Assembly: GCA_947062675.1 (NCBI GenBank)
Contig: CAMSQM010000008.1
Span: forward strand, 1 to 64,000
Source of the DNA: an uncultured Roseburia sp.
Lineage (GTDB): Bacteria > Bacillota > Clostridia > Lachnospirales > Lachnospiraceae
Reading direction: 5' to 3'
DNA: 64,000 nucleotides
Part shown: one piece after another, positions 1 through 64,000 of the stretch
Numbering within the stretch: position 1 is the stretch's first letter
Layout: the number at the start of each line of letters is the position of its first letter
The notes under the pieces: model-generated
What the model was told of the DNA's origin: nothing
The model's input: only the letters and a program-made list of their open reading frames with translations
The model's database searches: none
Position numbers and translations under genes: made by a program

Positions 1-379
1 GATACATCCGATGACGAGCGTTGTCATGGTGGAAGTGGCGCCGGACTTAAAGACCTGTAAAGCTTATATCAGCGTGCTCGGCGACGAGGAGGCAAGGAAA
101 AACACAATCGCCGGCTTAAGAAGTGCGGAGGGATATATCCGCAGAAAGCTGGCGGGGAGCGTCAATTTAAGAAATACGCCGGAAATAACATTTATTTCCG
201 ACCAGTCCATCGAATACGGTGTGAATATGTCGAAAATGATAGATGAGGTCACACGTGATATCCGCGATCGCGCATCTGACGGTGCGGACGGTGAGGAGGG
301 GGCAGACCGCGAAGGAGTCCCCGGCGGGGAAAGCGCAGACGGCGCGGATGAGGCGGGAGATGAAGATGACGAATCTTGA
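1..379 (+). CDS. rbfA: Ribosome-binding factor A, 5' end missing
   Basis: RbfA binds the 30S subunit and helps mature the 16S rRNA 5' end. The frame is open to the left edge: bases 2-10 read I-H-P just before the Met at 11, matching the family's conserved DPRIxPMTSV segment. That Met is therefore internal, and about 35 N-terminal residues lie outside the window. The conserved VEVAPDLKTCKAYISVLGD strand and the KH-like core follow. After about residue 85 of the visible part comes a Gly/Asp/Glu-rich acidic tail of about 35 residues that most RbfA proteins lack. The 3' end overlaps the nrnA start, as usual in the nusA-infB-rbfA-nrnA-truB order of Firmicutes. Confidence 0.93.
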   Translation, partial: IHPMTSVVMVEVAPDLKTCKAYISVLGDEEARKNTIAGLRSAEGYIRRKLAGSVNLRNTPEITFISDQSIEYGVNMSKMIDEVTRDIRDRASDGADGEEGADREGVPGGESADGADEAGDEDDES

Positions 380-1337
380 CGAATTACTTTCCGGGGCGGG
401 GAGCGTCACCATCGCGGGCCATATCAGGCCGGACGGAGACTGCGTCGGCTCCTGTCTTGCCGCGTACAATTATATCAGGACGTATCACAGGGAAATCCGT
501 GCCGGGCTGTATCTTGAGCCCATTCCCCACATATTCAGATTTCTGGCGCGGTCGGAGGAGATCATTCACGGGTTTCCTCAGGAGGAGCAGACTGACCTGT
601 TTCTCGCGCTGGATTGCGGCGATACGGGCCGGCTTGGCGGAATGGCGCGCTGGTTTCAGACGGCGAAAAAGACGGTATGTATTGACCATCACATCAGCAA
701 TACCGGTTTTGCCGATGTGAATTATATTTATCCGGAAAAAAGTTCCACTTCCGAGCTGATCTTTGAACTGTTGCCGGAAGAACGCCTTACGAAGGAGATC
801 GCTGAGTGCATCTATACCGGAATGATTCACGACACGGGGCTGTTTCAGTATTCCTCCACCTCCCGGAAAACCATGGAGGCTGCGGGGAAGCTGATGGAGC
901 TGGGAATCGATTATCCGGGAATTGTGGAGAAGACATTTTTTGCCAGAACCTACAGTCAGAACAGGATAATGGGGCTGGCTCTCATCAAAAGCTGTCTGCA
1001 TCTTGACGGAAAATGTATTTCCAGCGTGATCACGGAGGCGGAGATGCGGGAGTACGGCGCTGCACCCAGACATCTCGAGGGTATTGTGAGTCAGCTGAGG
1101 GTCACGAAAGGTGTGGAAGCTGCCATTTTTCTGTATGAGACGGGGGACGGCAGCTATAAAGTGAGCATGCGTTCCGCGGACCAGGTGGATGTGTCAGAGA
1201 TCGCGGTGGCGCATGGCGGCGGCGGACACCGGCGTGCAGCCGGGTTTTCGATGCAGGGCGACAGTGCGGAGAGTGTGAGGATCCTTGTCGGCGAAGTTGC
1301 AGGACAGCTGAAAAAACTGCAGCGCGGCGACGGCTGA
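366..1337 (+). CDS. nrnA: DHH/DHHA1 phosphoesterase, NrnA-type nanoRNase/pAp phosphatase
   Basis: This 323-residue protein should degrade 2-5 nt RNA oligomers and dephosphorylate pAp in the cytoplasm. Family motifs appear in order: RPDGDCVGS near the N-terminus, LDCGD, the IDHH signature, IHDTG, and the C-terminal DHHA1 glycine motif GGGGHRRAAGF that binds substrate. Length is normal for NrnA. The start at 366 lies 6 nt after GGGAG (355-359); an ATG at 360 touches that site directly and is less likely. It overlaps the end of rbfA by 14 nt, implying translational coupling in the ribosome-maturation operon. Confidence 0.92.
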   Translation: MTNLDELLSGAGSVTIAGHIRPDGDCVGSCLAAYNYIRTYHREIRAGLYLEPIPHIFRFLARSEEIIHGFPQEEQTDLFLALDCGDTGRLGGMARWFQTAKKTVCIDHHISNTGFADVNYIYPEKSSTSELIFELLPEERLTKEIAECIYTGMIHDTGLFQYSSTSRKTMEAAGKLMELGIDYPGIVEKTFFARTYSQNRIMGLALIKSCLHLDGKCISSVITEAEMREYGAAPRHLEGIVSQLRVTKGVEAAIFLYETGDGSYKVSMRSADQVDVSEIAVAHGGGGHRRAAGFSMQGDSAESVRILVGEVAGQLKKLQRGDG

Positions 1338-1439
1338 GAACGGGAAACAGATATCACAGGAAGGCTGTGCGGGGACGGGGATTCCGGCAGTACGGGGCAC
1401 CCTGATATGCGCGGCAAATGTGTGCAGATGGAGGGAAAT

Positions 1440-2669
1440 ATGGACAGAATGTCATATATGATGGCGGTTCCTTCGAGGGAGGAAGACCTGATGGAACCGG
1501 AGACACTGATGGAACGTATCCGCAATATGGAGTATCTGCAGATTTTCAAACTGGAGCTGGAGGAAGAGACGATTCAGCTGGAGGCGGTATACAACGAGAC
1601 AGTTTACAGGGCGGAGATTTATCCGGCTGATTTTGAACTTCCGGAGCTTTTCCGCGTCCAGCACTTCTTCCCGGATGTGGACAGCGAAGAGCTCGGTGAA
1701 AGGGAGAGCGGACTGGCCGTGGATCTTATGTTCGCGGGAGATGGAATGGCTTCCTATCATTTTCAGCTGAAGCTTGTGGATGCCCTGCTTCCGGGCGTGC
1801 TCGCGGTCGTGGACATCAGCTCGGAAAAGATTCTATCCGGACGCTGGGTCGGTCTCGCGGCGTCATCAGCAGTGCCTCCGGCCCCGCGGTATCTTTACAC
1901 CGTGCAGGCAGTTTCCGGGAAGGAGGGAACTGTCTGGCTCCACACGCATGGACTGAACCGCTGCGGAAGTGTGGAACTGGAGATCCTGGATTCCACGGTG
2001 GAGACATATTCGACGCACTATTCGATTATCGAAATGATGGCGAGCCGTCTGATTGAGAAGGAAGAGCAGCCCGGGCCGTGGGAGCCGATGTTTCTTGCAA
2101 GGCTTTCGGAGGACGCACTTCTCGTGACAACGCTTCTGCCGTGGGAGGACGCCACGGAGTTTTACGACGAGGGAATTCTGGGCGGGAAATCCGACCGGGT
2201 GGACGGTCACAATGAGGACACCTGCTGCATCTTTACATATACATCCGGGGAGGCGCTCGAGGAAAAGCAGGTTTCTCCGGTTATGGTGTTTGACGGACTG
2301 CTGGAGGAGAATCCGGTCTATATGCTCAGTACAAGGGAGACGGAGCGGATGAAATCGCTCGCGATGGAGCGTCTCTCCTACGTAAAACAGCTGGCCGGGA
2401 GTGATAACTGTGAGATTCTTGTGAAAATCGGGCTGACGGTGGATGAGGACGGCGATTCGGACGGAAGCGAGATGGAACATATCTGGTTTGAACTGCTGGA
2501 GCTCTCTGATCTGGCGGTGAAAGGAAAACTCACTCAGGAGCCGTACTACATCAGCGATCTTCATGAGGGGGATATCGGGGAGTATCCGGCTGACCGGATC
2601 ACGGACTGGATTATTTTCACAGAAGAAAGAAGGATCACACCGGACGATGTGTATCTGCTGGAACTGTGA
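1440..2669 (+). CDS. DUF4026/DUF2314-type protein of unknown function
   Basis: A 409-residue acidic cytoplasmic protein without signal peptide or membrane segment. The N-terminal part resembles DUF4026. The last 70 or so residues (from EHIWFELLEL onward, with the ISDLHEGDIGEYPADRITDW segment) look like the DUF2314 fold often fused to it. No catalytic motif is visible and no function is claimed. The start at 1440 follows GGAGGG (1430-1435) by 4 nt; an upstream ATG at 1407 lacks a good ribosome site. It sits between nrnA and truB, where many relatives have no gene, and its stop nearly touches truB, so it is probably cotranscribed. Confidence 0.75.
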   Translation: MDRMSYMMAVPSREEDLMEPETLMERIRNMEYLQIFKLELEEETIQLEAVYNETVYRAEIYPADFELPELFRVQHFFPDVDSEELGERESGLAVDLMFAGDGMASYHFQLKLVDALLPGVLAVVDISSEKILSGRWVGLAASSAVPPAPRYLYTVQAVSGKEGTVWLHTHGLNRCGSVELEILDSTVETYSTHYSIIEMMASRLIEKEEQPGPWEPMFLARLSEDALLVTTLLPWEDATEFYDEGILGGKSDRVDGHNEDTCCIFTYTSGEALEEKQVSPVMVFDGLLEENPVYMLSTRETERMKSLAMERLSYVKQLAGSDNCEILVKIGLTVDEDGDSDGSEMEHIWFELLELSDLAVKGKLTQEPYYISDLHEGDIGEYPADRITDWIIFTEERRITPDDVYLLEL

Positions 2670-2689
2670 CGGCGGAGAAGAAAAACAGT

Positions 2690-3736
2690 ATGCTGAACGG
2701 GATAGTGAATGTTTATAAAGAAAAGGGATACACTTCCTTTGATGTTGTCGCAAAGCTGCGCGGAATTCTTAAAATGAGAAAAATCGGCCACACAGGGACG
2801 CTTGACCCGGAGGCGGAGGGCGTACTTTTAGTCTGCACCGGGAGAGCGACGAAAGTCTGCGGGCTGCTGACGGACAGGGATAAAGAGTATGAGACCGTTC
2901 TGCTGCTCGGCGTCACAACGGATACGCAGGATCTGTCCGGAACGGTGTTAAGCCGAAGGGAAGTATCCGTGACGGCGGAAGAGGTGGAGGCGGTGATAAG
3001 GGGGTTTGCGGGAGAATACCTGCAGGTCCCGCCGATGTATTCCGCCCTCAAAGTCGGAGGGAAAAAGCTCTGTGATCTGGCGCGGGCCGGCGTCACGGTG
3101 GAGCGGAAGGCGAGGCCGGTGACAATTCATGAAATCACCATATCGGAGGTCTGCCTGCCCAGGGTGCGCATGCGCGTGAAGTGTTCAAAAGGCACTTATA
3201 TCAGGACGCTGTGTCAGGACATTGGGGAAAGACTTGGCTGCGGCGCCTGTATGGAATCGCTGCTGCGCACGCAGGTGTCAGATTTTTCCGTGGAGACGGC
3301 GCTGCGGCTGTCTGAAATTGAGGATCTGGTCCGGCAGGAGGCCTCAGGCGTGCCGCCGGAACAGTGGAAGAGCAGTATGTTTTCATTTCTGCAGCCGGTG
3401 GATGTTGTGTTTCTCGGGCACCGGGGAGCGGTGGTGCAAAAAGATTATTACAGGCTGCTTTATAACGGGGGAAAGCTTCGCGGGGAGATGTTGTGCGGTG
3501 TACTCCGCACCGGGGAGCGGCCCGCGGACGGTGCGCCGTCCGGCGGCTGGACGGACCGGCAGCAGTATGGCGAAACCGCGGCTGTGGAACCGTCTGACAT
3601 CATGACGCCGGCGGAGGCGGAACGATTCCGGATCTATGATGAGGAAGGAAATTTTGCCGGAATCTATGAATACAGTCAGGGACGGAGTGAGTATAAACCC
3701 GCAGCGCTGTTTCTGACGGCATGTGACAGGACGTGA
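2690..3736 (+). CDS. truB: tRNA pseudouridine(55) synthase
   Basis: TruB isomerises U55 in the T-arm of tRNAs. The protein begins MLNGIVNVYKEKGYTSFDVV, the standard TruB N-terminus. The catalytic Asp is D39 in GHTGTLDPEAEGVLLVC. The ISALKVGGKKLCDLAR-like and KGTYIRTLCQDIG segments are also typical. At about 348 residues it is longer than usual because of a Gly/Pro-rich insert (about residues 275-300) before the C-terminal PUA-like part. A GTG at 2666 overlaps the preceding stop (GTGA) and is in frame; it is a possible earlier start, but homology favours 2690. Confidence 0.94.
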   Translation: MLNGIVNVYKEKGYTSFDVVAKLRGILKMRKIGHTGTLDPEAEGVLLVCTGRATKVCGLLTDRDKEYETVLLLGVTTDTQDLSGTVLSRREVSVTAEEVEAVIRGFAGEYLQVPPMYSALKVGGKKLCDLARAGVTVERKARPVTIHEITISEVCLPRVRMRVKCSKGTYIRTLCQDIGERLGCGACMESLLRTQVSDFSVETALRLSEIEDLVRQEASGVPPEQWKSSMFSFLQPVDVVFLGHRGAVVQKDYYRLLYNGGKLRGEMLCGVLRTGERPADGAPSGGWTDRQQYGETAAVEPSDIMTPAEAERFRIYDEEGNFAGIYEYSQGRSEYKPAALFLTACDRT

Positions 3737-3817
3737 CAGCGCCGCAGTCATGCCTGATGAAGGGGAGGCTGCGGGTTTGTATGGTTTCTGTGAGGATACA
3801 GTGTGAGGGGCTGGGTT

Positions 3818-4732
3818 ATGGAATACATCAGGAATACAATGGATTTTTATGTCAGGGAGGACACCGTGCTCTCGCCCGGAAAGTTTGACGGAATTCACCG
3901 GGGCCACGGACTTCTGCTGGAGCACCTTGCCAGAGGGAAAGACAGGGGGCTCGCCAGTGTTATTTTTACATTTGATATTCCTCCGGGAAAACGTGTGAAC
4001 GGCGAGGATATGAAGGTTCTGACTACAAACGAAGAAAAAATGCATATTTTTGAGGGAAACGGGATTGACTATCTGGTGGAATGCCCGTTTACGCCGGAAA
4101 TTATGTGCATGGAACCGGAAGCGTTTGTTGAGAGAGTGGTGAAAAATCTTCACGTGAAATGCTTTGTGGTCGGGAAAGATTTTAAATTCGGACACAACAG
4201 GCGGGGGGATTACCGTCTGCTGATGGAACTCGCCGGCCGCTATGGATATGAAGTGTCTGTTCTGGAAAAGATAAGGGAGGATGCGAGGGATATCAGCAGC
4301 ACCTTTGTGAGGGAGGAGATCGCGAAGGGGAATATTGAGAAAGCGAACCGTCTGCTGGGATACCGCTATTTTGTCACCAGCGTTGTCGAACACGGCAACC
4401 GTATCGGGCGCACGATCGGGATTCCGACCATCAACCAGCTGCCGCCGCGCGAAAAGCTTCTGCCGCCGAACGGAGTCTATGTGACCGAGGTGTTTATCGA
4501 GGACCGGAAATACCGGGGAGTCACAAACGTGGGCTGCAAACCGACGATACCCGGGGAAAATCCCACAGGGGTTGAGACGCATCTGCTGGATTTCCGCGAG
4601 GATGTCTATGATACGGTGGTCACGGTGGAATTTTTAAAGCGCATCCGCGAGGAGAGGAAGTTTGCGTCCATCGGGGAACTGCAGCTTCAGATGCAGAATG
4701 ATATCGCCTACGGGCGCGCATATCTGCAGTAG
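3818..4732 (+). CDS. ribF: Bifunctional riboflavin kinase/FAD synthetase
   Basis: This 304-residue enzyme phosphorylates riboflavin to FMN and adenylylates FMN to FAD. The N-terminal nucleotidyltransferase domain has KFDGIHRGH (HxGH-like site), the GKDFKFGHNRRGD segment and ISSTFVR. The C-terminal riboflavin kinase domain has GRTIGIPTINQLP (in place of the commoner PTAN), NGVYVTEV and VTNVGCKPT. The N-terminal strand reads VLSPGKFDG rather than VVTIGNFDG, a mild variation. Start 3818 lies 7 nt after GAGGGG; the in-frame GTG at 3803 would include that site. It follows truB by 81 nt, as in many Firmicutes. Confidence 0.93.
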   Translation: MEYIRNTMDFYVREDTVLSPGKFDGIHRGHGLLLEHLARGKDRGLASVIFTFDIPPGKRVNGEDMKVLTTNEEKMHIFEGNGIDYLVECPFTPEIMCMEPEAFVERVVKNLHVKCFVVGKDFKFGHNRRGDYRLLMELAGRYGYEVSVLEKIREDARDISSTFVREEIAKGNIEKANRLLGYRYFVTSVVEHGNRIGRTIGIPTINQLPPREKLLPPNGVYVTEVFIEDRKYRGVTNVGCKPTIPGENPTGVETHLLDFREDVYDTVVTVEFLKRIREERKFASIGELQLQMQNDIAYGRAYLQ

Positions 4733-4816
4733 GGACGGTTTTGTCATAGTTTGCTTACATCAGCGGATTCCCGCAGCCCGTGTTTGGATATATTACACAA
4801 TTGTTACAAAAGTGTG

Positions 4817-4845
4817 TTGACAGCGTAAAATATGCCTGTTATACT
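4817..4845 (+). promoter_or_regulatory. Sigma-A promoter for the NlpC/P60 gene
   Basis: TTGACA (4817-4822), a 17-base spacer and TATACT (4840-4845) make a near-consensus promoter about 50 nt before the coding start. Confidence 0.8.
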
Positions 4846-4893
4846 CTTATATGGACAAGAGGTAAGAGACATCGGAAAACACGGGAGGTTTTT

Positions 4894-6051
4894 ATGAAAA
4901 TAAGAATGGCAAAGATAGCGGGAGTTCTGCTTGCAGGCACGCTTGTACTTACAGTGGCATATACGGCGTCCGGGAATGAGGCGGGCAGTACCAGGGGACT
5001 GTACGCGGGCGTTTCCTCCGAATTAGACGGCGGGATGGCGGATGATCAGCAGGAAGTCAATACAAAAGTCGCGTCCGGGGTTACGGATGCTGTTTATACA
5101 TATCTGGAAGAGAGAGGATCCGCGGAGGCGGATGTGACGGAGACGGATGCCGTAACGACCGCGTCAGGGCAGCAGGCGGAAGGTGAGCCTGAGACTGCGG
5201 AGGCGGAGAAGATCTGTGGTTACACGAATCTCGGGGTAGCCAGTGTGGACGGCAATCTCAATGTTCGCAAAGAGCCGTCCACGGAGGCGGACGTCGTCGG
5301 CAAGATGCCGGATGACGCGGGCTGTGAGATTTTGAGCGTCGAGGGAGAGTGGACGAAGATCCAGTCCGGCAAAGTGGAAGGATATGTGAAGTCCGAATAC
5401 CTTTTAAGCGGAGCGGAGGCTGCGGCGCGTGCGGAGGAAGTAAAGCAGGTGATCGCGACGGTTACCACGACGACCCTGTTTGTGCGGGAGCAGCCGAACA
5501 CGGAGTGTTCCATCGTCACGATGATGCCGGAGGGTGAGGACCTCGAGGTGATTGAGACGCTGGATAACTGGGTGAAGATCAATGTCGACAGCGACGAGGG
5601 CTATGTCTCCGCGGACTATGTTGATATTTCCACGCAGCTCGCCAAGGCGCAGACCATGACGGAGGTCCGTTACGGTCAGGGCGTGTCGGATGTGCGCGTA
5701 TCCCTGGTACAGTATGCGACGCAGTTTGTCGGCAACCCTTATGTCTGGGGCGGGACAAGCCTGACGAGAGGGGCGGACTGCTCGGGATTTGTTTTGAGCG
5801 TGTTTGCAAAGTATGGCATTTCACTGCCGCACTCCTCCGGAGCGCAGTCGAACTGCGGCAGAAGGATTTCTGCTTCCGAGGCACAGCCGGGCGACCTGTT
5901 CTTCTATGGCAACGGCAGCCGTATCAATCACGTCGCGATCTATATCGGCAACGGTCAGGTCGTGCATGCGAGCTCTCCGAAGTCCGGAATCAAGATTTCC
6001 GGGGCATATTACAGAACGCCGGTGAAGGTGGTCAGAATTATTAACAATTAA
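4894..6051 (+). CDS. Secreted SH3b-SH3b-NlpC/P60 peptidoglycan endopeptidase
   Basis: A 385-residue exported cell-wall hydrolase expected to cut gamma-D-Glu to diamino-acid bonds in stem peptides. Residues 1-25 are a signal peptide (KIRMAK, then a Leu/Ala/Val core ending near YTASG). A Thr/Glu/Ala-rich linker follows, then two bacterial SH3 domains (about 110-170 and 185-240) for wall binding. The C-terminal NlpC/P60 domain carries the triad Cys296 (ADCSGF), His346 (INHVAIYIG) and His358 (VVHASS). The start lies 5 nt after GGGAGG. It has its own promoter within the ribF-rpsO interval, so it is probably a separate transcription unit. Confidence 0.92.
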   Translation: MKIRMAKIAGVLLAGTLVLTVAYTASGNEAGSTRGLYAGVSSELDGGMADDQQEVNTKVASGVTDAVYTYLEERGSAEADVTETDAVTTASGQQAEGEPETAEAEKICGYTNLGVASVDGNLNVRKEPSTEADVVGKMPDDAGCEILSVEGEWTKIQSGKVEGYVKSEYLLSGAEAAARAEEVKQVIATVTTTTLFVREQPNTECSIVTMMPEGEDLEVIETLDNWVKINVDSDEGYVSADYVDISTQLAKAQTMTEVRYGQGVSDVRVSLVQYATQFVGNPYVWGGTSLTRGADCSGFVLSVFAKYGISLPHSSGAQSNCGRRISASEAQPGDLFFYGNGSRINHVAIYIGNGQVVHASSPKSGIKISGAYYRTPVKVVRIINN

Positions 6052-6064
6052 GTAACAATTGATA

Positions 6065-6093
6065 TTTACAATTGAATCGTACTGTGTTATATT
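6065..6093 (+). promoter_or_regulatory. Promoter of rpsO
   Basis: TTTACA (6065-6070), 17 bases, TATATT (6088-6093), lying just after the stop of the preceding gene and about 190 nt before rpsO. Confidence 0.7.
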
Positions 6094-6099
6094 AGGTTA

Positions 6100-6286
6100 G
6101 CGGAACCCGTATTCGGTAGATGGACAACCCAGCCTTCTGCTGAGTATTTTTTAGAAAGGGTGATGGGGAGACGGCGTATGGCCGCGCCCCGGAGGCATCC
6201 CGCAGCGATAGTGGTCCGGCAGGCATCTGCAGCCGGAGAGCGGGAGGACGCTTCCAGAATAATTATTATCGAGGGAGGATCATAAC
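6100..6286 (+). promoter_or_regulatory. Long 5' leader of rpsO, candidate S15 autoregulatory leader
   Basis: About 190 nt of transcribed non-coding sequence separate the promoter from rpsO. It contains a short CAGC/GCTG hairpin followed by a T-rich stretch (6131-6152) and a GC-rich second half. Ribosomal protein S15 is known to repress its own mRNA through leader structures in several bacteria. The length fits that role, but the structure was not folded here. The rpsO ribosome site GAGGGAGGATC precedes the ATG at 6287. Confidence 0.4.
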
Positions 6287-6553
6287 ATGATCACAAAGGA
6301 CAGGAAACAGAGCATTATTGAAGAGTATGGCAGGACGCCGGGGGACACAGGATCACCGGAAGTGCAGGTTGCGATTTTAACCGCGCGCATTCAGGAGCTG
6401 ACAGATCATCTGAAGGCCAACCCGAATGACCACCATTCCAGACGCGGCCTTTTAAAAATGGTAGGCCAGAGACGCGGCCTGCTGGCATATTTAAAGAAAA
6501 TTGATATTGAGAGATATCGTTCTTTGATTGAGCGTTTGGGTCTTAGAAAATAG
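6287..6553 (+). CDS. rpsO: 30S ribosomal protein S15
   Basis: This 88-residue protein binds 16S rRNA in the central domain and bridges to the 50S subunit. The sequence is canonical, with [14 protein letters not shown], the [16 protein letters not shown] rRNA-binding segment and [12 protein letters not shown] at the end. A strong terminator follows, and pnp lies just beyond, the conserved rpsO-pnp pair. Confidence 0.97.
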
Positions 6554-6584
6554 GAATCCGGAGCGGATTACAGCGTCCGCTTTC

Positions 6585-6619
6585 AAAATAGAGCGGGGTG
6601 TGTTTTCCGCTCTATTTTT
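6585..6619 (+). terminator. Rho-independent terminator between rpsO and pnp
   Basis: A 12-bp perfect stem, AAAATAGAGCGG (6585-6596) with CCGCTCTATTTT (6607-6618), has a 10-nt loop and ends in T residues. pnp follows after 46 nt with no obvious promoter, so read-through or a hidden promoter must supply it. Confidence 0.85.
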
Positions 6620-6664
6620 CATGTATAGATAGAAGAAAGAGTGAAGAGAAGAAGGAGAGAGAGC

Positions 6665-8758
6665 ATGTACAAAAGTTTTTCAATGGAACTTGGAGGCAGG
6701 ACGCTTACCGTCGATATCGGGAGAGTCTGCGCGCAGGCTAACGGGGCTGCGCTGTTAAAATATGGGGAGACGACGGTTCTGTCGACGATCACGGCGTCGG
6801 ACAAACCGCGGGACGGGATTGATTTTTTCCCGCTCTCCGTTGAGTATGAGGAGAAAATGTATGCTGTCGGAAAGGTTCCGGGGGGATTTAACAAAAGAGA
6901 AGGAAAGGCGTCGGAAAATGCGGTTCTGACCTCGCGCGTTATCGACCGCCCGATGCGTCCTCTTTTCCCGAAAGATTACCGCAACGATGTCACAATCAAT
7001 AATATGGTGATGTCCGTGGATCCGGCCTGCCGTCCGGAAGTGGTCGGTATGATCGGCTCCGCGCTTGTGGCGACGATTTCCGATATTCCGTTTGCGGGGC
7101 CCTGTGCGACGACGCAGATGGGGATGGTCAACGGCGAACTTATTGTGAATCCGTCCCAGAAGGAATGGGATGAGGGTGATCTGCAGCTGACAGTCGCGTC
7201 GACTGCGGATAAAGTGATTATGATCGAGGCGGGAGCGAACGAGATTCCGGAAGATCAGATGATCGGGGCGATATACAAATGCCACGATATCAATCAGTCG
7301 GTGATCGCTTTTATCAGCCGGATCTGCGAGGAGACCGGAAAGCCGAAGCACACATACACCAGCTGTGCAATTCCGGATGAGATGTTTGCGGCAATCCGGG
7401 AGCTTGTGACACCGGAAGAGATGGAGGAGGCGGTATTCACCGACGAGAAGCAGAAGCGGGAGGAAAATATCCGTCAGATTACCGGGAAGCTGGAAGAGGC
7501 GTTTGCGGACAACGAGGAATGGCTTGCCGTTCTGGGGGAGGCCGTTTACCAGTATCAGAAGAAGACGGTGCGGAAGATGATCTTAAAAGATCACAGACGT
7601 CCGGACGGCCGCGCCATTGATCAGATTCGTCCGCTGTCTGCGGAAGTGGATCTGATTCCCAGGGTGCACGGTTCCGCAATGTTTACGCGCGGGCAGACGC
7701 AGATCTGCAATGTTGTGACGCTGGCGCCGCTCTCGGAGGTTCAGCGGATCGACGGTCTCGACGAGAATATTACAACCAAACGGTATATGCATCAGTATAA
7801 TTTCCCGTCCTATTCAGTCGGAGAGACCAAGGTATCGCGGGGGCCCGGCCGCCGTGAGATCGGGCATGGCGCTCTTGCGGAAAAAGCGCTGATGGCGGTG
7901 CTCCCTTCCGAGGAAGAGTTCCCTTACGCAATCCGCGCCGTCTCCGAGACCTTTGAGTCCAACGGTTCCACTTCGATGGCGTCCACCTGCGCATCGTGTA
8001 TGGCGCTGATGGCGGCGGGCGTGCCGCTTAAGGCCATGGTGGCCGGAATATCCTGCGGTCTGGTCACAGGGGAGACGGATGACGAGTATATTGTTCTGAC
8101 CGATATCCAGGGTCTTGAAGATTTCTTCGGGGATATGGATTTTAAAGTTACCGGAACACACAAGGGAATCACGGCAATCCAGATGGATATCAAGATTCAC
8201 GGCCTCACAAGACCGGTTGTCGAGGAGGCCATCGCGCGGACGAGGGAGGCAAGACTCTATATCATGGACGAGGTGATGTCCAAAGCGATTGCAGAGCCGC
8301 GGAAGGAAGTCGGGGAGTATGCGCCCAAGATCATCCAGCTGACCATTGATCCGATGAAAATCGGGGATGTCGTCGGACAGCGCGGCAAAACCATCAATGA
8401 GATTATTGAGCGCACCGGGGTCCGCATCGATATCACGGACGACGGGGCTGTTTCCATCTGCGGCACGGACAGCGCAATGATGAATAAAGCTGCGGAGATG
8501 GTAAAGATTATCACGACGGATTTTGAGGAGGGACAGATCTTTGTCGGAACGGTAGTCAGCATCAAAGAGTTCGGGGCGTTTATTGAATTTGCGCCGGGCA
8601 AGGAAGGGATGGTTCACATCAGTAAGATCGCGAAGGAACGCATCAACCGTGTCGAGGACGTTCTCACGCTTGGCGATAAAGTGAAGGTGGTCTGCCTTGG
8701 CAGGGATAAAATGGGCAGAATCAGTTTCTCGATCAGGGATGTCCCTGCGGGCGCTTAA
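6665..8758 (+). CDS. pnp: Polyribonucleotide nucleotidyltransferase (PNPase)
   Basis: This 697-residue 3'-to-5' phosphorolytic exoribonuclease is a core mRNA decay enzyme that works as a homotrimer. Domain order is standard: RNase PH domain 1 (about 10-140, with PLSVEYEEKMYAVGKVPGGF), a helical linker, RNase PH domain 2 (about 315-460, with FTRGQTQ and SNGSTSMASTCASCMALMA), a KH domain (IGDVVGQRGKTINEI) and an S1 domain (GTVVSIKEFGAFIEF). Starts MYKSF, preceded by AAGGAG about 10 nt upstream. A GTG at 6641 is in frame but adds only basic residues. Confidence 0.97.
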   Translation: MYKSFSMELGGRTLTVDIGRVCAQANGAALLKYGETTVLSTITASDKPRDGIDFFPLSVEYEEKMYAVGKVPGGFNKREGKASENAVLTSRVIDRPMRPLFPKDYRNDVTINNMVMSVDPACRPEVVGMIGSALVATISDIPFAGPCATTQMGMVNGELIVNPSQKEWDEGDLQLTVASTADKVIMIEAGANEIPEDQMIGAIYKCHDINQSVIAFISRICEETGKPKHTYTSCAIPDEMFAAIRELVTPEEMEEAVFTDEKQKREENIRQITGKLEEAFADNEEWLAVLGEAVYQYQKKTVRKMILKDHRRPDGRAIDQIRPLSAEVDLIPRVHGSAMFTRGQTQICNVVTLAPLSEVQRIDGLDENITTKRYMHQYNFPSYSVGETKVSRGPGRREIGHGALAEKALMAVLPSEEEFPYAIRAVSETFESNGSTSMASTCASCMALMAAGVPLKAMVAGISCGLVTGETDDEYIVLTDIQGLEDFFGDMDFKVTGTHKGITAIQMDIKIHGLTRPVVEEAIARTREARLYIMDEVMSKAIAEPRKEVGEYAPKIIQLTIDPMKIGDVVGQRGKTINEIIERTGVRIDITDDGAVSICGTDSAMMNKAAEMVKIITTDFEEGQIFVGTVVSIKEFGAFIEFAPGKEGMVHISKIAKERINRVEDVLTLGDKVKVVCLGRDKMGRISFSIRDVPAGA

Positions 8759-8814
8759 GCGGCGGCCTGTCAGAAAAGTGTGCAAAAGCATCGGATGTGC
8801 GATCGGAGGAGAAA

Positions 8815-9273
8815 ATGGGATTTGGTGAATTGCCGGAGGAGATCTGTGAAAAGCTCGATATCCTGGCCGAAGCGGGCAATCAGTTCGAGGCGGACGGTCA
8901 GCGCGGGGAAGCGCTTGCCGTCTGGAAAGAGGGGCTTGCCCTGATTCCGGAACCGCAGCAGTTTTACGGCGAGACCGTGTGGTTTCTGGCCTCGATCGGG
9001 GATGTGTATTTTCAGCAGGGAGATTATAAAGAAGCCCTTGCGTGCTTTGACAGCGCGCGGGGCAATTTAAGCGGGGAGGGTTACGGTAATCCCTTTGTCA
9101 TGCTTCGCCTTGGAGAATGTTTTCTTGAGACCGGCGACGAGAAGAATGCCCTGGAATATCTGCTGCGGGCATATATGCTCGAGGGCAGAGATATCTTTGA
9201 GGGAGACGACGGGGACGACGAAATGAAGTATTTTGAGTTTCTCAGAACGCATGTCGATCTGGGGGAGGAATAG
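8815..9273 (+). CDS. Small TPR protein of unknown function
   Basis: A 152-residue soluble, acidic protein. It contains about three tetratricopeptide-like helical hairpins (AGNQFEADGQRGEALAVWKEG; SIGDVYFQQGDYKEALACFD; GECFLETGDEKNALEYLLRA) and so is probably a protein-binding adaptor. No enzymatic motif is seen. The ATG at 8815 follows GGAGGAG by 4 nt. It lies 56 nt after pnp and is closed by a terminator, so it is likely the last gene of the pnp unit. TPR proteins of this size also occur as immunity proteins of polymorphic toxins, but no toxin gene is nearby. Confidence 0.8.
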   Translation: MGFGELPEEICEKLDILAEAGNQFEADGQRGEALAVWKEGLALIPEPQQFYGETVWFLASIGDVYFQQGDYKEALACFDSARGNLSGEGYGNPFVMLRLGECFLETGDEKNALEYLLRAYMLEGRDIFEGDDGDDEMKYFEFLRTHVDLGEE

Positions 9274-9299
9274 AAACGGTGCAGCTGAGACACCGGAAT

Positions 9300-9345
9300 A
9301 TCTGTGGATTTCCTGCAATAAGCGGGGAGTCTGCAGATTTTTTTT
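9300..9345 (+). terminator. Rho-independent terminator after the TPR gene
   Basis: A 9-bp stem with two G-U pairs (9300-9308 with 9330-9338) runs into eight T residues (9338-9345). Confidence 0.75.
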
Positions 9346-9425
9346 ATATCACGGGAGACGGTGTTCTGTGATACAAAAACTTACCGCGGCGATCGCACCG
9401 CGGCGGAGAGTAATTCCGGACCCTG

Positions 9426-9465
9426 CGGCGGCACCTGACGATTCCCGGCGGCACTTGACGATTCC
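9426..9465 (+). repeat. 20-bp tandem duplication upstream of lepA
   Basis: Two adjacent 20-base copies, 9426-9445 and 9446-9465, differ at one base (C versus T at position 10). The second copy supplies the lepA -35 box; in the first copy the same element reads CTGACG. Confidence 0.85.
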
Positions 9466-9484
9466 TTTTGTTATCGCGTATAAT
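9455..9484 (+). promoter_or_regulatory. Promoter of lepA
   Basis: TTGACG (9455-9460), an 18-base spacer and a perfect TATAAT (9479-9484), 30 nt before the lepA start. Confidence 0.8.
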
Positions 9485-9513
9485 AGATGAAGCACAGATT
9501 ATGGAGGACAGAA

Positions 9514-11325
9514 ATGTCAGTTGAACAGAGTAAAATCAGAAATTTCTGCATTATTGCACATATCGACCACGGTAAGTCCACGCTGGCCGACCGTATAATA
9601 GAGAGCACAGGGACCCTGACAAGCCGTGAGATGCAGGCGCAGGTTCTTGACAACATGGAGCTGGAGCGTGAGCGCGGCATCACGATCAAATCACAGGCAG
9701 TCCGCATCATCTATAAGGCGGCGGACGGGGAGGAATACATTTTCAACCTGATCGACACACCTGGACATGTGGATTTCAATTATGAGGTGTCCAGAAGCCT
9801 TGCGGCCTGTGACGGCGCGATTCTTGTGGTGGACGCGGCGCAGGGGGTGGAAGCGCAGACGCTGGGAAATGTATATCTGGCGCTGGATCATGACCTGGAT
9901 GTGATGCCGGTGATCAACAAAATTGATCTGCCGGGCGCGCAGCCGGAAGAGGTGATAAAAGAAATTGAAGATGTTATCGGGATTGAGGCGCAGGATGCGC
10001 CGCTGATTTCCGCGAAGACAGGACTGAACGTCGGCCAGGTGTTAGAGCAGATTGTGGAAAAGATTCCGGCGCCGTCGGGAGACGTGTCGGCGCCGCTAAA
10101 AGCGCTGATTTTTGATGCGCTTTATGACTCCTACAAGGGCGTGATTGTGTTCTGCCGCATCAGGGAGGGAAGCGTTAAGGTGGGCGATCCGGTCCGGATG
10201 ATGGCGACAGGGGCGATGTCGGAGGTCACAGAGGTGGGATATTTCGGGGCGGGGCAGTTTATCCCCTGTGAGGAGCTTTCGGCGGGCATGGTCGGTTATC
10301 TGTGCGCCAGCCTGAAAAATGTCAGGGATACCCGCGTCGGGGACACGGTGACGAATGCGCAAAGACCCTGCGAAGAGCCGCTGCCGGGCTATAAAAAGGT
10401 GAATCCGATGGTCTACTGCGGGATGTATCCGGCGGACAGCGCAAAATATCCGGATCTGCGGGATGCGCTCGAGAAGCTTCAGATCAATGACGCGTCCCTG
10501 CAGTATGAGCCGGAGACGTCGCTCGCGCTCGGGTTTGGTTTCCGCTGCGGATTTTTAGGCCTGCTCCATCTCGAGATCGTGCAGGAGCGCCTGGAGCGGG
10601 AATTCGGTCTTGATCTGGTGACGACGGCGCCCGGCGTTATCTATAAAGTGCATAAGACGGACGGGACTGTGACGGAGCTGACCAACCCGTCCAATCTGCC
10701 CGGCCCGACAGAGATCGCCTATATGGAAGAGCCGATGGTGTCGGCTGAGATTATGGTGACAAGCGATTATGTCGGTTCCATTATGACACTCTGCCAGGAA
10801 CGCCGCGGCGTCTATATCAGTATGGAATATCTGGAGGCGACACGCGCACTTCTGAAGTATGATCTGCCTTTAAATGAGATAATTTACGATTTCTTCGACG
10901 CATTAAAATCCCGCTCAAGAGGCTATGCGTCTTTTGACTATGAGCTGAAAGAGTACGTGCGCTCGGAACTGGTAAAGCTGGACATCCTGATCAACCGTGA
11001 GCAGGTGGACGCGCTCTCCTTTATCGTGTTTAAGGACAACGCCTATGAGCGGGGAAGAAGGATGTGCGAGCGGTTAAAAGAGGAGATTCCCAGACACCTG
11101 TTCGAGATCCCCATTCAGGCCGCGGTTGGCGGAAAAGTGATCGCGAGGGAGACCGTGAAAGCGATGCGCAAGGATGTGCTGGCAAAGTGTTATGGCGGCG
11201 ATATCTCCCGGAAGCGCAAGCTTCTCGAAAAGCAGAAGGAGGGCAAGAAACGTATGCGTCAGGTGGGAAATGTGGAGATCCCGCAGGAGGCTTTTATGAG
11301 CGTATTAAAGCTGGATGAGGACTGA
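9514..11325 (+). CDS. lepA: Elongation factor 4 (LepA) GTPase
   Basis: A 603-residue ribosome-binding translational GTPase, implicated in 30S biogenesis and recovery of stalled ribosomes. G motifs are [14 protein letters not shown] (G1), [10 protein letters not shown] (G2), DTPGHVDF (G3), NKIDLPGA (G4) and SAKTG (G5). EF-G-like domains II, III and V and the LepA C-terminal domain ([20 protein letters not shown]) follow. The start [20 protein letters not shown] matches the family; GGAGG lies 6 nt upstream. An ATG at 9487 lies too close to the promoter. It overlaps the possible early start of hemW, a conserved neighbour. Confidence 0.97.
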
Positions 11326-11329
11326 TAAA

Positions 11330-12571
11330 ATGAAAGAAATGGAATTATATATTCACATTCCGTTCTGTGTCAAAAAATGCCAGTACTGTGATTTCCTGTC
11401 TTTTCCCGCAGGAGAGGATGTCCAGAACGCCTACGTTGAGGCGCTGCTGCGGGAGATCGCCTATTACGGGCCGCGCTGTTTTGAGTATACGGTGACGACA
11501 ATCTATATCGGGGGCGGCACGCCCTCATGGCTCAGGGAGGAGCTGATGGCTGCGGTGATCAGGGCGGTCCGCCGGAGTTTTTCCGTGGTGCAGGGGGCGG
11601 AGGTCACGATCGAGTGTAACCCAGGGACGCTGACAGAGCGCAAATTTGCAGTTTACCGCAGTCTGGGTATTAATCGTCTCAGCATCGGAATGCAGTCGGC
11701 AAATGACGCCGAGTTAAAGCACCTGGGCCGTATTCATACATTTGATATGTTTCTGCGCACCTATGAACTGGCGCGCAGCTGCGGGTTTACAAATATCAAC
11801 GTGGATGTGATGAACGCGCTCCCGAACCAGACCATTGAGCAGTATGCGCAGTCCTTAAGGCAGGTGCTGCAGATAAAACCGGAGCATATCTCCGTCTATT
11901 CGCTGATGATAGAAAAGGGGACGCCATTTTACGATCTTTACAAATTTGACGCGGTCAAGCAGCATGCGGGCATGCAGCCGGTGGCGCTGCCGACGGAGGA
12001 TGAGCTGTACCGGATGACGAAGCTGACAGAGCGGACGCTTAAGGAAGCCGGATATATCCACTATGAGGTGTCCAACTTTGCGCGCAGGGGATATGAGTGC
12101 CGTCATAATACCGGTTACTGGGAGCGTGACAATTATCTGGGGCTGGGGCTGGGTGCCGCTTCCCTGATGGAAAATATCCGCTACAGCAATACGAGAGAGC
12201 TCTACGAATATATCGGAGGCGCGGAGCGCATCCGTGGAATCACCTGGCGCAATGAGGTGACGGAAGACCGCGGCGAGGGGGAATATACCTATACGGATGA
12301 GATTCCGGCGACGAATCTTCACGTCTCCGCAGAGCGGATTACGCGGAAAGCGCAGATTGAGGAATTTATGTTTCTGGGCCTGCGGATGATCGAAGGTATC
12401 TCAAGGGAAAAGTTTGAGCGGGCATTCGGAGTCGCTATCGAGGCGGTCTATTATGAGGTGCTGCTGCAGCTGCAGCAGGAAGAGCTTGTGGTAAAACGTG
12501 CGGGGAGGGTATACCTGTCGGAAAAAGGACAGGATCTCAGCAATTATGTTCTCTCACAGTTTCTGCTGTGA
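11330..12571 (+). CDS. hemW: HemW-type radical SAM protein
   Basis: A 413-residue radical SAM protein of the HemW group, which bind heme and are proposed to deliver it; older annotations call them oxygen-independent coproporphyrinogen oxidase. The cluster motif is C13-x3-C17-x2-C20 (CVKKCQYCDF). Other family segments are YIGGGTPS, ECNPGT, NRLSIGMQS, DVMNALPNQT, and SVYSLMIEKGTPF with YEVSNFA downstream. The C-terminal HemN_C domain (EEFMFLGLRMIEGI) is present. Start 11330 is 9 nt after GAGG and 4 nt after the lepA stop; an earlier in-frame ATG at 11315 overlaps lepA. No heme pathway genes are in the window. Confidence 0.9.
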   Translation: MKEMELYIHIPFCVKKCQYCDFLSFPAGEDVQNAYVEALLREIAYYGPRCFEYTVTTIYIGGGTPSWLREELMAAVIRAVRRSFSVVQGAEVTIECNPGTLTERKFAVYRSLGINRLSIGMQSANDAELKHLGRIHTFDMFLRTYELARSCGFTNINVDVMNALPNQTIEQYAQSLRQVLQIKPEHISVYSLMIEKGTPFYDLYKFDAVKQHAGMQPVALPTEDELYRMTKLTERTLKEAGYIHYEVSNFARRGYECRHNTGYWERDNYLGLGLGAASLMENIRYSNTRELYEYIGGAERIRGITWRNEVTEDRGEGEYTYTDEIPATNLHVSAERITRKAQIEEFMFLGLRMIEGISREKFERAFGVAIEAVYYEVLLQLQQEELVVKRAGRVYLSEKGQDLSNYVLSQFLL

Positions 12572-12696
12572 CCGTATGTCAGGCATTTTTTAAAACATTA
12601 AGAAACCATCAGAATATCTTAAGAAAGAATTTGGTAGAGTTTTCCATGCGGACAGGCTAAAATAATAAAAAACATAGAATGTAAAGGCAGAACAGA

Positions 12697-14313
12697 ATGG
12701 ATCTGAATAGAGAAAGACGCAGGAAAAAACGAATCAGGAATCTGATCAGTGTTGCCTACTGCTCCATCCAGCTGCTGGCGGTAGTACTGGCGTTCCGCGG
12801 ACTGGGATGGCTTCTGGAGCGCTCCGGCGAGGAGGAACAGGTGGAAGCCATGATCGGCAGCATTATCAATGACACGGAGGAGGCGGCGGAGAGCGGGCCT
12901 CTGATCTGTCTGGACGCAGGTCACGGCGGGAAGGATGACGGTACGACTCATGAGAACCGGACGGAAAAGGATGACAATCTGAAGGCAGTCCTTGCCGTCG
13001 CCGCATACCTGGAAGAAAAGAATGCCCGCGTCGTTCTGACAAGGGAAAATGATTCGTTTCTGAGCCTGGAGGCGCGCTGCGAGGTTGCGAACAGGAGCAA
13101 AGCGGATATTTTCGTTTCCCTGCACCGCAATGAGGGGGATGGAAACGGTGTGGAGACCTGGATTGAGGGGAAATCCTCCGACGAGACCATCACGCTTGCA
13201 GAAAATGTCCAGCAGGGGATTGTGGATGCCGGAGTCTCACGCAACCGCGGGATAAAAAAAGGCACGCAGAAGACGAAGGAAAAAGATTATTATGTCAACA
13301 GTAACACGGACATGCCGTCCTGTCTGATAGAGCTGGGGTTTGTCAACAGTGCGGAGGACAACCGTCTGTTTGACGAAAAGCTTGGCGCGTATGCCGCCGC
13401 GATCGGTGATGCGCTCCTGGCGTCATACCAGAGTTATCAGGGCGCTTCCGGAGACGGGGCCGGAGACGCGGGAACGGGCGGGACAGACCCCGCGGGCGCT
13501 GGCGGATCCGGCGCGCAGGGCGCTTCCGGAGACGGGACCGCGGGAGCGGAGCCGGCAGACGGGACGCAGAGCGCCGCGGACGGCGCGGGAGTCCCGTCTT
13601 ATCCGAAGATTGCGGACGTGCAGAATCTGAGCACTGAGAACATGGACTGGGGGCAGGGCAGCCAGGTGGATGAGAAAAACCGTCCGACCGGGGCCCTCAC
13701 GGCGCAGGAAAAATACGGGGACAAAAACGCCCTGTTTATCGGTGAGGATAATAAAACAATCTATCTCACGCTCGATGAGGGGTATGAATACGGCTGTACG
13801 GGGTCCATCCTGGACACACTGAAGGAAAAGAACGTGAAGGCGGTTTTTTTTGTGACGGAGCCTTACGCGAAGTCGGAGCCGGAGCTGGTGAAGCGGATGA
13901 TCGCGGAGGGGCATGTCGTGGGCAATCACAGTGTGACGCATCCGGCGAAAGGACTCACGTCACAGACGATAGAAGAACAGCAGAATGAAGTTCTGGGCAA
14001 CCATAAGTATATCATGGATAATTTTGGCTATGAGATGCATCTGTTCCGCTATCCGGCCGGGAAATTCAGCGAGCAGTCGCTCGCGGTGGTCAATAACTGC
14101 AATTATAAAAGTGTGTTCTGGAGTTTTGCCTATCTGGATTATGATGTAAACAACCAGCCGGACGAGGCGGAGAGTCTTCAGAAAATGAAGGATAAGCTGC
14201 ATCCGGGCGCAGTATATCTTCTGCACGCGGAGTCGGAGACAAACACGGCCGTGCTGGGGCGTTTTATTGACCAGGTCAGAGCCGAAGGGTACGAGTTCGC
14301 GCTGATTGAGTGA
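12697..14313 (+). CDS. Fused N-acetylmuramoyl-L-alanine amidase (CwlD-like) and PdaA-like polysaccharide deacetylase
   Basis: A 538-residue protein with an N-terminal membrane anchor (about residues 16-40). An Amidase_3 domain follows (about 67-245) with Zn ligands H76 (LDAGHGG), E90 and H143 (SLHRNE) and catalytic E212 (CLIELGFVN). Next comes a Gly/Ala/Asp-rich linker (about 250-300), then a PdaA-type NodB deacetylase domain (about 350-535) with D360 (LTLDEGYEYG), H411-x3-H415 (GNHSVTHP) and FRYPAGKFSEQ. In Bacillus and Clostridioides, CwlD removes the stem peptide from MurNAc and PdaA then deacetylates it to form muramic-delta-lactam in the spore cortex. Both steps are joined here in one chain. 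It stands alone between hemW and the next promoter. Confidence 0.9.
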   Translation: MDLNRERRRKKRIRNLISVAYCSIQLLAVVLAFRGLGWLLERSGEEEQVEAMIGSIINDTEEAAESGPLICLDAGHGGKDDGTTHENRTEKDDNLKAVLAVAAYLEEKNARVVLTRENDSFLSLEARCEVANRSKADIFVSLHRNEGDGNGVETWIEGKSSDETITLAENVQQGIVDAGVSRNRGIKKGTQKTKEKDYYVNSNTDMPSCLIELGFVNSAEDNRLFDEKLGAYAAAIGDALLASYQSYQGASGDGAGDAGTGGTDPAGAGGSGAQGASGDGTAGAEPADGTQSAADGAGVPSYPKIADVQNLSTENMDWGQGSQVDEKNRPTGALTAQEKYGDKNALFIGEDNKTIYLTLDEGYEYGCTGSILDTLKEKNVKAVFFVTEPYAKSEPELVKRMIAEGHVVGNHSVTHPAKGLTSQTIEEQQNEVLGNHKYIMDNFGYEMHLFRYPAGKFSEQSLAVVNNCNYKSVFWSFAYLDYDVNNQPDEAESLQKMKDKLHPGAVYLLHAESETNTAVLGRFIDQVRAEGYEFALIE

Positions 14314-14441
14314 CAGGAAACGATCTCTTTTCCGGTGGAAAGCAGGATATGCTATCCTCGCCGGAAAGGAGATTTTTTCTGTTGCGGTCTGCAGAGCCGG
14401 CGGGAACCTGTCAGTTTCCGCGGGAGTATTTCCGGAATACA

Positions 14442-14470
14442 TTGTAATTGAGAGCCGGTTTGTTTATAAT
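14442..14470 (+). promoter_or_regulatory. Promoter of the TPR/Hsp70 operon
   Basis: TTGTAA (14442-14447), 17 bases, TATAAT (14465-14470), 30 nt before the start of the large TPR gene. Confidence 0.75.
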
Positions 14471-14499
14471 GGATACAGTGGGCACATGGAGGGTACATT

Positions 14500-17400
14500 A
14501 TGGAAAAAAATATGATATTTGCGGTACTGGGAATTGCGGAGACGAAAAATGAGGATGAAATAAAAAGCGCTTACCGCGCCGGGCTGGCCGGGAATAATCC
14601 GGAGGACGATCCGGAGGGGTTCCGGCGGCTGAGGGAGGCCTATGAGCAGGCGCTCGCCCTTGCGCGCCAGAAAGAGGACGACGGGCAGGAGGAAGAAGAG
14701 GATACGACGCCGGCCGGACAGTGGATGCGGCGTGTCAGGGAAGTCTATACCAGCCTGCCGCGCAGGATTGACAGCGGACAGTGGAGAGAGCTTCTGATGG
14801 ATGACGTCTGTGTGGATCTGGAATACGGGGAAGAGGTAAAATGGAGACTGTTCCGGTATCTGGCGGACGCTTATCAGCTGAAAAGTGAGATCTACCGGCT
14901 GCTGGACGGGCGGTTTGGCATAAGGGAGGGGGAGGCGGAATTCCGGGAGCATCTGCCGGATGGATTTGTGGATTTTATGCTCCGCCGGATTGCGGATGAG
15001 GAAGGAGAAAATGATTTTCCGTACGAGTGGTATACGGGGCCGGATAACGCGGATTACGATACGTTTCAGGGCCAGCTGTACGAACTTGAGGAGTGCCTGT
15101 CAGAGGGAGACGGGGGAAAAGCAAAACAGCTTGCGGCGGCGATGGAGTCTTCCGGCATTGATCATCCGTATTACCGGCTTGCGAGAGCGCGCCTTGCCGC
15201 AGAACAGGGCGACCTTAAGGCGGCGGATGAGGCGGGAGAGCTTGTCGCGTCATATCCGGACAGTCCCAGGATCCTGAATGCCGGCGCCGGCATACTTTAC
15301 CAGTGCGGGAAGAAGGAAGAGGCGGTGGAGATTTTCCGGCAGGTTACAGAACGGTTTGGAAATTTCTACATGGCGGAAAAGCATCTGGCGATCCATGAAA
15401 AGGAACAGGGGAAGCTGACAGAAGCAATACGCCACTGCCTGAACGCTCTTGAGAACACAGCGGATCAGGAACTCGACGACATGTTAAAAGAGCTCGACGC
15501 GGCATATATAGAACAGTGCCGGGAAGCGCTCGCGGCGGGAACTCTCGCACAGGAGGATGCGGACAGGGTATGTATTTCCTATATCCGCGCCGGGCGCAAT
15601 CAGGAAGGAATCGACTTTCTGCTCACGCATCCGGAGTATGCGGACCAGATGGAGGATATGCACAAATACCTGTGCACGCTCTACTACCGCGACAACCGGA
15701 TGCAGGAAAGCATTGAGGAGAGCCTTCTCTGGAGGGAAGAAGCTCTTGCGCGCCTGCAGGTCATGGAAGAAGAGGACAAAGAAGATGGCAACTGGCAGCT
15801 TGCCCTGACCTGGTCCTATCAGGGAAAGGCGGAAAAAAAGCTGGCCGGGGATGAGGAGGCCGGCAGCACAGAGAGGACGGAGAGGTATAAAAGGGCGCGC
15901 ACGGCGTTTGATGAAGCACAAAAGCTGGTGCCCGGTCATCCGAACCTGATGCAGGATGTGCTGGACATGATGATCCTCGACGGGGAATATGAGAATGCGT
16001 CCGTGCAGGCTGACAGGATTCTCGCCATAAACGAAGAATGGTTTCCGGCTCTGGTGCAGAAGCAGAGGGCCTGTTATGAGCTTGACCGCGCGCAGGAAGT
16101 TGTGGATCTCTACTACCGGGCAAAAGAAGTATATGAAAAGTATGCGCCGGTCTATGAGCTGGCGGTGCAGACCTTTCTGGATTACGGGCAGTTCGGGGAT
16201 GCGAAGGATATATTTGAACAGGCGGCGAAGGCTGAGGTGACGAGTCATGAGCTGGAGCTTCTGGAGATACATATGGAGCGGCTTCAGTGTAAAACAGACG
16301 TTTCTTATTTTGATGCGCTGCGCAAAGCGCTCGCGCTGCTGGAAAAGTTTCAGTCGGAGAATGCGGAAAAGAAAATGCTGGCAGGGCTTTACTATGAAAT
16401 GTCCATTATCGAGGACTGTCAGTATTACGAGCAGTTTAAACATCCGGGTAAAGGGATGGAATATATTCAGAAGGCTATCGCGCTGGTGGAGGGGGAGCCG
16501 TCCGGAAAAGAGGGCAACTACTATTTCACTTACGGGTGTTTTCTGCAGGAGGAGGAGAAGTACCGGGAGGCGATCACGGCTTTTGAGGTCAGCGCGAAGT
16601 GCAACGGGATGACAGAGATGACCGCGGTCAATCTGGCAGAGTGCCGCGACGGACTCGGGGAATGGGAGGAGGCCATCTCCTGTTATGAGAAAGCGCTTGA
16701 GATCAATCCGGAACAGGAATTTGTAAACGGCAGGATTGCCAGTATCTACAGGCGGGAGGGAATTGAGCGTGACAGCATTCCGCTGCTGCGCAGAGCGCTG
16801 CCCTATGCGGATGCCCAGATTGAGCGCAAGCCTGAGAGCGCCTATTTTTACCGGATCAGAGGAATTATTTACAATGCCCTTGGAGATTATGAGAGGGCGA
16901 CCGCAGATGCCGACAGGGCGATCCGGCTGGAGAAGAATGAACCTTACGGGCCCAACCTCAAGGGAAGGATTCTCTTCCGCATGCGCAAATATCAGCAGGC
17001 CCTGTTTTACTTTAAAAAGGCCATTGCCTGCCCCGAGGTCTCGGAGAGCGGAGAGGAATGGGGCATATTTGCGAACGCGGCGGAATGTTATCAGAAAATG
17101 GGAAAATACGACGAAGCGGAAGAGTGGTACAGGAAGGGTATCCGCAAATATGAGGGTAATAAAGAAGGCCAGGGCTGGTTTTACTGGGAACTGATTCAGA
17201 TGTTCCAGGAGCTGGGGCGCTATGAGGAAGCGCTCGCTCTTCTGGAGGAGTCTTTCCGGAAAGAAAATATGGCTGAGGAGCGCTATCAGATGCGCCGGAT
17301 CCGGCTTAAGTTTGCGGTCTGCAGCAGCCTGCACACAAAAGCGCTGGAGCAGGAGTCCGCGGAAGACGTAAAAGAGGTCCGGAAGCTGGAGAGCGCGCTG

Positions 17401-18000
17401 GAGCAGGAGACCTTACAGCTTGCCAGAGAATATGATTCCATTGACATGTGGGATATACTGGCGGATGTCCGGTATTTTCTGTGCGGGGAGGAAGATGCGG
17501 CCTGTGAGACGAGGAAGATGGTTATGGACCGGATCGAAAAGTCGAAAGACTGGTGGGATAAAGAGCAGTATATTGTGGAGTGGATGCGTGTCTGCCGGGA
17601 GCGCGGCGACATGGAGGAAGTGGAAAAGTGGGGCAGGTATTATATAGAGGGGATCACGGAACATTACTGCTATTCCACGGAAGAGTATCCGCCGGTGGAG
17701 CAGTATCTGAACGATCCGGACGATAGCCGTCAGAATTACAGTAATATGATCATTTACTGGATCTGTATGGGCGATTCTGAGCGGGCGCAGGAGGGACTGA
17801 GGAAGCTTCGGGAGATGAACGGCTGCAGGGACTGCAGGCGGAATATCTGCGTGGAATACGAGAAGACATACGCGCTTTACTGTGAGGCGTCGGGCGACTC
17901 TGAGACGGCATATGAATATTATAAAAAAAGCGCCGCCAGGAAACCGCACGCATATATCAGTGGTTATAAAGTGAGGAAATATTATGATAATAGGAATTGA
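14500..18000 (+). CDS. Large TPR protein with degenerate N-terminal J-like domain
   Basis: A 1166-residue soluble, acidic protein. Residues 5-55 read like helices I-III of a DnaJ J domain (VLGIAETKNEDEIKSAYR, then FRRLREAYEQAL). However, the HPD loop that activates Hsp70 is replaced by N-N-P-E-D-D-P. The rest is mostly tetratricopeptide hairpins, clearest around residues 230-310, 690-830 and 855-930, with spaced Gly/Ala/Pro positions (GDYERATADADRAI, GKYDEAEEWYRKG). The gene overlaps the following Hsp70 gene by 17 nt. The pair is therefore translationally coupled, which suggests it recruits or regulates that chaperone. GGAGGG precedes the start. Clients are unknown. Confidence 0.85.
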   Translation: MEKNMIFAVLGIAETKNEDEIKSAYRAGLAGNNPEDDPEGFRRLREAYEQALALARQKEDDGQEEEEDTTPAGQWMRRVREVYTSLPRRIDSGQWRELLMDDVCVDLEYGEEVKWRLFRYLADAYQLKSEIYRLLDGRFGIREGEAEFREHLPDGFVDFMLRRIADEEGENDFPYEWYTGPDNADYDTFQGQLYELEECLSEGDGGKAKQLAAAMESSGIDHPYYRLARARLAAEQGDLKAADEAGELVASYPDSPRILNAGAGILYQCGKKEEAVEIFRQVTERFGNFYMAEKHLAIHEKEQGKLTEAIRHCLNALENTADQELDDMLKELDAAYIEQCREALAAGTLAQEDADRVCISYIRAGRNQEGIDFLLTHPEYADQMEDMHKYLCTLYYRDNRMQESIEESLLWREEALARLQVMEEEDKEDGNWQLALTWSYQGKAEKKLAGDEEAGSTERTERYKRARTAFDEAQKLVPGHPNLMQDVLDMMILDGEYENASVQADRILAINEEWFPALVQKQRACYELDRAQEVVDLYYRAKEVYEKYAPVYELAVQTFLDYGQFGDAKDIFEQAAKAEVTSHELELLEIHMERLQCKTDVSYFDALRKALALLEKFQSENAEKKMLAGLYYEMSIIEDCQYYEQFKHPGKGMEYIQKAIALVEGEPSGKEGNYYFTYGCFLQEEEKYREAITAFEVSAKCNGMTEMTAVNLAECRDGLGEWEEAISCYEKALEINPEQEFVNGRIASIYRREGIERDSIPLLRRALPYADAQIERKPESAYFYRIRGIIYNALGDYERATADADRAIRLEKNEPYGPNLKGRILFRMRKYQQALFYFKKAIACPEVSESGEEWGIFANAAECYQKMGKYDEAEEWYRKGIRKYEGNKEGQGWFYWELIQMFQELGRYEEALALLEESFRKENMAEERYQMRRIRLKFAVCSSLHTKALEQESAEDVKEVRKLESALEQETLQLAREYDSIDMWDILADVRYFLCGEEDAACETRKMVMDRIEKSKDWWDKEQYIVEWMRVCRERGDMEEVEKWGRYYIEGITEHYCYSTEEYPPVEQYLNDPDDSRQNYSNMIIYWICMGDSERAQEGLRKLREMNGCRDCRRNICVEYEKTYALYCEASGDSETAYEYYKKSAARKPHAYISGYKVRKYYDNRN

Positions 18001-19681
18001 TCTGGGAACGACGAACAGCCTGGCGGCCTGTTTTACCGGCGAGGGGGCAGAAATTATCAGCAACCGCCTTGGGAAGCGTCTTACCCCGTCCGTGGTCGCG
18101 GTGGACGGGGAGAACAATATTCTCGTCGGGGAAACTGCGAAGGAATACGGTCTTGTGCACCCGGAGCGCATGGCGCAGGTGTTCAAGCGGTCGATGGGCA
18201 GCGGGAAAAAGTTCAGGCTGGGCGGCCGCGAATTCCGCGCGGATGAGCTTTCATCTTTTGTACTCCGCTCCTTAAAAGAGGATGCGGAAGCATTTCTCGG
18301 GGAGCCCGTCACGGAAGCGGTGATCAGTGTTCCGGCATATTTTGACGATAAAAGGCGCAAGGCGACGCGCAGGGCGGGGGAGCTCGCGGGCCTTACGGTG
18401 GAGCGCATTATCAGCGAGCCGACCGCGGCGGCGATCTCCTACGGGCTGTATGAGAAAACAAAAAATACCCGTTTCCTGGTGTTTGATCTGGGAGGGGGAA
18501 CCTTTGACGTTTCCATTCTGGAGCTTTTCCAGAATATTCTGGAAGTCCGCGCTGTTGCGGGTGATAATTATCTGGGCGGAGAGGATTTTACAGAGATTCT
18601 TGTAGCGGAATTCCTCGAAAAAAACGGGATGGACGCCGACCGCCTGTCGGAAAAAGAGATCGCAAAACTGTACAGGGAAGCGGAGCTGGCCAAGAAGCAG
18701 TTTTCAGAGAAGAATGAAGTCACGCTGCGCTATCCCTATGAGGGGGAGGAAAAGACGCTTTCCGTCACGCTGGACCGGTATGAAACGCTGTGCGAACCGC
18801 TGCTGGAAAAGATACGCAGACCCATTCAACGCAGTCTCTCCGATGCCCATGTCCGTCTCTCCGAGGTGGATGAGGTGGTGCTGGTCGGCGGTGCCACAAG
18901 GCTGCCGGTGGTGCGCAATTTCATCGTGAAGCTGTTCCGCAAGTTTCCGGACACCACGGTGCACCCCGACGAGGCGGTTGCCCTTGGGGCGGCGGTGCAG
19001 GCTGCCATGAAGGAGCGGCGCGAGGAAGTGAAAGAGGTGATCCTCACGGACGTCTGTTCTTTTACCCTTGGAACGGAAGTGTCGGTGGAGCGCGCCCGCG
19101 GCCTGTATGAATCAGGTCATTTTCTGCCCATTATCGAGCGCAATACAGTCATTCCGGCCAGCCGGACCGAGCGCGTCTATACGCTGCACGACAATCAGGA
19201 GATCATCCGTGTCCGGGTGCTGCAGGGAGAAAGCCGTTTTGCGCAAAATAATCTGTATCTCGGGGAGCTTGAGATCCGGGTACCGAAAAAGAAGGCGGGG
19301 GAGGAAGCCGTGGATATCACGTACACCTACGACATCAATTCCCTGCTGGAGGTGGAGGTGACCGTGGTTTCCACCGGTGAGGTGAAAAAACAGATTATCC
19401 GCGGTAAGGATAATGATCTGACGCCGGAAGAGATCGGGGAGCGCATGAAAGAGCTCGCCTATCTGAAGATTCCGCCGAGAGAGCAGGAAGAGAACCGGCT
19501 TCTGCTGCTGAAAGGAGAGCGGATCTATGAGGAGAGCACAGGGGAGGAGCGCGTGCTGCTGGACGTCTGGCTCAGAGCTTTTGAGGATGCGCTGGAAACC
19601 AGGGATGCAGGGGTGATCGGGGATGCGAGGCGTGAGTTAAAAGAGCGCCTTAAGGAGTTTGAGGAGTGGAATCAGGACTAA
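17984..19681 (+). CDS. Hsp70-family chaperone, short HscC-like type
   Basis: A 565-residue Hsp70, shorter than DnaK (about 610-640). The ATPase domain is complete: GIDLGTTNSLAA (phosphate 1), VFDLGGGTFDVSI (phosphate 2), EPTAAAISYG (connect region) and VLVGGATRLPVVR (adenosine). A substrate-binding beta domain follows (about 385-500, with IPASRTERVYTLHDNQ), then a short helical lid (about 500-565). The usual DnaK acidic tail is missing. It has no grpE or dnaJ beside it, which fits a specialised HscC-type Hsp70 rather than the housekeeping DnaK. It begins inside the 3' end of the large TPR gene, with GAGG 7 nt upstream. Confidence 0.9.
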   Translation: MIIGIDLGTTNSLAACFTGEGAEIISNRLGKRLTPSVVAVDGENNILVGETAKEYGLVHPERMAQVFKRSMGSGKKFRLGGREFRADELSSFVLRSLKEDAEAFLGEPVTEAVISVPAYFDDKRRKATRRAGELAGLTVERIISEPTAAAISYGLYEKTKNTRFLVFDLGGGTFDVSILELFQNILEVRAVAGDNYLGGEDFTEILVAEFLEKNGMDADRLSEKEIAKLYREAELAKKQFSEKNEVTLRYPYEGEEKTLSVTLDRYETLCEPLLEKIRRPIQRSLSDAHVRLSEVDEVVLVGGATRLPVVRNFIVKLFRKFPDTTVHPDEAVALGAAVQAAMKERREEVKEVILTDVCSFTLGTEVSVERARGLYESGHFLPIIERNTVIPASRTERVYTLHDNQEIIRVRVLQGESRFAQNNLYLGELEIRVPKKKAGEEAVDITYTYDINSLLEVEVTVVSTGEVKKQIIRGKDNDLTPEEIGERMKELAYLKIPPREQEENRLLLLKGERIYEESTGEERVLLDVWLRAFEDALETRDAGVIGDARRELKERLKEFEEWNQD

Positions 19682-19719
19682 GGGAACTGCTGTTAGAAAC
19701 GGATTCCGGGAGGATTTGA

Positions 19720-21588
19720 ATGCTGAAGTGGAAAAAAATGTTGACTTCTTTTGTTCTGACAGCTGCGGTTCTGCTGGGCACATCTGTGACGGGAACCGCG
19801 GCGGTCACTTCAGAGGAGACATTCCGCAGGGAATGGGAAGCGGTAAAGGATGACTGGACGCTTGTCTCCCTCTCTCCGGGCACGGATGAGACACAGATGA
19901 ATTTTGCGTGGTACAGCCTCGACGGGGAGGCGGTCAGCTTCCGCTATGGCAGAAAAGCTGATTTAAGCGATGCGAAAACTGCGACGGTCAGGCAGTCCGC
20001 GGCACAGAAAGGGTATAAGAGCAACAAAGTGACCCTGAAAAAGCTGAAACCCGGAACGACTTATTATTATCAGGCGGACAGGAAGGAGACAGCCCGGTTC
20101 CGGACGAACGACAGCGGCGATGCTTTTGAGTTTATCTATGTGGGGGATCCGCAGATCGGCAAATCCAGCTCCATAAAAGCAGAGAAATACGGCGATGTGA
20201 CGGAAGCTTTTTTAAAGGCGCAGAGGAAAGCGGTCAGGAACGACGCTTACGGATGGAACAGCACGCTGGAGGCGGCATGGGAGAAATCAGGGCGCGATGC
20301 AGATTTTATTCTCTCGGCGGGCGACCAGATTCAGACCAAAGCCAGGAAGCTGAAAGATACGACGGTCAGTGAGATCGAGTACACCGGCTACCTGTGTCCG
20401 AAGCTGCTTAAGTCGCTCCCTGTCGCGACGACAGTGGGGAGTCATGACGATGACAATCCGAACTATGATTATCATTTTAATGTGCCGAACCAGAGTGTGC
20501 TGGGAGCGAACGACTACGTGGGCGGTGATTACTGGTTCACCTATGGCAGCGCCCTGTTTCTGATGCTCAATACACAGGACAGCGACACAGAGGAACATAA
20601 AGAATTTATTGAGGAGGCCATCCGTAAGAATCCGGAGTGTACCTGGCGGATTGTGACGATGCACCAGGATATCTACGGTTCGGCAAAGCATTCGGTCAGC
20701 GATGAGATCCTGTCTCTCCGCCGGAAGATGGTGCCATATTTTGACGCAAATGATATCGATGTGGTTCTGACCGGACATGATCACTCCTACACCCGCTCGA
20801 AATTTCTGCGGGGAGATAAGGTGGTGGAGACCGGGATCAGGAACGGGACTGTGACGAACCCGGACGGGATTCTCTATATGACGGCAAATTCCTCTTCCGG
20901 CAGTAAGTACTATAAACTGCTGCCGGAAAAACAGCCCTATGTCGCCGCCAGATGGCAGGGAAAAGTTCCTACATATTCTATTGTAAAAGTCACGAAGGAC
21001 ACTTTTTCCATCCGCACTTACCGCACAGACAACGGGAAAAAGATCGATGACGCCCTGACAATCCGCAAAGAGTCCGTGGACCGGGATCTTGCAAATGCGT
21101 CCGTGAATGCGGTTGGGGATCAGCCTTATACAGGTAAGGACGTAAAGCCTTCACTGACCGTGCGGATGAACGGGACAGTGCTGCGGAAGGGAACGGATTA
21201 CACCGTACATTTTTCGGATCACCGGAAGATTGGCACCGCACGTGCCACGATAACGGGAACCGGAGCATATACCGGGACAAAAAGTATTTCTTTCCGGATT
21301 GTGCCCGCAAAGATAAAGATTTTGTCCGCGGTGTCGGAACGAAAAGGGGAGGCGTCTGTAAAATATAAAAAGGCGGACGGCGGCCTGACCGGTTATCAGG
21401 TGATCTGTTCCCGCGATAAAGAGTTCGGGAGTTACCACAGTAAGAAAACCACGAAGCTGAAAACGACTTTCCAATCCCTGAAAAAAGGAAAGAACTATTA
21501 TGTGAAAGTCCGGGGATATAAGAAAACAGCCGGGAAAACTTACTATGGGGAATACAGTAAGGTGATGCAGGTAAAGATCCGGGAATAA
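19720..21588 (+). CDS. Secreted purple-acid-phosphatase-like metallophosphoesterase
   Basis: A 622-residue exported protein. A signal peptide (about 1-28, MLKWKKMLTSFVLTAAVLLG then TAA) is followed by a fibronectin-III-like N-terminal domain (about 45-125). A calcineurin-type phosphoesterase domain (about 135-370) has metal-site motifs GDPQIG, SAGDQI, GSHDDDNP, TMHQDIY and GHDHSYTRS. The GNHD motif reads GSHDD, so Asn is replaced by Ser. The C-terminal 170 residues contain a Lys/Thr/Tyr-rich immunoglobulin-like region (YTGKDVKPSLTVRMNG) and a fibronectin-III-like repeat. It follows the Hsp70 gene by 38 nt; a terminator closes the unit. The substrate is unknown. Confidence 0.88.
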   Translation: MLKWKKMLTSFVLTAAVLLGTSVTGTAAVTSEETFRREWEAVKDDWTLVSLSPGTDETQMNFAWYSLDGEAVSFRYGRKADLSDAKTATVRQSAAQKGYKSNKVTLKKLKPGTTYYYQADRKETARFRTNDSGDAFEFIYVGDPQIGKSSSIKAEKYGDVTEAFLKAQRKAVRNDAYGWNSTLEAAWEKSGRDADFILSAGDQIQTKARKLKDTTVSEIEYTGYLCPKLLKSLPVATTVGSHDDDNPNYDYHFNVPNQSVLGANDYVGGDYWFTYGSALFLMLNTQDSDTEEHKEFIEEAIRKNPECTWRIVTMHQDIYGSAKHSVSDEILSLRRKMVPYFDANDIDVVLTGHDHSYTRSKFLRGDKVVETGIRNGTVTNPDGILYMTANSSSGSKYYKLLPEKQPYVAARWQGKVPTYSIVKVTKDTFSIRTYRTDNGKKIDDALTIRKESVDRDLANASVNAVGDQPYTGKDVKPSLTVRMNGTVLRKGTDYTVHFSDHRKIGTARATITGTGAYTGTKSISFRIVPAKIKILSAVSERKGEASVKYKKADGGLTGYQVICSRDKEFGSYHSKKTTKLKTTFQSLKKGKNYYVKVRGYKKTAGKTYYGEYSKVMQVKIRE

Positions 21589-21597
21589 GTCCGGACT

Positions 21598-21649
21598 GGC
21601 GCCGGCGCGCATGAATTTCAGGGGTTTTATGCGCGCCGGCGCCTTTTTT
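21598..21649 (+). terminator. Strong terminator after the metallophosphoesterase gene
   Basis: A perfect 15-bp stem (21598-21612 with 21629-21643), almost all G-C, has a 16-nt loop and is followed by six T residues. Confidence 0.92.
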
Positions 21650-21658
21650 CGTGAAAAA

Positions 21659-21750
21659 AATACAAATATACTATTCCACCTGACCTTTTTTGTGGTATAA
21701 TGAATAAGATACCTATTCTATGTTTTGCAATGTGGAATAGAATACAAATA
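21659..21750 (+). promoter_or_regulatory. Inverted-repeat region around the rnf promoter
   Basis: CTATTCCAC (21671-21679) and its exact inverse GTGGAATAG (21732-21740) flank the -10 box. Each is bordered by AATACAAATA (21659-21668 and 21741-21750, same orientation). A third half-site, CTATTC, lies at 21713-21718. This looks like a regulator-binding region, but no regulator gene is adjacent. Confidence 0.5.
21693..21701 (+). promoter_or_regulatory. Extended -10 promoter of the rnf operon
   Basis: TGGTATAAT is an extended -10 element with a consensus hexamer at 21696-21701. The -35 region (about 21673) is poor (ATTCCA), consistent with an extended -10 or an activated promoter. Confidence 0.65.
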
Positions 21751-21772
21751 AGAGAAAGAGGGGCACGTGAAA

Positions 21773-23092
21773 ATGGGGTCTAAAACATTTAAAGGTGGCG
21801 TCCATCCTTTTGAAGGGAAGGAATTAGCGAAAGATCAGCCGATCGTGGAAGTCTTACCAAAAGGCGATCTGGTGTATCCGCTGTCACAGCACATAGGCGC
21901 TCCGGCCAGTCCGATCGTAGCGGTGGGCGATAAGATCTTAAAGGGACAGAAGATCGCGGAAGCGGGTGGATTTGTCTCATCCCCGATCTATGCGTCGGCT
22001 TCCGGTACGGTAAAAGCAATTGAGCCGCGGCGGGTTGCGGTGGGGGACATGGTAAAGTCCATCGTGGTGACCAATGACGGCGAGTTTGCCGAGGCCGGCT
22101 ATTCGCCATGTGACAATGTGACGGCGCTTTCCACGCAGGAGATTATCGACAGGGTAAAGGAGGCCGGCGTCGTCGGTATGGGAGGAGCCGGGTTCCCGAC
22201 GCATGTAAAATTATCTCCGAAGGAGCCGGATAAGATTGAGTACATCATCGCCAACTGCGCGGAGTGTGAACCGTATCTGACGGCGGATTACCGCAGAATG
22301 CTGGAGAATCCGCAGGAGCTGATAGAGGGGATGAAGATTATTCTTCAGATTTTCGCCAACGCGAAGGGGGTTCTGGGCATTGAGGATAACAAGCCGGACT
22401 GTATTGAAAAGCTTTCCGCGATGGTGAAGGATGAGCCGCGCATTGAGGTCTGTCCTCTGCAGACGAAGTACCCTCAGGGCGGCGAGCGCCAGCTGATCTA
22501 CGCGGTGACGGGGCGGGCGATCAATTCCGGTATGCTTCCGGCGGATGCGGGGTGCATCGTGGACAATGTGGAGACCATTATCGCCGTATACAATGCGGTG
22601 AAGCTGGGAAAGCCCGTGACGAGCCGGATCTCGACGATTACCGGGGATGCTGTCGCGAAGCCCGGAAATTATTTATATAGCATAGGAACCAGTTACGCAG
22701 AGCTGATCGAGGCCGCAGGCGGTTTTAAAACACAGCCGGAGAAGATCATTTCCGGAGGGCCGATGATGGGATTTGCCATGTTCGGGGTGGATATTCCGAC
22801 GACGAAGACTTCATCTTCCCTGCTGTGTCTGACAAAGGACGAGGTGGCTGAAATTGAGCCGTCCGCATGCATCAACTGCGGGCGCTGTGTGCAGGCATGT
22901 CCGGAACTGCTCGTCCCGTCAAGGCTGGCAAAGTTCGGCGACAACGGACTTTCCGGAGAGTTTGAGCAGTGGAACGGCCTTGAGTGCATCGAGTGCGGAA
23001 GCTGCAGCTTCGTCTGTCCGGCGAGAAGACAGCTTGCACAGTCGATTAAGACGATGAAAAAGCAGGTTCTTGCAGCAAAACGGAAAAAATAA
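21773..23092 (+). CDS. rnfC: Rnf complex subunit C (NADH-side subunit)
   Basis: RnfC is the peripheral NAD(H)/FMN and 4Fe-4S subunit of the ion-pumping ferredoxin:NAD+ oxidoreductase. The 439-residue chain starts MGSKTFKGGVHPFEGKELA. It has the GMGGAGFPTHVKL nucleotide/FMN-binding segment and two ferredoxin-type motifs near the end, CINCGRCVQACP and CIECGSCSFVCP. An in-frame GTG at 21767 lies only 3 nt after the GAGGGG site; the ATG at 21773 has 9-nt spacing and is preferred. It is the first gene of rnfCDGEAB, the order seen in Clostridia and Acetobacterium. Confidence 0.96.
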   Translation: MGSKTFKGGVHPFEGKELAKDQPIVEVLPKGDLVYPLSQHIGAPASPIVAVGDKILKGQKIAEAGGFVSSPIYASASGTVKAIEPRRVAVGDMVKSIVVTNDGEFAEAGYSPCDNVTALSTQEIIDRVKEAGVVGMGGAGFPTHVKLSPKEPDKIEYIIANCAECEPYLTADYRRMLENPQELIEGMKIILQIFANAKGVLGIEDNKPDCIEKLSAMVKDEPRIEVCPLQTKYPQGGERQLIYAVTGRAINSGMLPADAGCIVDNVETIIAVYNAVKLGKPVTSRISTITGDAVAKPGNYLYSIGTSYAELIEAAGGFKTQPEKIISGGPMMGFAMFGVDIPTTKTSSSLLCLTKDEVAEIEPSACINCGRCVQACPELLVPSRLAKFGDNGLSGEFEQWNGLECIECGSCSFVCPARRQLAQSIKTMKKQVLAAKRKK

Positions 23093-23135
23093 AACATAAA
23101 AAACAGATAGAGAGAATAGAGAGAGGTGGATTACC

Positions 23136-24086
23136 GTGAGTGATTTTTATCATGTTTCATCATCACCGCACGTGCGCTCCAAGGATACCACAGGCAGAAT
23201 AATGCTCTACGTTATAATCGCGCTGATGCCGGCCAGCCTGTTTGGTATTTTTAATTTCGGATTCAGGGCACTGCTTCTGATCCTGGTGACCATTGCGGCC
23301 TGTGTGGCTTCGGAGTGGGTGTTCAATAAGATCGTACATAAAAAGGATACGATTACCGATTTAAGCGCTGTCGTGACGGGACTTCTCCTGGCGCTGAACC
23401 TTCCGGTGACGCTGCCGTGGTGGGAGGCTGCCCTTGGCGGTGTGTTCGCGATTGTCGTTGTAAAATGCTTATTCGGCGGACTGGGACAGAACTTTATGAA
23501 CCCTGCGCTGGGCGCAAGGTGTTTTCTTCTGATCGCCTTTGCCGCGGACATGACTAATTTTGTCACAGATACCTATACAGGAGCGACACCGCTTGCGGCG
23601 ATGCGCAACGGTGAGGCCGTGAATACCATGGATATGCTGATCGGACGGATCTCCGGGACCATCGGCGAGACTTCCGTGATTGCAGTTCTGATCGGTGCGA
23701 TTTTCATGATCTTAATGGGAGTGATTGATCTGCGCATTCCCGCTTCCTATATTGTGACGTTTGCAGTCTTTATGCTGCTGTTCGGCGGACACGGATTTGA
23801 TTTAAATTATCTGACCGCGCAGCTCTGCGGCGGCGGTCTGATGCTGGGGGCGTTTTTTATGGCGACGGACTATGTCACATCCCCGATCACACCGGGCGGA
23901 CAGATTGTTTTTGGTATCTGCTGTGGTATTCTCACGGGATTGTTCCGTACCTTCGGGGCCAATGCGGAAGGAGTGTCTTTCGCGATTATTCTGAGCAACC
24001 TCTTTGTGCCGATGATTGAGAAATATACCATTCCGGCTGCATTCGGCCAGGTGCGCAAGGCAAAGAAGCAGGAAGGGGGCAGATAA
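23136..24086 (+). CDS. rnfD: Rnf complex subunit D (membrane)
   Basis: A 316-residue integral membrane subunit with about eight to ten hydrophobic helices. It carries covalent FMN through a Thr in the TYTGATPLAAM motif, matching the S/T-G-A-T flavinylation site of RnfD/NqrB. GTG start; GAGAGGTGG lies about 9 nt upstream. It works with RnfG, E and A to couple electron flow from ferredoxin to NAD+ to Na+ or H+ export. It lies 43 nt after rnfC and 1 nt before rnfG. Confidence 0.95.
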   Translation: MSDFYHVSSSPHVRSKDTTGRIMLYVIIALMPASLFGIFNFGFRALLLILVTIAACVASEWVFNKIVHKKDTITDLSAVVTGLLLALNLPVTLPWWEAALGGVFAIVVVKCLFGGLGQNFMNPALGARCFLLIAFAADMTNFVTDTYTGATPLAAMRNGEAVNTMDMLIGRISGTIGETSVIAVLIGAIFMILMGVIDLRIPASYIVTFAVFMLLFGGHGFDLNYLTAQLCGGGLMLGAFFMATDYVTSPITPGGQIVFGICCGILTGLFRTFGANAEGVSFAIILSNLFVPMIEKYTIPAAFGQVRKAKKQEGGR

Positions 24087-24087
24087 T

Positions 24088-24702
24088 ATGAATAACAAAA
24101 TAGTACATGACGCTCTGGTTCTGTTTGCGTTTACGGTTGTCCTGGGTTTTCTGCTCGGCGTTGTATACGGCGTCACAAAAGAGCCGATTGAGAAAGTTAA
24201 TTATGAGAAGACGCAGGCCGCCTACAAACAGGTGTTTGCAGATGCGGATTCGTTTGAAGCATATGAAGGATTTGACGCGGACGCCGCGAACGCACTTGTC
24301 GCGGAGAACGGCTTTGCGGACGAGATTCTGGACGCGCAGGTGGCTAAGGACGCCGGCGGCAGCGTGATCGGCTATGTGATCACGGTGACGGCGAAAGACG
24401 CCAGCCAGTCGACCATCACTTTTTCGGTGGGGATCCAGAATGACGGCACAGTCAACGGCTATTCAATCACATCAATCGCGGAGACGCCGGGCCTTGGGAT
24501 GAAGGCGCAGGAGGAGAGCTTCTACAGCCAGTTCCAGGGAAAAGCGGTGGATTCCTTTACCGTCGTGAAGTCAGCTCCGGCGGCGGACAATGAGATTGAG
24601 TCCATTTCCGGTTCAACGATCACATCGAAAGCGATGGCAAACGGCGTGAATGCCTGCATCTGTTACTTCCGGAATGTTCTGACAGGAGGTGCGAGTTCAT
24701 GA
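24088..24702 (+). CDS. rnfG: Rnf complex subunit G (FMN-binding)
   Basis: A 204-residue subunit with one N-terminal transmembrane helix (about 10-30) and an extracytoplasmic FMN-binding domain. The covalent flavin site is the Thr of SGSTITSKAMANGV near residue 180. AAGGGGG lies about 8 nt before the ATG. Its stop overlaps the start of rnfE (ATGA), indicating coupled translation. Confidence 0.94.
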   Translation: MNNKIVHDALVLFAFTVVLGFLLGVVYGVTKEPIEKVNYEKTQAAYKQVFADADSFEAYEGFDADAANALVAENGFADEILDAQVAKDAGGSVIGYVITVTAKDASQSTITFSVGIQNDGTVNGYSITSIAETPGLGMKAQEESFYSQFQGKAVDSFTVVKSAPAADNEIESISGSTITSKAMANGVNACICYFRNVLTGGASS

Positions 24703-25436
24703 ACAAGAACGTAGAACGTCTGTATAACGGTATTATTAAGGAAAACCCCACATTTGTCCTGATGCTGGGAATGTGTCCGACCCTGGCGGTGACATCTTCC
24801 GCTATGAACGGACTTGGAATGGGGCTTTCAACAACGGTGGTTTTAGTATTTGCAAACCTGCTGATTTCGGCATTCCGCAAGGTGATTCCGAACGGCGTCC
24901 GTATGCCGGCCTTTATCGTCGTCGTCGCGTCGCTGGTGACGATGGTGCAGTTTATCATGAATGCCTACACGCCGGCGCTCTCTGAGTCCCTGGGCGTGTA
25001 CATTCCGCTGATCGTGGTTAACTGTATTATTCTTGGCCGCGCGGAGAGCTACGCGTCCAAGAACCCGGTTGTTCCTTCTATTTTTGACGGAATCGGCATG
25101 GGTCTCGGGTTTACGTTCGGTCTGACGGCGATCGGTCTGATCCGTGAAGTGTTAGGAGCCGGCCAGATCTTCGGGGCGCAGGTACTTCCGCTTGCGGACA
25201 AGGCAAACGGTGTGGCCGGTTTTACGCCGATCACGATTTTCGTCATGGCTCCGGGAGCATTCCTCGTGCTGGCGTGTCTCGTCGCGGTGATGAATATTGT
25301 GCGCGCAAAGATGGAAGCAAAGGGCAGGCCGCTGGCGGCGCCGTCCGGGTGCATCACGGGCGATTGCGCGAGCTGCGGGCAGTCTGCAATGTGTACCGGT
25401 AAGTCGGCAGGCACAGCGGGCAATCAGCCGGAATAG
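24699..25436 (+). CDS. rnfE: Rnf complex subunit E (membrane) with Cys-rich tail
   Basis: A 245-residue membrane protein, homologous to RnfA, with about six helices and the conserved Cys segments MLGMCPTLAVT and VVNCIILGRA. In RnfA/RnfE these Cys residues hold an intramembrane Fe-S cluster. The last 35 residues form an unusual cytoplasmic extension with four Cys spaced C-x5-C-x2-C-x5-C (GCITGDCASCGQSAMC region). AGGAGGT lies 8 nt before the ATG, which overlaps the rnfG stop. Confidence 0.94.
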   Translation: MNKNVERLYNGIIKENPTFVLMLGMCPTLAVTSSAMNGLGMGLSTTVVLVFANLLISAFRKVIPNGVRMPAFIVVVASLVTMVQFIMNAYTPALSESLGVYIPLIVVNCIILGRAESYASKNPVVPSIFDGIGMGLGFTFGLTAIGLIREVLGAGQIFGAQVLPLADKANGVAGFTPITIFVMAPGAFLVLACLVAVMNIVRAKMEAKGRPLAAPSGCITGDCASCGQSAMCTGKSAGTAGNQPE

Positions 25437-25450
25437 GAGGATAGATACAG

Positions 25451-26047
25451 ATGAAAGAATTACTTTTAATCGCAATCGGTTCCGCAATTGTAAATAATGT
25501 CGTGCTCAGCCAGTTCCTTGGTATCTGTCCGTTCCTGGGCGTCTCCAAAAAGACGGAGACGGCAGCCGGGATGGGCGGGGCGGTTGTATTCGTTATCACA
25601 ATTGCGTCGATTGTGACCTCGCTGATATACAAATTTATTCTCGCGAACGAGTTCCTGTTAAAAAAGGGGATTGATCTGACCTATCTGCAGACGATCGTTT
25701 TCATTCTCGTGATCGCGGCGCTGGTTCAGTTTGTGGAGATGTTCTTAAAGAAATCCATCCCGGCACTTTACCAGAGCCTTGGCGTGTTCCTTCCGCTGAT
25801 CACGACAAACTGTGCAGTGCTCGGCGTAGCGCTGACCAATGTGACCAAGGAATACAATATTTTAGAGAGCATTGTGAACGGTTTTGCAACTGCGGTCGGA
25901 TTCCTGATCGCGATTGTCATTATGGCGGGGCTGCGCGAAAAGATCGAATACAACGATATTCCAAAACCATTTCAGGGCACTGCGATCGTGCTGATCACGG
26001 CAAGTCTGATGTCCATTGCGTTTATGGGATTCTCAGGAATGATTTAG
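25451..26047 (+). CDS. rnfA: Rnf complex subunit A (membrane)
   Basis: A 198-residue membrane subunit with six predicted helices, antiparallel in topology to RnfE. The conserved Cys lie in LGICPFLGVSKK and TTNCAVLGVAL and, with RnfE, ligate the membrane-embedded Fe-S cluster. The start MKELLLIAIGSAIVNNVVLS is canonical. It sits 14 nt after rnfE and 13 nt before rnfB. Confidence 0.96.
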   Translation: MKELLLIAIGSAIVNNVVLSQFLGICPFLGVSKKTETAAGMGGAVVFVITIASIVTSLIYKFILANEFLLKKGIDLTYLQTIVFILVIAALVQFVEMFLKKSIPALYQSLGVFLPLITTNCAVLGVALTNVTKEYNILESIVNGFATAVGFLIAIVIMAGLREKIEYNDIPKPFQGTAIVLITASLMSIAFMGFSGMI

Positions 26048-26060
26048 GAGGAAAAACAGC

Positions 26061-26852
26061 ATGAACATTACGGCAATTTTAGTTGCAGCCGCCGTGGTCG
26101 GCGGTGTAGGTATCATAATCGGATTTTTCCTTGGAATTTCCGGAGAAAAATTCAAAGTGGAGGTGGATCCAAGGGAGGAAGCGATCATGGGCGTCCTTCC
26201 CGGGAATAACTGCGGAGGCTGTGGTTATGCGGGCTGTTCCGGTCTTGCGGCAGCCATTGTAAAGGGGGAAGCTCCGGTCGGGCAGTGTCCGGTCGGAGGT
26301 GCTCCGGTCGCATCGCAGATCGGTGAGATCATGGGCGTTGCCGCCGAGGAGGGCAGCCGTCAGGTGGCTTTCGTCAAATGTGCGGGAACCTGTGAGAAGG
26401 CCGGTCGTGATTACGATTATACAGGCAACGAGGACTGCGGCGCGATGGCTTTTGTGCCGAACGGCGGGCCGAAATCCTGTAATTATGGCTGTCTGGGCTA
26501 TGGAAGCTGTGTGAAGGCCTGTCCGTTTGACGCGATTCATATTGTCGATGGAATCGCGCTTGTGGACAAGGAGGCCTGCAAGGCCTGCGGCAAATGCGTG
26601 GCGGCATGTCCGAAGGGCTTAATCGAGCTTGTGCCTTACGATGCGAAGCATCTGGTGCAGTGCAGCTCAAAGGATAAGGGCAAGGATGTCATGAAAGCCT
26701 GCTCCGTGGGTTGTATCGGCTGTCAGCTCTGTGTAAAGAACTGTCCCTCCGATGCGGTTCATGTGACCGGCAATATCGCGTATATTGATCAGACAAAATG
26801 TACGGGCTGTGGAATCTGCGCACAGAAGTGTCCAAAGAAGATTATTTTGTAA
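26061..26852 (+). CDS. rnfB: Rnf complex subunit B (ferredoxin-side)
   Basis: This 263-residue subunit accepts electrons from reduced ferredoxin. An N-terminal membrane helix (about 5-27) is followed by the NCGGCGYAGCSG cluster motif with a further Cys at GQCPVGG. Further on are CGTC-like and ferredoxin motifs: CGYGSCVKACP-type (C-LGYGSCVKACPF), CKACGKCVAACP, CIGCQLCVKNCP and CTGCGICAQKCP. It is the last gene of the operon; a hairpin terminator follows after about 40 nt. Confidence 0.95.
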   Translation: MNITAILVAAAVVGGVGIIIGFFLGISGEKFKVEVDPREEAIMGVLPGNNCGGCGYAGCSGLAAAIVKGEAPVGQCPVGGAPVASQIGEIMGVAAEEGSRQVAFVKCAGTCEKAGRDYDYTGNEDCGAMAFVPNGGPKSCNYGCLGYGSCVKACPFDAIHIVDGIALVDKEACKACGKCVAACPKGLIELVPYDAKHLVQCSSKDKGKDVMKACSVGCIGCQLCVKNCPSDAVHVTGNIAYIDQTKCTGCGICAQKCPKKIIL

Positions 26853-26893
26853 CAGGATGTTTTCCGAAGGGTATGTTACTGATTCCGGAAAGC

Positions 26894-26935
26894 GGAGGTT
26901 CCCGAAGCGTTCTCGCGTTCCGGGAACCTTCTTTA
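26894..26935 (+). terminator. Terminator of the rnf operon
   Basis: AGGTTCCCG (26896-26904) pairs with CGGGAACCT (26921-26929), with further pairing in the inner AGCG/CGC region. A short, interrupted T tract (CTTTAT) follows. Confidence 0.7.
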
Positions 26936-26947
26936 TCTGACAGGTGC

Positions 26948-26976
26948 TTGACCCCTTCCCATCGCCCGGGTATAAT
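26948..26976 (+). promoter_or_regulatory. Promoter of the 4HB chemoreceptor gene
   Basis: TTGACC (26948-26953), 17 bases, TATAAT (26971-26976), 55 nt before the coding start. Confidence 0.82.
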
Positions 26977-27030
26977 ACTAACAGCAGGATACGGGGTGAC
27001 AGGCTACGGGGATGAAGGAGAGCGGGAAAA

Positions 27031-28734
27031 ATGAAAAAAAAGGAAACAAACAGAGCTGAAATGCAGGGGAAAAACAGTCAGGCCAGGAAGCTGAAACAGA
27101 TGATAAAACAGGCGCTGATTTCAGTGGTACTGGGAGGCGTGATGCTTTTTTGTGTGATTGCCTTCAGTATGCTGCTGTCTTACGTGGAGAAGCAGCAGCT
27201 GAAAGCGACGATGGCTCTCAACCAGTATCGCATCGGTTCCAAGACCCTGACCTTTGAGGTGCAGTCTTATGCGGTTACGGCGGATAAGAAATACCATGAC
27301 GCATACTTAAAAGAACTTAACGAGGACAAAAACAGGGACAGGGCGATTGAGGCACTTAAGAGCTGCAGGCTCACCGATGAGGAGTGGGCAGGCTTAAATG
27401 AGGTCGCGTCGATGTCGGAAAATCTGGTGCCGCTGGAAGAACAGGCCATTGCCAGCGCGGACACCGGTGATATCGTGACGGCACAGAGCTATGTGTTCAG
27501 CAGTGACTATGAGGATACAGTCGAGCTGATCAACGCGAAAACAGATACGACAATCGAGGCGATTCAGAACAGGATAGGCCGCCTGGAGTCTGTACTGACG
27601 GTTATGCAGTTTTTAATGGAAGGGCTGTTTATCCTTACGTTTATCTTTATCGTGGTCCGCTTTATCAGGACGATACAGTTTGCGGACAATGAGCTGCTTC
27701 AGCCGATTGTGAAAGTATCCAGGGAGATGGGGGCACTTGCAAAAGGAGATTTCAGTACCAGCCTTGACCTGAAGGCGGATGACAGCGAGGTCGGCCGGAT
27801 GGTGTCCTCGATTTCTTTTATGAAACAGAACCTTCTCGGAATGGTGGAGGAGATTGCGGAAGTGCTCGACGAGATGGGCAACGGCAATTATAATTTCCAG
27901 ATTCAGAAAGAGTATGTGGGAGATTTTATCAAAATTAAGGAGTCATTCCAGCTGATCGCCGGGAGAATGCGCGAGACGCTTCAGACAATCCGCGATGTCT
28001 CGGGGCAGATTGACCGCGGGTCCGAACAGCTTGCATGTGCCGCGGAGGATCTCGCCGAGGGCAGTACGAGCCAGGCGGGTCAGGTGTCAGAGCTTGTCGC
28101 GACATTTGAGAGCATGACGAAGAGTATGGAGAACAGCGCCGTGGTGGCGGAGGACTCCGTCCGGATCGCGGGTCAGGCGGGCCTGACGCTCGAGGTGGGC
28201 AACCGCAAGATGCAGGAGCTGAAAGAGGCGATCGGGGAGATCAGCAAATGTTCCGAACAGATCGGCACCATTATCGGTACAATTGAGGATATTGCTTCCC
28301 AGACGAATCTTCTTTCGCTGAATGCGGCGATTGAGGCTGCAAGAGCCGGCGAGGCGGGGAAGGGATTTGCCGTGGTGGCGGAGCAGGTGAAGAACCTGGC
28401 AGATGAGTCGGCGAAGGCGGCAGGCCGGACAACCAGCCTGATCGAGACCACGATTCTGGCAGTCGACAGGGGAATCACAATCGCTGACGAGACGGCGGCC
28501 AATATGAACGAGGTAATGGAAGGCGCGCGGGCGGCAACGGAGAAAATGGATCAGATTGCGGTGCTGCTCAAGCGGGATGTGCAGGATATGTACCGGGTCA
28601 GCGACGGAATCGCGCAGGTTTCAGCCGTCGTGGACAATAACTCTGCGACGTCGGAGGAGACTGCGGCGGTCAGCGAGGAGCAGAAAGCCCAGGTGGAGAC
28701 CATGGTACACCTGATGAATCAGTTTGAAATATAA
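27031..28734 (+). CDS. Methyl-accepting chemotaxis protein, four-helix-bundle sensor
   Basis: A 567-residue transmembrane receptor. TM1 (about 28-53) and TM2 (about 193-213) flank a helical extracellular region of about 140 residues resembling a four-helix-bundle (4HB_MCP) ligand domain. A HAMP domain follows (about 215-270), then the cytoplasmic MCP domain. The latter has the conserved hairpin tip [36 protein letters not shown] that contacts CheA and CheW. No che or flagellar genes are in the window. It is transcribed from its own promoter and followed closely by the Cys-rich gene at 28748. Confidence 0.93.
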
Positions 28735-28747
28735 AGGAGTGTGAGAG

Positions 28748-29089
28748 ATGCTGCACGATGATGTCAGAGCGGAGCTGATCAAACAGTTTCCGGCGGAAGT
28801 GGTGGAGATGAAAGAGGATTCCGGCGAGGCATACTATGCCTGCCCGACCTGTAAGCGGGCAGTCACGGTCAATGCGGAAAAATGCCCCGGATGCAGTCAG
28901 GTGCTTGGATGGGAAAATGTGCGGAAGCTGGAAAAGGCAAAGGGGGTGCGGATGGCGTCGGTCGAATTTGAAGTGCCCTCGGATTTTTCCAGGGGAGACT
29001 GCCGGAAATGTCCGCTCTCCTATATTGAGAAGGGGCAGTATGTGTGCCCGCTGAATATGCGGAACCATTGCGGTCTGAAGCTTTCGTGA
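28748..29089 (+). CDS. Small protein with two Cys clusters (zinc ribbon-like), unknown function
   Basis: A 113-residue protein. The first half holds CPTCKRAVTVNAEKCPGC, a C-x2-C-x11-C-x2-C zinc ribbon. The second half holds a C-x2-C-x12-C-x7-C arrangement (CRKCPLSYIEKGQYVCPLN to NHC) of unknown ligand type. No membrane segment is present. AAAGGAG lies 9 nt before the ATG. It begins 13 nt after the chemoreceptor stop and is probably cotranscribed, but nothing ties it to chemotaxis. Confidence 0.7.
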   Translation: MLHDDVRAELIKQFPAEVVEMKEDSGEAYYACPTCKRAVTVNAEKCPGCSQVLGWENVRKLEKAKGVRMASVEFEVPSDFSRGDCRKCPLSYIEKGQYVCPLNMRNHCGLKLS

Positions 29090-29150
29090 GAAGAGGCGGG
29101 AGTGTGCGGAACCGGGCGGGGCGCCGTCTGCCGGAAGGAGGTTTGCGGCG

Positions 29151-29939
29151 ATGGACAGGATACAGACAGTGATTGCCGGAGCCGGGGTGCTGTGTTTTCT
29201 CTGGTTTGCAGCGCCGCTGGTGGCGAACGGAATTCTCAACCTGGGCAATCTGACAGGGATGGGGATGTCCGCCCTGCTCATTATTTACGGAGTCGGGCAG
29301 AAGAGAATCCACGTATACATTGCAGAGATTGCGCGCGCGCGGAGCGGCCGGGTAATTCTGCTGATGATCTGTGCGATGGCAGCGCTGGTGGCGGGAACCG
29401 CTCTGGCGGAAACATACTGTATGGTGAAAAGCGCGCGGAATGCACCGCCGCCGGGTACGCCCGCGGTGGTGCTCGGCTGCAGCGTAAAAGGAACGCGGCC
29501 GGGCACGATCCTGGCTGAGCGGCTTAACGCCGCGTACCGTTATCTGCAGAAGAATCCGGGATCACCCTGTATTCTCTCCGGAGGGCAGGGACCGGGCGAG
29601 GAGATCACGGAGGCGGAGTGCATGTACCGTTATCTGACCGGGAAAGGAATTGATGCCGGCCGGCTGATTCTGGAAGAAGCGTCCACAAATACGGAGGAAA
29701 ATCTTTTGTATACGCGGGAGATCCTGGAAGAGAGAGGGCTTGGCAGCAGGATTGCCATAATAACGAGTGAATTTCATGAGTACCGTGCCGGCATTACAGC
29801 GGGGAGGCTGGGACTTGTCAGCTACAGTGTGCCGGCAGGTACTCATATTGTATATTTTCCGACATATTATGTGCGGGAACTGTACGGGATATTGTATTAT
29901 CAGTTTGGAAAACGGAGAGAAAGCGGGAACGGTGTCTGA
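29151..29939 (+). CDS. YdcF/SanA-family (DUF218) membrane protein
   Basis: A 262-residue protein with about three N-terminal membrane helices (about 5-25, 32-46, 64-84) and a DUF218 domain. Family motifs are AVVLGCSVKGTRPG, SGGQGPGEEITEAECM, EEASTNTEENLLYT and IITSEFHEYRA. Relatives (YdcF, SanA, ElyC) affect envelope precursor metabolism, but the biochemical activity is not established. AAGGAGG lies 9 nt upstream. It abuts the RNase H gene (TGA then ATG), so the two are cotranscribed. Confidence 0.87.
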   Translation: MDRIQTVIAGAGVLCFLWFAAPLVANGILNLGNLTGMGMSALLIIYGVGQKRIHVYIAEIARARSGRVILLMICAMAALVAGTALAETYCMVKSARNAPPPGTPAVVLGCSVKGTRPGTILAERLNAAYRYLQKNPGSPCILSGGQGPGEEITEAECMYRYLTGKGIDAGRLILEEASTNTEENLLYTREILEERGLGSRIAIITSEFHEYRAGITAGRLGLVSYSVPAGTHIVYFPTYYVRELYGILYYQFGKRRESGNGV

Positions 29940-30569
29940 ATGGCAGTGAAATATTATGCAGTGAAAGTGGGAAAAAAAACGGGAATTTACCGCAGCTGGG
30001 ACGCCTGCAAAGCGGTGGTGCACGGTTATCCCGGTGCGGTATATAAAAGTTTTCCGACGCTTCGGGAGGCGGAGGCATTTCTGGGCGCATCCGCGCATTC
30101 TGTGAAAAAAGCAGGGGCGGAGGCAGTGACCGGGGAGAAAACAGCAGAGCAGCTGCCTGAGATGTATGCATATGTGGACGGTTCGTTTCACACGGGCAGA
30201 AACGTATATGGATACGGAGGATTTCTGGTCCATCACGGGAAAAAGGAGATTTTACAGGGAGCCGGGGCGGACAAAGAAATGGCCTCCATGCGCAATGTGG
30301 CGGGAGAGATTCTGGGCAGCATGGCTGCGATTGAGAAGGCCCTGAAGCTGGGGCTGCCGGAGATTACGGTGTATTATGACTATGCAGGTATTGAGCTGTG
30401 GGCCGACGGCAGCTGGAAACGAAACAAAAAAGGTACGATGGCCTATTATGAATATATCTGTTCCGTGAAGGATCGGATCCGGATTCACTTTGTGAAGGTG
30501 AAGGGGCATTCCGGTGTGGAGGGAAATGAGGAGGCAGACCGCCTGGCGAAAGAGGCGGTTGGTCTGTGA
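29940..30569 (+). CDS. Ribonuclease H with N-terminal viroplasmin-like RNA-binding domain
   Basis: A 209-residue type 1 RNase H that degrades RNA in RNA-DNA hybrids. Residues 1-50 form the caulimovirus viroplasmin/HBD fold (YYAVKVGKKTGIYRSWDACKAVVHGYPGA begins it), which binds hybrids. The catalytic domain (about 72-207) has the D-E-D-D set: YVDGSF, GEILG, YYDYAGI and EEADRLAKEA, plus the His loop VKGHSG. Same architecture as eukaryotic RNase H1 and several clostridial enzymes. The ATG directly follows the upstream stop, with no strong ribosome site, suggesting coupled translation. Confidence 0.93.
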   Translation: MAVKYYAVKVGKKTGIYRSWDACKAVVHGYPGAVYKSFPTLREAEAFLGASAHSVKKAGAEAVTGEKTAEQLPEMYAYVDGSFHTGRNVYGYGGFLVHHGKKEILQGAGADKEMASMRNVAGEILGSMAAIEKALKLGLPEITVYYDYAGIELWADGSWKRNKKGTMAYYEYICSVKDRIRIHFVKVKGHSGVEGNEEADRLAKEAVGL

Positions 30570-30622
30570 CAATTCATAAATCATAAAAGAATATTCCGGG
30601 AAGCTCCGGATGGAGGGATTAT

Positions 30623-31981
30623 ATGGCTACCCGCATGAAAAATATGACCGAAGGGGCACCCGGAAAGCTGATTTTTTCGTTTGCACTTCCGCTGATGATG
30701 GGAAATGTATTTCAGCAGCTCTATACGGTGGTGGATACAATGGTGGTGGGGAAGTATCTGGGCGTGGGCGCGCTTGCCGCGCTGGGAGCTTCCGACTGGC
30801 TGAACTGGATGATGCTCGGCATTATTCAGGGATTTACACAGGGATTTGCGATTCTGATGGCGCAGGAGTTCGGGGCGGGGCAGTACGGGCGGCTTCGCAG
30901 TGTGATCGGGAATTCTGCCGTTCTCTCGGTCATTTTTTCCCTGCTTCTGCTAATATCCGGACAGATCTTTGTGCGCCCCGTGCTTCTTTTGCTGCAGACA
31001 CCGGGTGACATACTGCCCGATGCGCTTCTTTATCTGCGGATCATGTTTTTCGGTATCCCTGTGGTGATGGCTTACAACCTGCTGGCCTGCATTCTGCGCT
31101 CGCTGGGGGACGGAAAGACGCCGCTGCAGGCGATGGTGGTGGCCTCCGTCATCAATATTGCGCTGGACCTGCTGTTTGTGATGGGATTTCAGTGGGGAAT
31201 TGCGGGCGCTGCCGCCGCGACGCTGATCGCCCAGCTGGTGTCCGGCCTGTTCTGTCTTTATCACATTGCGAAGCTGGAGCTGCTGCGTTTCAGGGCGGAA
31301 GATTTTCAGCCGGAGCCGAAGCTGTTTTCGAAGCTGCTGGGGCTCGGCTTTCCGATGGCTTTTCAGAACTGTATTATCGCAGTTGGCGGAATGATCGTGC
31401 AGTCCGTCGTCAATGGCTTCGGCGTTATTTTTATTGCGGGATTTACGGCCACCAACAAGCTCTATGGTATTCTGGAGATTGCGGCGACATCTTACGGCTA
31501 TGCGATGATCACGTATGTGGGGCAGAACCTCGGCGCCGGGAGGTACAGCCGCATCCGCAGGGGAATGCGGGCTGCGCTCGTGATCGCCGCCGTCACATCC
31601 GTGCTGATTGCAGCTGTGATGCTGACGGCTGGAAAGGTCATTCTGGGCTGGTTTATCTCGGGTGAGCCCGGGGTGGCGGAGCAGACGCTGGCGGTTGCCT
31701 GGTTCTATCTGGCGGTCATGAGTGTTTTCCTGCCGGTGCTCTATCTGCTGCATGTGGTGCGTTCCGCGATTCAGGGGATGGGGAATACGCTGCTGCCCAT
31801 GGTATCGGGTATCGTGGAGTTTCTGATGCGCACGCTGACGGCGCTGCTCCTGCCGATCGCGGTGGGAGAGACAGGGATCTTTTTTGCAGAGATCGCAGCC
31901 TGGGCGGGGGCGGATGTGGTGCTCGTGCTCAGCTATTTTGTGGTGTCGGGAAAGTATCTGCGCCGGGAAGATGCGGTATAG
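30623..31981 (+). CDS. MATE-family multidrug/cation efflux transporter
   Basis: A 452-residue integral membrane antiporter with twelve hydrophobic segments in two halves. MATE hallmarks include EGAPGKLIFSFALPLMMGNVFQQLYTVVDTMVVGKYLG at the N-terminus and a matching repeat, FSKLLGLGFPMAFQNCI, in the second half. It probably exports drugs or metabolites against Na+ or H+. GGAGGG lies 5 nt before the ATG. The stop codon lies inside the first unit of the 34-base repeats that follow. Confidence 0.92.
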   Translation: MATRMKNMTEGAPGKLIFSFALPLMMGNVFQQLYTVVDTMVVGKYLGVGALAALGASDWLNWMMLGIIQGFTQGFAILMAQEFGAGQYGRLRSVIGNSAVLSVIFSLLLLISGQIFVRPVLLLLQTPGDILPDALLYLRIMFFGIPVVMAYNLLACILRSLGDGKTPLQAMVVASVINIALDLLFVMGFQWGIAGAAAATLIAQLVSGLFCLYHIAKLELLRFRAEDFQPEPKLFSKLLGLGFPMAFQNCIIAVGGMIVQSVVNGFGVIFIAGFTATNKLYGILEIAATSYGYAMITYVGQNLGAGRYSRIRRGMRAALVIAAVTSVLIAAVMLTAGKVILGWFISGEPGVAEQTLAVAWFYLAVMSVFLPVLYLLHVVRSAIQGMGNTLLPMVSGIVEFLMRTLTALLLPIAVGETGIFFAEIAAWAGADVVLVLSYFVVSGKYLRREDAV

Positions 31982-32116
31982 TGCGAGAGCCTGCCTGCGG
32001 GAGATGAGGCATCAGGCGGGTGCTGTGCCCGCGGGAGATGAGGCATCAGGCGAGAGCCGTGCCTGTGTGAGATACGGTATAGTGCGAGAGCCGTGCCTCT
32101 GGGAAGTGAGCAGGGG
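31974..32116 (+). repeat. Degenerate 34-bp tandem repeat, about four copies
   Basis: A 22-base block is identical at 31997-32018 and 32031-32052, a 34-base period. Two weaker copies follow near 32065 and 32099. In addition CGGTATAGTGCGAGAGCC occurs at 31974-31991 and again at 32075-32092. The array starts in the last codons of the MATE gene, so part of it appears to be duplicated 3'-end coding sequence. Confidence 0.8.
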
Positions 32117-32162
32117 GAGGGAAGCTGACGGTATTTATCAGGCGCAGACTCACAGTGGAAAG

Positions 32163-32220
32163 AAAAGCCGGGCCCTGTATCAGGCGGATGTTATCCGCCT
32201 GATACAGGGCCCGGCTTTTT
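32163..32220 (+). terminator. Perfect 27-bp hairpin, bidirectional terminator-like
   Basis: 32163-32189 and 32193-32219 are exact inverse complements with a 3-nt loop (GTT). The arms begin with AAAAGCCGGG and end with CCCGGCTTTT, so a T tract follows on either strand. It can end transcription of the MATE gene and also transcription from the opposite side. A stem this long without mismatch is unusual for a plain terminator. Confidence 0.85.
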
Positions 32221-32624
32221 CCTGCATAAATCTCTTCTGTAAGAAGAAAGGGACTCATCCGCGAAAGGCGGATGCGCCAGTGCTCAGACTCTCGCGTCAA
32301 ATCCGTTTGACGTGTCAGACCAGTGCGAAGTCTCATCTGAAGCCTTTCTCATCGCTGTGAACAGAGAAGCGAAAGAAGCCTCTTCCTGTCTGGAGCGGCG
32401 GGACTGGCGGCCCTGCGGTGTAAGCCGCTCGATGCGGTTTACGGGTTGAACTGGTAACAGTAGTAAAATACTCTCTGCGTATGCTGCGACAATCATCCTC
32501 CCTGACAAAAGCACATTTTCCGGTTCCTGTTATTCGTTATATCGGCAGGAATGCGCGATCTGATTACCTTTTTCCGGTAACCGGATGCCGGTATCTTAAA
32601 TATTTGCGCCGGTCACGGCGGATA
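32221..32624 (+). other. Non-coding stretch with small hairpins
   Basis: No convincing gene is seen. It holds two short perfect hairpins, CATCCGC/GCGGATG (32256-32274), which reuses the GGCGGAT core of the large hairpin, and CGTCAAA/TTTGACG (32295-32312). AT-richer sequence follows down to the tetR stop at 32625. Confidence 0.6.
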
Positions 32625-33164
32625 TCAGGATTCGTACAGCTTCCGGATGGAGGATGCGATGCTGCAGACGACCGCGAGATAGGTATCCGTGCCGGCGTCG
32701 CGGTTGTTCACAAAGGAGTGGAAGGCGCCCTGGATGCAGTAGGAGAGGATAATATTTTTTGTGGTGTCGCCGCGGTGCTGCGGATATTTGCGGAAAACCA
32801 GTTCCTTGACTTCTGCCTCGATCCGGTCTGTAAGGCGGCTCTGTTCCCGGCCTGAAAACAGGAGCGTGATCAGCGATGAGTGGGAGATAAAAGAAAGGCA
32901 GAGATCTCTTGTAAATTCCTCCGGATTTCCTGTCGTGTATTCCTGCCCGTGAAGAATCACATCCAGCACGGATCCGATGGTCTCGTTTTCGAGCGTATCC
33001 GAGAGCGCGTAGATATCGGGATAATGTGCATAGAAGGTGGATTTGTTGATCCTGGCGAGCTCACAGAGCTCCCTTATGGTAATTTTTTCCAGGGCCTTCT
33101 CTGAACGCAGCTTCAGAAAGGCGTTCCGGATGGCCTTTTCCGTCTTCTCTATCCGTAAATCCAT
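32625..33164 (-). CDS. TetR/AcrR-family transcriptional regulator
   Basis: A 179-residue regulator with an N-terminal TetR helix-turn-helix (about 8-50, TIRELCELARINKSTFYAHYPD) and a helical ligand domain with no assignable ligand. The start MDLRIEKTEKAI follows GGAGTGAG by about 8 nt; an earlier in-frame start would lie in the operator region. It is transcribed divergently from glgB. The 195-nt gap between them contains large palindromes, so it probably controls itself and perhaps glgB. Confidence 0.88.
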   Translation of the reverse strand: MDLRIEKTEKAIRNAFLKLRSEKALEKITIRELCELARINKSTFYAHYPDIYALSDTLENETIGSVLDVILHGQEYTTGNPEEFTRDLCLSFISHSSLITLLFSGREQSRLTDRIEAEVKELVFRKYPQHRGDTTKNIILSYCIQGAFHSFVNNRDAGTDTYLAVVCSIASSIRKLYES

Positions 33165-33223
33165 GATATGCTCACTCCTGTCTGCTGTTCCTGTGCTCTT
33201 CCGGTGCACGTTTCAGGCGCAAT

Positions 33224-33283
33224 CCGACATTTTTTTCAAACCGTCGGGTAAGCGTCACTTTGAAAAAAGTGTCGGTGGACACT
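33224..33283 (+). promoter_or_regulatory. Palindromic operator region between tetR and glgB
   Basis: A 17-bp inverted repeat with one mismatch (33224-33240 and 33259-33275, 18-base spacer) is joined to a second perfect palindrome, AGTGTC-ggtg-GACACT (33268-33283). The second palindrome overlaps the glgB -35 box, a standard place for a TetR-type repressor. Confidence 0.65.
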
Positions 33284-33304
33284 GGAAAAATACTCCTTTA
33301 CAAT
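33276..33304 (+). promoter_or_regulatory. Promoter of glgB
   Basis: TGGACA (33276-33281), 17 bases, TACAAT (33299-33304), 55 nt before the glgB start. The -35 box lies within the AGTGTC/GACACT palindrome. Confidence 0.7.
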
Positions 33305-33358
33305 AATTATACATACAAACCAGAGGTTGTCCATTCTTTTTTCGGGGGAGGGGTTTTA

Positions 33359-35206
33359 ATGGATTTTTACGGATTTTATACGGGGAAAATCTTTGACGCT
33401 TACAGGTGGCTGGGTGCGCATACAGGGGAGGACGGAACGGTGTTCCGGACATTTGCCCCGGGAGCGCGCAGGGTTGCCCTGATCGGGGAGTTTTCCGGCT
33501 GGGAGGAGATTCCCATGGAGCGGGCGTACGACGGCAATTTCTGGGAGTGCCGCGTCGCAGACGCGAAAGAGGGGATGATGTACAAATACAGAATTTACCG
33601 GGCAGACGGATTCTGCACGGATCACTGCGATCCGTATGGCTATGGGATGGAGCTGCGCCCGGCGAGCGCTTCGCTGCTTCGCGATCTGACGACCTGTACA
33701 TTTCACGATGAAGCGTGGATGGAGCGGCGTTCCGACGCGAAAAAAGAGGCCTTAAATATTTACGAGATTCATTTTGGCTCATTCCGGAAGCCGTCGGCAG
33801 AGCCGGATGCATGGTATTCGTATGATGAGCTGGTGGAATGGCTGATTCCGTGGCTGAAAGAAAACGGGTATAATTATCTTGAGATTATGCCGCTCAATGA
33901 ACATCCCTGTGATGAGTCCTGGGGGTATCAGGGGACTGGTTTTTTCAGCCCGACTTCCCGCTACGGCACAGCGGAACAGCTGAAGGCGTTTGTCGACTGC
34001 TGTCACCGGAATGAGATCGGCGTGATCCTTGATTTTGTGCCGGTGCATTTTGCGGTGGATGACTACGCGCTGGCTTCCTACGACGGGACGGCCCTCTATG
34101 AATATCCCAATGATGCGGTCGGCTACAGCGAGTGGGGCAGCCGGAATTTTATGCATTCGCGTGGGGAAGTGCGCAGTTTTCTCCAGTCGGCGGCAGATTA
34201 CTGGCTCACCGAATATCATATGGACGGCATCCGCATGGACGCGATCAGCCGGATGATATACTGGCAGGGAGATCCGGCGCGGGGGATCAACCGCAATGCC
34301 GTTGAATTTTTAAGATACATGAACCGGGGATTAAAAGAACGTCATCCGGGGATTCTGCTGGCGGCGGAGGATTCCACGTCCTGTGAGCAGATCACAAAGC
34401 CGGTGGAGGAAGGCGGTATGGGGTTTGACTATAAGTGGGATATGGGCTGGATGAATGATACGCTGAATTATTTCCGCACGGATCCGGCGGACCGCAGCCG
34501 CGACTATCATAAACTCACGTTTTCCATGATGTACTATTACAATGAACATTTTCTGCTGCCATTTTCCCACGACGAAGTGGTGCACGGTAAGGCGACGATT
34601 GTGCAGAAAATGAACGGCGGCTACGACGGAAAGTTTCCGCAGGCGCGGGCGCTCTACATGTATATGTATGCGCATCCGGGGAAAAAACTCAATTTTATGG
34701 GAAATGAGATCGGACAGCTGCGGGAGTGGGATGAAAAGAGGGAGCAGGACTGGGACATTCTCGCATATCCCGTCCACGATGCGTTTCACCGTTTTATACG
34801 CGCGCTGAACCATCTGTATCTGGAACATCCGGCGCTCTATGAAAAGGACTATGAGGCGGAGGGATTCCGCTGGCTCGACTGTCATCAGGAAGAGAGCTGT
34901 ATCTACGCATTTGAGCGCGCCTCGGAGGAGGAGCGGATCATCGCGGTGTTTTCCTTAGGTGATCAGGCGCAGGAGGATTACCGTCTGCCGGTTCCGGACG
35001 CCGCGGGGCTTTTGCTTCTGCTCGCCGCAGACAGCGTGGAGTACGGCGGGACAAAAGATTACAGCGGCCAGGAGAGGCTCACGCCGGAAAACGGGGAGGT
35101 CGCGCTGAGTTTTGGGCCGTTCTGCGCGCGGTATTATCTGGTGGTGGAGGAAGAACCGCCCTGTGACGCCGCTTCTGCTGTGAAGGATGCCGTATTGTCT
35201 GAATAA
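33359..35206 (+). CDS. glgB: 1,4-alpha-glucan branching enzyme
   Basis: A 615-residue GH13 enzyme that transfers alpha-1,4 chains to make alpha-1,6 branches in glycogen. A CBM48 domain (about 20-110, FRTFAPGARRVALIGEFSGW) precedes the TIM barrel. The catalytic triad is D294 (DGIRMDAISRM), E337 (LAAEDST) and D405 (FSHDEVVHG). The MPLNEHPCDESWGYQGTGFF segment is typical. A small C-terminal beta domain ends the chain. The ATG at 33359 follows GGGGAGGGG by about 6 nt. No other glycogen genes are adjacent; it stands alone opposite tetR, so the repressor may govern glycogen branching directly. Confidence 0.95.
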   Translation: MDFYGFYTGKIFDAYRWLGAHTGEDGTVFRTFAPGARRVALIGEFSGWEEIPMERAYDGNFWECRVADAKEGMMYKYRIYRADGFCTDHCDPYGYGMELRPASASLLRDLTTCTFHDEAWMERRSDAKKEALNIYEIHFGSFRKPSAEPDAWYSYDELVEWLIPWLKENGYNYLEIMPLNEHPCDESWGYQGTGFFSPTSRYGTAEQLKAFVDCCHRNEIGVILDFVPVHFAVDDYALASYDGTALYEYPNDAVGYSEWGSRNFMHSRGEVRSFLQSAADYWLTEYHMDGIRMDAISRMIYWQGDPARGINRNAVEFLRYMNRGLKERHPGILLAAEDSTSCEQITKPVEEGGMGFDYKWDMGWMNDTLNYFRTDPADRSRDYHKLTFSMMYYYNEHFLLPFSHDEVVHGKATIVQKMNGGYDGKFPQARALYMYMYAHPGKKLNFMGNEIGQLREWDEKREQDWDILAYPVHDAFHRFIRALNHLYLEHPALYEKDYEAEGFRWLDCHQEESCIYAFERASEEERIIAVFSLGDQAQEDYRLPVPDAAGLLLLLAADSVEYGGTKDYSGQERLTPENGEVALSFGPFCARYYLVVEEEPPCDAASAVKDAVLSE

Positions 35207-35255
35207 CCCGCGCATTGAACATTACAGTATGACAATTCCATGAGGAAGTGAAGAG

Positions 35256-36059
35256 ATGAACGAAAAAATATTCGAAAGCAATCGCGCAGCCTGGAATCAG
35301 GCGGCCGTTTATCATCAAAAAGCATTGAACCATTCCCTGCATGCCGGGTTTCAGAATCCTGAGTTTTCCACTTTTAACAGGGAGCGCGATTCTGTCGTCA
35401 ATGATAAGCTGAAGCAGATAGATTTCAGCGGGAAAGCAATCGCGCATATTCCCTGTAATAACGGCCGGGAATTGCTGTCCCTGATGCGGCTTGGCGCAAA
35501 AGAAGGGGTGGGGTTCGATATTTCTGATGCCGCCATTTCGGAGGCTTGGGAGCTTGCCGGGATTGCAAAAGAAAATGCCCGGTTTGTTCGGACAAATGCC
35601 CTGGAAATCGACGAAACTTATACGAATTATTTTGATTTTATCTATATTTCGCACGGATCCTTACAATGGTTTCCGGATTTGAATGATTATTTTCGTGTGA
35701 TTTCAAGATTACTTAAAAAGAATGGAAGAATCATAATTTTTGAGATTCATCCTTTCAAATACTTTTTTGAAAATGGCTTTCGCTTTGAGGAACAAAATTT
35801 TGACAAACTGACCTCGTATTTCGAGACAGGTGCGAATCATTATCCGGAAGGGCTGGATTACTTTGGCCATGTGAAATACGAATCAACGGAAGGCTTTTGG
35901 TTCATGCATAAAATGTCTGAGATTATCGTCGCGATCCTTCACAATGGGATTGAGATTGAAGAGTTTGAGGAATACCCATTTGATCTGGATGGCGATTCTG
36001 ATCAGGGGACAGCGGGAAAGTTTCCGTTTAGCTACTTGATTACCGCGAAAAAGAGATAG
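35256..36059 (+). CDS. Class I SAM-dependent methyltransferase
   Basis: A 267-residue protein with the Rossmann methyltransferase fold. Motif I is degenerate (IAHIPCNNGRELLSLMRLG in place of DxGxGxG), motif II is VGFDISDAAISEA, and the acidic/aromatic segment FDFIYISHGSLQWFPDL is motif IV. The substrate cannot be told from the sequence. The gene is visibly AT-richer than glgB and the DUF3737 gene beside it and uses more A/T-ending codons, suggesting recent acquisition. It lies 49 nt after glgB; ribosome site GAGGAAGTGAAGAG. Confidence 0.85.
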   Translation: MNEKIFESNRAAWNQAAVYHQKALNHSLHAGFQNPEFSTFNRERDSVVNDKLKQIDFSGKAIAHIPCNNGRELLSLMRLGAKEGVGFDISDAAISEAWELAGIAKENARFVRTNALEIDETYTNYFDFIYISHGSLQWFPDLNDYFRVISRLLKKNGRIIIFEIHPFKYFFENGFRFEEQNFDKLTSYFETGANHYPEGLDYFGHVKYESTEGFWFMHKMSEIIVAILHNGIEIEEFEEYPFDLDGDSDQGTAGKFPFSYLITAKKR

Positions 36060-36121
36060 TCCGCTATTTGCGTCAGTAATGCGGCTTTCCGCGGGGAGAA
36101 AGTCCGCGGGGGTGGAAGTAT

Positions 36122-36150
36122 TTGCTTCTTTTGGAAAATGGGATTATACT
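36122..36150 (+). promoter_or_regulatory. Promoter of the DUF3737 gene
   Basis: TTGCTT (36122-36127), 17 bases, TATACT (36145-36150), 52 nt before the start codon. Confidence 0.65.
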
Positions 36151-36202
36151 GGATACAGCCTGTATGGGAGAAAATGGTACAGGCCGGAAGGAGCAGACGA
36201 AG

Positions 36203-37042
36203 ATGAGGACAATCGAACATAAATCGTATGACATGGAACGGGCATTTTACGGGGCGCGGGGCGTTGCGGTGAAACACTGCACGTTTGACGGTCCCGCGGA
36301 CGGGGAGAGTGCGTTCAAGGAATGCCGCGATGTGCGGGTGTCGGACAGCTTTTTCAATCTCCGCTATCCGTTCTGGCACGATGAGGGCCTGAATATTTCC
36401 GGCACGGAAATGACGGAGCTCTGCCGCGCGGCGCTCTGGTATTCCGGTGATATCAGGATCACGGACACAAAACTACATGGAATCAAGGCGCTGCGGGAGT
36501 GCAGAAATGTGAAAATGCAGGGGTGCGATGTGGTGTCGCCGGAATTCGGCTGGTCGGTGCACGGGCTGGAGATGGAAGACTGTACGGTGAGGGGAGAGTA
36601 TTTTATGATGCGCTCCGACGGGCTGCAGTTTCGCCGCGTGCGCCTGGACGGCAAATATTCCTTTCAGTACATAGAAAATTCCGTATTTGAGAACTGTGAA
36701 TTTTTCACCAAGGATGCCTTCTGGCATGCAAAAAATGTGAGTGTCCGCGACAGTGTCATAAAGGGCGAATATCTGGCCTGGTACTGTGAAAATGTCACAT
36801 TTGAAAATTGTAAAATCATCGGCACGCAGCCGCTGTGTTACTGCAGAGGCCTGAAGCTGGTCAACTGTGAGATGGAGGACGCGGACCTGTGTTTTGAAAA
36901 GTCGGAGGTGGATGCCACCATAACCACCCCTGTGATCAGCATTAAAAATCCCCGTCTGGGGCGCATCTGCCTGCCGCATGTGGGTGAGATCGTGCGGGAC
37001 GACGGGGAATCACACGGTGAGATCCTGGTGCAGGAGCCATGA
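36203..37042 (+). CDS. DUF3737-family right-handed beta-helix protein
   Basis: A 279-residue cytoplasmic protein. Short repeated strands of about 20 residues (such as VRVSDSFFNLRYPFWH, VSVRDSVIKGEYLAWY, VTFENCKIIGTQPLCY) suggest a parallel beta-helix. Members of DUF3737 are common in gut Firmicutes, with no known activity. The start MRTIEHKSYDMERAFYG is the usual one, with GGAAGGAG 9 nt upstream. It is a single-gene unit between its own promoter and a terminator. Confidence 0.85.
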   Translation: MRTIEHKSYDMERAFYGARGVAVKHCTFDGPADGESAFKECRDVRVSDSFFNLRYPFWHDEGLNISGTEMTELCRAALWYSGDIRITDTKLHGIKALRECRNVKMQGCDVVSPEFGWSVHGLEMEDCTVRGEYFMMRSDGLQFRRVRLDGKYSFQYIENSVFENCEFFTKDAFWHAKNVSVRDSVIKGEYLAWYCENVTFENCKIIGTQPLCYCRGLKLVNCEMEDADLCFEKSEVDATITTPVISIKNPRLGRICLPHVGEIVRDDGESHGEILVQEP

Positions 37043-37101
37043 ACCGTATATTTCGCCATTGAGAGAGGAAAAGGAGAATGCACTGCGCCAGAGGGCGCGG
37101 G

Positions 37102-37134
37102 AAGCCTGCCGGGTATTGGACGGCAGGCTTTTTT
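37102..37134 (+). terminator. Terminator after the DUF3737 gene
   Basis: AAGCCTGCCG (37102-37111) pairs perfectly with CGGCAGGCTT (37121-37130), with a 9-nt loop and a run of six T. Confidence 0.9.
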
Positions 37135-37208
37135 ATTTCAAGGGAAAGACCTTGTTACTGTGATGCACGAAAGCCGGATTCTTTTTTTGTATTTTTTTAT
37201 AAAAAAGT

Positions 37209-37236
37209 GAACCTCATACAAAGTCATGGCGAATAT
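37209..37236 (+). promoter_or_regulatory. Possible ECF-type promoter of the sigma operon
   Basis: GAACCT (37209-37214), 15 bases, then CGAATA (37230-37235). The GAAC -35 resembles ECF sigma promoters, as expected if the sigma factor drives its own operon. The -10 match is weak. Confidence 0.3.
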
Positions 37237-37264
37237 AGGGTGAAGAGGCGGGGGAGGTGAGAGT

Positions 37265-37789
37265 GTGACAGCAGAAGAAACAGAAAGATGTGTCGATGAA
37301 TTTGGCACAGATATATACAGGTTCTGCCTGAAACTTTGCGCGGACAGGGCGGACGCTGAGGATTTATATCAGCAGACTTTTCTGAAAGCGCTGGAAAAAG
37401 AGTGGACGCCGGACTGGGAAAGGAATCCGAGAGCGCTGTTTTTTTCTCTGGCTTATAATCTCTGGAAGAGCGAAAGAAGAAAACAGGCGCGCCGGAACAC
37501 GATTGCTCCGGGCAGCAGTTTTGATGATGAAGCGGAAACGGTATTGCGTTCGGGGGAAAATATTGAGGAAGGTTATCTTCACAAAGAACTGATCGCGGAA
37601 GTCCGTCAGATTATTCAGACGCTTCCGGAAAAATTTCAGGTGCCGCTGATATTATTTTATCTCTGCGACTGTCCGGTGGAGCAGATAGCGGCGGTTATAA
37701 AAAAACCGCCCGGCACCGTGAAAAGCCGGCTGTTCCGGGGAAGAAACCTGATAAAAAAGAGACTGGGGGATGCTGGTTATGAGAGATGA
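37265..37789 (+). CDS. ECF-type RNA polymerase sigma factor
   Basis: A 174-residue sigma-70-family factor with region 2 (about 10-80, YRFCLKLCADRADAEDLYQQTFLKALEK) and region 4 (about 115-170, LPEKFQVPLILFYLCDCPVEQIAAVIKKPPGTVKSRLFRGR). There is no region 3, as in ECF sigmas. GTG start, with GGGGGAGGTGAG directly upstream. Its 3' end overlaps the next gene by 11 nt, and a third membrane gene follows. The operon therefore looks like a sigma factor with two membrane partners, one of which may act as anti-sigma. Confidence 0.92.
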   Translation: MTAEETERCVDEFGTDIYRFCLKLCADRADAEDLYQQTFLKALEKEWTPDWERNPRALFFSLAYNLWKSERRKQARRNTIAPGSSFDDEAETVLRSGENIEEGYLHKELIAEVRQIIQTLPEKFQVPLILFYLCDCPVEQIAAVIKKPPGTVKSRLFRGRNLIKKRLGDAGYER

Positions 37790-38156
37790 CCGTACTGAGA
37801 GGGAAATGGAAGAAGTGATCCGTGCTTCCATGAAAATGACGGATGTTCCGTCAAAAGAACTGAATAGCAGGCTGAAAGCGGAGCTGTATCAGCGGGAAGC
37901 CGCCCTGCGAAAACAGCCCGCCGCGCATAAACTGTCACTGTGGTATCTGCCGATGGTGCTGAATCTGATCATGTTTTCCATGCTGGCTCTGTCTGCACTG
38001 ATCATGACTGACAATCTTTATTTATCTTACTTTGCGGCCGGTATCTGTTTTTATGCCGGTGCGGCCGGTATACTGCTTACTATTGTGGGCGTAAAAAGAG
38101 CAGATTTTAAGGAGGATATTACAATCCGCATTGAGAAACGGGGGATATTTGCATGA
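37779..38156 (+). CDS. Two-helix membrane protein, candidate anti-sigma partner
   Basis: A 125-residue protein with a charged N-terminal half (about 1-50, rich in Arg, Glu, Lys) and two transmembrane helices (about 53-75 and 83-105). A small cytoplasmic helical region before the membrane is the layout of many anti-sigma factors, but no zinc-binding His-x3-Cys-x2-Cys motif is present. Start 37779 lies 9 nt after GGGGG; an ATG at 37770 is also in frame. Its stop overlaps the next start (ATGA). Confidence 0.7.
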   Translation: MRDDRTEREMEEVIRASMKMTDVPSKELNSRLKAELYQREAALRKQPAAHKLSLWYLPMVLNLIMFSMLALSALIMTDNLYLSYFAAGICFYAGAAGILLTIVGVKRADFKEDITIRIEKRGIFA

Positions 38157-39043
38157 AACATATTAATAAAAATAAACTTCTGTTTTACACCGGTATTCCG
38201 GTAATCGTACTGCTGATTTTACTTCGGATGGGGCTGTATTTTCTGGGAAGCGATGGCTTCAGCGGTCTTTCCATGCTGATTCCCGCCCTGCTCTGCGGCT
38301 TTCTTCTGTCCGCACTGTGTACCTCTGCTTTTTTTGCGGCATGGGTATATCAGGATTGTAAAAGACGCGGAGACGATCCGGTACTGTGGGCGGTTGTGGT
38401 TTTTGCAGCCACACCCTTTATCGGACTGCTGACTTACTTTCTGCGCCGTTCAGAAATCAGAACGATATGTCCGGCCTGCGGACGGCGGATTTCAGTAAAA
38501 GCAAATTATTGTGAGGAATGTGGAACACCTGTCAGAAGAGAGGAGAATGGTGTTATGGCAAAACAGGGAACGCATCATTTAAAATTTATTGCTGCCGGTA
38601 TGGTGAGTATGGTGCTGATGTTCGTATGTCTTACAGGTTTTATCGGCAGTGCTGTCGCGGGTAACGGTATGAATACAAATGCCGCTTCGGGCGACCGTGT
38701 ATGGAACAAGGGTGTGATCAGCATGAATCATAACGTATACCTGAACGGGGTCTGGAAACTGGATTTCAGAAGTGCCAGTGAAGGCTTTGTGGAAGAGCAG
38801 AGTATGACGATTGCGGACGCGGGCGCTCAGCAGCTTTACGCGGATATTTCCTGCGGCACGGTACCGGATAATGCGTCGCTTGTCCTGTGGCTGGTACAGG
38901 GAGACGTCGCAGAATCGGTTGACGTCACAAATCTTTCCGAACCGCTGGAATATCCTCTGAATGGATTCGGGAATGGAAAAATATATGTCAGGCTGCAGAT
39001 CAATGGTGTGGAAAATACTGTTTCAGAAATCTGTATTCAGTAA
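38153..39043 (+). CDS. Membrane protein with zinc ribbon and exported beta domain
   Basis: A 296-residue protein. Two N-terminal helices (about 8-30 and 40-62) and a third hydrophobic stretch with PLDc_N-like character (QDCKRRGDDPVLWAVVVFAATPFIGLLTYFLRR) precede a zinc ribbon, CPACGRRISVKANYCEECG (about 104-122). A further helix (about 140-165) is followed by an exterior domain of about 130 residues with no family I recognise. This layout, a cytoplasmic zinc ribbon tied to an outside domain, suits a sensor in the ECF operon. It overlaps the preceding stop by 4 nt. Confidence 0.72.
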   Translation: MKHINKNKLLFYTGIPVIVLLILLRMGLYFLGSDGFSGLSMLIPALLCGFLLSALCTSAFFAAWVYQDCKRRGDDPVLWAVVVFAATPFIGLLTYFLRRSEIRTICPACGRRISVKANYCEECGTPVRREENGVMAKQGTHHLKFIAAGMVSMVLMFVCLTGFIGSAVAGNGMNTNAASGDRVWNKGVISMNHNVYLNGVWKLDFRSASEGFVEEQSMTIADAGAQQLYADISCGTVPDNASLVLWLVQGDVAESVDVTNLSEPLEYPLNGFGNGKIYVRLQINGVENTVSEICIQ

Positions 39044-39051
39044 TTGTCAAA

Positions 39052-39087
39052 GGCGGGAAAGCCCTGAAAGGGCTTCCCGCCCGTTTT
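39052..39087 (+). terminator. Terminator of the ECF sigma operon
   Basis: GGCGGGAA and GCCCT (39052-39065, one bulged A) pair with AGGGC and TTCCCGCC (39069-39081). A short T tract lies at 39084-39087. Confidence 0.8.
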
Positions 39088-39174
39088 CATTTCTTTTCAT
39101 TCTGATTTTTCTGCTCATCTTTATAAAATAAATGCCGTTTTTACATTATTCTTACTATTCAGGATAAAATATCG

Positions 39175-39203
39175 TTGATATTCTTTGAAATCAGGAATAT
39201 AAT
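39175..39203 (+). promoter_or_regulatory. Promoter of the phosphorothioation-like operon
   Basis: TTGATA (39175-39180), 17 bases, TATAAT (39198-39203), inside an AT-rich 200-nt region and about 80 nt before the first gene. Confidence 0.8.
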
Positions 39204-39233
39204 AAATAGTATATTCCTGGAAACCGGGAATAT
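39192..39233 (+). promoter_or_regulatory. Overlapping palindromes at the operon start site
   Basis: CAGGAATAT (39192-39200) and ATATTCCTG (39211-39219) form a perfect palindrome across the -10 box and start site. ATATTCCTGG (39211-39220) also pairs with CCGGGAATAT (39224-39233) across three bases. A further half-site TTCAGGAT lies at 39158-39165. This looks like a multi-site repressor operator; alternatively the second pair forms an RNA hairpin. Confidence 0.6.
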
Positions 39234-39285
39234 GATTTTTGTGATTTATGGGAGAAAAAATTCCTGAAGAAAGAAATCGTGCGCG

Positions 39286-41034
39286 ATGATTACATACACA
39301 TGTCACAATAAAGACCGGAAAACGGGTCTTGATCTCCCCTGTACGGGGATAAGCTGCAGGACGAGTACCTGTCCGTCCTGTGGCGGGAGAGCGGATGCGC
39401 ATTCCGCCATATACTGGTGCGGATATTGCAGAATTCCGGTATACACAGAAATCTGTCCTGTGTGCGGGAGTGCCGGGACATATCTCTCGACGGATCTGCG
39501 CCCGGTGTTTCCAGGGGAACGCCTGCTGGTCGAGATTCTTCTGGGGGAGCCGTTCTGTTTCCGGGAAGCCTCCGTGTGGAACGGGTCCGGCAGTCATTAT
39601 TTTGTGGATGGCCGCAGGATAGCGTTTTCCGTAAATGACTTAAAACGGGCGGATACAGGGAAGATACGGGAGGCTCTTGGCAGGCTGTGGCCGCACAACA
39701 GCAGCAGGGCGTTTGATGATATGGCGGAGCGGTTTGTGCGGGCCAATGCGGGGCGCTTTGCGCAGATGACGGAGGAGGCGGGGGATTATATCCGGACCGC
39801 CGCAGGGGAAGCCGGAGGGACGGGGATGTTTGTCTCATTCAGCGGAGGAAAGGATTCGACCGTCACGTCCGATCTCGTGACGCGGGCGCTCGGCAGCAGC
39901 CGGATCATGCATATTTTCGGCGATACCACGCTGGAATTTCCGTTTACCTATGAATATGTGGAACGGTTCCGCAGAACACACTTAAGCACGCCGCTGCTAA
40001 CGGCGCGGAATCGGGAAAAAGATTTTGAGGAGCTCTGCAGGCAGATCGGTCCGCCCGCAAGAGTGCTGCGCTGGTGCTGCACCGTGTTTAAGACGGGGCC
40101 GATCCAGAGGAAAATACGCGCGCTTTACCGGAGTGAGAGCCGGATTCTGACATTTTACGGAGTCAGAAGAAGCGAATCGGCGGGCAGGGGAAAATATGAG
40201 CGGGAGACGGACAGCCCGAAGATCGCGAGACAGCGGATGGCCTCGCCGGTGATCGACTGGATGGATTTTGATATCTGGCTTTACCTGCTGACGACAGGGA
40301 TTGACTTTAATGATGCCTACCGTCTGGGGTATACGAGGGTCGGCTGCTGGTGTTGTCCGAACAACAGCGCCTGGTCGGAGTTTCTCTCAAAAATTTATCT
40401 TGAGCGGCAGTCGCGGCAGTTCCGCCGGCTTCTGCTGGAATTTGCCCGAAGCGCCGGCAAAAAAGATCCGGAGACGTATGTGGACGGGGGATTCTGGAAG
40501 GCGCGTCAGGGCGGAAACGGGGTTGCGGGAGCGGGGAATGCCGTCGTGTCCGCCACACCGTGTGCCGCGGAGGAAAATACTTTCCACTACGAGCTTGTGC
40601 GGCCTGTTTCAGAGGAGCTGTACGGGCTGTTTCTCCCGTTCGGATATCTGAATTTTCAGATGGGGCGAAAGCGGCTCGGGGAGGTGTATGTGCTGGATGA
40701 GCGGGGCGGGATACTGCTCAGACTGCAGGGGCGTGAGGGTGCGGGGACGCTTAAGGTGACGATTGTAAATCACAGGATAGCCGGCGCCAGGGATATGAGG
40801 ACGGCGAGAGAGCGCGTCCGCTGTCAGCTCACAAAATATCAGATCTGTGTGGGCTGTCTGGCCTGCGAGAGCGTCTGCCGTTTTAACGCCCTCGTGGTCA
40901 GGGAGCGGGAAGACGGCGGTGTCCGGTACCGGATTGACGGCGATAAATGCAGGCGCTGTGGGGAATGTGTGAATCACTTTGCGGCTGGCTGTTATATGAA
41001 AAAAGTGCTTTCCGTCCGGAGGGATCGGGTCTGA
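39286..41034 (+). CDS. PAPS-reductase-like ATP pyrophosphatase with zinc ribbon and ferredoxin domain (SspD/DndC-like)
   Basis: A 582-residue protein. The N-terminus has three CxxC pairs (29/32, 45/48, 57/60), a zinc-ribbon-like region. The central domain (about 180-400) has the PP-loop SGGKDS (186-191), RWCCTVFKTGPIQ and GCWCCPNNSAWSEF, typical of PAPS reductase/DndC enzymes that adenylate a target and bind a 4Fe-4S cluster. The C-terminus is a two-cluster ferredoxin: C521-x2-C-x2-C-x3-C531 and C555-x2-C-x2-C-x7-C569. With a DUF4007 protein, a large ATPase and a cysteine desulfurase next to it, a role in DNA sulfur modification is inferred. BREX type IV BrxP is the main alternative. The ribosome site is weak. 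Confidence 0.82.
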   Translation: MITYTCHNKDRKTGLDLPCTGISCRTSTCPSCGGRADAHSAIYWCGYCRIPVYTEICPVCGSAGTYLSTDLRPVFPGERLLVEILLGEPFCFREASVWNGSGSHYFVDGRRIAFSVNDLKRADTGKIREALGRLWPHNSSRAFDDMAERFVRANAGRFAQMTEEAGDYIRTAAGEAGGTGMFVSFSGGKDSTVTSDLVTRALGSSRIMHIFGDTTLEFPFTYEYVERFRRTHLSTPLLTARNREKDFEELCRQIGPPARVLRWCCTVFKTGPIQRKIRALYRSESRILTFYGVRRSESAGRGKYERETDSPKIARQRMASPVIDWMDFDIWLYLLTTGIDFNDAYRLGYTRVGCWCCPNNSAWSEFLSKIYLERQSRQFRRLLLEFARSAGKKDPETYVDGGFWKARQGGNGVAGAGNAVVSATPCAAEENTFHYELVRPVSEELYGLFLPFGYLNFQMGRKRLGEVYVLDERGGILLRLQGREGAGTLKVTIVNHRIAGARDMRTARERVRCQLTKYQICVGCLACESVCRFNALVVREREDGGVRYRIDGDKCRRCGECVNHFAAGCYMKKVLSVRRDRV

Positions 41035-41082
41035 AAACACTCCGGATCAGTGAGGAAGCGGGAGGAAAGGGGACGGGGCCGT

Positions 41083-41961
41083 GTGACAAAGAATGGAGGA
41101 GTCCGTTTCAGGGGACATGAGACATTCACGCTGCGGGAAGGATGGCTGGACAAAGGACTGGCAGCGGTGGCGGCGAATCCGAAAGTTTTTTCAGAATATT
41201 ATGGGGCAGATGCCCTGGGAGTCGGGCCGAACATGGCAAAAGCGATACGCTACTGGCTCAGATGCGCTGGTCTGACCATGGAACGCCCGGGTGAGGGCGT
41301 CTGTCTGACGGAGACCGGGAGAATCATTCTGGAGCGGGATCCCTGTATCGGGGATGCTTTTACGCTCTGGCTCGTTCACTGCCGGATTGCGGCAAACCGC
41401 GGGCAGGCGACGGCGTGGAACCTGTATTTTAATGCGTTTGAATATGAGGAATTTGACAGGTATCAGCTTGTGCGGGGGATGAAGGAGCTTGCGTACAGGA
41501 CTGTGGGGGAGGAGGGGAAGAGACCGCCGGAGAAGTCCGTGGAGGACGACTGTGACGCGATTGTGGCCATGTATCTGAAGAAGGCGGGGCCGGGGACGCC
41601 GGAGGAGAAGACGGTCAGCCCGTTTGCAAAACTGGGGCTGCTCGTGGCCGCGGACGGCGTCTGCTGCCGCAGGCAGCCGGATATCAGCCGTCTGCCGGAG
41701 GATATTGTGCTCTATCTGCTGGCCGCATGCCGGCAGAATTCCGGGTCCATTGAGACTGACGGGCTGCTCACGGTCAGAGACGGTCCGGGCAGGCTCCTGC
41801 AGCTGGGAGGCGCCGCGCTGGCGGAGCTTGTGGACAGGCTGCGGGCGCGTGAGAAGATTATCCGCAACCGGTCTGCGGGGTTAAGCAGGCTCTGTCTGCC
41901 TGCGGATATCACTCCGGCCGGGGTGGTGGAAGCGTATTACGGCCGGCTGCACCGGCTGTGA
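41083..41961 (+). CDS. DUF4007 protein (SspB-like)
   Basis: A 292-residue protein beginning with the DUF4007 signature FRGHETFTLREGWLDKGL. It continues with helical segments and LGVGPNMAKAIRYWL, TETGRIILERDP and FTLWLVHCRIA, all typical of the family. DUF4007 is, to my knowledge, the family that contains SspB, the DNA nickase of single-strand phosphorothioation systems; no nuclease motif can be named from this sequence alone. The GTG at 41083 follows AAAGGGGA by 10 nt; a GTG at 41050 is also in frame. It lies between the ATP pyrophosphatase gene and the ATPase gene. Confidence 0.8.
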   Translation: MTKNGGVRFRGHETFTLREGWLDKGLAAVAANPKVFSEYYGADALGVGPNMAKAIRYWLRCAGLTMERPGEGVCLTETGRIILERDPCIGDAFTLWLVHCRIAANRGQATAWNLYFNAFEYEEFDRYQLVRGMKELAYRTVGEEGKRPPEKSVEDDCDAIVAMYLKKAGPGTPEEKTVSPFAKLGLLVAADGVCCRRQPDISRLPEDIVLYLLAACRQNSGSIETDGLLTVRDGPGRLLQLGGAALAELVDRLRAREKIIRNRSAGLSRLCLPADITPAGVVEAYYGRLHRL

Positions 41962-41997
41962 TAATACAGGAGCCCGCATTATTGAGAGGAGATGCAG

Positions 41998-44900
41998 ATG
42001 AAACAGTGCATCGCGCTTGTGCGCACCGGAAGTCATTTTCAAAAATCAGTAAATCTTCAGCTGGATGTGGGAAATGACACGCTGATTAAAACATATATTC
42101 CGACAGATTCTTCCGTCACGGTTCTGGACCGGTATCTTTCGGCGGTCTCCGGCAGGAGCTCTGAGCGCGCCACGGTCTTAACCGGCCCGCACGGAAGAGG
42201 AAAATCACATTTTCTGCTGGTGCTTCTCTCACTGCTGTCAGGGGCGTCTGAGGCCGGTCAGGAGCTTTTATCGGAGACAGAGCGGGTGGAGGAGCGGATG
42301 AGACGGGCGTGTCTGGCGGACTGCTCCGGCATGGATGGAATACATGTGACGAAAGATGTCTCTAAGCTGTGGAATTCCGGGAGAAAATATCTGTCTGTGC
42401 CGGTCAGCCCTGTTCCGGGGGTGAATTTAAATGATGTATTTATAACGGCGCTCTCGGAGGCGCTTTTTCGTGAAGAGGCCGGGGAAGCCGCAGCGGAAAG
42501 CCTTTACCCGTGGGGCGGCGTGTCTCTGCCCCTGCCCGGGACAGACGCCCTGTCCGTTTACCGTCAGACAGGGCGGATTCTGACGGAGAAGTGCGGATAT
42601 GCGGGTATGTTTATCGTATTTGATGAATTCGGCAGGTACCTGGAGGGCCATTCCGGAGAGGGATTTTCCGGCGATATGCAGACTCTGCAGGATTTGTGTG
42701 ACCTGGCGGAGAGGTCAGGGCAGGAAATATTTCTGACGCTCGTGGCGAATAAAAGTATTTACGCGTACCGGGAGGGGATTGCGGCAGCCGCAAAGAGCGC
42801 GTTTTGCGGTGTGGAGGGAAGACTGACGGAGGTGGAATTCGTGATTTCAGAGCAGAATCACTATGAACTCGCCGCGGGAGCCCTGATCCGTCAGGAACCG
42901 GAGTTTTCCGGGGCATATGAAGCGCTGTCGGGGAGCGGGGATTACGGCAGGCTGCTGGAGGAATCCGCCGGAATTTCGTATTTCAGAAGACTGTTTTCGC
43001 GGGAAGAGTTCTTTCAGAGGGCTGCAAAAGGCTGTTTTCCGATGGTTCCGCTGTTTCCCTGCGCGCTGCTGCGGATCAGTGAGCGTGTGGCGCAGAGTGA
43101 GCGCACGCTGTTCACTTTTCTCGCCGGGGACGGGCGGGGCGGCCTGAAGTGGCTCTTAAAAAACGGGCTGGAGGAACTGATCGGTGTGGACAAAATCTAT
43201 GATTTTTTCCGGGGATTCTTCCGCGGGACAGCTGATCAGCCGCGCATCCACAGCGAGTGGGTGAGGGCGGAGGACGCGCTCGCGCGGGTGACGGATGAGA
43301 CGGAGCGCGCCGTGATAAAAGCCCTCGCGGTGATCCGCATGATGCGCCGCGCGGAGGAATTTCCGGCGCGTGAAGATATTATCCGCCCTGCTCTCGGGAT
43401 CGGGGAGGAGCAGTGCCGCGTGGCCATTGCATCTCTCGTCGGAAAAGAACTGATTATTTTCCGGCACAGTGCCGGTGAATATGCGTTCAGAGCCCGCGCC
43501 GGCGCGGATATTGAGCGCGCGGTGCGAAAGAAGATGGAGGAGTACGGCAGCCGTTTCCGGGCGGCGGGGGTTCTGGAGGAAGTTGCAGAGCACAAATATG
43601 AACTTCCGATGCAGTATAACCGGAAATATGCCATGACACGTTATTTCCAGTATGTGTTTCTTGAGACAGAGGATTTTCTGCAGCTGCCGGACGCCGGCTA
43701 TCTGTTTGAGGAGGCATTTGCGGATGGAAAAATCATTGTGCTGCTCCGGACGGAGCGTGAGGAGAGCGGAAGCGCGTCTGAGTCAGTGCTGCAGAAACAT
43801 CTGGATCTGTTAAACGACGCGCGCGTCCTTCTTCTGCTGCCGGACCGGGCGTATGATGACGGCGGGCTGTGCAGAAAATACCGGGCCCTGCGTAATCTGG
43901 AGCGGGATGAGAAGTTTATCGACGGAAACCGGTCTCTTGCGCGGGAACTTGCCCTGTATGCGGAGGATACCGCTTTTGAAATCAACGCAAAACTGGAAAA
44001 GTGGTATCGGCCAAAACAGGGCCGTGTCCGGATCCTGGCGGCGGGAAAGCCGCCTGTTTTCCGGGAAAGCGGGGAGGCGTTCGAGGCACTTTTAAGCCGT
44101 ATCTGCATGGATTATTACAGCTGTGCGCCAAGGATCAATCTTGAGCTGCTGAATATCCGCAATCCCGGGGCAAGGTATCAGCGCGCGAGGGACCGGGTGG
44201 TGAAGAATCTTCTCGGCAGGGCGGATATGAGCGCGTACAGGCGGGGGACCGGTCCGGAGGCCATGATATACAGGGCGGTGTTTGTGCACACCGGGAGAGA
44301 TGAAGGGTTCCGGAAGGTGTCCGGTGAGATCAGCCGTTTCATACAGGGCTGTGCCGGAAAACGGAGATCATTTGAAATCCTTTACAGCAGGCTTTGCGGG
44401 AAGGACTACGGCGTGCGGCCGGGCGTGATGCCGCTGCTTGTGGCCGGAAAGCTGGCGGAGCAGGAAGATATCGCCGTCATTTATTCCGGAAAACGCGCGC
44501 TGGAGCCCGGGGCTGAGGTGCTCAGCAGAATCAATGAGCGGCCGGAAAGCTATGAACTGTATCTGGAATGCATGACGGAGGAAAAGGAGGAGTATCTGGA
44601 GAGACTTGAGATGCTGTTTAGTGCCGGAGCTTCCGGCGTGACGGAAAAACAGGGCAGGAGCGCAGGGATCTGCCGGCGGATGCAGGACTGGTACCGCTCC
44701 CTTCCGCAATATGCGCGGGTCACATCTGCGTTTGCGCCGGAAGACGCTGCAAAAATCAGCGCGTTCCGGGGCGCGCTCAGGCGCATTGAGGTGAACCCTG
44801 TGGAACTTCTGTTTGAACAGTTTCCACAGATAGCGGGGGCTGCGGGAGGCGGTTTGTGCGCCTGCGGGAGAGCGTCCGGGGGAGCTGTGGACATCTGCGC

Positions 44901-45486
44901 CGGCGGATATCTTAAGACAGCGGGGGAAATCGGGCGCTTACAGACGCTGCTGGATGGAAAGCTTCCGGAACTGAAACGGCAGATTGCGGAAAGCATCAGA
45001 ACGGTGTTCGGGATCGGAGAGGATGCAGGCATAAAGGAATTCCTGCAGGAATGGCGTCAGGGTCAGGCCGCCGCTGCGGGGAAAGCCGTGACAGGAGCCG
45101 TTGCGGGCCGGTTTCTGAAATATATAGAAAATCCGGCGGCGGATGATGAGGAGGAAACGGTCGGTGCGCTGTCGGAAATTGTGTCGGACCTTAGTCCCGG
45201 GGACTGGAGGGACGGGGCGCTGGAACAGTTTGTGTCAGAACTTTCCGGGATCAGGGATGAGCTGGAGGAAGCTTTTTCAGGCCGGAAAAATACGCGGCAG
45301 TGCACGTCGGTGATTGTGCAGAAAGCTGACGGCAGAGCGGTGGAGCGGTATTTTGAGGAGAAGCCTGCAGGGCAGACCGGCGTTTATCTGAAAAATATGA
45401 TGACGGAGGTGCTGGAGGAATTTGGCGAGGCGCTCAGCCCGTCCCAGAAAGCGGCTGTTCTCGCGCAGCTGCTTGTGGAGATCTGA
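41998..45486 (+). CDS. Large P-loop ATPase (SspC-like; BrxC-like alternative)
   Basis: A 1162-residue protein with a Walker A motif GPHGRGKS (63-70) and a Walker B motif FIVFDE (D209, E210). A LTLVANKS sensor-like strand follows about 45 residues later. The rest has no recognised enzymatic motif and contains many charged helices. In Ssp systems a P-loop ATPase (SspC) accompanies the modification proteins. BREX BrxC/PglY proteins are similar in size and also carry GxxGxGKSHFL, so family placement needs a profile search. The ATG at 41998 is 6 nt after GAGAGGAG; an ATG at 41992 is in frame. Gaps of 36 and 27 nt to its neighbours indicate one transcript. Confidence 0.78.
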   Translation: MKQCIALVRTGSHFQKSVNLQLDVGNDTLIKTYIPTDSSVTVLDRYLSAVSGRSSERATVLTGPHGRGKSHFLLVLLSLLSGASEAGQELLSETERVEERMRRACLADCSGMDGIHVTKDVSKLWNSGRKYLSVPVSPVPGVNLNDVFITALSEALFREEAGEAAAESLYPWGGVSLPLPGTDALSVYRQTGRILTEKCGYAGMFIVFDEFGRYLEGHSGEGFSGDMQTLQDLCDLAERSGQEIFLTLVANKSIYAYREGIAAAAKSAFCGVEGRLTEVEFVISEQNHYELAAGALIRQEPEFSGAYEALSGSGDYGRLLEESAGISYFRRLFSREEFFQRAAKGCFPMVPLFPCALLRISERVAQSERTLFTFLAGDGRGGLKWLLKNGLEELIGVDKIYDFFRGFFRGTADQPRIHSEWVRAEDALARVTDETERAVIKALAVIRMMRRAEEFPAREDIIRPALGIGEEQCRVAIASLVGKELIIFRHSAGEYAFRARAGADIERAVRKKMEEYGSRFRAAGVLEEVAEHKYELPMQYNRKYAMTRYFQYVFLETEDFLQLPDAGYLFEEAFADGKIIVLLRTEREESGSASESVLQKHLDLLNDARVLLLLPDRAYDDGGLCRKYRALRNLERDEKFIDGNRSLARELALYAEDTAFEINAKLEKWYRPKQGRVRILAAGKPPVFRESGEAFEALLSRICMDYYSCAPRINLELLNIRNPGARYQRARDRVVKNLLGRADMSAYRRGTGPEAMIYRAVFVHTGRDEGFRKVSGEISRFIQGCAGKRRSFEILYSRLCGKDYGVRPGVMPLLVAGKLAEQEDIAVIYSGKRALEPGAEVLSRINERPESYELYLECMTEEKEEYLERLEMLFSAGASGVTEKQGRSAGICRRMQDWYRSLPQYARVTSAFAPEDAAKISAFRGALRRIEVNPVELLFEQFPQIAGAAGGGLCACGRASGGAVDICAGGYLKTAGEIGRLQTLLDGKLPELKRQIAESIRTVFGIGEDAGIKEFLQEWRQGQAAAAGKAVTGAVAGRFLKYIENPAADDEEETVGALSEIVSDLSPGDWRDGALEQFVSELSGIRDELEEAFSGRKNTRQCTSVIVQKADGRAVERYFEEKPAGQTGVYLKNMMTEVLEEFGEALSPSQKAAVLAQLLVEI

Positions 45487-45513
45487 AACGGCGGGGCAGG
45501 AGGGGAAGACAGC

Positions 45514-46692
45514 ATGGAAATCATTTATCTTGACAATGCGGCGACCGCATTTCCAAAGTCAGAGGCGGTATACCGGGCGATTGACCGGGCCGGACGGGAG
45601 TACGCTGTGAGCGCGGGCCGGAGCTCACATACCCTGTCCAGGCGGGCCGCGGATGTGATCGCTGAGGCCAGGGAGGAACTTCTCCGGCTTTCGGGAGCGC
45701 CAAAGGGCGCGGAAGCAGTGTTTGCACCCTCGGCCACGATTGCGTGCAATCAGATTTTCGGCGGGATTTCCTGGAAGAAAGAGGATGTGGCGTATGTATC
45801 TGCCTGCGAGCACAATGCCGTGATCCGCGTGCTGCATCATCTCAGCCGGCAGTACGGTTTTACCGTCGCAGAGCTGGCGGTGGATCCGGCCACGCTGCAG
45901 CCGGATCCGGAGCATATTGCATATCAGTTCCGGAGAAAAAGCCCTTCCGTGGTGGCGGTGGCGCACGTCGGAAACGTGCTCGGCAATATACAGCCGGTTG
46001 CGCAGGTCTGTGCGCTTGCAGCGCGGCACGGGGCGCTGACAGTGGTGGACGGGGCGCAGGCGCTCGGTCTGGTTCCGGTCTGTCTGCGCGACATGGCGGT
46101 GGATTTTTACATATTTGCCGGACACAAGACCCTGTGCGGGCCGTACGGTGCGGGCGGTTATGTGAACTGCCGCGGCGCCGTGTTAAAACCATATCTGGCC
46201 GGCGGTACCGGGAGCGATTCGCTGAGTCCCTGGATGAATCCCGGTATTTCCGGCGCGCAGGAGCCGGGGAGTGCGGATGTCCCGGCGATCGCAGGTCTGT
46301 GCGCCTCCGTGCGGGAGATTCGGGAGACCGTGGAGAGGAGCGGCAATCCCGCCGCTTTTCTGGAGCGTGAGAGCGGGCTTGCGCAGCGGCTCGCCGCCCG
46401 TCTTGGAGAAATACCCGGGGTGACGGTGTACAGGGCCGGAGGCCCCGGGGAACAGACCGGGATTGTGGCATTTAATATAGAGGGATTTCTGGCGGATGAG
46501 GCTGGAACGCTTCTCGATGCGGAGTACGGGATCGCGGTGCGGTCGGGTTATCAGTGCGCCCCGCTGATTCACAGGTATCTGGGAAGCGTGGCGTATGGCG
46601 GCGTGATCCGGGCGGGGATCGGACGGTTTACAGCGGAGGAGGACACCGGTCATCTTGTCCGCGCTGTAAAAGAGCTGGCGGAGAACGCATAA
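45514..46692 (+). CDS. Cysteine desulfurase, SufS/CsdA type (SspA/DndA role)
   Basis: A 392-residue PLP enzyme (aminotransferase class V) that draws sulfur from cysteine as a protein-bound persulfide. It starts with IIYLDNAATAFPKS; H in SACEHNAVIR stacks on PLP, K205 (FAGHKTLCGPYG) forms the Schiff base, and C348 (RSGYQCAPLIH) is the persulfide-carrying Cys. No iscU or sufU scaffold is beside it. Instead it closes the operon with the ATP pyrophosphatase, DUF4007 and ATPase genes, which fits a dedicated sulfur donor for DNA modification. GGAGGGG lies 9 nt before the ATG. Confidence 0.92.
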   Translation: MEIIYLDNAATAFPKSEAVYRAIDRAGREYAVSAGRSSHTLSRRAADVIAEAREELLRLSGAPKGAEAVFAPSATIACNQIFGGISWKKEDVAYVSACEHNAVIRVLHHLSRQYGFTVAELAVDPATLQPDPEHIAYQFRRKSPSVVAVAHVGNVLGNIQPVAQVCALAARHGALTVVDGAQALGLVPVCLRDMAVDFYIFAGHKTLCGPYGAGGYVNCRGAVLKPYLAGGTGSDSLSPWMNPGISGAQEPGSADVPAIAGLCASVREIRETVERSGNPAAFLERESGLAQRLAARLGEIPGVTVYRAGGPGEQTGIVAFNIEGFLADEAGTLLDAEYGIAVRSGYQCAPLIHRYLGSVAYGGVIRAGIGRFTAEEDTGHLVRAVKELAENA

Positions 46693-46798
46693 AGCGCCGG
46701 GGGAGACGGCCTGTGTTTTTCATGCTTTTCACGCCCTCCTGTCTGTGGTATCATGGTAATTATTATCAGGGTAAGCAAAAGCAGGAGGATGGAAGGCA

Positions 46799-47542
46799 GT
46801 GAACAATGAATACGATAATCAGAGATTTTTTGAAGAATACGCGAAAATGCCGCGCAGCCGGGAGGGCCTTGACGCGGCCGGTGAATGGCATCAGCTAAAG
46901 CCCCTGTTTCCACGGACTGAGGGGAAAACAGTTCTCGATCTGGGCTGCGGTTACGGGTGGCATTGTAAGTTTGCCGCAGAACAGGGAGCCGCGCAGGTTC
47001 TGGGAATTGATGTGAGCAGGAAGATGATTGAGGAGGCAGAAAAGCGCAATACGGACGCGTCAGTCCTGTATCGTGTCTGTGGAATAGAGGAATATGAGTA
47101 CCCGGAAAACACATGGGACTGTGTTATTTCCAATCTGGCCCTGCACTACATCGAAAATATTGAACAGATATTTCAAAAAGTGCACGGGACGCTGACACAG
47201 GGGGGAACTTTTTTGTTTAATATTGAGCATCCGGTTTTTACCGCGGGGGTCGGGCAGGACTGGATTTATACGGAAGCCGGAGAGCCCTGCTGCTGGCCGG
47301 TTGACCATTATTTTATTCCGGGAGAGAGGAAGACGCACTTTCTGGGATGCGATGTGGTCAAACAGCATCACACGCTCACACAGATCCTGATGGGACTGCT
47401 GAATCACGGCTTTGTGCTGGAAGCCGTGGAAGAAGCGGTGCCGCCCTTGGAAATGATGGGGATTCCCGGAATGAAAGACGAACTGCGCCGCCCGATGATG
47501 CTGCTGGTGAAGGCCCGGAAAAGCTCTGCGCAGCTTTTCTGA
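46799..47542 (+). CDS. Class I SAM-dependent methyltransferase (UbiE/small-molecule type)
   Basis: A 247-residue methyltransferase with the motifs VLDLGCGYGWHCKFA (I), VLGIDVSRKMIEEA (II), WDCVISNLALHYI (IV) and LTQGGTFLFNIEHPV (post-motif). This is the layout of small-molecule methyltransferases, with no DNA-methylase NPPY or DPPY motif. GTG start; AGGAGG lies 10 nt upstream. It is 106 nt downstream of the cysteine desulfurase, with a TGGTATCAT extended -10 in between, so it may have its own promoter. No functional link to the sulfur operon is shown. Confidence 0.88.
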   Translation: MNNEYDNQRFFEEYAKMPRSREGLDAAGEWHQLKPLFPRTEGKTVLDLGCGYGWHCKFAAEQGAAQVLGIDVSRKMIEEAEKRNTDASVLYRVCGIEEYEYPENTWDCVISNLALHYIENIEQIFQKVHGTLTQGGTFLFNIEHPVFTAGVGQDWIYTEAGEPCCWPVDHYFIPGERKTHFLGCDVVKQHHTLTQILMGLLNHGFVLEAVEEAVPPLEMMGIPGMKDELRRPMMLLVKARKSSAQLF

Positions 47543-47659
47543 GCAAATCTTTATGGTTTATATTCTTTGTCATCCATCCTGCAGGTCAGGGAACCGCAGA
47601 AATTTTCTGCGCCGGAATCTTCCATTCTGTCCTTTCGGTTCTCCACAAACCGCTGTTCA

Positions 47660-47688
47660 TTGACTTGACATGAAAAATGTGCCATAAT
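47660..47688 (+). promoter_or_regulatory. Promoter of the Cache chemoreceptor gene
   Basis: TTGACT (47660-47665), 17 bases, CATAAT (47683-47688), 46 nt before the coding start. A second TTGACA (47665-47670) and TATAAT (47692-47697) overlap but with a 21-base spacer. Confidence 0.65.
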
Positions 47689-47734
47689 GGATATAATCGT
47701 AAACAAGCATATCGAAAGATGGAAAGGGAGTATT

Positions 47735-49555
47735 ATGGGGGAAAAAGCAGTTGCCGGAAAACAGAGGAAGAAGGGCTTTCGGAGCCTGGCTGTGATGCTG
47801 ATAGCGCTGATCTGTGTTCTGGTATCCATTCCAACCGTCGGGCTGGCGTGTCTGGGTGTCTATTATCTGGGGCAGTCGATGGAGGAGTCTGTCGAAGTGT
47901 ATGAGGAGTCCATGACGGATGGCTATTCGATGGAGATCAAGTCGCAGGTGCAGGGTGCGCTGTCCGTGATTCAGAGCTTTTATGACAGAAGCCAGAGCGG
48001 TGAGCTGACGGAGGAAGAGGCAAAGAAGATGGCTGCGGAGGCGGTGCGTGCCATGCGCTACCGGGATGACGCGTCCGGCTATATCTGGATCGACGGAGAG
48101 GATCATGTGCTGGTCATGCATCCCATTCTGACGGAGCAGGAGGGAACCAACCGCTACGATCTGACAGACCAGAACGGTGTGAAGGTGACGCAGAGCGTCG
48201 TGTCCGCGGCCAGAAACGGGGGCGGTTTCAATGAATTCTATTTCACGAAATCAGACGGCGTGACGGTTGCGCCGAAAGTCGCATACGCGCAGATGTTTGA
48301 GCCGTGGGGCTGGGCTGTGGCGACCGGAAACTATGTGGATGAGATGAATGAAAAGATTGAAGGCAGAAAAGTCTACATTAAAAAAGAATTTTCCGGGATG
48401 CTGATGATTTACGGGATCGCGGCGGCGGTCATGCTGGTGGCGGCCCTGGTGGTATCCGGGCTGAGCGGTTTTAAGATTACAAAGGGCATTAAGCAGGTTG
48501 AGGATAATCTGCATCAGGCGGCTGTGGGGGATCTCAGTTTTACCGTGAGTCCGGTCCTGCTCCGGCGCGCCGATGAGATCGGGGGAATGGCGCGCTCCCT
48601 GGAGGATGTGCGGCAGTCTCTTGCGTCAATGCTTGGCAGTATGATAAACACCGGCGAGGCGCTCAGCCGGAGCAGCGAAAAGTTCAGTGAGAAGTTCAAT
48701 CATATTTCAAACAGTATCCGCAACACGAATCAGGCGATTGACGATCTGGCCCAGGGGGCCACAAACCAGGCCAGCGAGACCGAGACGGTGAACGGAAAGA
48801 TCGTGGAACTGGGCAGTGTGATCGAAGTGGAGGAGGACGGTGTACATAAGCTGGAGGAGGCGGTGTCCGCCATGGCGGAACACTCTTCGGGCGCTTTTGA
48901 GAGCATCAGCGAGCTGGATCGGATTACCAGGGCGACGATCGAGGCGATCGAAGTAGTTTCCAGACAGACCAATAAGAATAACGATTCCGCCGCCGACATC
49001 AACAAAACCATCGAAATTATCAAGGGACTTGCGTCCCAGACGAATCTTCTCTCGCTCAACGCCAGCATCGAGGCGGCCAGAGCCGGGGAAGCCGGCAGAG
49101 GGTTTGCCGTTGTGGCGGAAGAGATCCGCAATCTGTCCGAGGAATCTTCCGGCAATGCCCAGGAGATCGAGGGTATTGTGAAAGAGCTGGTCAGCAATGT
49201 GGAGATTTCCGTCAGCAAAATGCAGGAAGTCACCCGCAATGTGCAGATGCAGCAGAAGTGCCTGGAGGAGACAAAGACGGCGTTCCAGTATCTTAAGAAT
49301 GAGGTCGCGCTGGTGGAAGCGGTTACAAGGGATATCGGAGGTCAGACGCAGGTTCTCAACTCACTCAAGCAGATCGTCACGGACTCCGTCAACAGTCTGG
49401 CCAGCGTGGTGGAGCAGAATGCAGCCTCCACTGAGGAGACCAGCGCCAGCATGACGCTTCTGTCCCAGACGATCGGGGAATGCACGGAAGACACCATGGG
49501 TCTGGTGGAACTCAGCCGGCGTCAGAATGAACAGGCCGGAAAGTTCCGGCTGTAA
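47735..49555 (+). CDS. Methyl-accepting chemotaxis protein with Cache sensor domain
   Basis: A 606-residue receptor. TM1 is at about residues 17-42. A single Cache domain (about 45-205) has RYRDDASGYIWIDGEDHVLVMHP and FEPWGWAVATGNYVDEM, typical of sCache_2 sensors of small organic acids and similar ligands. TM2 (about 220-245) and HAMP follow, then the signalling domain with [36 protein letters not shown]. The ATG at 47735 is 5 nt after AAAGGGAG; an upstream in-frame ATG at 47687 lies within the promoter. Its ligand class differs from the 4HB receptor at 27031. Confidence 0.93.
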   Translation: MGEKAVAGKQRKKGFRSLAVMLIALICVLVSIPTVGLACLGVYYLGQSMEESVEVYEESMTDGYSMEIKSQVQGALSVIQSFYDRSQSGELTEEEAKKMAAEAVRAMRYRDDASGYIWIDGEDHVLVMHPILTEQEGTNRYDLTDQNGVKVTQSVVSAARNGGGFNEFYFTKSDGVTVAPKVAYAQMFEPWGWAVATGNYVDEMNEKIEGRKVYIKKEFSGMLMIYGIAAAVMLVAALVVSGLSGFKITKGIKQVEDNLHQAAVGDLSFTVSPVLLRRADEIGGMARSLEDVRQSLASMLGSMINTGEALSRSSEKFSEKFNHISNSIRNTNQAIDDLAQGATNQASETETVNGKIVELGSVIEVEEDGVHKLEEAVSAMAEHSSGAFESISELDRITRATIEAIEVVSRQTNKNNDSAADINKTIEIIKGLASQTNLLSLNASIEAARAGEAGRGFAVVAEEIRNLSEESSGNAQEIEGIVKELVSNVEISVSKMQEVTRNVQMQQKCLEETKTAFQYLKNEVALVEAVTRDIGGQTQVLNSLKQIVTDSVNSLASVVEQNAASTEETSASMTLLSQTIGECTEDTMGLVELSRRQNEQAGKFRL

Positions 49556-49626
49556 GAGAGGACCGTCCGGCCTTCCGGCGGCCCGGGACTGTGTTTTTCG
49601 CGGAGGGATCCGGATGCAGGGTCCGG

Positions 49627-49665
49627 CTTCAGGGACTATGGAGACATAGTCCCTGAAGTGTTTTT
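49627..49665 (+). terminator. Terminator after the Cache chemoreceptor gene
   Basis: A 14-bp perfect stem, CTTCAGGGACTATG (49627-49640) and its inverse (49645-49658), has a GAGA tetraloop and a five-T tract. Confidence 0.92.
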
Positions 49666-49727
49666 CAGGGAAAAGGGTCAGTCCGCCGGAACAGGATATA
49701 TTTCAGACAAAGAACCGGAGGAATAGA

Positions 49728-50363
49728 ATGATTCAAAGAGAAGATATGCTCGAACTGACAAGGCGCATGACTCCCGCACGCACATCCATCACCAGGATCG
49801 CGGGCTGTTATGCAGACAGACACGGAGAGTATGACGGAAGTTTTAATATAAACTTCCTGAAGCTTTCCCCGCCGGACAGGGCGAAAAACCTGAAGCTTGC
49901 GAAAGCAATCCCGTTTTCTGATACGAACAGGAACCTGCGGGAATACCGTTTTCCGGAAAATGCAAAAGGCGCGGGGAGCATGTGGCAGATGCTGATGGCG
50001 ATGCGGGCCTGCGGTCTGAAAAACGACGCTCTGATGGAGACTTTTTATGAGATTGTGCTGGAGTCGTATCATGCGGGGGGAGAATACGCGGTTCTGGTGT
50101 TTCACGACTGTTATGATATTCCGGCGAAGGGTCTGGATAAGCAGCGGCTGGGGGAGTCGGAGGAGGTATTTGAGTACCTGGTCTGCGCAGTCTGTCCGCT
50201 GGTGGGAGAGTACGAGCCGGGCAGCCCGGAGTGCGGCTTTCTGTTTCCGGCATTTAAGGACAGGAGCGGGGATACAGGGTATGTAAATATATTTCAGAGG
50301 GACGAAAACGGAGCCGGGAGAGAGCTTGCGGCGATTCTGGGAGCGCAAAGAGAGACGGACTGA
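49728..50363 (+). CDS. DUF4317-family protein, half the usual length
   Basis: A 211-residue cytoplasmic protein matching the N-terminal half of DUF4317. It shows MLELTRRMTPARTSITRIAGCYAD, LMAMRACGLKNDALMETFYEIVLESY, YAVLVFHDCYDIPAK, EEVFEYLVCAVCPL and CGFLFPAFKDRSGDTGYVNIF. Members I know are roughly twice this length; here the chain stops soon after the FLFPAF motif. The downstream 200 nt show no continuation in any frame that I could recognise. GGAGG lies 6 nt before the ATG. Function unknown. Confidence 0.75.
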   Translation: MIQREDMLELTRRMTPARTSITRIAGCYADRHGEYDGSFNINFLKLSPPDRAKNLKLAKAIPFSDTNRNLREYRFPENAKGAGSMWQMLMAMRACGLKNDALMETFYEIVLESYHAGGEYAVLVFHDCYDIPAKGLDKQRLGESEEVFEYLVCAVCPLVGEYEPGSPECGFLFPAFKDRSGDTGYVNIFQRDENGAGRELAAILGAQRETD

Positions 50364-50560
50364 CGGTTAACCGGCTGACCCGCTGCGGTCAGGGCATTCA
50401 GTATTCCCCGCGGCTGTGTGAGCATCATGCGGATGCGTGACAGGATAAACTGAAAGCCAGGGAGTGCGGTAATGGGGCGGATCTGCTGACCTGTGTGCAG
50501 AAACAAAAGAGTTACATATCATAATAAAAACCGGTTATGACTTAAAAGGAAGAATGTGAT

Positions 50561-51586
50561 ATGAAACGATGTGTTCCGCTGGAACCCGCTGCAGAGGCGG
50601 TCTGCAGTCAGAGCGCCGTGCCTCCGCTGATTTTTCAGATGCCGCCTGAGCAGGGCAGGAGAGCATTGGAGGAGGCGCAGGATGCGCCGGTATATAAGTA
50701 TCCCGCCGATATATCCCGGGAGTGGGTCAGTACCGGGATGTGGGGCAGTATTCCGGTATATTTTATTGCGCCGGTGAGTAAAAAAATCAGAAATATTATA
50801 TTCTATATTCACGGTGCAGGCTGGGTGTACGGCAGCTTTCACACACACGAAAAGTTAGTCAGGGAGCTTTCGGCAAGGACGGATTCACTGGTGGTATTTC
50901 CTGAGTACAGCCGGTCGCCGGAAGCAAAATATCCGACGGCGACAGAACAGTGTTATTTTATCCTGTCACATATAAAAAAAATCATCGGGGATTGTTTTGC
51001 GGTGGACAATAATACTACGCTCACAGTGGCGGGCGACAGTGCGGGCGGAAATATGGCAATCGCTATGGTTCTGATGTCAGCGATGCGGCGTGGCGCGTGC
51101 ATTGACGGGCTGCTGCTGTATTATCCGGTGACGGATGCCTGCTTTGACACATTAAGTTACCGTCAGTTTGCAGAAAATTATTATCTGTACCGGGAAGGGA
51201 TGAAATGGTTCTGGCGGCAGTATACAGCGTCCACGGAAGACAGAAACAGGATAACCGCATCTCCGCTCCGGGCTGGTACGGACTGCCTGAAGTGTTTTCC
51301 CCGGACGATGATTATAAACGGTCAGGCGGATGTTTTGCGCAGTGAGGGAGAAGCTTTTGGCGAAAAGCTTCGATGTGCGGGCGTGGAAGTGACTGCGCTG
51401 CGGGTGCAGGGGACGATCCATGATTTTGTGATGCTGAATGCCCTGGATCAGACGAACGCCTGCCGCACTGCCATGGATGCGTCGGCCGGGTGGGTGAACC
51501 GCCTGAGTGGAAATGCGGCGCAGGAAAAATCTGAAAACCTGTGCCGCCAGGGTCTTCTTCTGTCTCACGCGCTGAAAAATCCTTGA
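50561..51586 (+). CDS. Alpha/beta-hydrolase, HSL-type acetyl-esterase-like
   Basis: A 341-residue soluble esterase of the hormone-sensitive-lipase family. The oxyanion motif is YIHGAGWVYG (HGAG in place of HGGG). The triad is S160 (AGDSAGGN), D257 (INGQADVLRSEG) and H287 (GTIHDFVML). The VVFPEYSRSPEAKYPTA segment is typical. Likely substrates are short-chain acyl esters, but this is inferred from the family. AAAAGGAAG precedes the ATG. It is a single gene between DUF4317 and the signalling protein. Confidence 0.88.
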   Translation: MKRCVPLEPAAEAVCSQSAVPPLIFQMPPEQGRRALEEAQDAPVYKYPADISREWVSTGMWGSIPVYFIAPVSKKIRNIIFYIHGAGWVYGSFHTHEKLVRELSARTDSLVVFPEYSRSPEAKYPTATEQCYFILSHIKKIIGDCFAVDNNTTLTVAGDSAGGNMAIAMVLMSAMRRGACIDGLLLYYPVTDACFDTLSYRQFAENYYLYREGMKWFWRQYTASTEDRNRITASPLRAGTDCLKCFPRTMIINGQADVLRSEGEAFGEKLRCAGVEVTALRVQGTIHDFVMLNALDQTNACRTAMDASAGWVNRLSGNAAQEKSENLCRQGLLLSHALKNP

Positions 51587-51611
51587 AATGAATGGGAAAG
51601 TTTGCTAATAT
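51583..51611 (+). promoter_or_regulatory. Promoter of the REC/GGDEF/EAL gene
   Basis: TTGAAA (51583-51588), 17 bases, TAATAT (51606-51611). It overlaps the last codon of the esterase gene and gives a leader of about 110 nt. Confidence 0.55.
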
Positions 51612-51657
51612 AAGTATCTAAGAAGGAGAAGAAGTAATCTCATGTGATAAAGAAAAA

Positions 51658-51699
51658 GCAGCGGGCGGGAGCAGGGCACAGGCTCCGCTGATCCGCTGC
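51658..51699 (+). promoter_or_regulatory. Nested hairpin in the leader of the REC/GGDEF/EAL gene
   Basis: GCAGCGG (51658-51664) pairs with CCGCTGC (51693-51699), enclosing GGAGC (51668-51672) with GCTCC (51682-51686). It ends 15 nt before the ribosome site. It lacks the conserved cores of known c-di-GMP riboswitches. Confidence 0.4.
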
Positions 51700-51725
51700 G
51701 ATAAAAATTTATTCAGAGGATGCGT

Positions 51726-54700
51726 ATGACCAGAAAAAACAGGGTACTGATTGTTGACGAGGACAGCCAGAGCCGGGCGGAAAGAAAGAAGTCTCTGGAG
51801 GGAACTTACAGAATTGCGGAGGCGGCAGACGGAGCGGAAGCGTTTGCGCTGATGGAGGCGCGGGCAGACTGGGAGGCTGTTGATGCCGTCGTTTACCAGC
51901 TGCATGCACAGGATGCAGATGTATTACGGTTTCTGGAGCGCTGCAGGGAATCGGGAAAATACCGGGGGATTCCGGTGCTTGTCGCAGCGTCTGAGAGCTG
52001 TAAGAGTCTGGAGAGGGAGTGTCTGGAGCGCGGGGCGTGGGATTTTATCACAGGATGGCCGGAAGATGATATTCTCTGTCTCCGGACTGGAAATGCCATT
52101 ATCCGGAGCGAACGGCTCGGCGTGTGTGCAAAGTATCGTGCGGATTATGATCTGCTGACAGGTATTTACAACAAAATAAGATTTTTTCAGGAGACGGAGG
52201 CGGTTATCCAGGCGAATCCGGATGAGCAGTTTGCGTTTATCCGGCTGGACATCGGCAGATTTCAGCTGGTCAATGCATTCTTCGGCGTCGCAGAGGGGGA
52301 TCGTCTGCTCTGTTATACGGCGGATATGTTCCGGACGTACGCACAGAGCGATCCTCTGATTACATATGGCAGGATAGAGGCGGACATTTTCGGGATCTGT
52401 ATGCCGTGCCGGGGTGAGCGGGATGCCCTGGAGTTTGTGCGCGAGACGCGGGAGATGCTGGAGCGCTATGATCTGGAATTTGATCTTGTGCCGACGGTCG
52501 GCATTTATGTGCTGGAAGACCGGGAGCTTCCTGTGAGCGTTATGTATGACCGGGCCAATCTTGCGGCTAAAAAGTGCAAGGGTAATTACATTCAGAACTA
52601 TGCTTTTTACACCACGCAGATGAGCGATGCGATTGTCAGGGAACAAAAGATTGTCAACAGCATGCGGAAAGCGCTGGAGCGGGAAGAATTTGTGCTCTAT
52701 CTGCAGCCGAAATACAGTCTCCGCAACAATGTGATCGACGGGGCGGAGGTTCTTGTGCGCTGGAACAGCCCGAAAAGAGGGATGATTTCCCCCGGAGAGT
52801 TTATCCCGGTTTTTGAGCGGAACGGCTTTATCATGAATCTGGATTTTTATGTCTGGGAGAAGACCTGCCAGCTGCTTGCGCGCTGGATCGCCCTGGGACA
52901 TGATCCGGCTCCTCTTTCCGTGAATATTTCCAGGGTAAGCCTCTATCATCCAAGGCTGGTGGAGCTGATCTGCGGCCTGGTGGATAAATACGGACTTTCT
53001 CCGAAAATGCTGCAGCTGGAGCTGACGGAGAGCGTTTATACCAGTAATCCGGACGCTATACGCAGGACCATGGAGAGTTTTCAGAAAAAAGGTTTTTTTG
53101 TACTGATGGATGATTTTGGCAGCGGATACTCCTCACTGAATGTGCTCAAGGACATTGCGGTGGATATTCTGAAGATCGATATGCATTTTCTGTCCGATAC
53201 GGAAAAGCGGGGGCGCGGTGAAAATATTCTTGCGTCTGTGATCCGCATGGCCAAGTGGCTGAATATGCCGGTGGTCGCGGAGGGCGTGGAGCGCAGGGAT
53301 CAGGTGCAGTTTTTAAAGAGCATCGGCTGCGAGTACGTGCAGGGATATTATTATGCAAAGCCGATGCCGGTGGAGGAGTATGAGCGCCTGACGTTCGGGC
53401 AGGTGTTCCACGGGGATAGGCAGCAGGAGGAAGCTGTGGATATCGATGATCTGTGGACGGCCACATCAAAGATGGAGGTTCTGTTTTCCAATATGCTGCA
53501 GGCGGTCGCTGTTCTGGAATATGAGAAAGATGCGTTTTCCCTGATCCGGGCAAACGATGCCTACTATGAAATGTTTGGCTACGGCGATATCAGCGATGTG
53601 GAGAACGGGATACTTTCCAGCCTGGACCGGCTGGGAAGGGTGGAGCTGCTCGCGGCGTTCCGCAAACTGGTCGAGACAAAGGAGCTGACGGAGTGCGAGT
53701 TTTTGCGCAGCCTTGAATCCGGACGCAGCGTCTGGATCCAGATGAAGCTGAAATATGTCAGCCGCGTCGGGAGAAAGCATATTGTCTTCGGAAGCTTTGT
53801 GGATATCACGGAGCAGAAACGTGTGGACCGCGAGCTTTCCAGGTATCGCGCCGCGTTTTCGGAGGAGAAATGCAGGAGAAAAACGCTGCTTGTGGTCGAT
53901 GATATGGAAGAAAGCCGCCTGAACGTGCGCAGAATTTTTGAAAAGGAGTATCATATATTTGAGGCCGGGAACGGAGAGGAGGCGCTGCGCATTCTGCGGG
54001 AGTGGCCGGACGCCGTCAATGTCATTCTGCTGGATCTGAACATGCCGGTGATGAACGGGATTGAATTTCTGGAAATACGCAAAAAAGATCCGATGCTTCA
54101 GGAGATACCGGTGATTATCACTGCGACGGACCGTGAACCCGAGCGTCAGGCGCAGGCTCTGGAGCTGGGGGCAGATGAATATATCGGCAAACCGTTTATC
54201 CCGGAGATTGCGGTGCGCAGGGTCAGAACGCTGCTCGAGTCAGGGAAGTGCGGGTGCGGCCGGCAGGCGGTGGCCGGACATGGCGAACTGATTGAGAAAA
54301 TACAGCGGGATGAGCTGACAGGACTTTATAACCGGAATACGGCGGAAAAGCTGATGCAGAATTTTCTCGATTATGCGGAGGGGATGCACGCGGTGCTGCT
54401 GGTCAGCATTGATAATATGCGCGCAATTATGGAAAGTTTCAATCCAAAGATAGCGGAAGAGTTCCTGTGTGTATTTGCGGACAGTATGCGCAGCTGTTTC
54501 CGCAGGAGCGATGTTCTGGCACGTTTTGACCTGGAAGAATTTATGGTTTTTATGGTCGATACACCGTCGGAAAGTTTTCTGGAAAAACGGGTTGGAAGTC
54601 TTTTTGAGGAGATACGGCAGCTCGGAAAAAACGGAATAGAGCTGGAGTGCTCGATCGGCGTGGCCACATCCGTTCCGGGGGAGCGGGAGGCCGGGCAGCT

Positions 54701-54824
54701 GATCCGGCGGGCGGACTGCGCGCTTTCCGGGGCCAAGAGGATGGGCGGCGGACATTTTGTCATCCGCACCGGCAGCGAAGAGGAGCTCACGGAGTGCGAA
54801 GATTACAGAGAGGGGAAAGCGTGA
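51726..54824 (+). CDS. REC-GGDEF-EAL-PAS-REC-GGDEF cyclic-di-GMP signalling protein
   Basis: A 1032-residue cytoplasmic protein. The first REC domain (about 5-125) has Q58 where the phosphorylated Asp should be. The first GGDEF domain (about 140-300) reads RIEADIF at the active site. The EAL domain (about 320-560) keeps EVLVRW, SVNIS, LELTES, DDFGSGYSS, KIDMHF and VVAEGVE, so phosphodiesterase activity is likely. A PAS-like domain follows (about 580-710). The second REC domain (about 715-840) is intact, with D770 (ILLDLNMP). The final GGDEF domain (about 855-1020) reads DLEEF. It is therefore predicted to hydrolyse c-di-GMP under control of the second receiver. The ATG at 51726 follows AGAGGA. 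Confidence 0.9.
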   Translation: MTRKNRVLIVDEDSQSRAERKKSLEGTYRIAEAADGAEAFALMEARADWEAVDAVVYQLHAQDADVLRFLERCRESGKYRGIPVLVAASESCKSLERECLERGAWDFITGWPEDDILCLRTGNAIIRSERLGVCAKYRADYDLLTGIYNKIRFFQETEAVIQANPDEQFAFIRLDIGRFQLVNAFFGVAEGDRLLCYTADMFRTYAQSDPLITYGRIEADIFGICMPCRGERDALEFVRETREMLERYDLEFDLVPTVGIYVLEDRELPVSVMYDRANLAAKKCKGNYIQNYAFYTTQMSDAIVREQKIVNSMRKALEREEFVLYLQPKYSLRNNVIDGAEVLVRWNSPKRGMISPGEFIPVFERNGFIMNLDFYVWEKTCQLLARWIALGHDPAPLSVNISRVSLYHPRLVELICGLVDKYGLSPKMLQLELTESVYTSNPDAIRRTMESFQKKGFFVLMDDFGSGYSSLNVLKDIAVDILKIDMHFLSDTEKRGRGENILASVIRMAKWLNMPVVAEGVERRDQVQFLKSIGCEYVQGYYYAKPMPVEEYERLTFGQVFHGDRQQEEAVDIDDLWTATSKMEVLFSNMLQAVAVLEYEKDAFSLIRANDAYYEMFGYGDISDVENGILSSLDRLGRVELLAAFRKLVETKELTECEFLRSLESGRSVWIQMKLKYVSRVGRKHIVFGSFVDITEQKRVDRELSRYRAAFSEEKCRRKTLLVVDDMEESRLNVRRIFEKEYHIFEAGNGEEALRILREWPDAVNVILLDLNMPVMNGIEFLEIRKKDPMLQEIPVIITATDREPERQAQALELGADEYIGKPFIPEIAVRRVRTLLESGKCGCGRQAVAGHGELIEKIQRDELTGLYNRNTAEKLMQNFLDYAEGMHAVLLVSIDNMRAIMESFNPKIAEEFLCVFADSMRSCFRRSDVLARFDLEEFMVFMVDTPSESFLEKRVGSLFEEIRQLGKNGIELECSIGVATSVPGEREAGQLIRRADCALSGAKRMGGGHFVIRTGSEEELTECEDYREGKA

Positions 54825-55522
54825 AGCGGGAACCGGAGGATCCACGGATTTATATTGCGGATATCCGGCCTCTGGCGGATGAATCCGTGTTCCGGGCGGG
54901 GATGCGGCTGATTATGCCGGGGCGGCGGCAGCGGATAGTAAAGTACCGCGGCAGGGAGGACCGGCAGCGCAGTCTCGCCGCGGGTCTTCTGCTGGAATAC
55001 GGGCTGGAACAAAGCGGGCTTTTCAGGTGTGCGTCCGGCGGAATGAAACAGGCCGCGTTGTCGGAGGGGAGTTATGGCAAGCCGTATCTTCCGGACAGTG
55101 GTCTGTGCTTTAACCTCTCGCACTCCGGGAATTTTGCGGCCGCTGTATTCTCGAAAGCAGAAGCGGGCATTGATATTGAGAAGCCGGGGCGGAGCAGAAC
55201 GGGCGTGGCGCGCCGTTTTTTCCGGCCGGAGGAGGAGGCATATCTGCAAAAACAGCCCGTTTCGGAGCAGGCGGCAGTCTTTGCAGAGCTCTGGACGAGA
55301 AAGGAAAGTTATATCAAAGCGGTGGGAGAGGGTATGCGCCTGCCGCTTACTGATTTTAGTGTTTTAAGCGACCGGATGGAGGAGAACGGCGGCTGGAATT
55401 TTGCCACATTTCACGAGGCGGAGGGATATGTGCTCTCAGTCTGCTGCAGACAGGCGGTGCGGCACGGACCGCAGACCGTGGAGCTGTCCGCCATCTGCGC
55501 CGCCGGATTGTTATGCCTCTGA
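54821..55522 (+). CDS. Sfp-type 4'-phosphopantetheinyl transferase
   Basis: A 233-residue enzyme that moves phosphopantetheine from CoA onto acyl or peptidyl carrier domains. Motifs are KPYLPDSGLCFNLSHSGN, AGIDIEKPG (Mg-binding Asp) and FAELWTRKESYIKAVGEG (W-x-x-K-E-x-x-x-K). The GTG start overlaps the stop of the signalling gene (GTGA) and follows AGAGGGG. No polyketide or non-ribosomal peptide gene is in the window, so its carrier target is elsewhere; the coupling to a c-di-GMP protein is curious. Confidence 0.9.
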   Translation: MKREPEDPRIYIADIRPLADESVFRAGMRLIMPGRRQRIVKYRGREDRQRSLAAGLLLEYGLEQSGLFRCASGGMKQAALSEGSYGKPYLPDSGLCFNLSHSGNFAAAVFSKAEAGIDIEKPGRSRTGVARRFFRPEEEAYLQKQPVSEQAAVFAELWTRKESYIKAVGEGMRLPLTDFSVLSDRMEENGGWNFATFHEAEGYVLSVCCRQAVRHGPQTVELSAICAAGLLCL

Positions 55523-55675
55523 GGCGTTTTCGGGGAGGGCAGAATCCAGGTTTTCGAATGCGCCTGACGGCGGAAGTCCCGCGCCACAGAGCGGTGTGAC
55601 GGGAGCGGGACGGAAAGTCCGGCCGGAGGGGAATGGAATGAGTGTCTGTGCTTTAGGAAAGGATGGAGCAGCGGT

Positions 55676-56179
55676 ATGTATGACGAACTGACGGAGCAGG
55701 ATATCAGGAAGATGGAGGAGGAAATTGAACACCGGAAGCTGGTGGTCCGCAAACAGGCGCTGGAGGCGGTGAAGGAGGCGCGGGCGCACGGGGATCTGAG
55801 TGAAAATTTTGAGTACCATGCGGCCAAAAAAGATAAAAACCAGAACGAGAGCCGGATACGATACCTGGAGCGAATGATTAAAACGGCGAAAATCATTTCT
55901 ACGGAGTCAGCTGAGGATGAAGTGGGAATGAATAATACCGTCACAGTGTATTTCGAGGAGGACGATGAGGAAGAGGTCTATAAGATTGTCACGACCGTGC
56001 GCGGCAATTCCCTGAAAAATCTGATCAGCAATGAATCGCCGCTGGGAAAAGCACTTCTGGGGCATAAGGCCGGGGATCGCGTGGAAGTCCGCGTGAATGA
56101 CGATTATTCTTATTTTGTCCGGATACAAAAGATTGAGAATACCGTGGACGACGGGACGGACAGGCTTCGGAGTTTTTAG
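55676..56179 (+). CDS. GreA/GreB-family transcript cleavage factor
   Basis: A 167-residue transcription elongation factor. The N-terminal coiled coil (about 1-75) carries the acidic tip GDLSENFEYHAAK, the residues that enter the RNA polymerase secondary channel and trigger cleavage of backtracked RNA. The C-terminal FKBP-like domain ends with ESPLGKALLGHKAGDRVEVRV. The protein diverges from typical GreA (tip SENFEY instead of SENAEY, an acidic EEDDEEE insert), so it may be a second GreA-like copy. It lies 17 nt before metF. Confidence 0.88.
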   Translation: MYDELTEQDIRKMEEEIEHRKLVVRKQALEAVKEARAHGDLSENFEYHAAKKDKNQNESRIRYLERMIKTAKIISTESAEDEVGMNNTVTVYFEEDDEEEVYKIVTTVRGNSLKNLISNESPLGKALLGHKAGDRVEVRVNDDYSYFVRIQKIENTVDDGTDRLRSF

Positions 56180-56196
56180 GGAGGAACGGGGAGAAA

Positions 56197-57072
56197 ATGA
56201 AACTGACAGAATTGCTGAATTCAGAAGAAGTGACGATTTCGTGCGAACTTTTCCCTCCGAAACAGGGGGCGCAGCTGGCGAATTATAAAAAGATCGTCGG
56301 GGAGATGGCGGCGTTAAAGCCCGCTTACATGAGCGTCACCTATGGGGCGACGGGCGGAACTTCGGATTACACAGTGGAGCTGGCCGACGAGATCCGGAAT
56401 GTAAATCACATTCCGGCGCTGGCGCATCTGACCTGCGCTTCCTCCACGAGGGAAAAAGTGACAGCGGTGATTACAGAGCTGAAGGAAAAGAAGATAGAAA
56501 ATATTCTCGCACTGCGGGGGGATATTCCGGAACATTCGGAATTTCCACTGCCGGGCCAGTACCGTCATGCGTGTGAGCTGATTGCCGATATTCAGGCGCA
56601 GGGGGATTTCTGCATCGGCGGCGCCTGTTATCCGGAGGGACATCCGGAATCAGATACGGTTGAAGAGGATCTGACACATCTGAAGGAAAAAGTCGACGCA
56701 GGCTGTGCATTTCTGACGACACAGATGTTTTTTGACAATCATATTCTCTATAATTTTCTGTATAAGGCCTTAAAAAAGAATATCCGTGTGCCGGTTGTGG
56801 CTGGAATTATGCCGGTCACAAACGCCGCGCAGGTAAAAAGAATTATATCGCTCTCAGGAAATATGGTGCCGCCGCGTTTTCTGGCGATCGTGGACCGCTT
56901 CGGAGGGAATCCTGCGGCAATGAAACAGGCCGGTATCGCATACGCGACGGAACAGATCATTGATCTGATTGCGAACGGGGTGAATCATGTGCACATCTAT
57001 ACAATGAACAGGCCGGATGTCGCCGGGGCAATCTTAAATCAGCTCTCAGAAATCTATGTCCGCAAAGCGTAA
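56197..57072 (+). CDS. metF: Methylenetetrahydrofolate reductase
   Basis: A 291-residue FAD enzyme that reduces 5,10-methylene-THF to 5-methyl-THF for methionine synthesis or the methyl branch of one-carbon metabolism. Family segments are SCELFPPK, MSVTYGATGG, AHLTCASSTR, ILALRGDIP, GGACYPEGHPES and FLTTQMFFDN. Length is that of the short bacterial MetF, without the eukaryotic regulatory domain. GGAGGAACGGGGAG precedes the start. It probably forms a unit with the greA-like gene upstream and the unknown gene at 57150. Confidence 0.95.
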   Translation: MKLTELLNSEEVTISCELFPPKQGAQLANYKKIVGEMAALKPAYMSVTYGATGGTSDYTVELADEIRNVNHIPALAHLTCASSTREKVTAVITELKEKKIENILALRGDIPEHSEFPLPGQYRHACELIADIQAQGDFCIGGACYPEGHPESDTVEEDLTHLKEKVDAGCAFLTTQMFFDNHILYNFLYKALKKNIRVPVVAGIMPVTNAAQVKRIISLSGNMVPPRFLAIVDRFGGNPAAMKQAGIAYATEQIIDLIANGVNHVHIYTMNRPDVAGAILNQLSEIYVRKA

Positions 57073-57149
57073 ACTTTGTGCAGACAGTGTGTCCGCGGCC
57101 TGTATCCGCGGACGGGACCGGAGAGCAGCTGGATCAAAGGGAGGTAAGA

Positions 57150-57602
57150 ATGAGTAAGCAGACAGAACTAAGTCATACATTAACGGAACTGATCAGGGAC
57201 ACAAAAGAGGGAAAAATCCGCTGGAACCTCGAGGTGCAGACCACGGAGGCGAATGATCCGGCAGAGAAGCCGGTGGAACAGGAAAACGGTGTGGACTGGA
57301 TTGTGGATGAGTGTTATGTGTCCTATTACTGTAAACATAAAGGAAAGGAGTTCTGCATGATCACATACGAGCTGATAAAGAATTCCGGGGAGAAGACGGC
57401 GACCAGCAATATGGTATTTCTGCCGCCCCTCGGAGTCCGCTTTTTTGATCTGCATGTACTTCTTCCGCACAGCGTGGAGACATCGGCGGTGCTGCTGGAT
57501 CAGATACATCAGCTCTGGGTGCTTCTGCTGGAACAGTACAAGGTGGACAGGAGCAGTCTTTATCTGGATGTGCGGCCCGGAACGCTGCGGATCGAGGATT
57601 GA
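57150..57602 (+). CDS. Conserved-looking protein of unknown function
   Basis: A 150-residue soluble protein, not assigned to a family. A charged N-terminal helix (about 1-45) precedes an alpha/beta core with several aromatic strands (DWIVDECYVSYYCKHKGKEFCMITY; MVFLPPLGVRFFDLHVLLPH) and a C-terminal helix. Three Cys lie at about residues 48, 54 and 62 without a metal motif. GGGAGG lies 6 nt before the ATG. It follows metF by 77 nt and ends opposite the MORN gene (convergent). Confidence 0.75.
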   Translation: MSKQTELSHTLTELIRDTKEGKIRWNLEVQTTEANDPAEKPVEQENGVDWIVDECYVSYYCKHKGKEFCMITYELIKNSGEKTATSNMVFLPPLGVRFFDLHVLLPHSVETSAVLLDQIHQLWVLLLEQYKVDRSSLYLDVRPGTLRIED

Positions 57603-57645
57603 TAAGCGGGAAAGAAAAGCCGGGATGCCTTAAGCGTATTTCCGG

Positions 57646-58821
57646 TCAGAAGACTGTGGAGAGCAGCAGCGGACCGGCTTCTTTCAGGAGATCCAGAAAC
57701 CATGTCAGCGATCTTCCCGTGGTGGCTGCGCTATTCAGGAAGTTCAGCGCATTTCCCGTGGTGTCGGCGACAGGCTCACCGTTGTGAAATCTGCCTTCAT
57801 GGTACAGGGTTCCGTCTTTACTGTACAGCCGGCCTGCTCCGGTACAGGTTCCGTTTACAAAGCTGCCGCTGTAGCAGAGCTGTCCGCTCTCATAATACAG
57901 TCTGCCGCTGCCGTTTGCCACATTGTTTCCCCATTCGCCGTCGTAGCAGAGTCTGCCGTTTTCATAATATACCTTTCCTTTTCCGTTTTTCTCCCCATTG
58001 GCCCATTCGCCGTTATAGTATACCCTGCCGTTTTCGTGAAATTCGATGCCGGTCCCGTTTCGTTCCCCGCCGGCCCATTCACCGTCATAGACAGGTGCTG
58101 CGCCGTCCGCATATTCGCGGCCTTTTCCATGCCAGGTATTATTCACAAAATCACCCTCGTAGATAAGCGTTCCGTCATCCGCATACTCGCGGCCTTTTCC
58201 ATGCCAGGCTTCATTCACAAAGTCACCCTCATACCAGAGCTGTCCGTCTTCTTCGTGATATTCCTTTCCTTTTCCGTCTCTGCAGCCTTCGATAAAATCT
58301 CCCTCATAGGTCAGCCTGCTGTGGATCCGTCCTGAATTGTAATCCGGTACAGGGTCATATTCTTTTCCCTTTCCGTGATGCCAGCCCTCGTAAAAATCTC
58401 CACTGTATACCAGATAGCGCTGAAATTTCTTATTCACAAGCATATACGCATACTCACAGCCTCTTCCATGTCTGAGACCGTCTGCAATATCGCCTTCATA
58501 GAGCAGCGGGCCTTTCGTGCTGTCTGCGAAGGGGAAATCTTTATAGGTGAGGAAGCAGGGATCAAAAAGAGATCCTGTCCCGTGTTCCACGCCGTCCCTG
58601 AATTCGCCTTCATAGCAGATCACACCACACCAGTAAAGTGTTCCTGTCCCGTGGCGTCTGTTTTCTGCATAATCGCCATCATATACCGGTAGTCCGAATT
58701 TATTATATTCGAGCCCTTTTCCGGAGCGGATAAATTCGCCGTTTCTGTCATACCCTGTTCCTTCATAGATGCTGCCATCACTGTATATTATTTTCTTTTT
58801 GTATAACCGCACGATCTGCAT
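57646..58821 (-). CDS. MORN-repeat protein
   Basis: A 391-residue cytoplasmic protein made almost entirely of MORN repeats. There are a dozen or more units of about 23 residues with Y-x-G-x-(F/W)-x-x-G-x-x-x-G-x-G (such as YEGDFVNEAWHGKGREYADDG and YNGEWANGEKNGKGKVYYENG). Neighbouring units near residues 205-270 are nearly identical, pointing to recent internal duplication. MORN proteins bind lipids or partner proteins in eukaryotes; in bacteria the role is unknown. The ATG at 58821 lies in a leader after a good - strand promoter; an in-frame TTG at 58941 lies upstream of that promoter and is rejected. Confidence 0.88.
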   Translation of the reverse strand: MQIVRLYKKKIIYSDGSIYEGTGYDRNGEFIRSGKGLEYNKFGLPVYDGDYAENRRHGTGTLYWCGVICYEGEFRDGVEHGTGSLFDPCFLTYKDFPFADSTKGPLLYEGDIADGLRHGRGCEYAYMLVNKKFQRYLVYSGDFYEGWHHGKGKEYDPVPDYNSGRIHSRLTYEGDFIEGCRDGKGKEYHEEDGQLWYEGDFVNEAWHGKGREYADDGTLIYEGDFVNNTWHGKGREYADGAAPVYDGEWAGGERNGTGIEFHENGRVYYNGEWANGEKNGKGKVYYENGRLCYDGEWGNNVANGSGRLYYESGQLCYSGSFVNGTCTGAGRLYSKDGTLYHEGRFHNGEPVADTTGNALNFLNSAATTGRSLTWFLDLLKEAGPLLLSTVF

Positions 58822-58899
58822 CCTCCGTTGTGAAAAATTATCCGTGTAAACAGCCCCGCTGTCCGGGTACTGTGAGAACCGGAATCCCTGTCTGAATGT

Positions 58900-58928
58900 A
58901 TTATAGCGAAGGAACTCTGGCTCTGCAA
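58900..58928 (-). promoter_or_regulatory. Promoter of the MORN-repeat gene
   Basis: Read on the - strand: TTGCAG (58928-58923), 17 bases, TATAAT (58905-58900), about 80 nt before the start codon. Confidence 0.75.
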
Positions 58929-58948
58929 GGTGACCGGGCAAAAATAAA

Positions 58949-58977
58949 TTGAATTTTTACAGGACAGATGTTACGAT
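58949..58977 (+). promoter_or_regulatory. Possible promoter of the GH3/M14 unit
   Basis: TTGAAT (58949-58954), 17 bases, TACGAT (58972-58977), back to back with the MORN promoter and about 90 nt before the GH3 start. Confidence 0.45.
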
Positions 58978-59065
58978 AAATAGGGAAAATCAGGCAGATT
59001 CTGCCGGCGGTGCGGGATATCCGGGCGGCTGGCGGGGACAGATACACGAGAAGGAGGAGGGTATT

Positions 59066-60835
59066 ATGGTTGATTTAAAGGCGAGACCGTATTATCTGTC
59101 GGATGAGGATATCCGCTGGGTGCAGGAGACGATCGGGGGAATGAGCGCGGAGGAGAAAGTGGGGCAGTTATTTTTCCAGCTGACGGCTTCCATGGACGAG
59201 GAATATTTAAAAGAGCTGATGGAAAAGTATCATCTGGGCGGATGCCGTTACAATCCGGCTCCGGGGAGAGCGGTGCAGGAGCAGAACCGTATTCTGCAGA
59301 AATATGCAAAGATTCCGGTGTTTATAGCCTGCAACACGGAGGCGGGCGGCGACGGCGCCTGTGCGGACGGGACGAGGATCGGCTCCGGTGTGAAGATCGG
59401 GGCGACCGGAAAGGAGGAATACGCGCACGCGCTCGGGAAAATGTCCAATGAGGAGGCGGCCGCTATCGGCTGTAATATGGCATTTGCGCCTGTCTGCGAC
59501 ATTCTTTATAACTGGGAGAACACGGAGGTGGTGGGGAGAGCCTTCGGAAATGATCCGGACCGTGTGGCGGGGATGAGTGCGGCGTACATAAAAGGGGCCC
59601 ACGAGAATCCCGGCTTTGCCTGCGCCGCAAAGCATTTTCCGGGGAACGGTCAGGATTTCCGCGATGCGCATCTTTCTAACAATGTGAATTATTTTGACGA
59701 GCGTGAGTGGGATGAGACATACGGCAGGGTATACCGGACACTGATTGAAAATGATCTGGATGCGATTATGGCGGGACACATTATGCTGCCGAAAGTGGCG
59801 CGGGCGATTAATCCGGATCTGGAGGAGGATGATATGATGCCCGCGACTTTAAGTCCGGAGATTATGCAGGGGCTGCTCCGGGCGAAGCTGGGGTTTAACG
59901 GCATGGTTGTGACGGATGCCTCGCATATGGTGGGCATGACAAACCGGATGAAGCGCGCCGAAATGCTCCCGCGCACAATCAACGCGGGCTGCGATATGTT
60001 CCTGTTTTTCAATGATCCGGAGGAAGACTTTCACACAATGCTTGACGCATACAAAAGCGGTGTGATCAGTGAGGAGCGCATGGCGGAGGCCCTGACGCGC
60101 ATTCTTGGCCTGAAAGCGCATATGGGCCTTCACAGAAAGAACAGGGAGAATCTTGTTCCCGGGGAGGAAGTGCTGGCGTCGGTGCTCGGGAGAACCGAAT
60201 ATAAGCAGATGCACAGGGCGATCAGCAGAGACTGCATTACACTCGTAAAATATAAAGACCCCGATGTGCTGCCGCTTGCGCCGGAAAAATATAAGAGAAT
60301 TATGATTGTCCATGTGAAGGCTGCCGAGGGGCCGATGTCTTTTCTGATGAAAGCGCTGGGAATGGGGGACGGAAGTAATCCGGCAGAGCTTCTGAGGGAA
60401 AAGCTCTGTGCGAGAGGGTTTGATGCGTTTATCTATGAGAGCCCTCTGGATGTTATGCGCAGACAGGTGGAAGCGGGAGAGAAACCAGGCCTGAATCTGT
60501 ATTTTGCCGGAAAGAATGCGATCGCTGATTTTGTGAAGGATATGGATCTTGTGATCACACTCTGCGATGTGCAGAGTGGCAGGCCGGCGTTCGGTATGTC
60601 GAAGGGAGGCGGGGAGATCCCGTGGTATGTATTTGAGGTGCCCGTCGTGGTGATCGGGTGCGGGCAGCCGACAATGCTCGCGGATATTCCGCAGGCCAGA
60701 ACGTATATCAACACTTACGATGCGAAGGAGGACACATTTGACGCTCTTGTGGACAATCTGCTGGGCGGAGCGCAGACCTTTAAGGGCAGAGATCCGATTG
60801 ACAGCTTCTGCGGCCTTTTTGATGCCCGCTTATAA
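59066..60835 (+). CDS. Glycoside hydrolase family 3, NagZ-like beta-N-acetylglucosaminidase
   Basis: A 589-residue enzyme. The GH3 N-terminal barrel (about 10-350) contains K189-H190-F-P-G-N-G with a following D-A-H (RDAHLS), the Asp-His dyad used by NagZ-type beta-N-acetylhexosaminidases. The nucleophile is D284 (VVTDASHMVG). A GH3 C-terminal domain occupies about 400-589. There is no signal peptide, so it should act in the cytoplasm on imported GlcNAc-MurNAc muropeptides. AAGGAGGAGG lies 5 nt before the ATG. A peptidoglycan peptidase gene follows after 77 nt, supporting a wall-recycling role. Confidence 0.88.
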   Translation: MVDLKARPYYLSDEDIRWVQETIGGMSAEEKVGQLFFQLTASMDEEYLKELMEKYHLGGCRYNPAPGRAVQEQNRILQKYAKIPVFIACNTEAGGDGACADGTRIGSGVKIGATGKEEYAHALGKMSNEEAAAIGCNMAFAPVCDILYNWENTEVVGRAFGNDPDRVAGMSAAYIKGAHENPGFACAAKHFPGNGQDFRDAHLSNNVNYFDEREWDETYGRVYRTLIENDLDAIMAGHIMLPKVARAINPDLEEDDMMPATLSPEIMQGLLRAKLGFNGMVVTDASHMVGMTNRMKRAEMLPRTINAGCDMFLFFNDPEEDFHTMLDAYKSGVISEERMAEALTRILGLKAHMGLHRKNRENLVPGEEVLASVLGRTEYKQMHRAISRDCITLVKYKDPDVLPLAPEKYKRIMIVHVKAAEGPMSFLMKALGMGDGSNPAELLREKLCARGFDAFIYESPLDVMRRQVEAGEKPGLNLYFAGKNAIADFVKDMDLVITLCDVQSGRPAFGMSKGGGEIPWYVFEVPVVVIGCGQPTMLADIPQARTYINTYDAKEDTFDALVDNLLGGAQTFKGRDPIDSFCGLFDARL

Positions 60836-60912
60836 GCACTGCCGCGGACGCTCCGGTATGAAATCAGGGCCTTGCGCATAGGATAGGGTAAGAGGACAGT
60901 GGGAGGCACTGA

Positions 60913-62049
60913 TTGAAAAATATATTTTGGGGAGACCGCGGGACGGAGGTGGCGTATCTGCAGCTCGCACTGACCCGTGCGGGGTTTCCGCTTGCGCAGG
61001 ACGGCATTTTTGGAAGCCGCACCTGCGCTGCGCTGCGTGCATTTACGGGAGAGGAGCATGCGTGCAGTGTGGACGCGGAGGACTGGCGCAGGCTGATTCC
61101 CTATCTGAAGGGTTATCACGCGGAAACGATCGTCTCAGGGGATGTGCCGTACAGTTCTGTTTTAAACGGATATGTGATCGAGGGGCTTCTGGAACGCTAT
61201 CCGTTTCTGGAGACCGGGAGTATCGGCAGAAGCGTGATGGGAAGGGAAATTCCTTTTCTGAAAATCGGGAAGGGGAAAAAGCAGATGTTTTACAACGCTT
61301 CCTTTCACGCAAATGAGAGCATCACAACGCCGGTTCTCCTGTCATTTGCGGAGGAGTACGCAGCCGCATACACCGCGGGCGGAAAAATATCCGGGGTATC
61401 CGCGGCGGAGCTGTTTGAAAATTATCAGCTCTATGTTGTGCCGATGGTCAATCCGGACGGCGTGGATCTTGTAAACGGAATTCTGGCAAACGGAATTTAT
61501 TACAGGCAGGCGCGTGCGATTTCCGAAGGATATCCGCAGATCCCGTTTCCATCCGGCTGGAAGGCGAATATCTATGGCATTGATCTGAATCTGCAGTTTC
61601 CGGCAGGATGGGAAAATGCAAAGCAGATTAAGTATGCGCAGGGCTACACGTCTCCCGCGCCCCGTGATTTTGTCGGCGAGGCGCCGCTGACGGCGCCGGA
61701 GAGCCTGGCGGTGTATCAGTTTACCAGAGAACATGATTTTTCTCTGATTCTGGCCTATCACACGCAGGGAGAGGTGATTTACTGGAAATATCTGGACTAT
61801 GAGCCTGAGCGTTCCCGCGAAATCGCGCAGTATTTCGGCAGGGTCAGCGGTTATGCGGTGGAGGAAACGCCCTCGGCGTCAGGCTATGCGGGCTACAAGG
61901 ACTGGTTTATCCAGGAGTATGACCGCCCCGGCTATACGGTGGAAGCCGGCGAGGGACAAAATCCGCTTCCAATGTCGCAGTTTGATGCGATATATGAGAG
62001 GAATCGTGGAATCCTGCTCGGAGGGATGACGCAGATACCGCCGGGGTGA
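60913..62049 (+). CDS. M14-family peptidase with N-terminal peptidoglycan-binding domain
   Basis: A 378-residue zinc peptidase resembling gamma-D-glutamyl-diamino-acid endopeptidase I of spore-forming Firmicutes. Residues 1-50 form a PG_binding_1 domain (GDRGTEVAYLQLALTRAGF, QDGIFGSRT). The M14 domain has Zn ligands H132 and E135 (SFHANES) and H283 (AYHTQGE), and catalytic E344 (YTVEAGEG). No signal peptide is seen, so it probably acts inside the cell, such as in the mother cell or in muropeptide turnover. TTG start, supported by GGGAGG 6 nt upstream and by the domain beginning at once. A terminator follows. Confidence 0.9.
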   Translation: MKNIFWGDRGTEVAYLQLALTRAGFPLAQDGIFGSRTCAALRAFTGEEHACSVDAEDWRRLIPYLKGYHAETIVSGDVPYSSVLNGYVIEGLLERYPFLETGSIGRSVMGREIPFLKIGKGKKQMFYNASFHANESITTPVLLSFAEEYAAAYTAGGKISGVSAAELFENYQLYVVPMVNPDGVDLVNGILANGIYYRQARAISEGYPQIPFPSGWKANIYGIDLNLQFPAGWENAKQIKYAQGYTSPAPRDFVGEAPLTAPESLAVYQFTREHDFSLILAYHTQGEVIYWKYLDYEPERSREIAQYFGRVSGYAVEETPSASGYAGYKDWFIQEYDRPGYTVEAGEGQNPLPMSQFDAIYERNRGILLGGMTQIPPG

Positions 62050-62055
62050 AGAAAC

Positions 62056-62084
62056 ATACGGTGTGGCCGCGGGCTGCACCGTAT
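62056..62084 (+). terminator. Terminator after the M14 peptidase gene
   Basis: ATACGGTG (62056-62063) pairs with CACCGTAT (62077-62084), followed by TTATTAAAA; the T tract is weak. Confidence 0.6.
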
Positions 62085-62226
62085 TTATTAAAAAGCTGCA
62101 GGGGCGGGGAAAGTGGCGCCTTTCTGCTTTAATGACTTCACAGTCCGGGTTATCGGACAAGTGATCTGTGAATTGCGACTGTTCTGCCGGAAATAATTTA
62201 TATACTTTTCAATGGGGGAACAAATT
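62085..62226 (+). other. Intergenic stretch turning AT-rich
   Basis: No gene is seen. GC content drops sharply after about 62140, marking the left edge of the AT-rich patch. A TATACT (62201-62206) before the small frame at 62227 lacks a matching -35 box. Confidence 0.5.
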
Positions 62227-62340
62227 ATGATAAAGCGATTTAAAAATATTGCTCCCTATTCAGAAAAGTGTTCCCACTGCATAACATTTGAAATAAAATG
62301 TATATTCTTAAGTATGATTACCGGATTTACGCTTATCTGA
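62227..62340 (+). CDS. Possible small protein of 37 residues
   Basis: ATG at 62227, 8 nt after GGGGGA, opens a 37-codon frame ending in TGA at 62338-62340. The peptide has a basic N-terminus (MIKRFKN), a CSHC motif, a further Cys, and a hydrophobic C-terminal stretch (IFLSMITGFTLI) that could sit in a membrane. It ends 20 nt from the convergent methyltransferase stop. Support is only the ribosome site; it may be chance or a gene remnant in the AT-rich patch. Confidence 0.3.
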   Translation: MIKRFKNIAPYSEKCSHCITFEIKCIFLSMITGFTLI

Positions 62341-62359
62341 CAATTCTTCAAACTGGAAG

Positions 62360-62977
62360 TTAACGAGTCAGTGTCAGGATACCGGCACAGTATGAAATTT
62401 GCCTGAATGCAATGCCCGGAAATGCACTTCTCAGTTCATCGGCAACGAAATATATTTCTTCATCATCCCATTCGGCACCTGCTTCCTGTCTGCATTGATT
62501 CAATTTATCGCGGTTTTCAAAAGCAACGTCACCAATTAAAATCTTCCCATTCTCTTTCAGGCAATTGCACAAAGTGCAAAGAAAGGATATTTTTTGTTCA
62601 TCCGTCAAATGATGCAGTGAGTATGTTGCCACAATAAAATCATAGCATTGATTCCGCAGCGGCTCCACTAATCCTTTCGTGAAATCCCCCTGATAAAGAT
62701 GTGAACCCGGCATTTTCCCGGATGCTAATTCAATCATTCTTGACGAGAAATCCTGCCCATAGATGGAACAACCATGTTCATATAGTTTTGTCGTGAGTGT
62801 ACCCGTTCCAAACCCTATATCAAGCACTGTTGCGTTTGGCGTTTCCATAATGGCCTGAAAGATGTTTCCAAGCACATCCCTGTAACCGGCAAACGGATAT
62901 GTATTTTCTTCATCGGAAATCCCCACCGTTTTGTCATATCCATCTGCCCACAGGTCAAAGCCGTTTTTATTTAACAT
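62360..62977 (-). CDS. Class I SAM-dependent methyltransferase (YrrT-like)
   Basis: A 205-residue methyltransferase with TVLDIGFGTGTLTTKLYEHG (motif I), GQDFSSRMIELAS (II), YDFIVATYSLHHLTDEQK (IV) and LKENGKILIGDVAF (VI). It resembles YrrT-type small-molecule methyltransferases; the substrate is unknown. The start MLNKNGFDLWADGYDKTVG is 5 nt after AAGGAGG, better than the upstream Met. The gene is AT-rich against its surroundings and on the opposite strand, consistent with transfer into this spot. Confidence 0.87.
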   Translation of the reverse strand: MLNKNGFDLWADGYDKTVGISDEENTYPFAGYRDVLGNIFQAIMETPNATVLDIGFGTGTLTTKLYEHGCSIYGQDFSSRMIELASGKMPGSHLYQGDFTKGLVEPLRNQCYDFIVATYSLHHLTDEQKISFLCTLCNCLKENGKILIGDVAFENRDKLNQCRQEAGAEWDDEEIYFVADELRSAFPGIAFRQISYCAGILTLTR

Positions 62978-63099
62978 ACCTGCCTCCTTAAACATCAATT
63001 TATATATTTAATTATAAAATATGTGCCTGATGCCTGCAATGTATATTTATAATCCCGCTTTCTATGGGTACACAATTCCAAAAAGGGAGAAATATTTTA

Positions 63100-63553
63100 G
63101 TGAAATCGAATAAGAAAAATGAAGTTATTGTTTTTGTGTGTGCGGTCATTGTAACGCTGGCTTCAGGAATGATAGCGGGCTGTTCTCTCACAGAAAATAA
63201 TTCTGCGGGTACGCGGACAGATGGGGAACTTTCAGATAATAATATGAAATCTCAAATAGTTCAGGAACAGACAGAACAACCCGGAGAGCCGGTACAGGAA
63301 GACACTGCGGATCCGGAATTTTCTGTCCGTCCCTTTTGAGGGAGATATAGAAGTCTATACGGGTACAGGCACAATAAGTGAAATGTCCTTAAAGGGCTTA
63401 GAGGATACGGGAGAGCAGGAAAATGAAAGTGTTCAGATAGTTTTTGTGGAATATATGGACAGCAGTATCGGAGATTCCTATAGATATCTGACGCTGAAAT
63501 TTGTCAGACAGGAAAACGAATGGAAAGTACAATTTTATGGAACCGGGGGATAG
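63100..63553 (+). pseudogene. Frameshifted lipoprotein gene
   Basis: A GTG start at 63100 (GGGAG 10 nt upstream) opens a lipoprotein with a signal peptide and the lipobox IAGC (Cys28), followed by an Asn/Glu/Gln-rich linker. The frame stops at TGA 63337-63339, right after CCCTTT. One base over, reading continues as PFEGDIEVYTGTGTISEM to a TAG at 63551, ending in RYLTLKFVRQENEWKVQFYGTGG, which looks like a real small beta domain. Together they would give about 150 residues. A single-base loss or gain at the CCCTTTT run, a sequencing error or programmed +1 frameshifting are all possible. The codon style is AT-rich, like the neighbouring methyltransferase. Confidence 0.75.
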
Positions 63554-63589
63554 GAATAAGTCGTGCTTTTGCGAGGCGGAAAAACTGTC

Positions 63590-63618
63590 TTGTCAGATGT
63601 AAAGTTTCGTGGTATACT
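63590..63618 (+). promoter_or_regulatory. Promoter of nadA
   Basis: TTGTCA (63590-63595), 17 bases, TATACT (63613-63618) with a TGG extension before the -10 box, 38 nt before the nadA start. Confidence 0.78.
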
Positions 63619-63656
63619 TCTTAAAATGCAGATCCACCACAGAAAAGAGGAGCAAT

Positions 63657-64000
63657 ATGACGAAACAGGAAGAAATTGAACAGCTCAAAAAGGAACGTGA
63701 CGCCGTCATTCTCGCGCATTATTACACGCGCCCGGAGGTGCAGGCCATCGCGGACTACATAGGGGATTCCTACTATCTCAGTGAAAAGGCGTCGTCGCTG
63801 ACCGCGAAGACCATCGTATTCTGCGGCGTTTCTTTTATGGGAGAGAGCGCGAAGCTTCTGAATCCCGACAGGACGGTTCTGATGCCGGACGAGTCGGCGG
63901 ACTGTCCGATGGCGCATATGGTGACAAGGGAGACCGTGGAGGCGGCGCGGAAGAAATATCCAGGTCTTGTTGTCGTCTGTTACATTAATTCGACCGCGGA
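63657..64000 (+). CDS. nadA: Quinolinate synthase A, 3' end missing
   Basis: NadA condenses iminoaspartate with dihydroxyacetone phosphate to quinolinate, the first committed product of de novo NAD synthesis. The frame opens at 63657 ([20 protein letters not shown]) behind AGAGGAG and runs off the right edge; about 114 residues are visible. Family segments are [43 protein letters not shown] (its Cys is one of three 4Fe-4S ligands) and [14 protein letters not shown]. nadB and nadC usually follow, outside the window. Confidence 0.95.

Follow-up and report, generated by a model that had tools for sequence, protein, structure and literature searches.

A four-gene operon (39286..46692, + strand) in the window, i.e., the whole 64,000-nucleotide stretch of uncultured Roseburia sp. 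DNA analyzed here, is supported by its gene content as encoding the components of an Ssp-type DNA phosphorothioation (PT) writer. We favor, with moderate confidence, the explanation that this operon constitutes the writing half of a clostridial Ssp PT system with the gene order D-B-C-A, whose linked effectors were lost stepwise. The observations behind this are the gene identities, their conserved order, a missing linked effector, a nested tree position, intact catalytic motifs, and a kept promoter block. The sequence-only reading had proposed an Ssp-type PT system; its writer parts stood, with B and C placed in Ssp by profiles, whereas the window holds the writing half only.

The operon is composed of D (39286..41034), B (41050..41961), C (41992..45486), and A (45514..46692), all on the + strand and separated by gaps of 15, 30, and 27 bases. 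Both the four-gene operon, with domain matches far beyond chance in profile searches, and the order D-B-C-A were as previously read; this order was found in 71 of the 80 closest named relatives and is, judged by gene content, a common clostridial form of Ssp. The ATPase length of 1162 residues given earlier holds from the second ATG of C, but the first ATG gives 1164.

The 582-residue product of D is an SspD/BrxP-like, predicted PP-loop ATP pyrophosphatase, and a match to PAPS_reduct (PF01507; E 2e-30) bore out the PAPS-reductase features ascribed to it; Fer4_7 was matched as well (E 1e-6). SFSGGKDS, CWCCPN, and the eight cysteines of the C-terminal ferredoxin were the same in all 12 sequences aligned, that of the window included, so that the fused ferredoxin is not the atypical feature it had been supposed to be; an excerpt of PMC12839542 already describes this arrangement for the BrxP of BREX-4 and for part of the SspD proteins. 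Identity to the seven Roseburia sequences aligned was 65 to 70%. The N-terminal part is rich in cysteines, which suggest a zinc ribbon-like fold there; the putative number of iron-sulfur clusters likewise follows from the cysteines. In PADLOC, D scored 250.8 bits with BrxP over 429 residues, 48.2 with SspD over 175, and 28.5 with DndC; with regard to the earlier description as a DndC/SspD-like enzyme, SGGKDS is intact, but the BrxP score lies far above that of SspD.

B (303 residues, GTG start) would be the DNA-binding/nicking subunit. It matched DUF4007 (PF13182; E 2e-69), PADLOC SspB (163 bits), and the solved SspB structures PDB 6juf/6lb9 (E 4e-21), in agreement with the earlier assignment of DUF4007 to the SspB family, and it is the only DUF4007 protein in its own genome. 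C, an AAA+ ATPase, was assigned to SspC with 325 bits (E 2e-97) against 110 for BrxC-PglY and keeps both Walker motifs, GPHGRGKS (A) and FDEF (B), in agreement with the P-loop ATPase recognized before. Its size had been taken as a departure from the textbook form, but it is normal for the family: untruncated relatives have 1137 to 1230 residues, except one of 712 (L045), and the 11 SspC models listed have 828 to 1104 positions. A plasmid search with C gave 38 records, all below 60% identity; one record, from Treponema saccharophilum, spans at least 80% of C. The 392-residue product of A occupies the SspA slot and matched Aminotran_5 (PF00266; E 1e-58), and FAGHK with the pyridoxal phosphate (PLP) lysine (Lys-205) and Cys-348 were identical in 11 of 11 aligned sequences. 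It was rightly called a cysteine desulfurase (PADLOC SspA, 120 bits), but it is SufS-like, with profile scores of 283 bits for TIGR01977, 190 for sufS, and 81 for IscS, and with 136 bits for SufS and 64 for IscS in PDB. The SspA of Vibrio is reported to be IscS-like, that of strain FF75 having 57% similarity with IscS in the part of PMC7188994 available. Across the Ssp, Dnd, and BREX profiles that had been suggested for the search, B and C fell to Ssp, whereas D matched BrxP best.

SspB, SspC, a PP-loop SspD-like enzyme, and a cysteine desulfurase are shared with SspABCD of Vibrio cyclitrophicus FF75, the writer of SspABCD-SspE. FF75, however, has an sspBCD operon instead of D-B-C-A, and the window differs further by the ferredoxin on D, by a SufS-like A where the FF75 SspA is IscS-like, and by having no SspE. 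DndABCDE has in common with the window a cysteine desulfurase and a PP-loop enzyme supplying sulfur, but none of the four proteins of the operon matched DndB, DndD, or DndE in PADLOC, and the DndC score was low, as given above.

With BREX type 4 (BrxP-BrxC-PglZ-BrxL), a BrxP-like D with ferredoxin, DUF4007, an SspC/BrxC-type ATPase, and a desulfurase are shared; BrxP is the best PADLOC match of D, and an excerpt of PMC12839542 places DUF4007 in such loci and a cysteine desulfurase in 56% of BREX-4 taxa. Nevertheless, we consider it very improbable that the operon is a BREX type 4 locus (BrxP, DUF4007, BrxC) whose partners are missing or far away. PglZ, which is in all 457 BREX-4 taxa according to that excerpt, and BrxL were the genes whose presence elsewhere in the genome was to speak for BREX in the sequence-only reading; profiles PF08665 and PF13337, each with matches in 2 of 14 control genomes, had 0 matches in the own genome, and BREX-4 membership was rejected because of this. 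Besides, C is of the SspC and not the BrxC type, DUF4007 is a separate gene in the window, and the neighbors across the lineage are Ssp/Pbe-type effectors. An operon transferring sulfur for tRNA, a cofactor, or sulfur assimilation, and not acting on DNA at all, is extremely improbable. PAPS reductase, ferredoxin, and a SufS-like desulfurase are indeed folds of sulfur metabolism, but SspB, with a structure solved for a relative, and SspC are linked to them here, and nucleases and helicases are neighbors throughout the lineage.

The effectors distinguish the window from its relatives. Clostridial D-B-C-A loci have the same four genes in the same order and carry DUF262, PbeA-PbeC, SspFGH, or ResIII-HATPase-PLD after A, whereas the window carries none of these. 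Among the 80 closest named relatives, all 70 loci with at least 3 kb of sequence after A had an effector-type gene in the 6 kb downstream, and only 2 of 62 had one within 6 kb upstream of D. In the window, SspE-like DUF262, SspFGH, and Pbe genes were not found, nor were effector remnants at E 0.01 by tblastn and hmmsearch. Two effector-less loci were seen, the window and L029. In the tree, the window is sister to L118, which has D-B-C-A-DUF262 only (support 0.998); next outward is L114 (DUF262-PbeC, where the contig ends), and then come L115 and other Roseburia loci with D-B-C-A-DUF262-PbeC-U170-Cas9. The nested position and the DUF262-only sister point to a stepwise, secondary loss of the linked effectors of the window as the presumed direction of change. 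The clostridial D-B-C-A loci include those of Roseburia inulinivorans DSM 16841, Eubacterium sp. 14-2, Lacrimispora saccharolytica An861, and Eisenbergiella tayi DSM 26961. Of these, R. inulinivorans DSM 16841 appears under ssp genes in PMC7464106.

We regard it as unlikely that a complete PT-based defense exists with its effector unlinked elsewhere in the genome, e.g., a DUF262 protein acting in trans. The own genome (87 contigs) is incomplete (94.86%) and contains five GmrSD_N/DUF262 ORFs, and PMC8092258, in the part available, documents off-locus placement for the desulfurase, though not for an effector. All five ORFs, however, matched NsnA best, and three adjoin a homologous ATPase gene, one of which scored as NsnB. 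PbeC, SspG, and Cas9 were not found in searches without a positive control, and the matches to the PbeA profile were weak helicase hits of at most 29.7 bits. The genome-wide search for effectors covered PbeC, SspG, Cas9, PbeA, and DUF262; a PT-dependent effector for SspE/SspFGH/Pbe defense was found neither in the window nor, among the types searched, in the own genome. Linkage in all 70 testable named relatives also argues against an unlinked effector. A rather unlikely alternative is that the module is decaying, i.e., that selection was relaxed after the loss of the effector and that the writer is disappearing or no longer active. At near-invariant positions, 19 substitutions were counted in the window, more than in any other of the 76 loci (the next have 14, 14, and 11); its branch length would predict about 4, and its sister L118 has 4. 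Ten of the 19 are in C, where 11 of the 63 near-invariant columns deviate, one of these by a gap. Because of these substitutions, the activity of the writer may be impaired. On the other hand, the ratios of L191 and L179 are also high, and therefore the Poisson value for the excess is overstated; L029, likewise without an effector, shows no such elevation with its 5 substitutions. Furthermore, the four ORFs are intact, Walker A/B, SGGKDS, the ferredoxin cysteines, the PLP lysine, and the catalytic cysteine are kept, and the promoter block is retained.

In the favored explanation, the window has a PT writer that outlived its linked effectors, probably still able to modify DNA and possibly decaying. 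The desulfurase A would take sulfur from cysteine as a persulfide, and D would receive this sulfur, with iron-sulfur clusters handling sulfur or electrons and ATP activating the target. B would provide DNA recognition and nicking and the AAA+ ATPase C would power loading or scanning, so that, within a short motif, one of the non-bridging oxygens is exchanged for sulfur; we infer catalysis, nicking by this B, the target motif, and the cellular role. The effectors presumably lost, which the closest relatives carry, are the DUF262 nuclease, PbeC/U170, and Cas9 with CRISPR, and since the linked effectors are lost, the PT mark, if made, would no longer feed a neighboring restriction effector. It might then serve as an epigenetic or redox mark in its own right, or persist for now. 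It is conceivable, though quite unlikely, that in Roseburia and its kin D-B-C-A, DUF262, PbeC, U170, and a type II Cas9-Cas1-Cas2-CRISPR array are inherited together as a composite locus, where the PT mark perhaps informs both restriction and CRISPR; the window would be a descendant that has lost every linked effector, its writer being kept as a free-standing epigenetic mark with an ATPase, and hence perhaps a targeting, that is changing. By its recurrence, the block with Cas9 points to a possible connection of backbone sulfur marks with CRISPR, which is open to direct testing.

Orphan sspBCD loci are already known: in the portion of PMC8092258 available, 2,211 of 2,678 sspBCD loci have neither sspE nor sspFGH and some of them may be bona fide orphans, and whether such loci are true orphans or have unrecognized partners is left open there. 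The absence in the window differs from these in that it was tested on a wider set of effectors and that the tree gives the loss a position. For the 80 closest named relatives, the answer looks like unrecognized partners, given the effector-type gene in every testable locus. The window is one of the two exceptions seen, and its sister loci stand at earlier stages of loss; therefore, the role of a PT writer without a cutter is testable in related gut Roseburia.

The GC content of the operon genes (57 to 62%, against about 54% for most genes of the window) was rejected as a sign of recent import because in each of the nine relatives measured, too, the operon exceeds its flanks in GC. Upstream, a sigma-factor unit (37265-39043) is common to three genomes of the genus (G418, G444, and G402) without a C-like gene, and DNA similarity to them ends 0, 2, or 13 bases past its last gene (latest 39056). 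A clean empty insertion site was not obtained, because the genes 3' of the unit are dissimilar among these genomes and to the window. A palindrome with 10-bp arms (39192..39219, no strand assigned) lies over the −10 box and might be an operator; ATTCTTA half-sites upstream of D were not significantly enriched (P 0.36), and hence we claim only the promoter block. This promoter-like block, TTGATA-17-TATAAT (39175..39203, + strand), has 11 of 12 consensus matches. Nine loci were scanned over 200 bases upstream of D, eight of which have the block, L069 being the one where it was not found within that distance, and six more have it at 252 to 454 bases; of the 15 loci tested, the window included, 14 thus have the block (TTGAAATTCT..GAATATAAT) no more than 500 bases upstream of D.

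The four plus-strand genes at 39286 to 46692 form a tight operon, as the sequence-only reading had proposed, and are called D, B, C, and A here. In Pfam searches, D (582 amino acids [aa]) contained PAPS_reduct (residues 181 to 359) and Fer4_7 (residues 521 to 563) domains, B (303 aa) contained DUF4007 (residues 20 to 297), and A (392 aa) contained Aminotran_5; C (1164 aa) had no strong family (best, AAA_16; E value, 0.007). B was SspB by PADLOC and matched the solved SspB structures 6juf and 6lb9 in a PDB sequence search. C, with zero PDB sequence matches at an E value of 1, was scored by PADLOC at 325 bits as SspC versus 110 bits as BrxC-PglY, and D scored higher as BrxP (250.8 bits) than as SspD (48.2 bits) or DndC (28.5 bits). 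A is a SufS-like desulfurase (NCBIfam, 190 bits for sufS versus 81 for IscS; PDB sequences, 136 versus 64), whereas Vibrio SspA, according to PMC7188994, has 57% similarity with IscS. No listed NCBIfam family reached its curated cutoff for any of the four proteins (D, best 25 of 39; A, best 25 of 34). The SFSGGKDS motif and eight ferredoxin cysteines of D, Walker A and Walker B of C, and FAGHK and Cys348 of A were all intact; motifs of this kind are catalytic in these folds.

The sequence-only reading had named BREX type 4 (BREX-4), with pglZ and brxL elsewhere in the genome, as the identity that would speak against an Ssp-type DNA phosphorothioation (PT) operon. Neither PglZ nor BrxL was found in the window's own genome (2,996,907 bases; 87 contigs; 94.86% complete; one DUF4007 gene), the same search being positive in 2 of 14 control genomes for each. 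PMC12839542 reports that all 457 BREX-4 taxa have PglZ and that 436 have BrxL, and a BREX-4 identity was rejected because neither was found here. The same work already describes a ferredoxin-bearing PAPS reductase in BREX-4 and the same arrangement in a subset of SspD, so that the fused ferredoxin, given by the sequence-only reading as a departure from the textbook version, is not new.

We further characterized the genes following A in relatives. When named genomes were scanned, 306 relatives of C emerged, and the best 80 loci were kept; these are the closest relatives of C and not a sample of all Ssp. Genes 3' of A were labeled with profiles from relatives classified by PADLOC and Pfam, covering two DUF262/GmrSD types (DUF262 and DUF262b), PbeA, PbeC, U170, SspF-G-H, a ResIII helicase-HATPase-PLD trio, and Cas9; the SspG and SspF labels were confirmed, and SspH was named by position only. 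Seventy of the 80 named loci were testable, their sequence continuing for 3 kb or more beyond A (not testable, L114, L124, L127, L136, L154, L160, L178, L180, L183, and L185). All 70 carried an effector-type gene on the same strand within 6 kb downstream of A, the first being PbeA in 22, SspF in 14, ResIII in 12, DUF262b in 11, DUF262 in 9, and PbeC in 2; the effector profiles were seeded partly from the same loci, and these counts are not a blind test. As a control, of the 62 named loci whose sequence reaches 3 kb or more upstream of D, 2 had such a gene within 6 kb on that side. In a second locus set, 23 of 25 testable loci (window included) had an effector, the exceptions being the window and L029; 14 of the 25 duplicate named loci, and 9 of the other 11 had an effector. 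L029 (genome G171) is a second D-B-C-A locus lacking an effector, with an alpha/beta-hydrolase gene after A. The trio of ResIII helicase, HATPase_c_3 protein (approximately 600 aa), and PLD-domain protein (approximately 300 aa) follows A in 12 of the 70 testable named loci (e.g., L034:259-4707) and appears to be another type of PT effector. Besides, U170, a protein of approximately 170 aa (e.g., L064:2229-2738), regularly stood after PbeC; the copy tested had no Pfam or PADLOC match.

In the 64-kb window, tblastn with effector proteins found none at an E value of 0.01, and an unfiltered six-frame hmmsearch of stretches of at least 30 codons recovered only D, B, C, and A at that threshold. A is followed by genes for a Methyltransf_11-type protein (46799) and then for a chemotaxis receptor (47687). 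In the rest of the genome, matches to the PbeA profile reached at most 29.7 bits, the same search being positive in 14 of 14 control genomes, and searches for PbeC, Cas9, and SspG, run without a positive control, were empty. All five DUF262-N open reading frames of the genome scored best as NsnA. Three DUF262-N and AAA ATPase gene pairs lie on its contigs C23, C18, and C32 (L073, L074, and L075); in PADLOC, all three DUF262 halves scored as NsnA, and the single ATPase scored (L073) as NsnB.

In a FastTree phylogeny of concatenated D, B, C, and A (78 loci; 2,409 columns), the window paired with L118 (support, 0.998); L114 (1.0) and then L115 (1.0) joined outward, followed by the enclosing groups of six (0.762) and eight (1.0) loci. 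L118 carries DUF262 only, on a contig that continues beyond; L114 carries DUF262 and PbeC before its contig ends; and the remaining five of the window's eight-locus group carry DUF262, PbeC, U170, and Cas9. The simplest account of this series would be effector loss in the order Cas9/PbeC and then DUF262. It is conceivable that D-B-C-A was instead transferred alone into the genome; on the loss account, the window would have lost its effectors late.

Of 15 loci tested, window included, 14 carry a promoter-like block, TTGA.ATTCT..GAATATAAT, ahead of D; an equally loose pattern occurred in 2.5% of shuffled 200-base regions. Intact frames and motifs speak for a live operon in the window, and the kept block suggests that it is still transcribed. 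Speaking against a live operon, the window differed at 19 near-invariant columns (at least 97% of other loci agreeing), more substitutions than in any other of the 76 loci (next, 14, 14, and 11); its sister L118 had 4 and the other effector-less locus, L029, had 5. About 4 were expected for the window from branch length; the corresponding Poisson probability, 4e-8, is too small because the counts are overdispersed. C holds 10 of the 19, e.g., Y67H and L74F at Walker A. A hairpin with a T-rich tail (39052 to 39081), read from the sequence, follows the upstream sigma-factor unit, approximately where similarity to operon-less relatives ends (39043 to 39056).

An orphan PT module is an already known kind of thing, since PMC8092258 reports 2,211 of 2,678 sspBCD without sspE or sspFGH, with both unknown partners and true orphans proposed, and PMC7464106 and PMC11931770 report many PT-containing strains without restriction genes. 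The present analysis adds that linked partners are the rule among close relatives of the window's module and that its effector-less state seems to stem from a late loss.

Cas9 came next in all six named loci with DUF262 and PbeC, without PbeA, and with at least 3 kb following (L115, L116, L119, L120, L121, and L126); four such loci whose sequence ends within 184 bases (L114, L117, L122, and L155) were left out of this count. Cas9 was also present in three further DUF262-PbeC loci (L094, L095, and L104). The 19 PbeA-PbeC loci that extend for 3 kb or more all lack it, and two of these (L144 and L173) also have DUF262. Of two loci with PbeC and neither DUF262 nor PbeA, L140 has Cas9 and L164 does not. 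PADLOC called Cas9 in L065 and Cas1 in L096, L097, and L104, with Cas2 called as well in L096 and L104. Cas1, Cas2, and a repeat array of CRISPR-like spacing after the Cas genes occurred in five of six extended loci (L094, L095, L096, L098, and L104; in L104, 76 copies of a 24-mer, 65 to 66 bases apart with one gap); L097, the sixth, carries Cas9 plus Cas1, and neither an array nor a Cas2 gene of 80 aa or more was detected in it. Cas9 distances correlated with those of PbeC (r = 0.95; P = 0.0006; seven loci) and more loosely with those of D (r = 0.74; P = 0.012). Among the papers listed in literature searches for such a link between PT and Cas9, none treated it to judge from titles and abstracts, and the main texts of PMC12839542 and PMC10853773 do not contain the word Cas9. 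In Roseburia and its kin, D-B-C-A runs on into DUF262-PbeC-U170-Cas9, possibly a composite PT/type II CRISPR locus, as a matter of neighborhood and not of functional proof.

Of 397 genomes sampled across the family, 22 have DUF4007, and within the genus, which is Roseburia, 11 of 62 genomes have C-like genes; both counts include the window's genome. PMC7464106 lists Roseburia inulinivorans DSM 16841 and two Roseburia intestinalis strains with ssp genes. The labeled genes stood in the order D-B-C-A in 71 of the 80 named loci; the other 9 were cut, partial, or had an intervening or duplicated gene. A small HTH_3 protein (L028:2764-3111 and cluster mates; 10 loci; profile assignment from the L028 copy only) is encoded near D, mostly divergently, in many non-Roseburia loci, and no homologue clustered among window open reading frames of at least 80 aa; it is possibly an operon regulator. 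One genome, G449, has two D-B-C-A modules, of the DUF262-PbeC-Cas9 and SspF-SspG types (L069 and L071).
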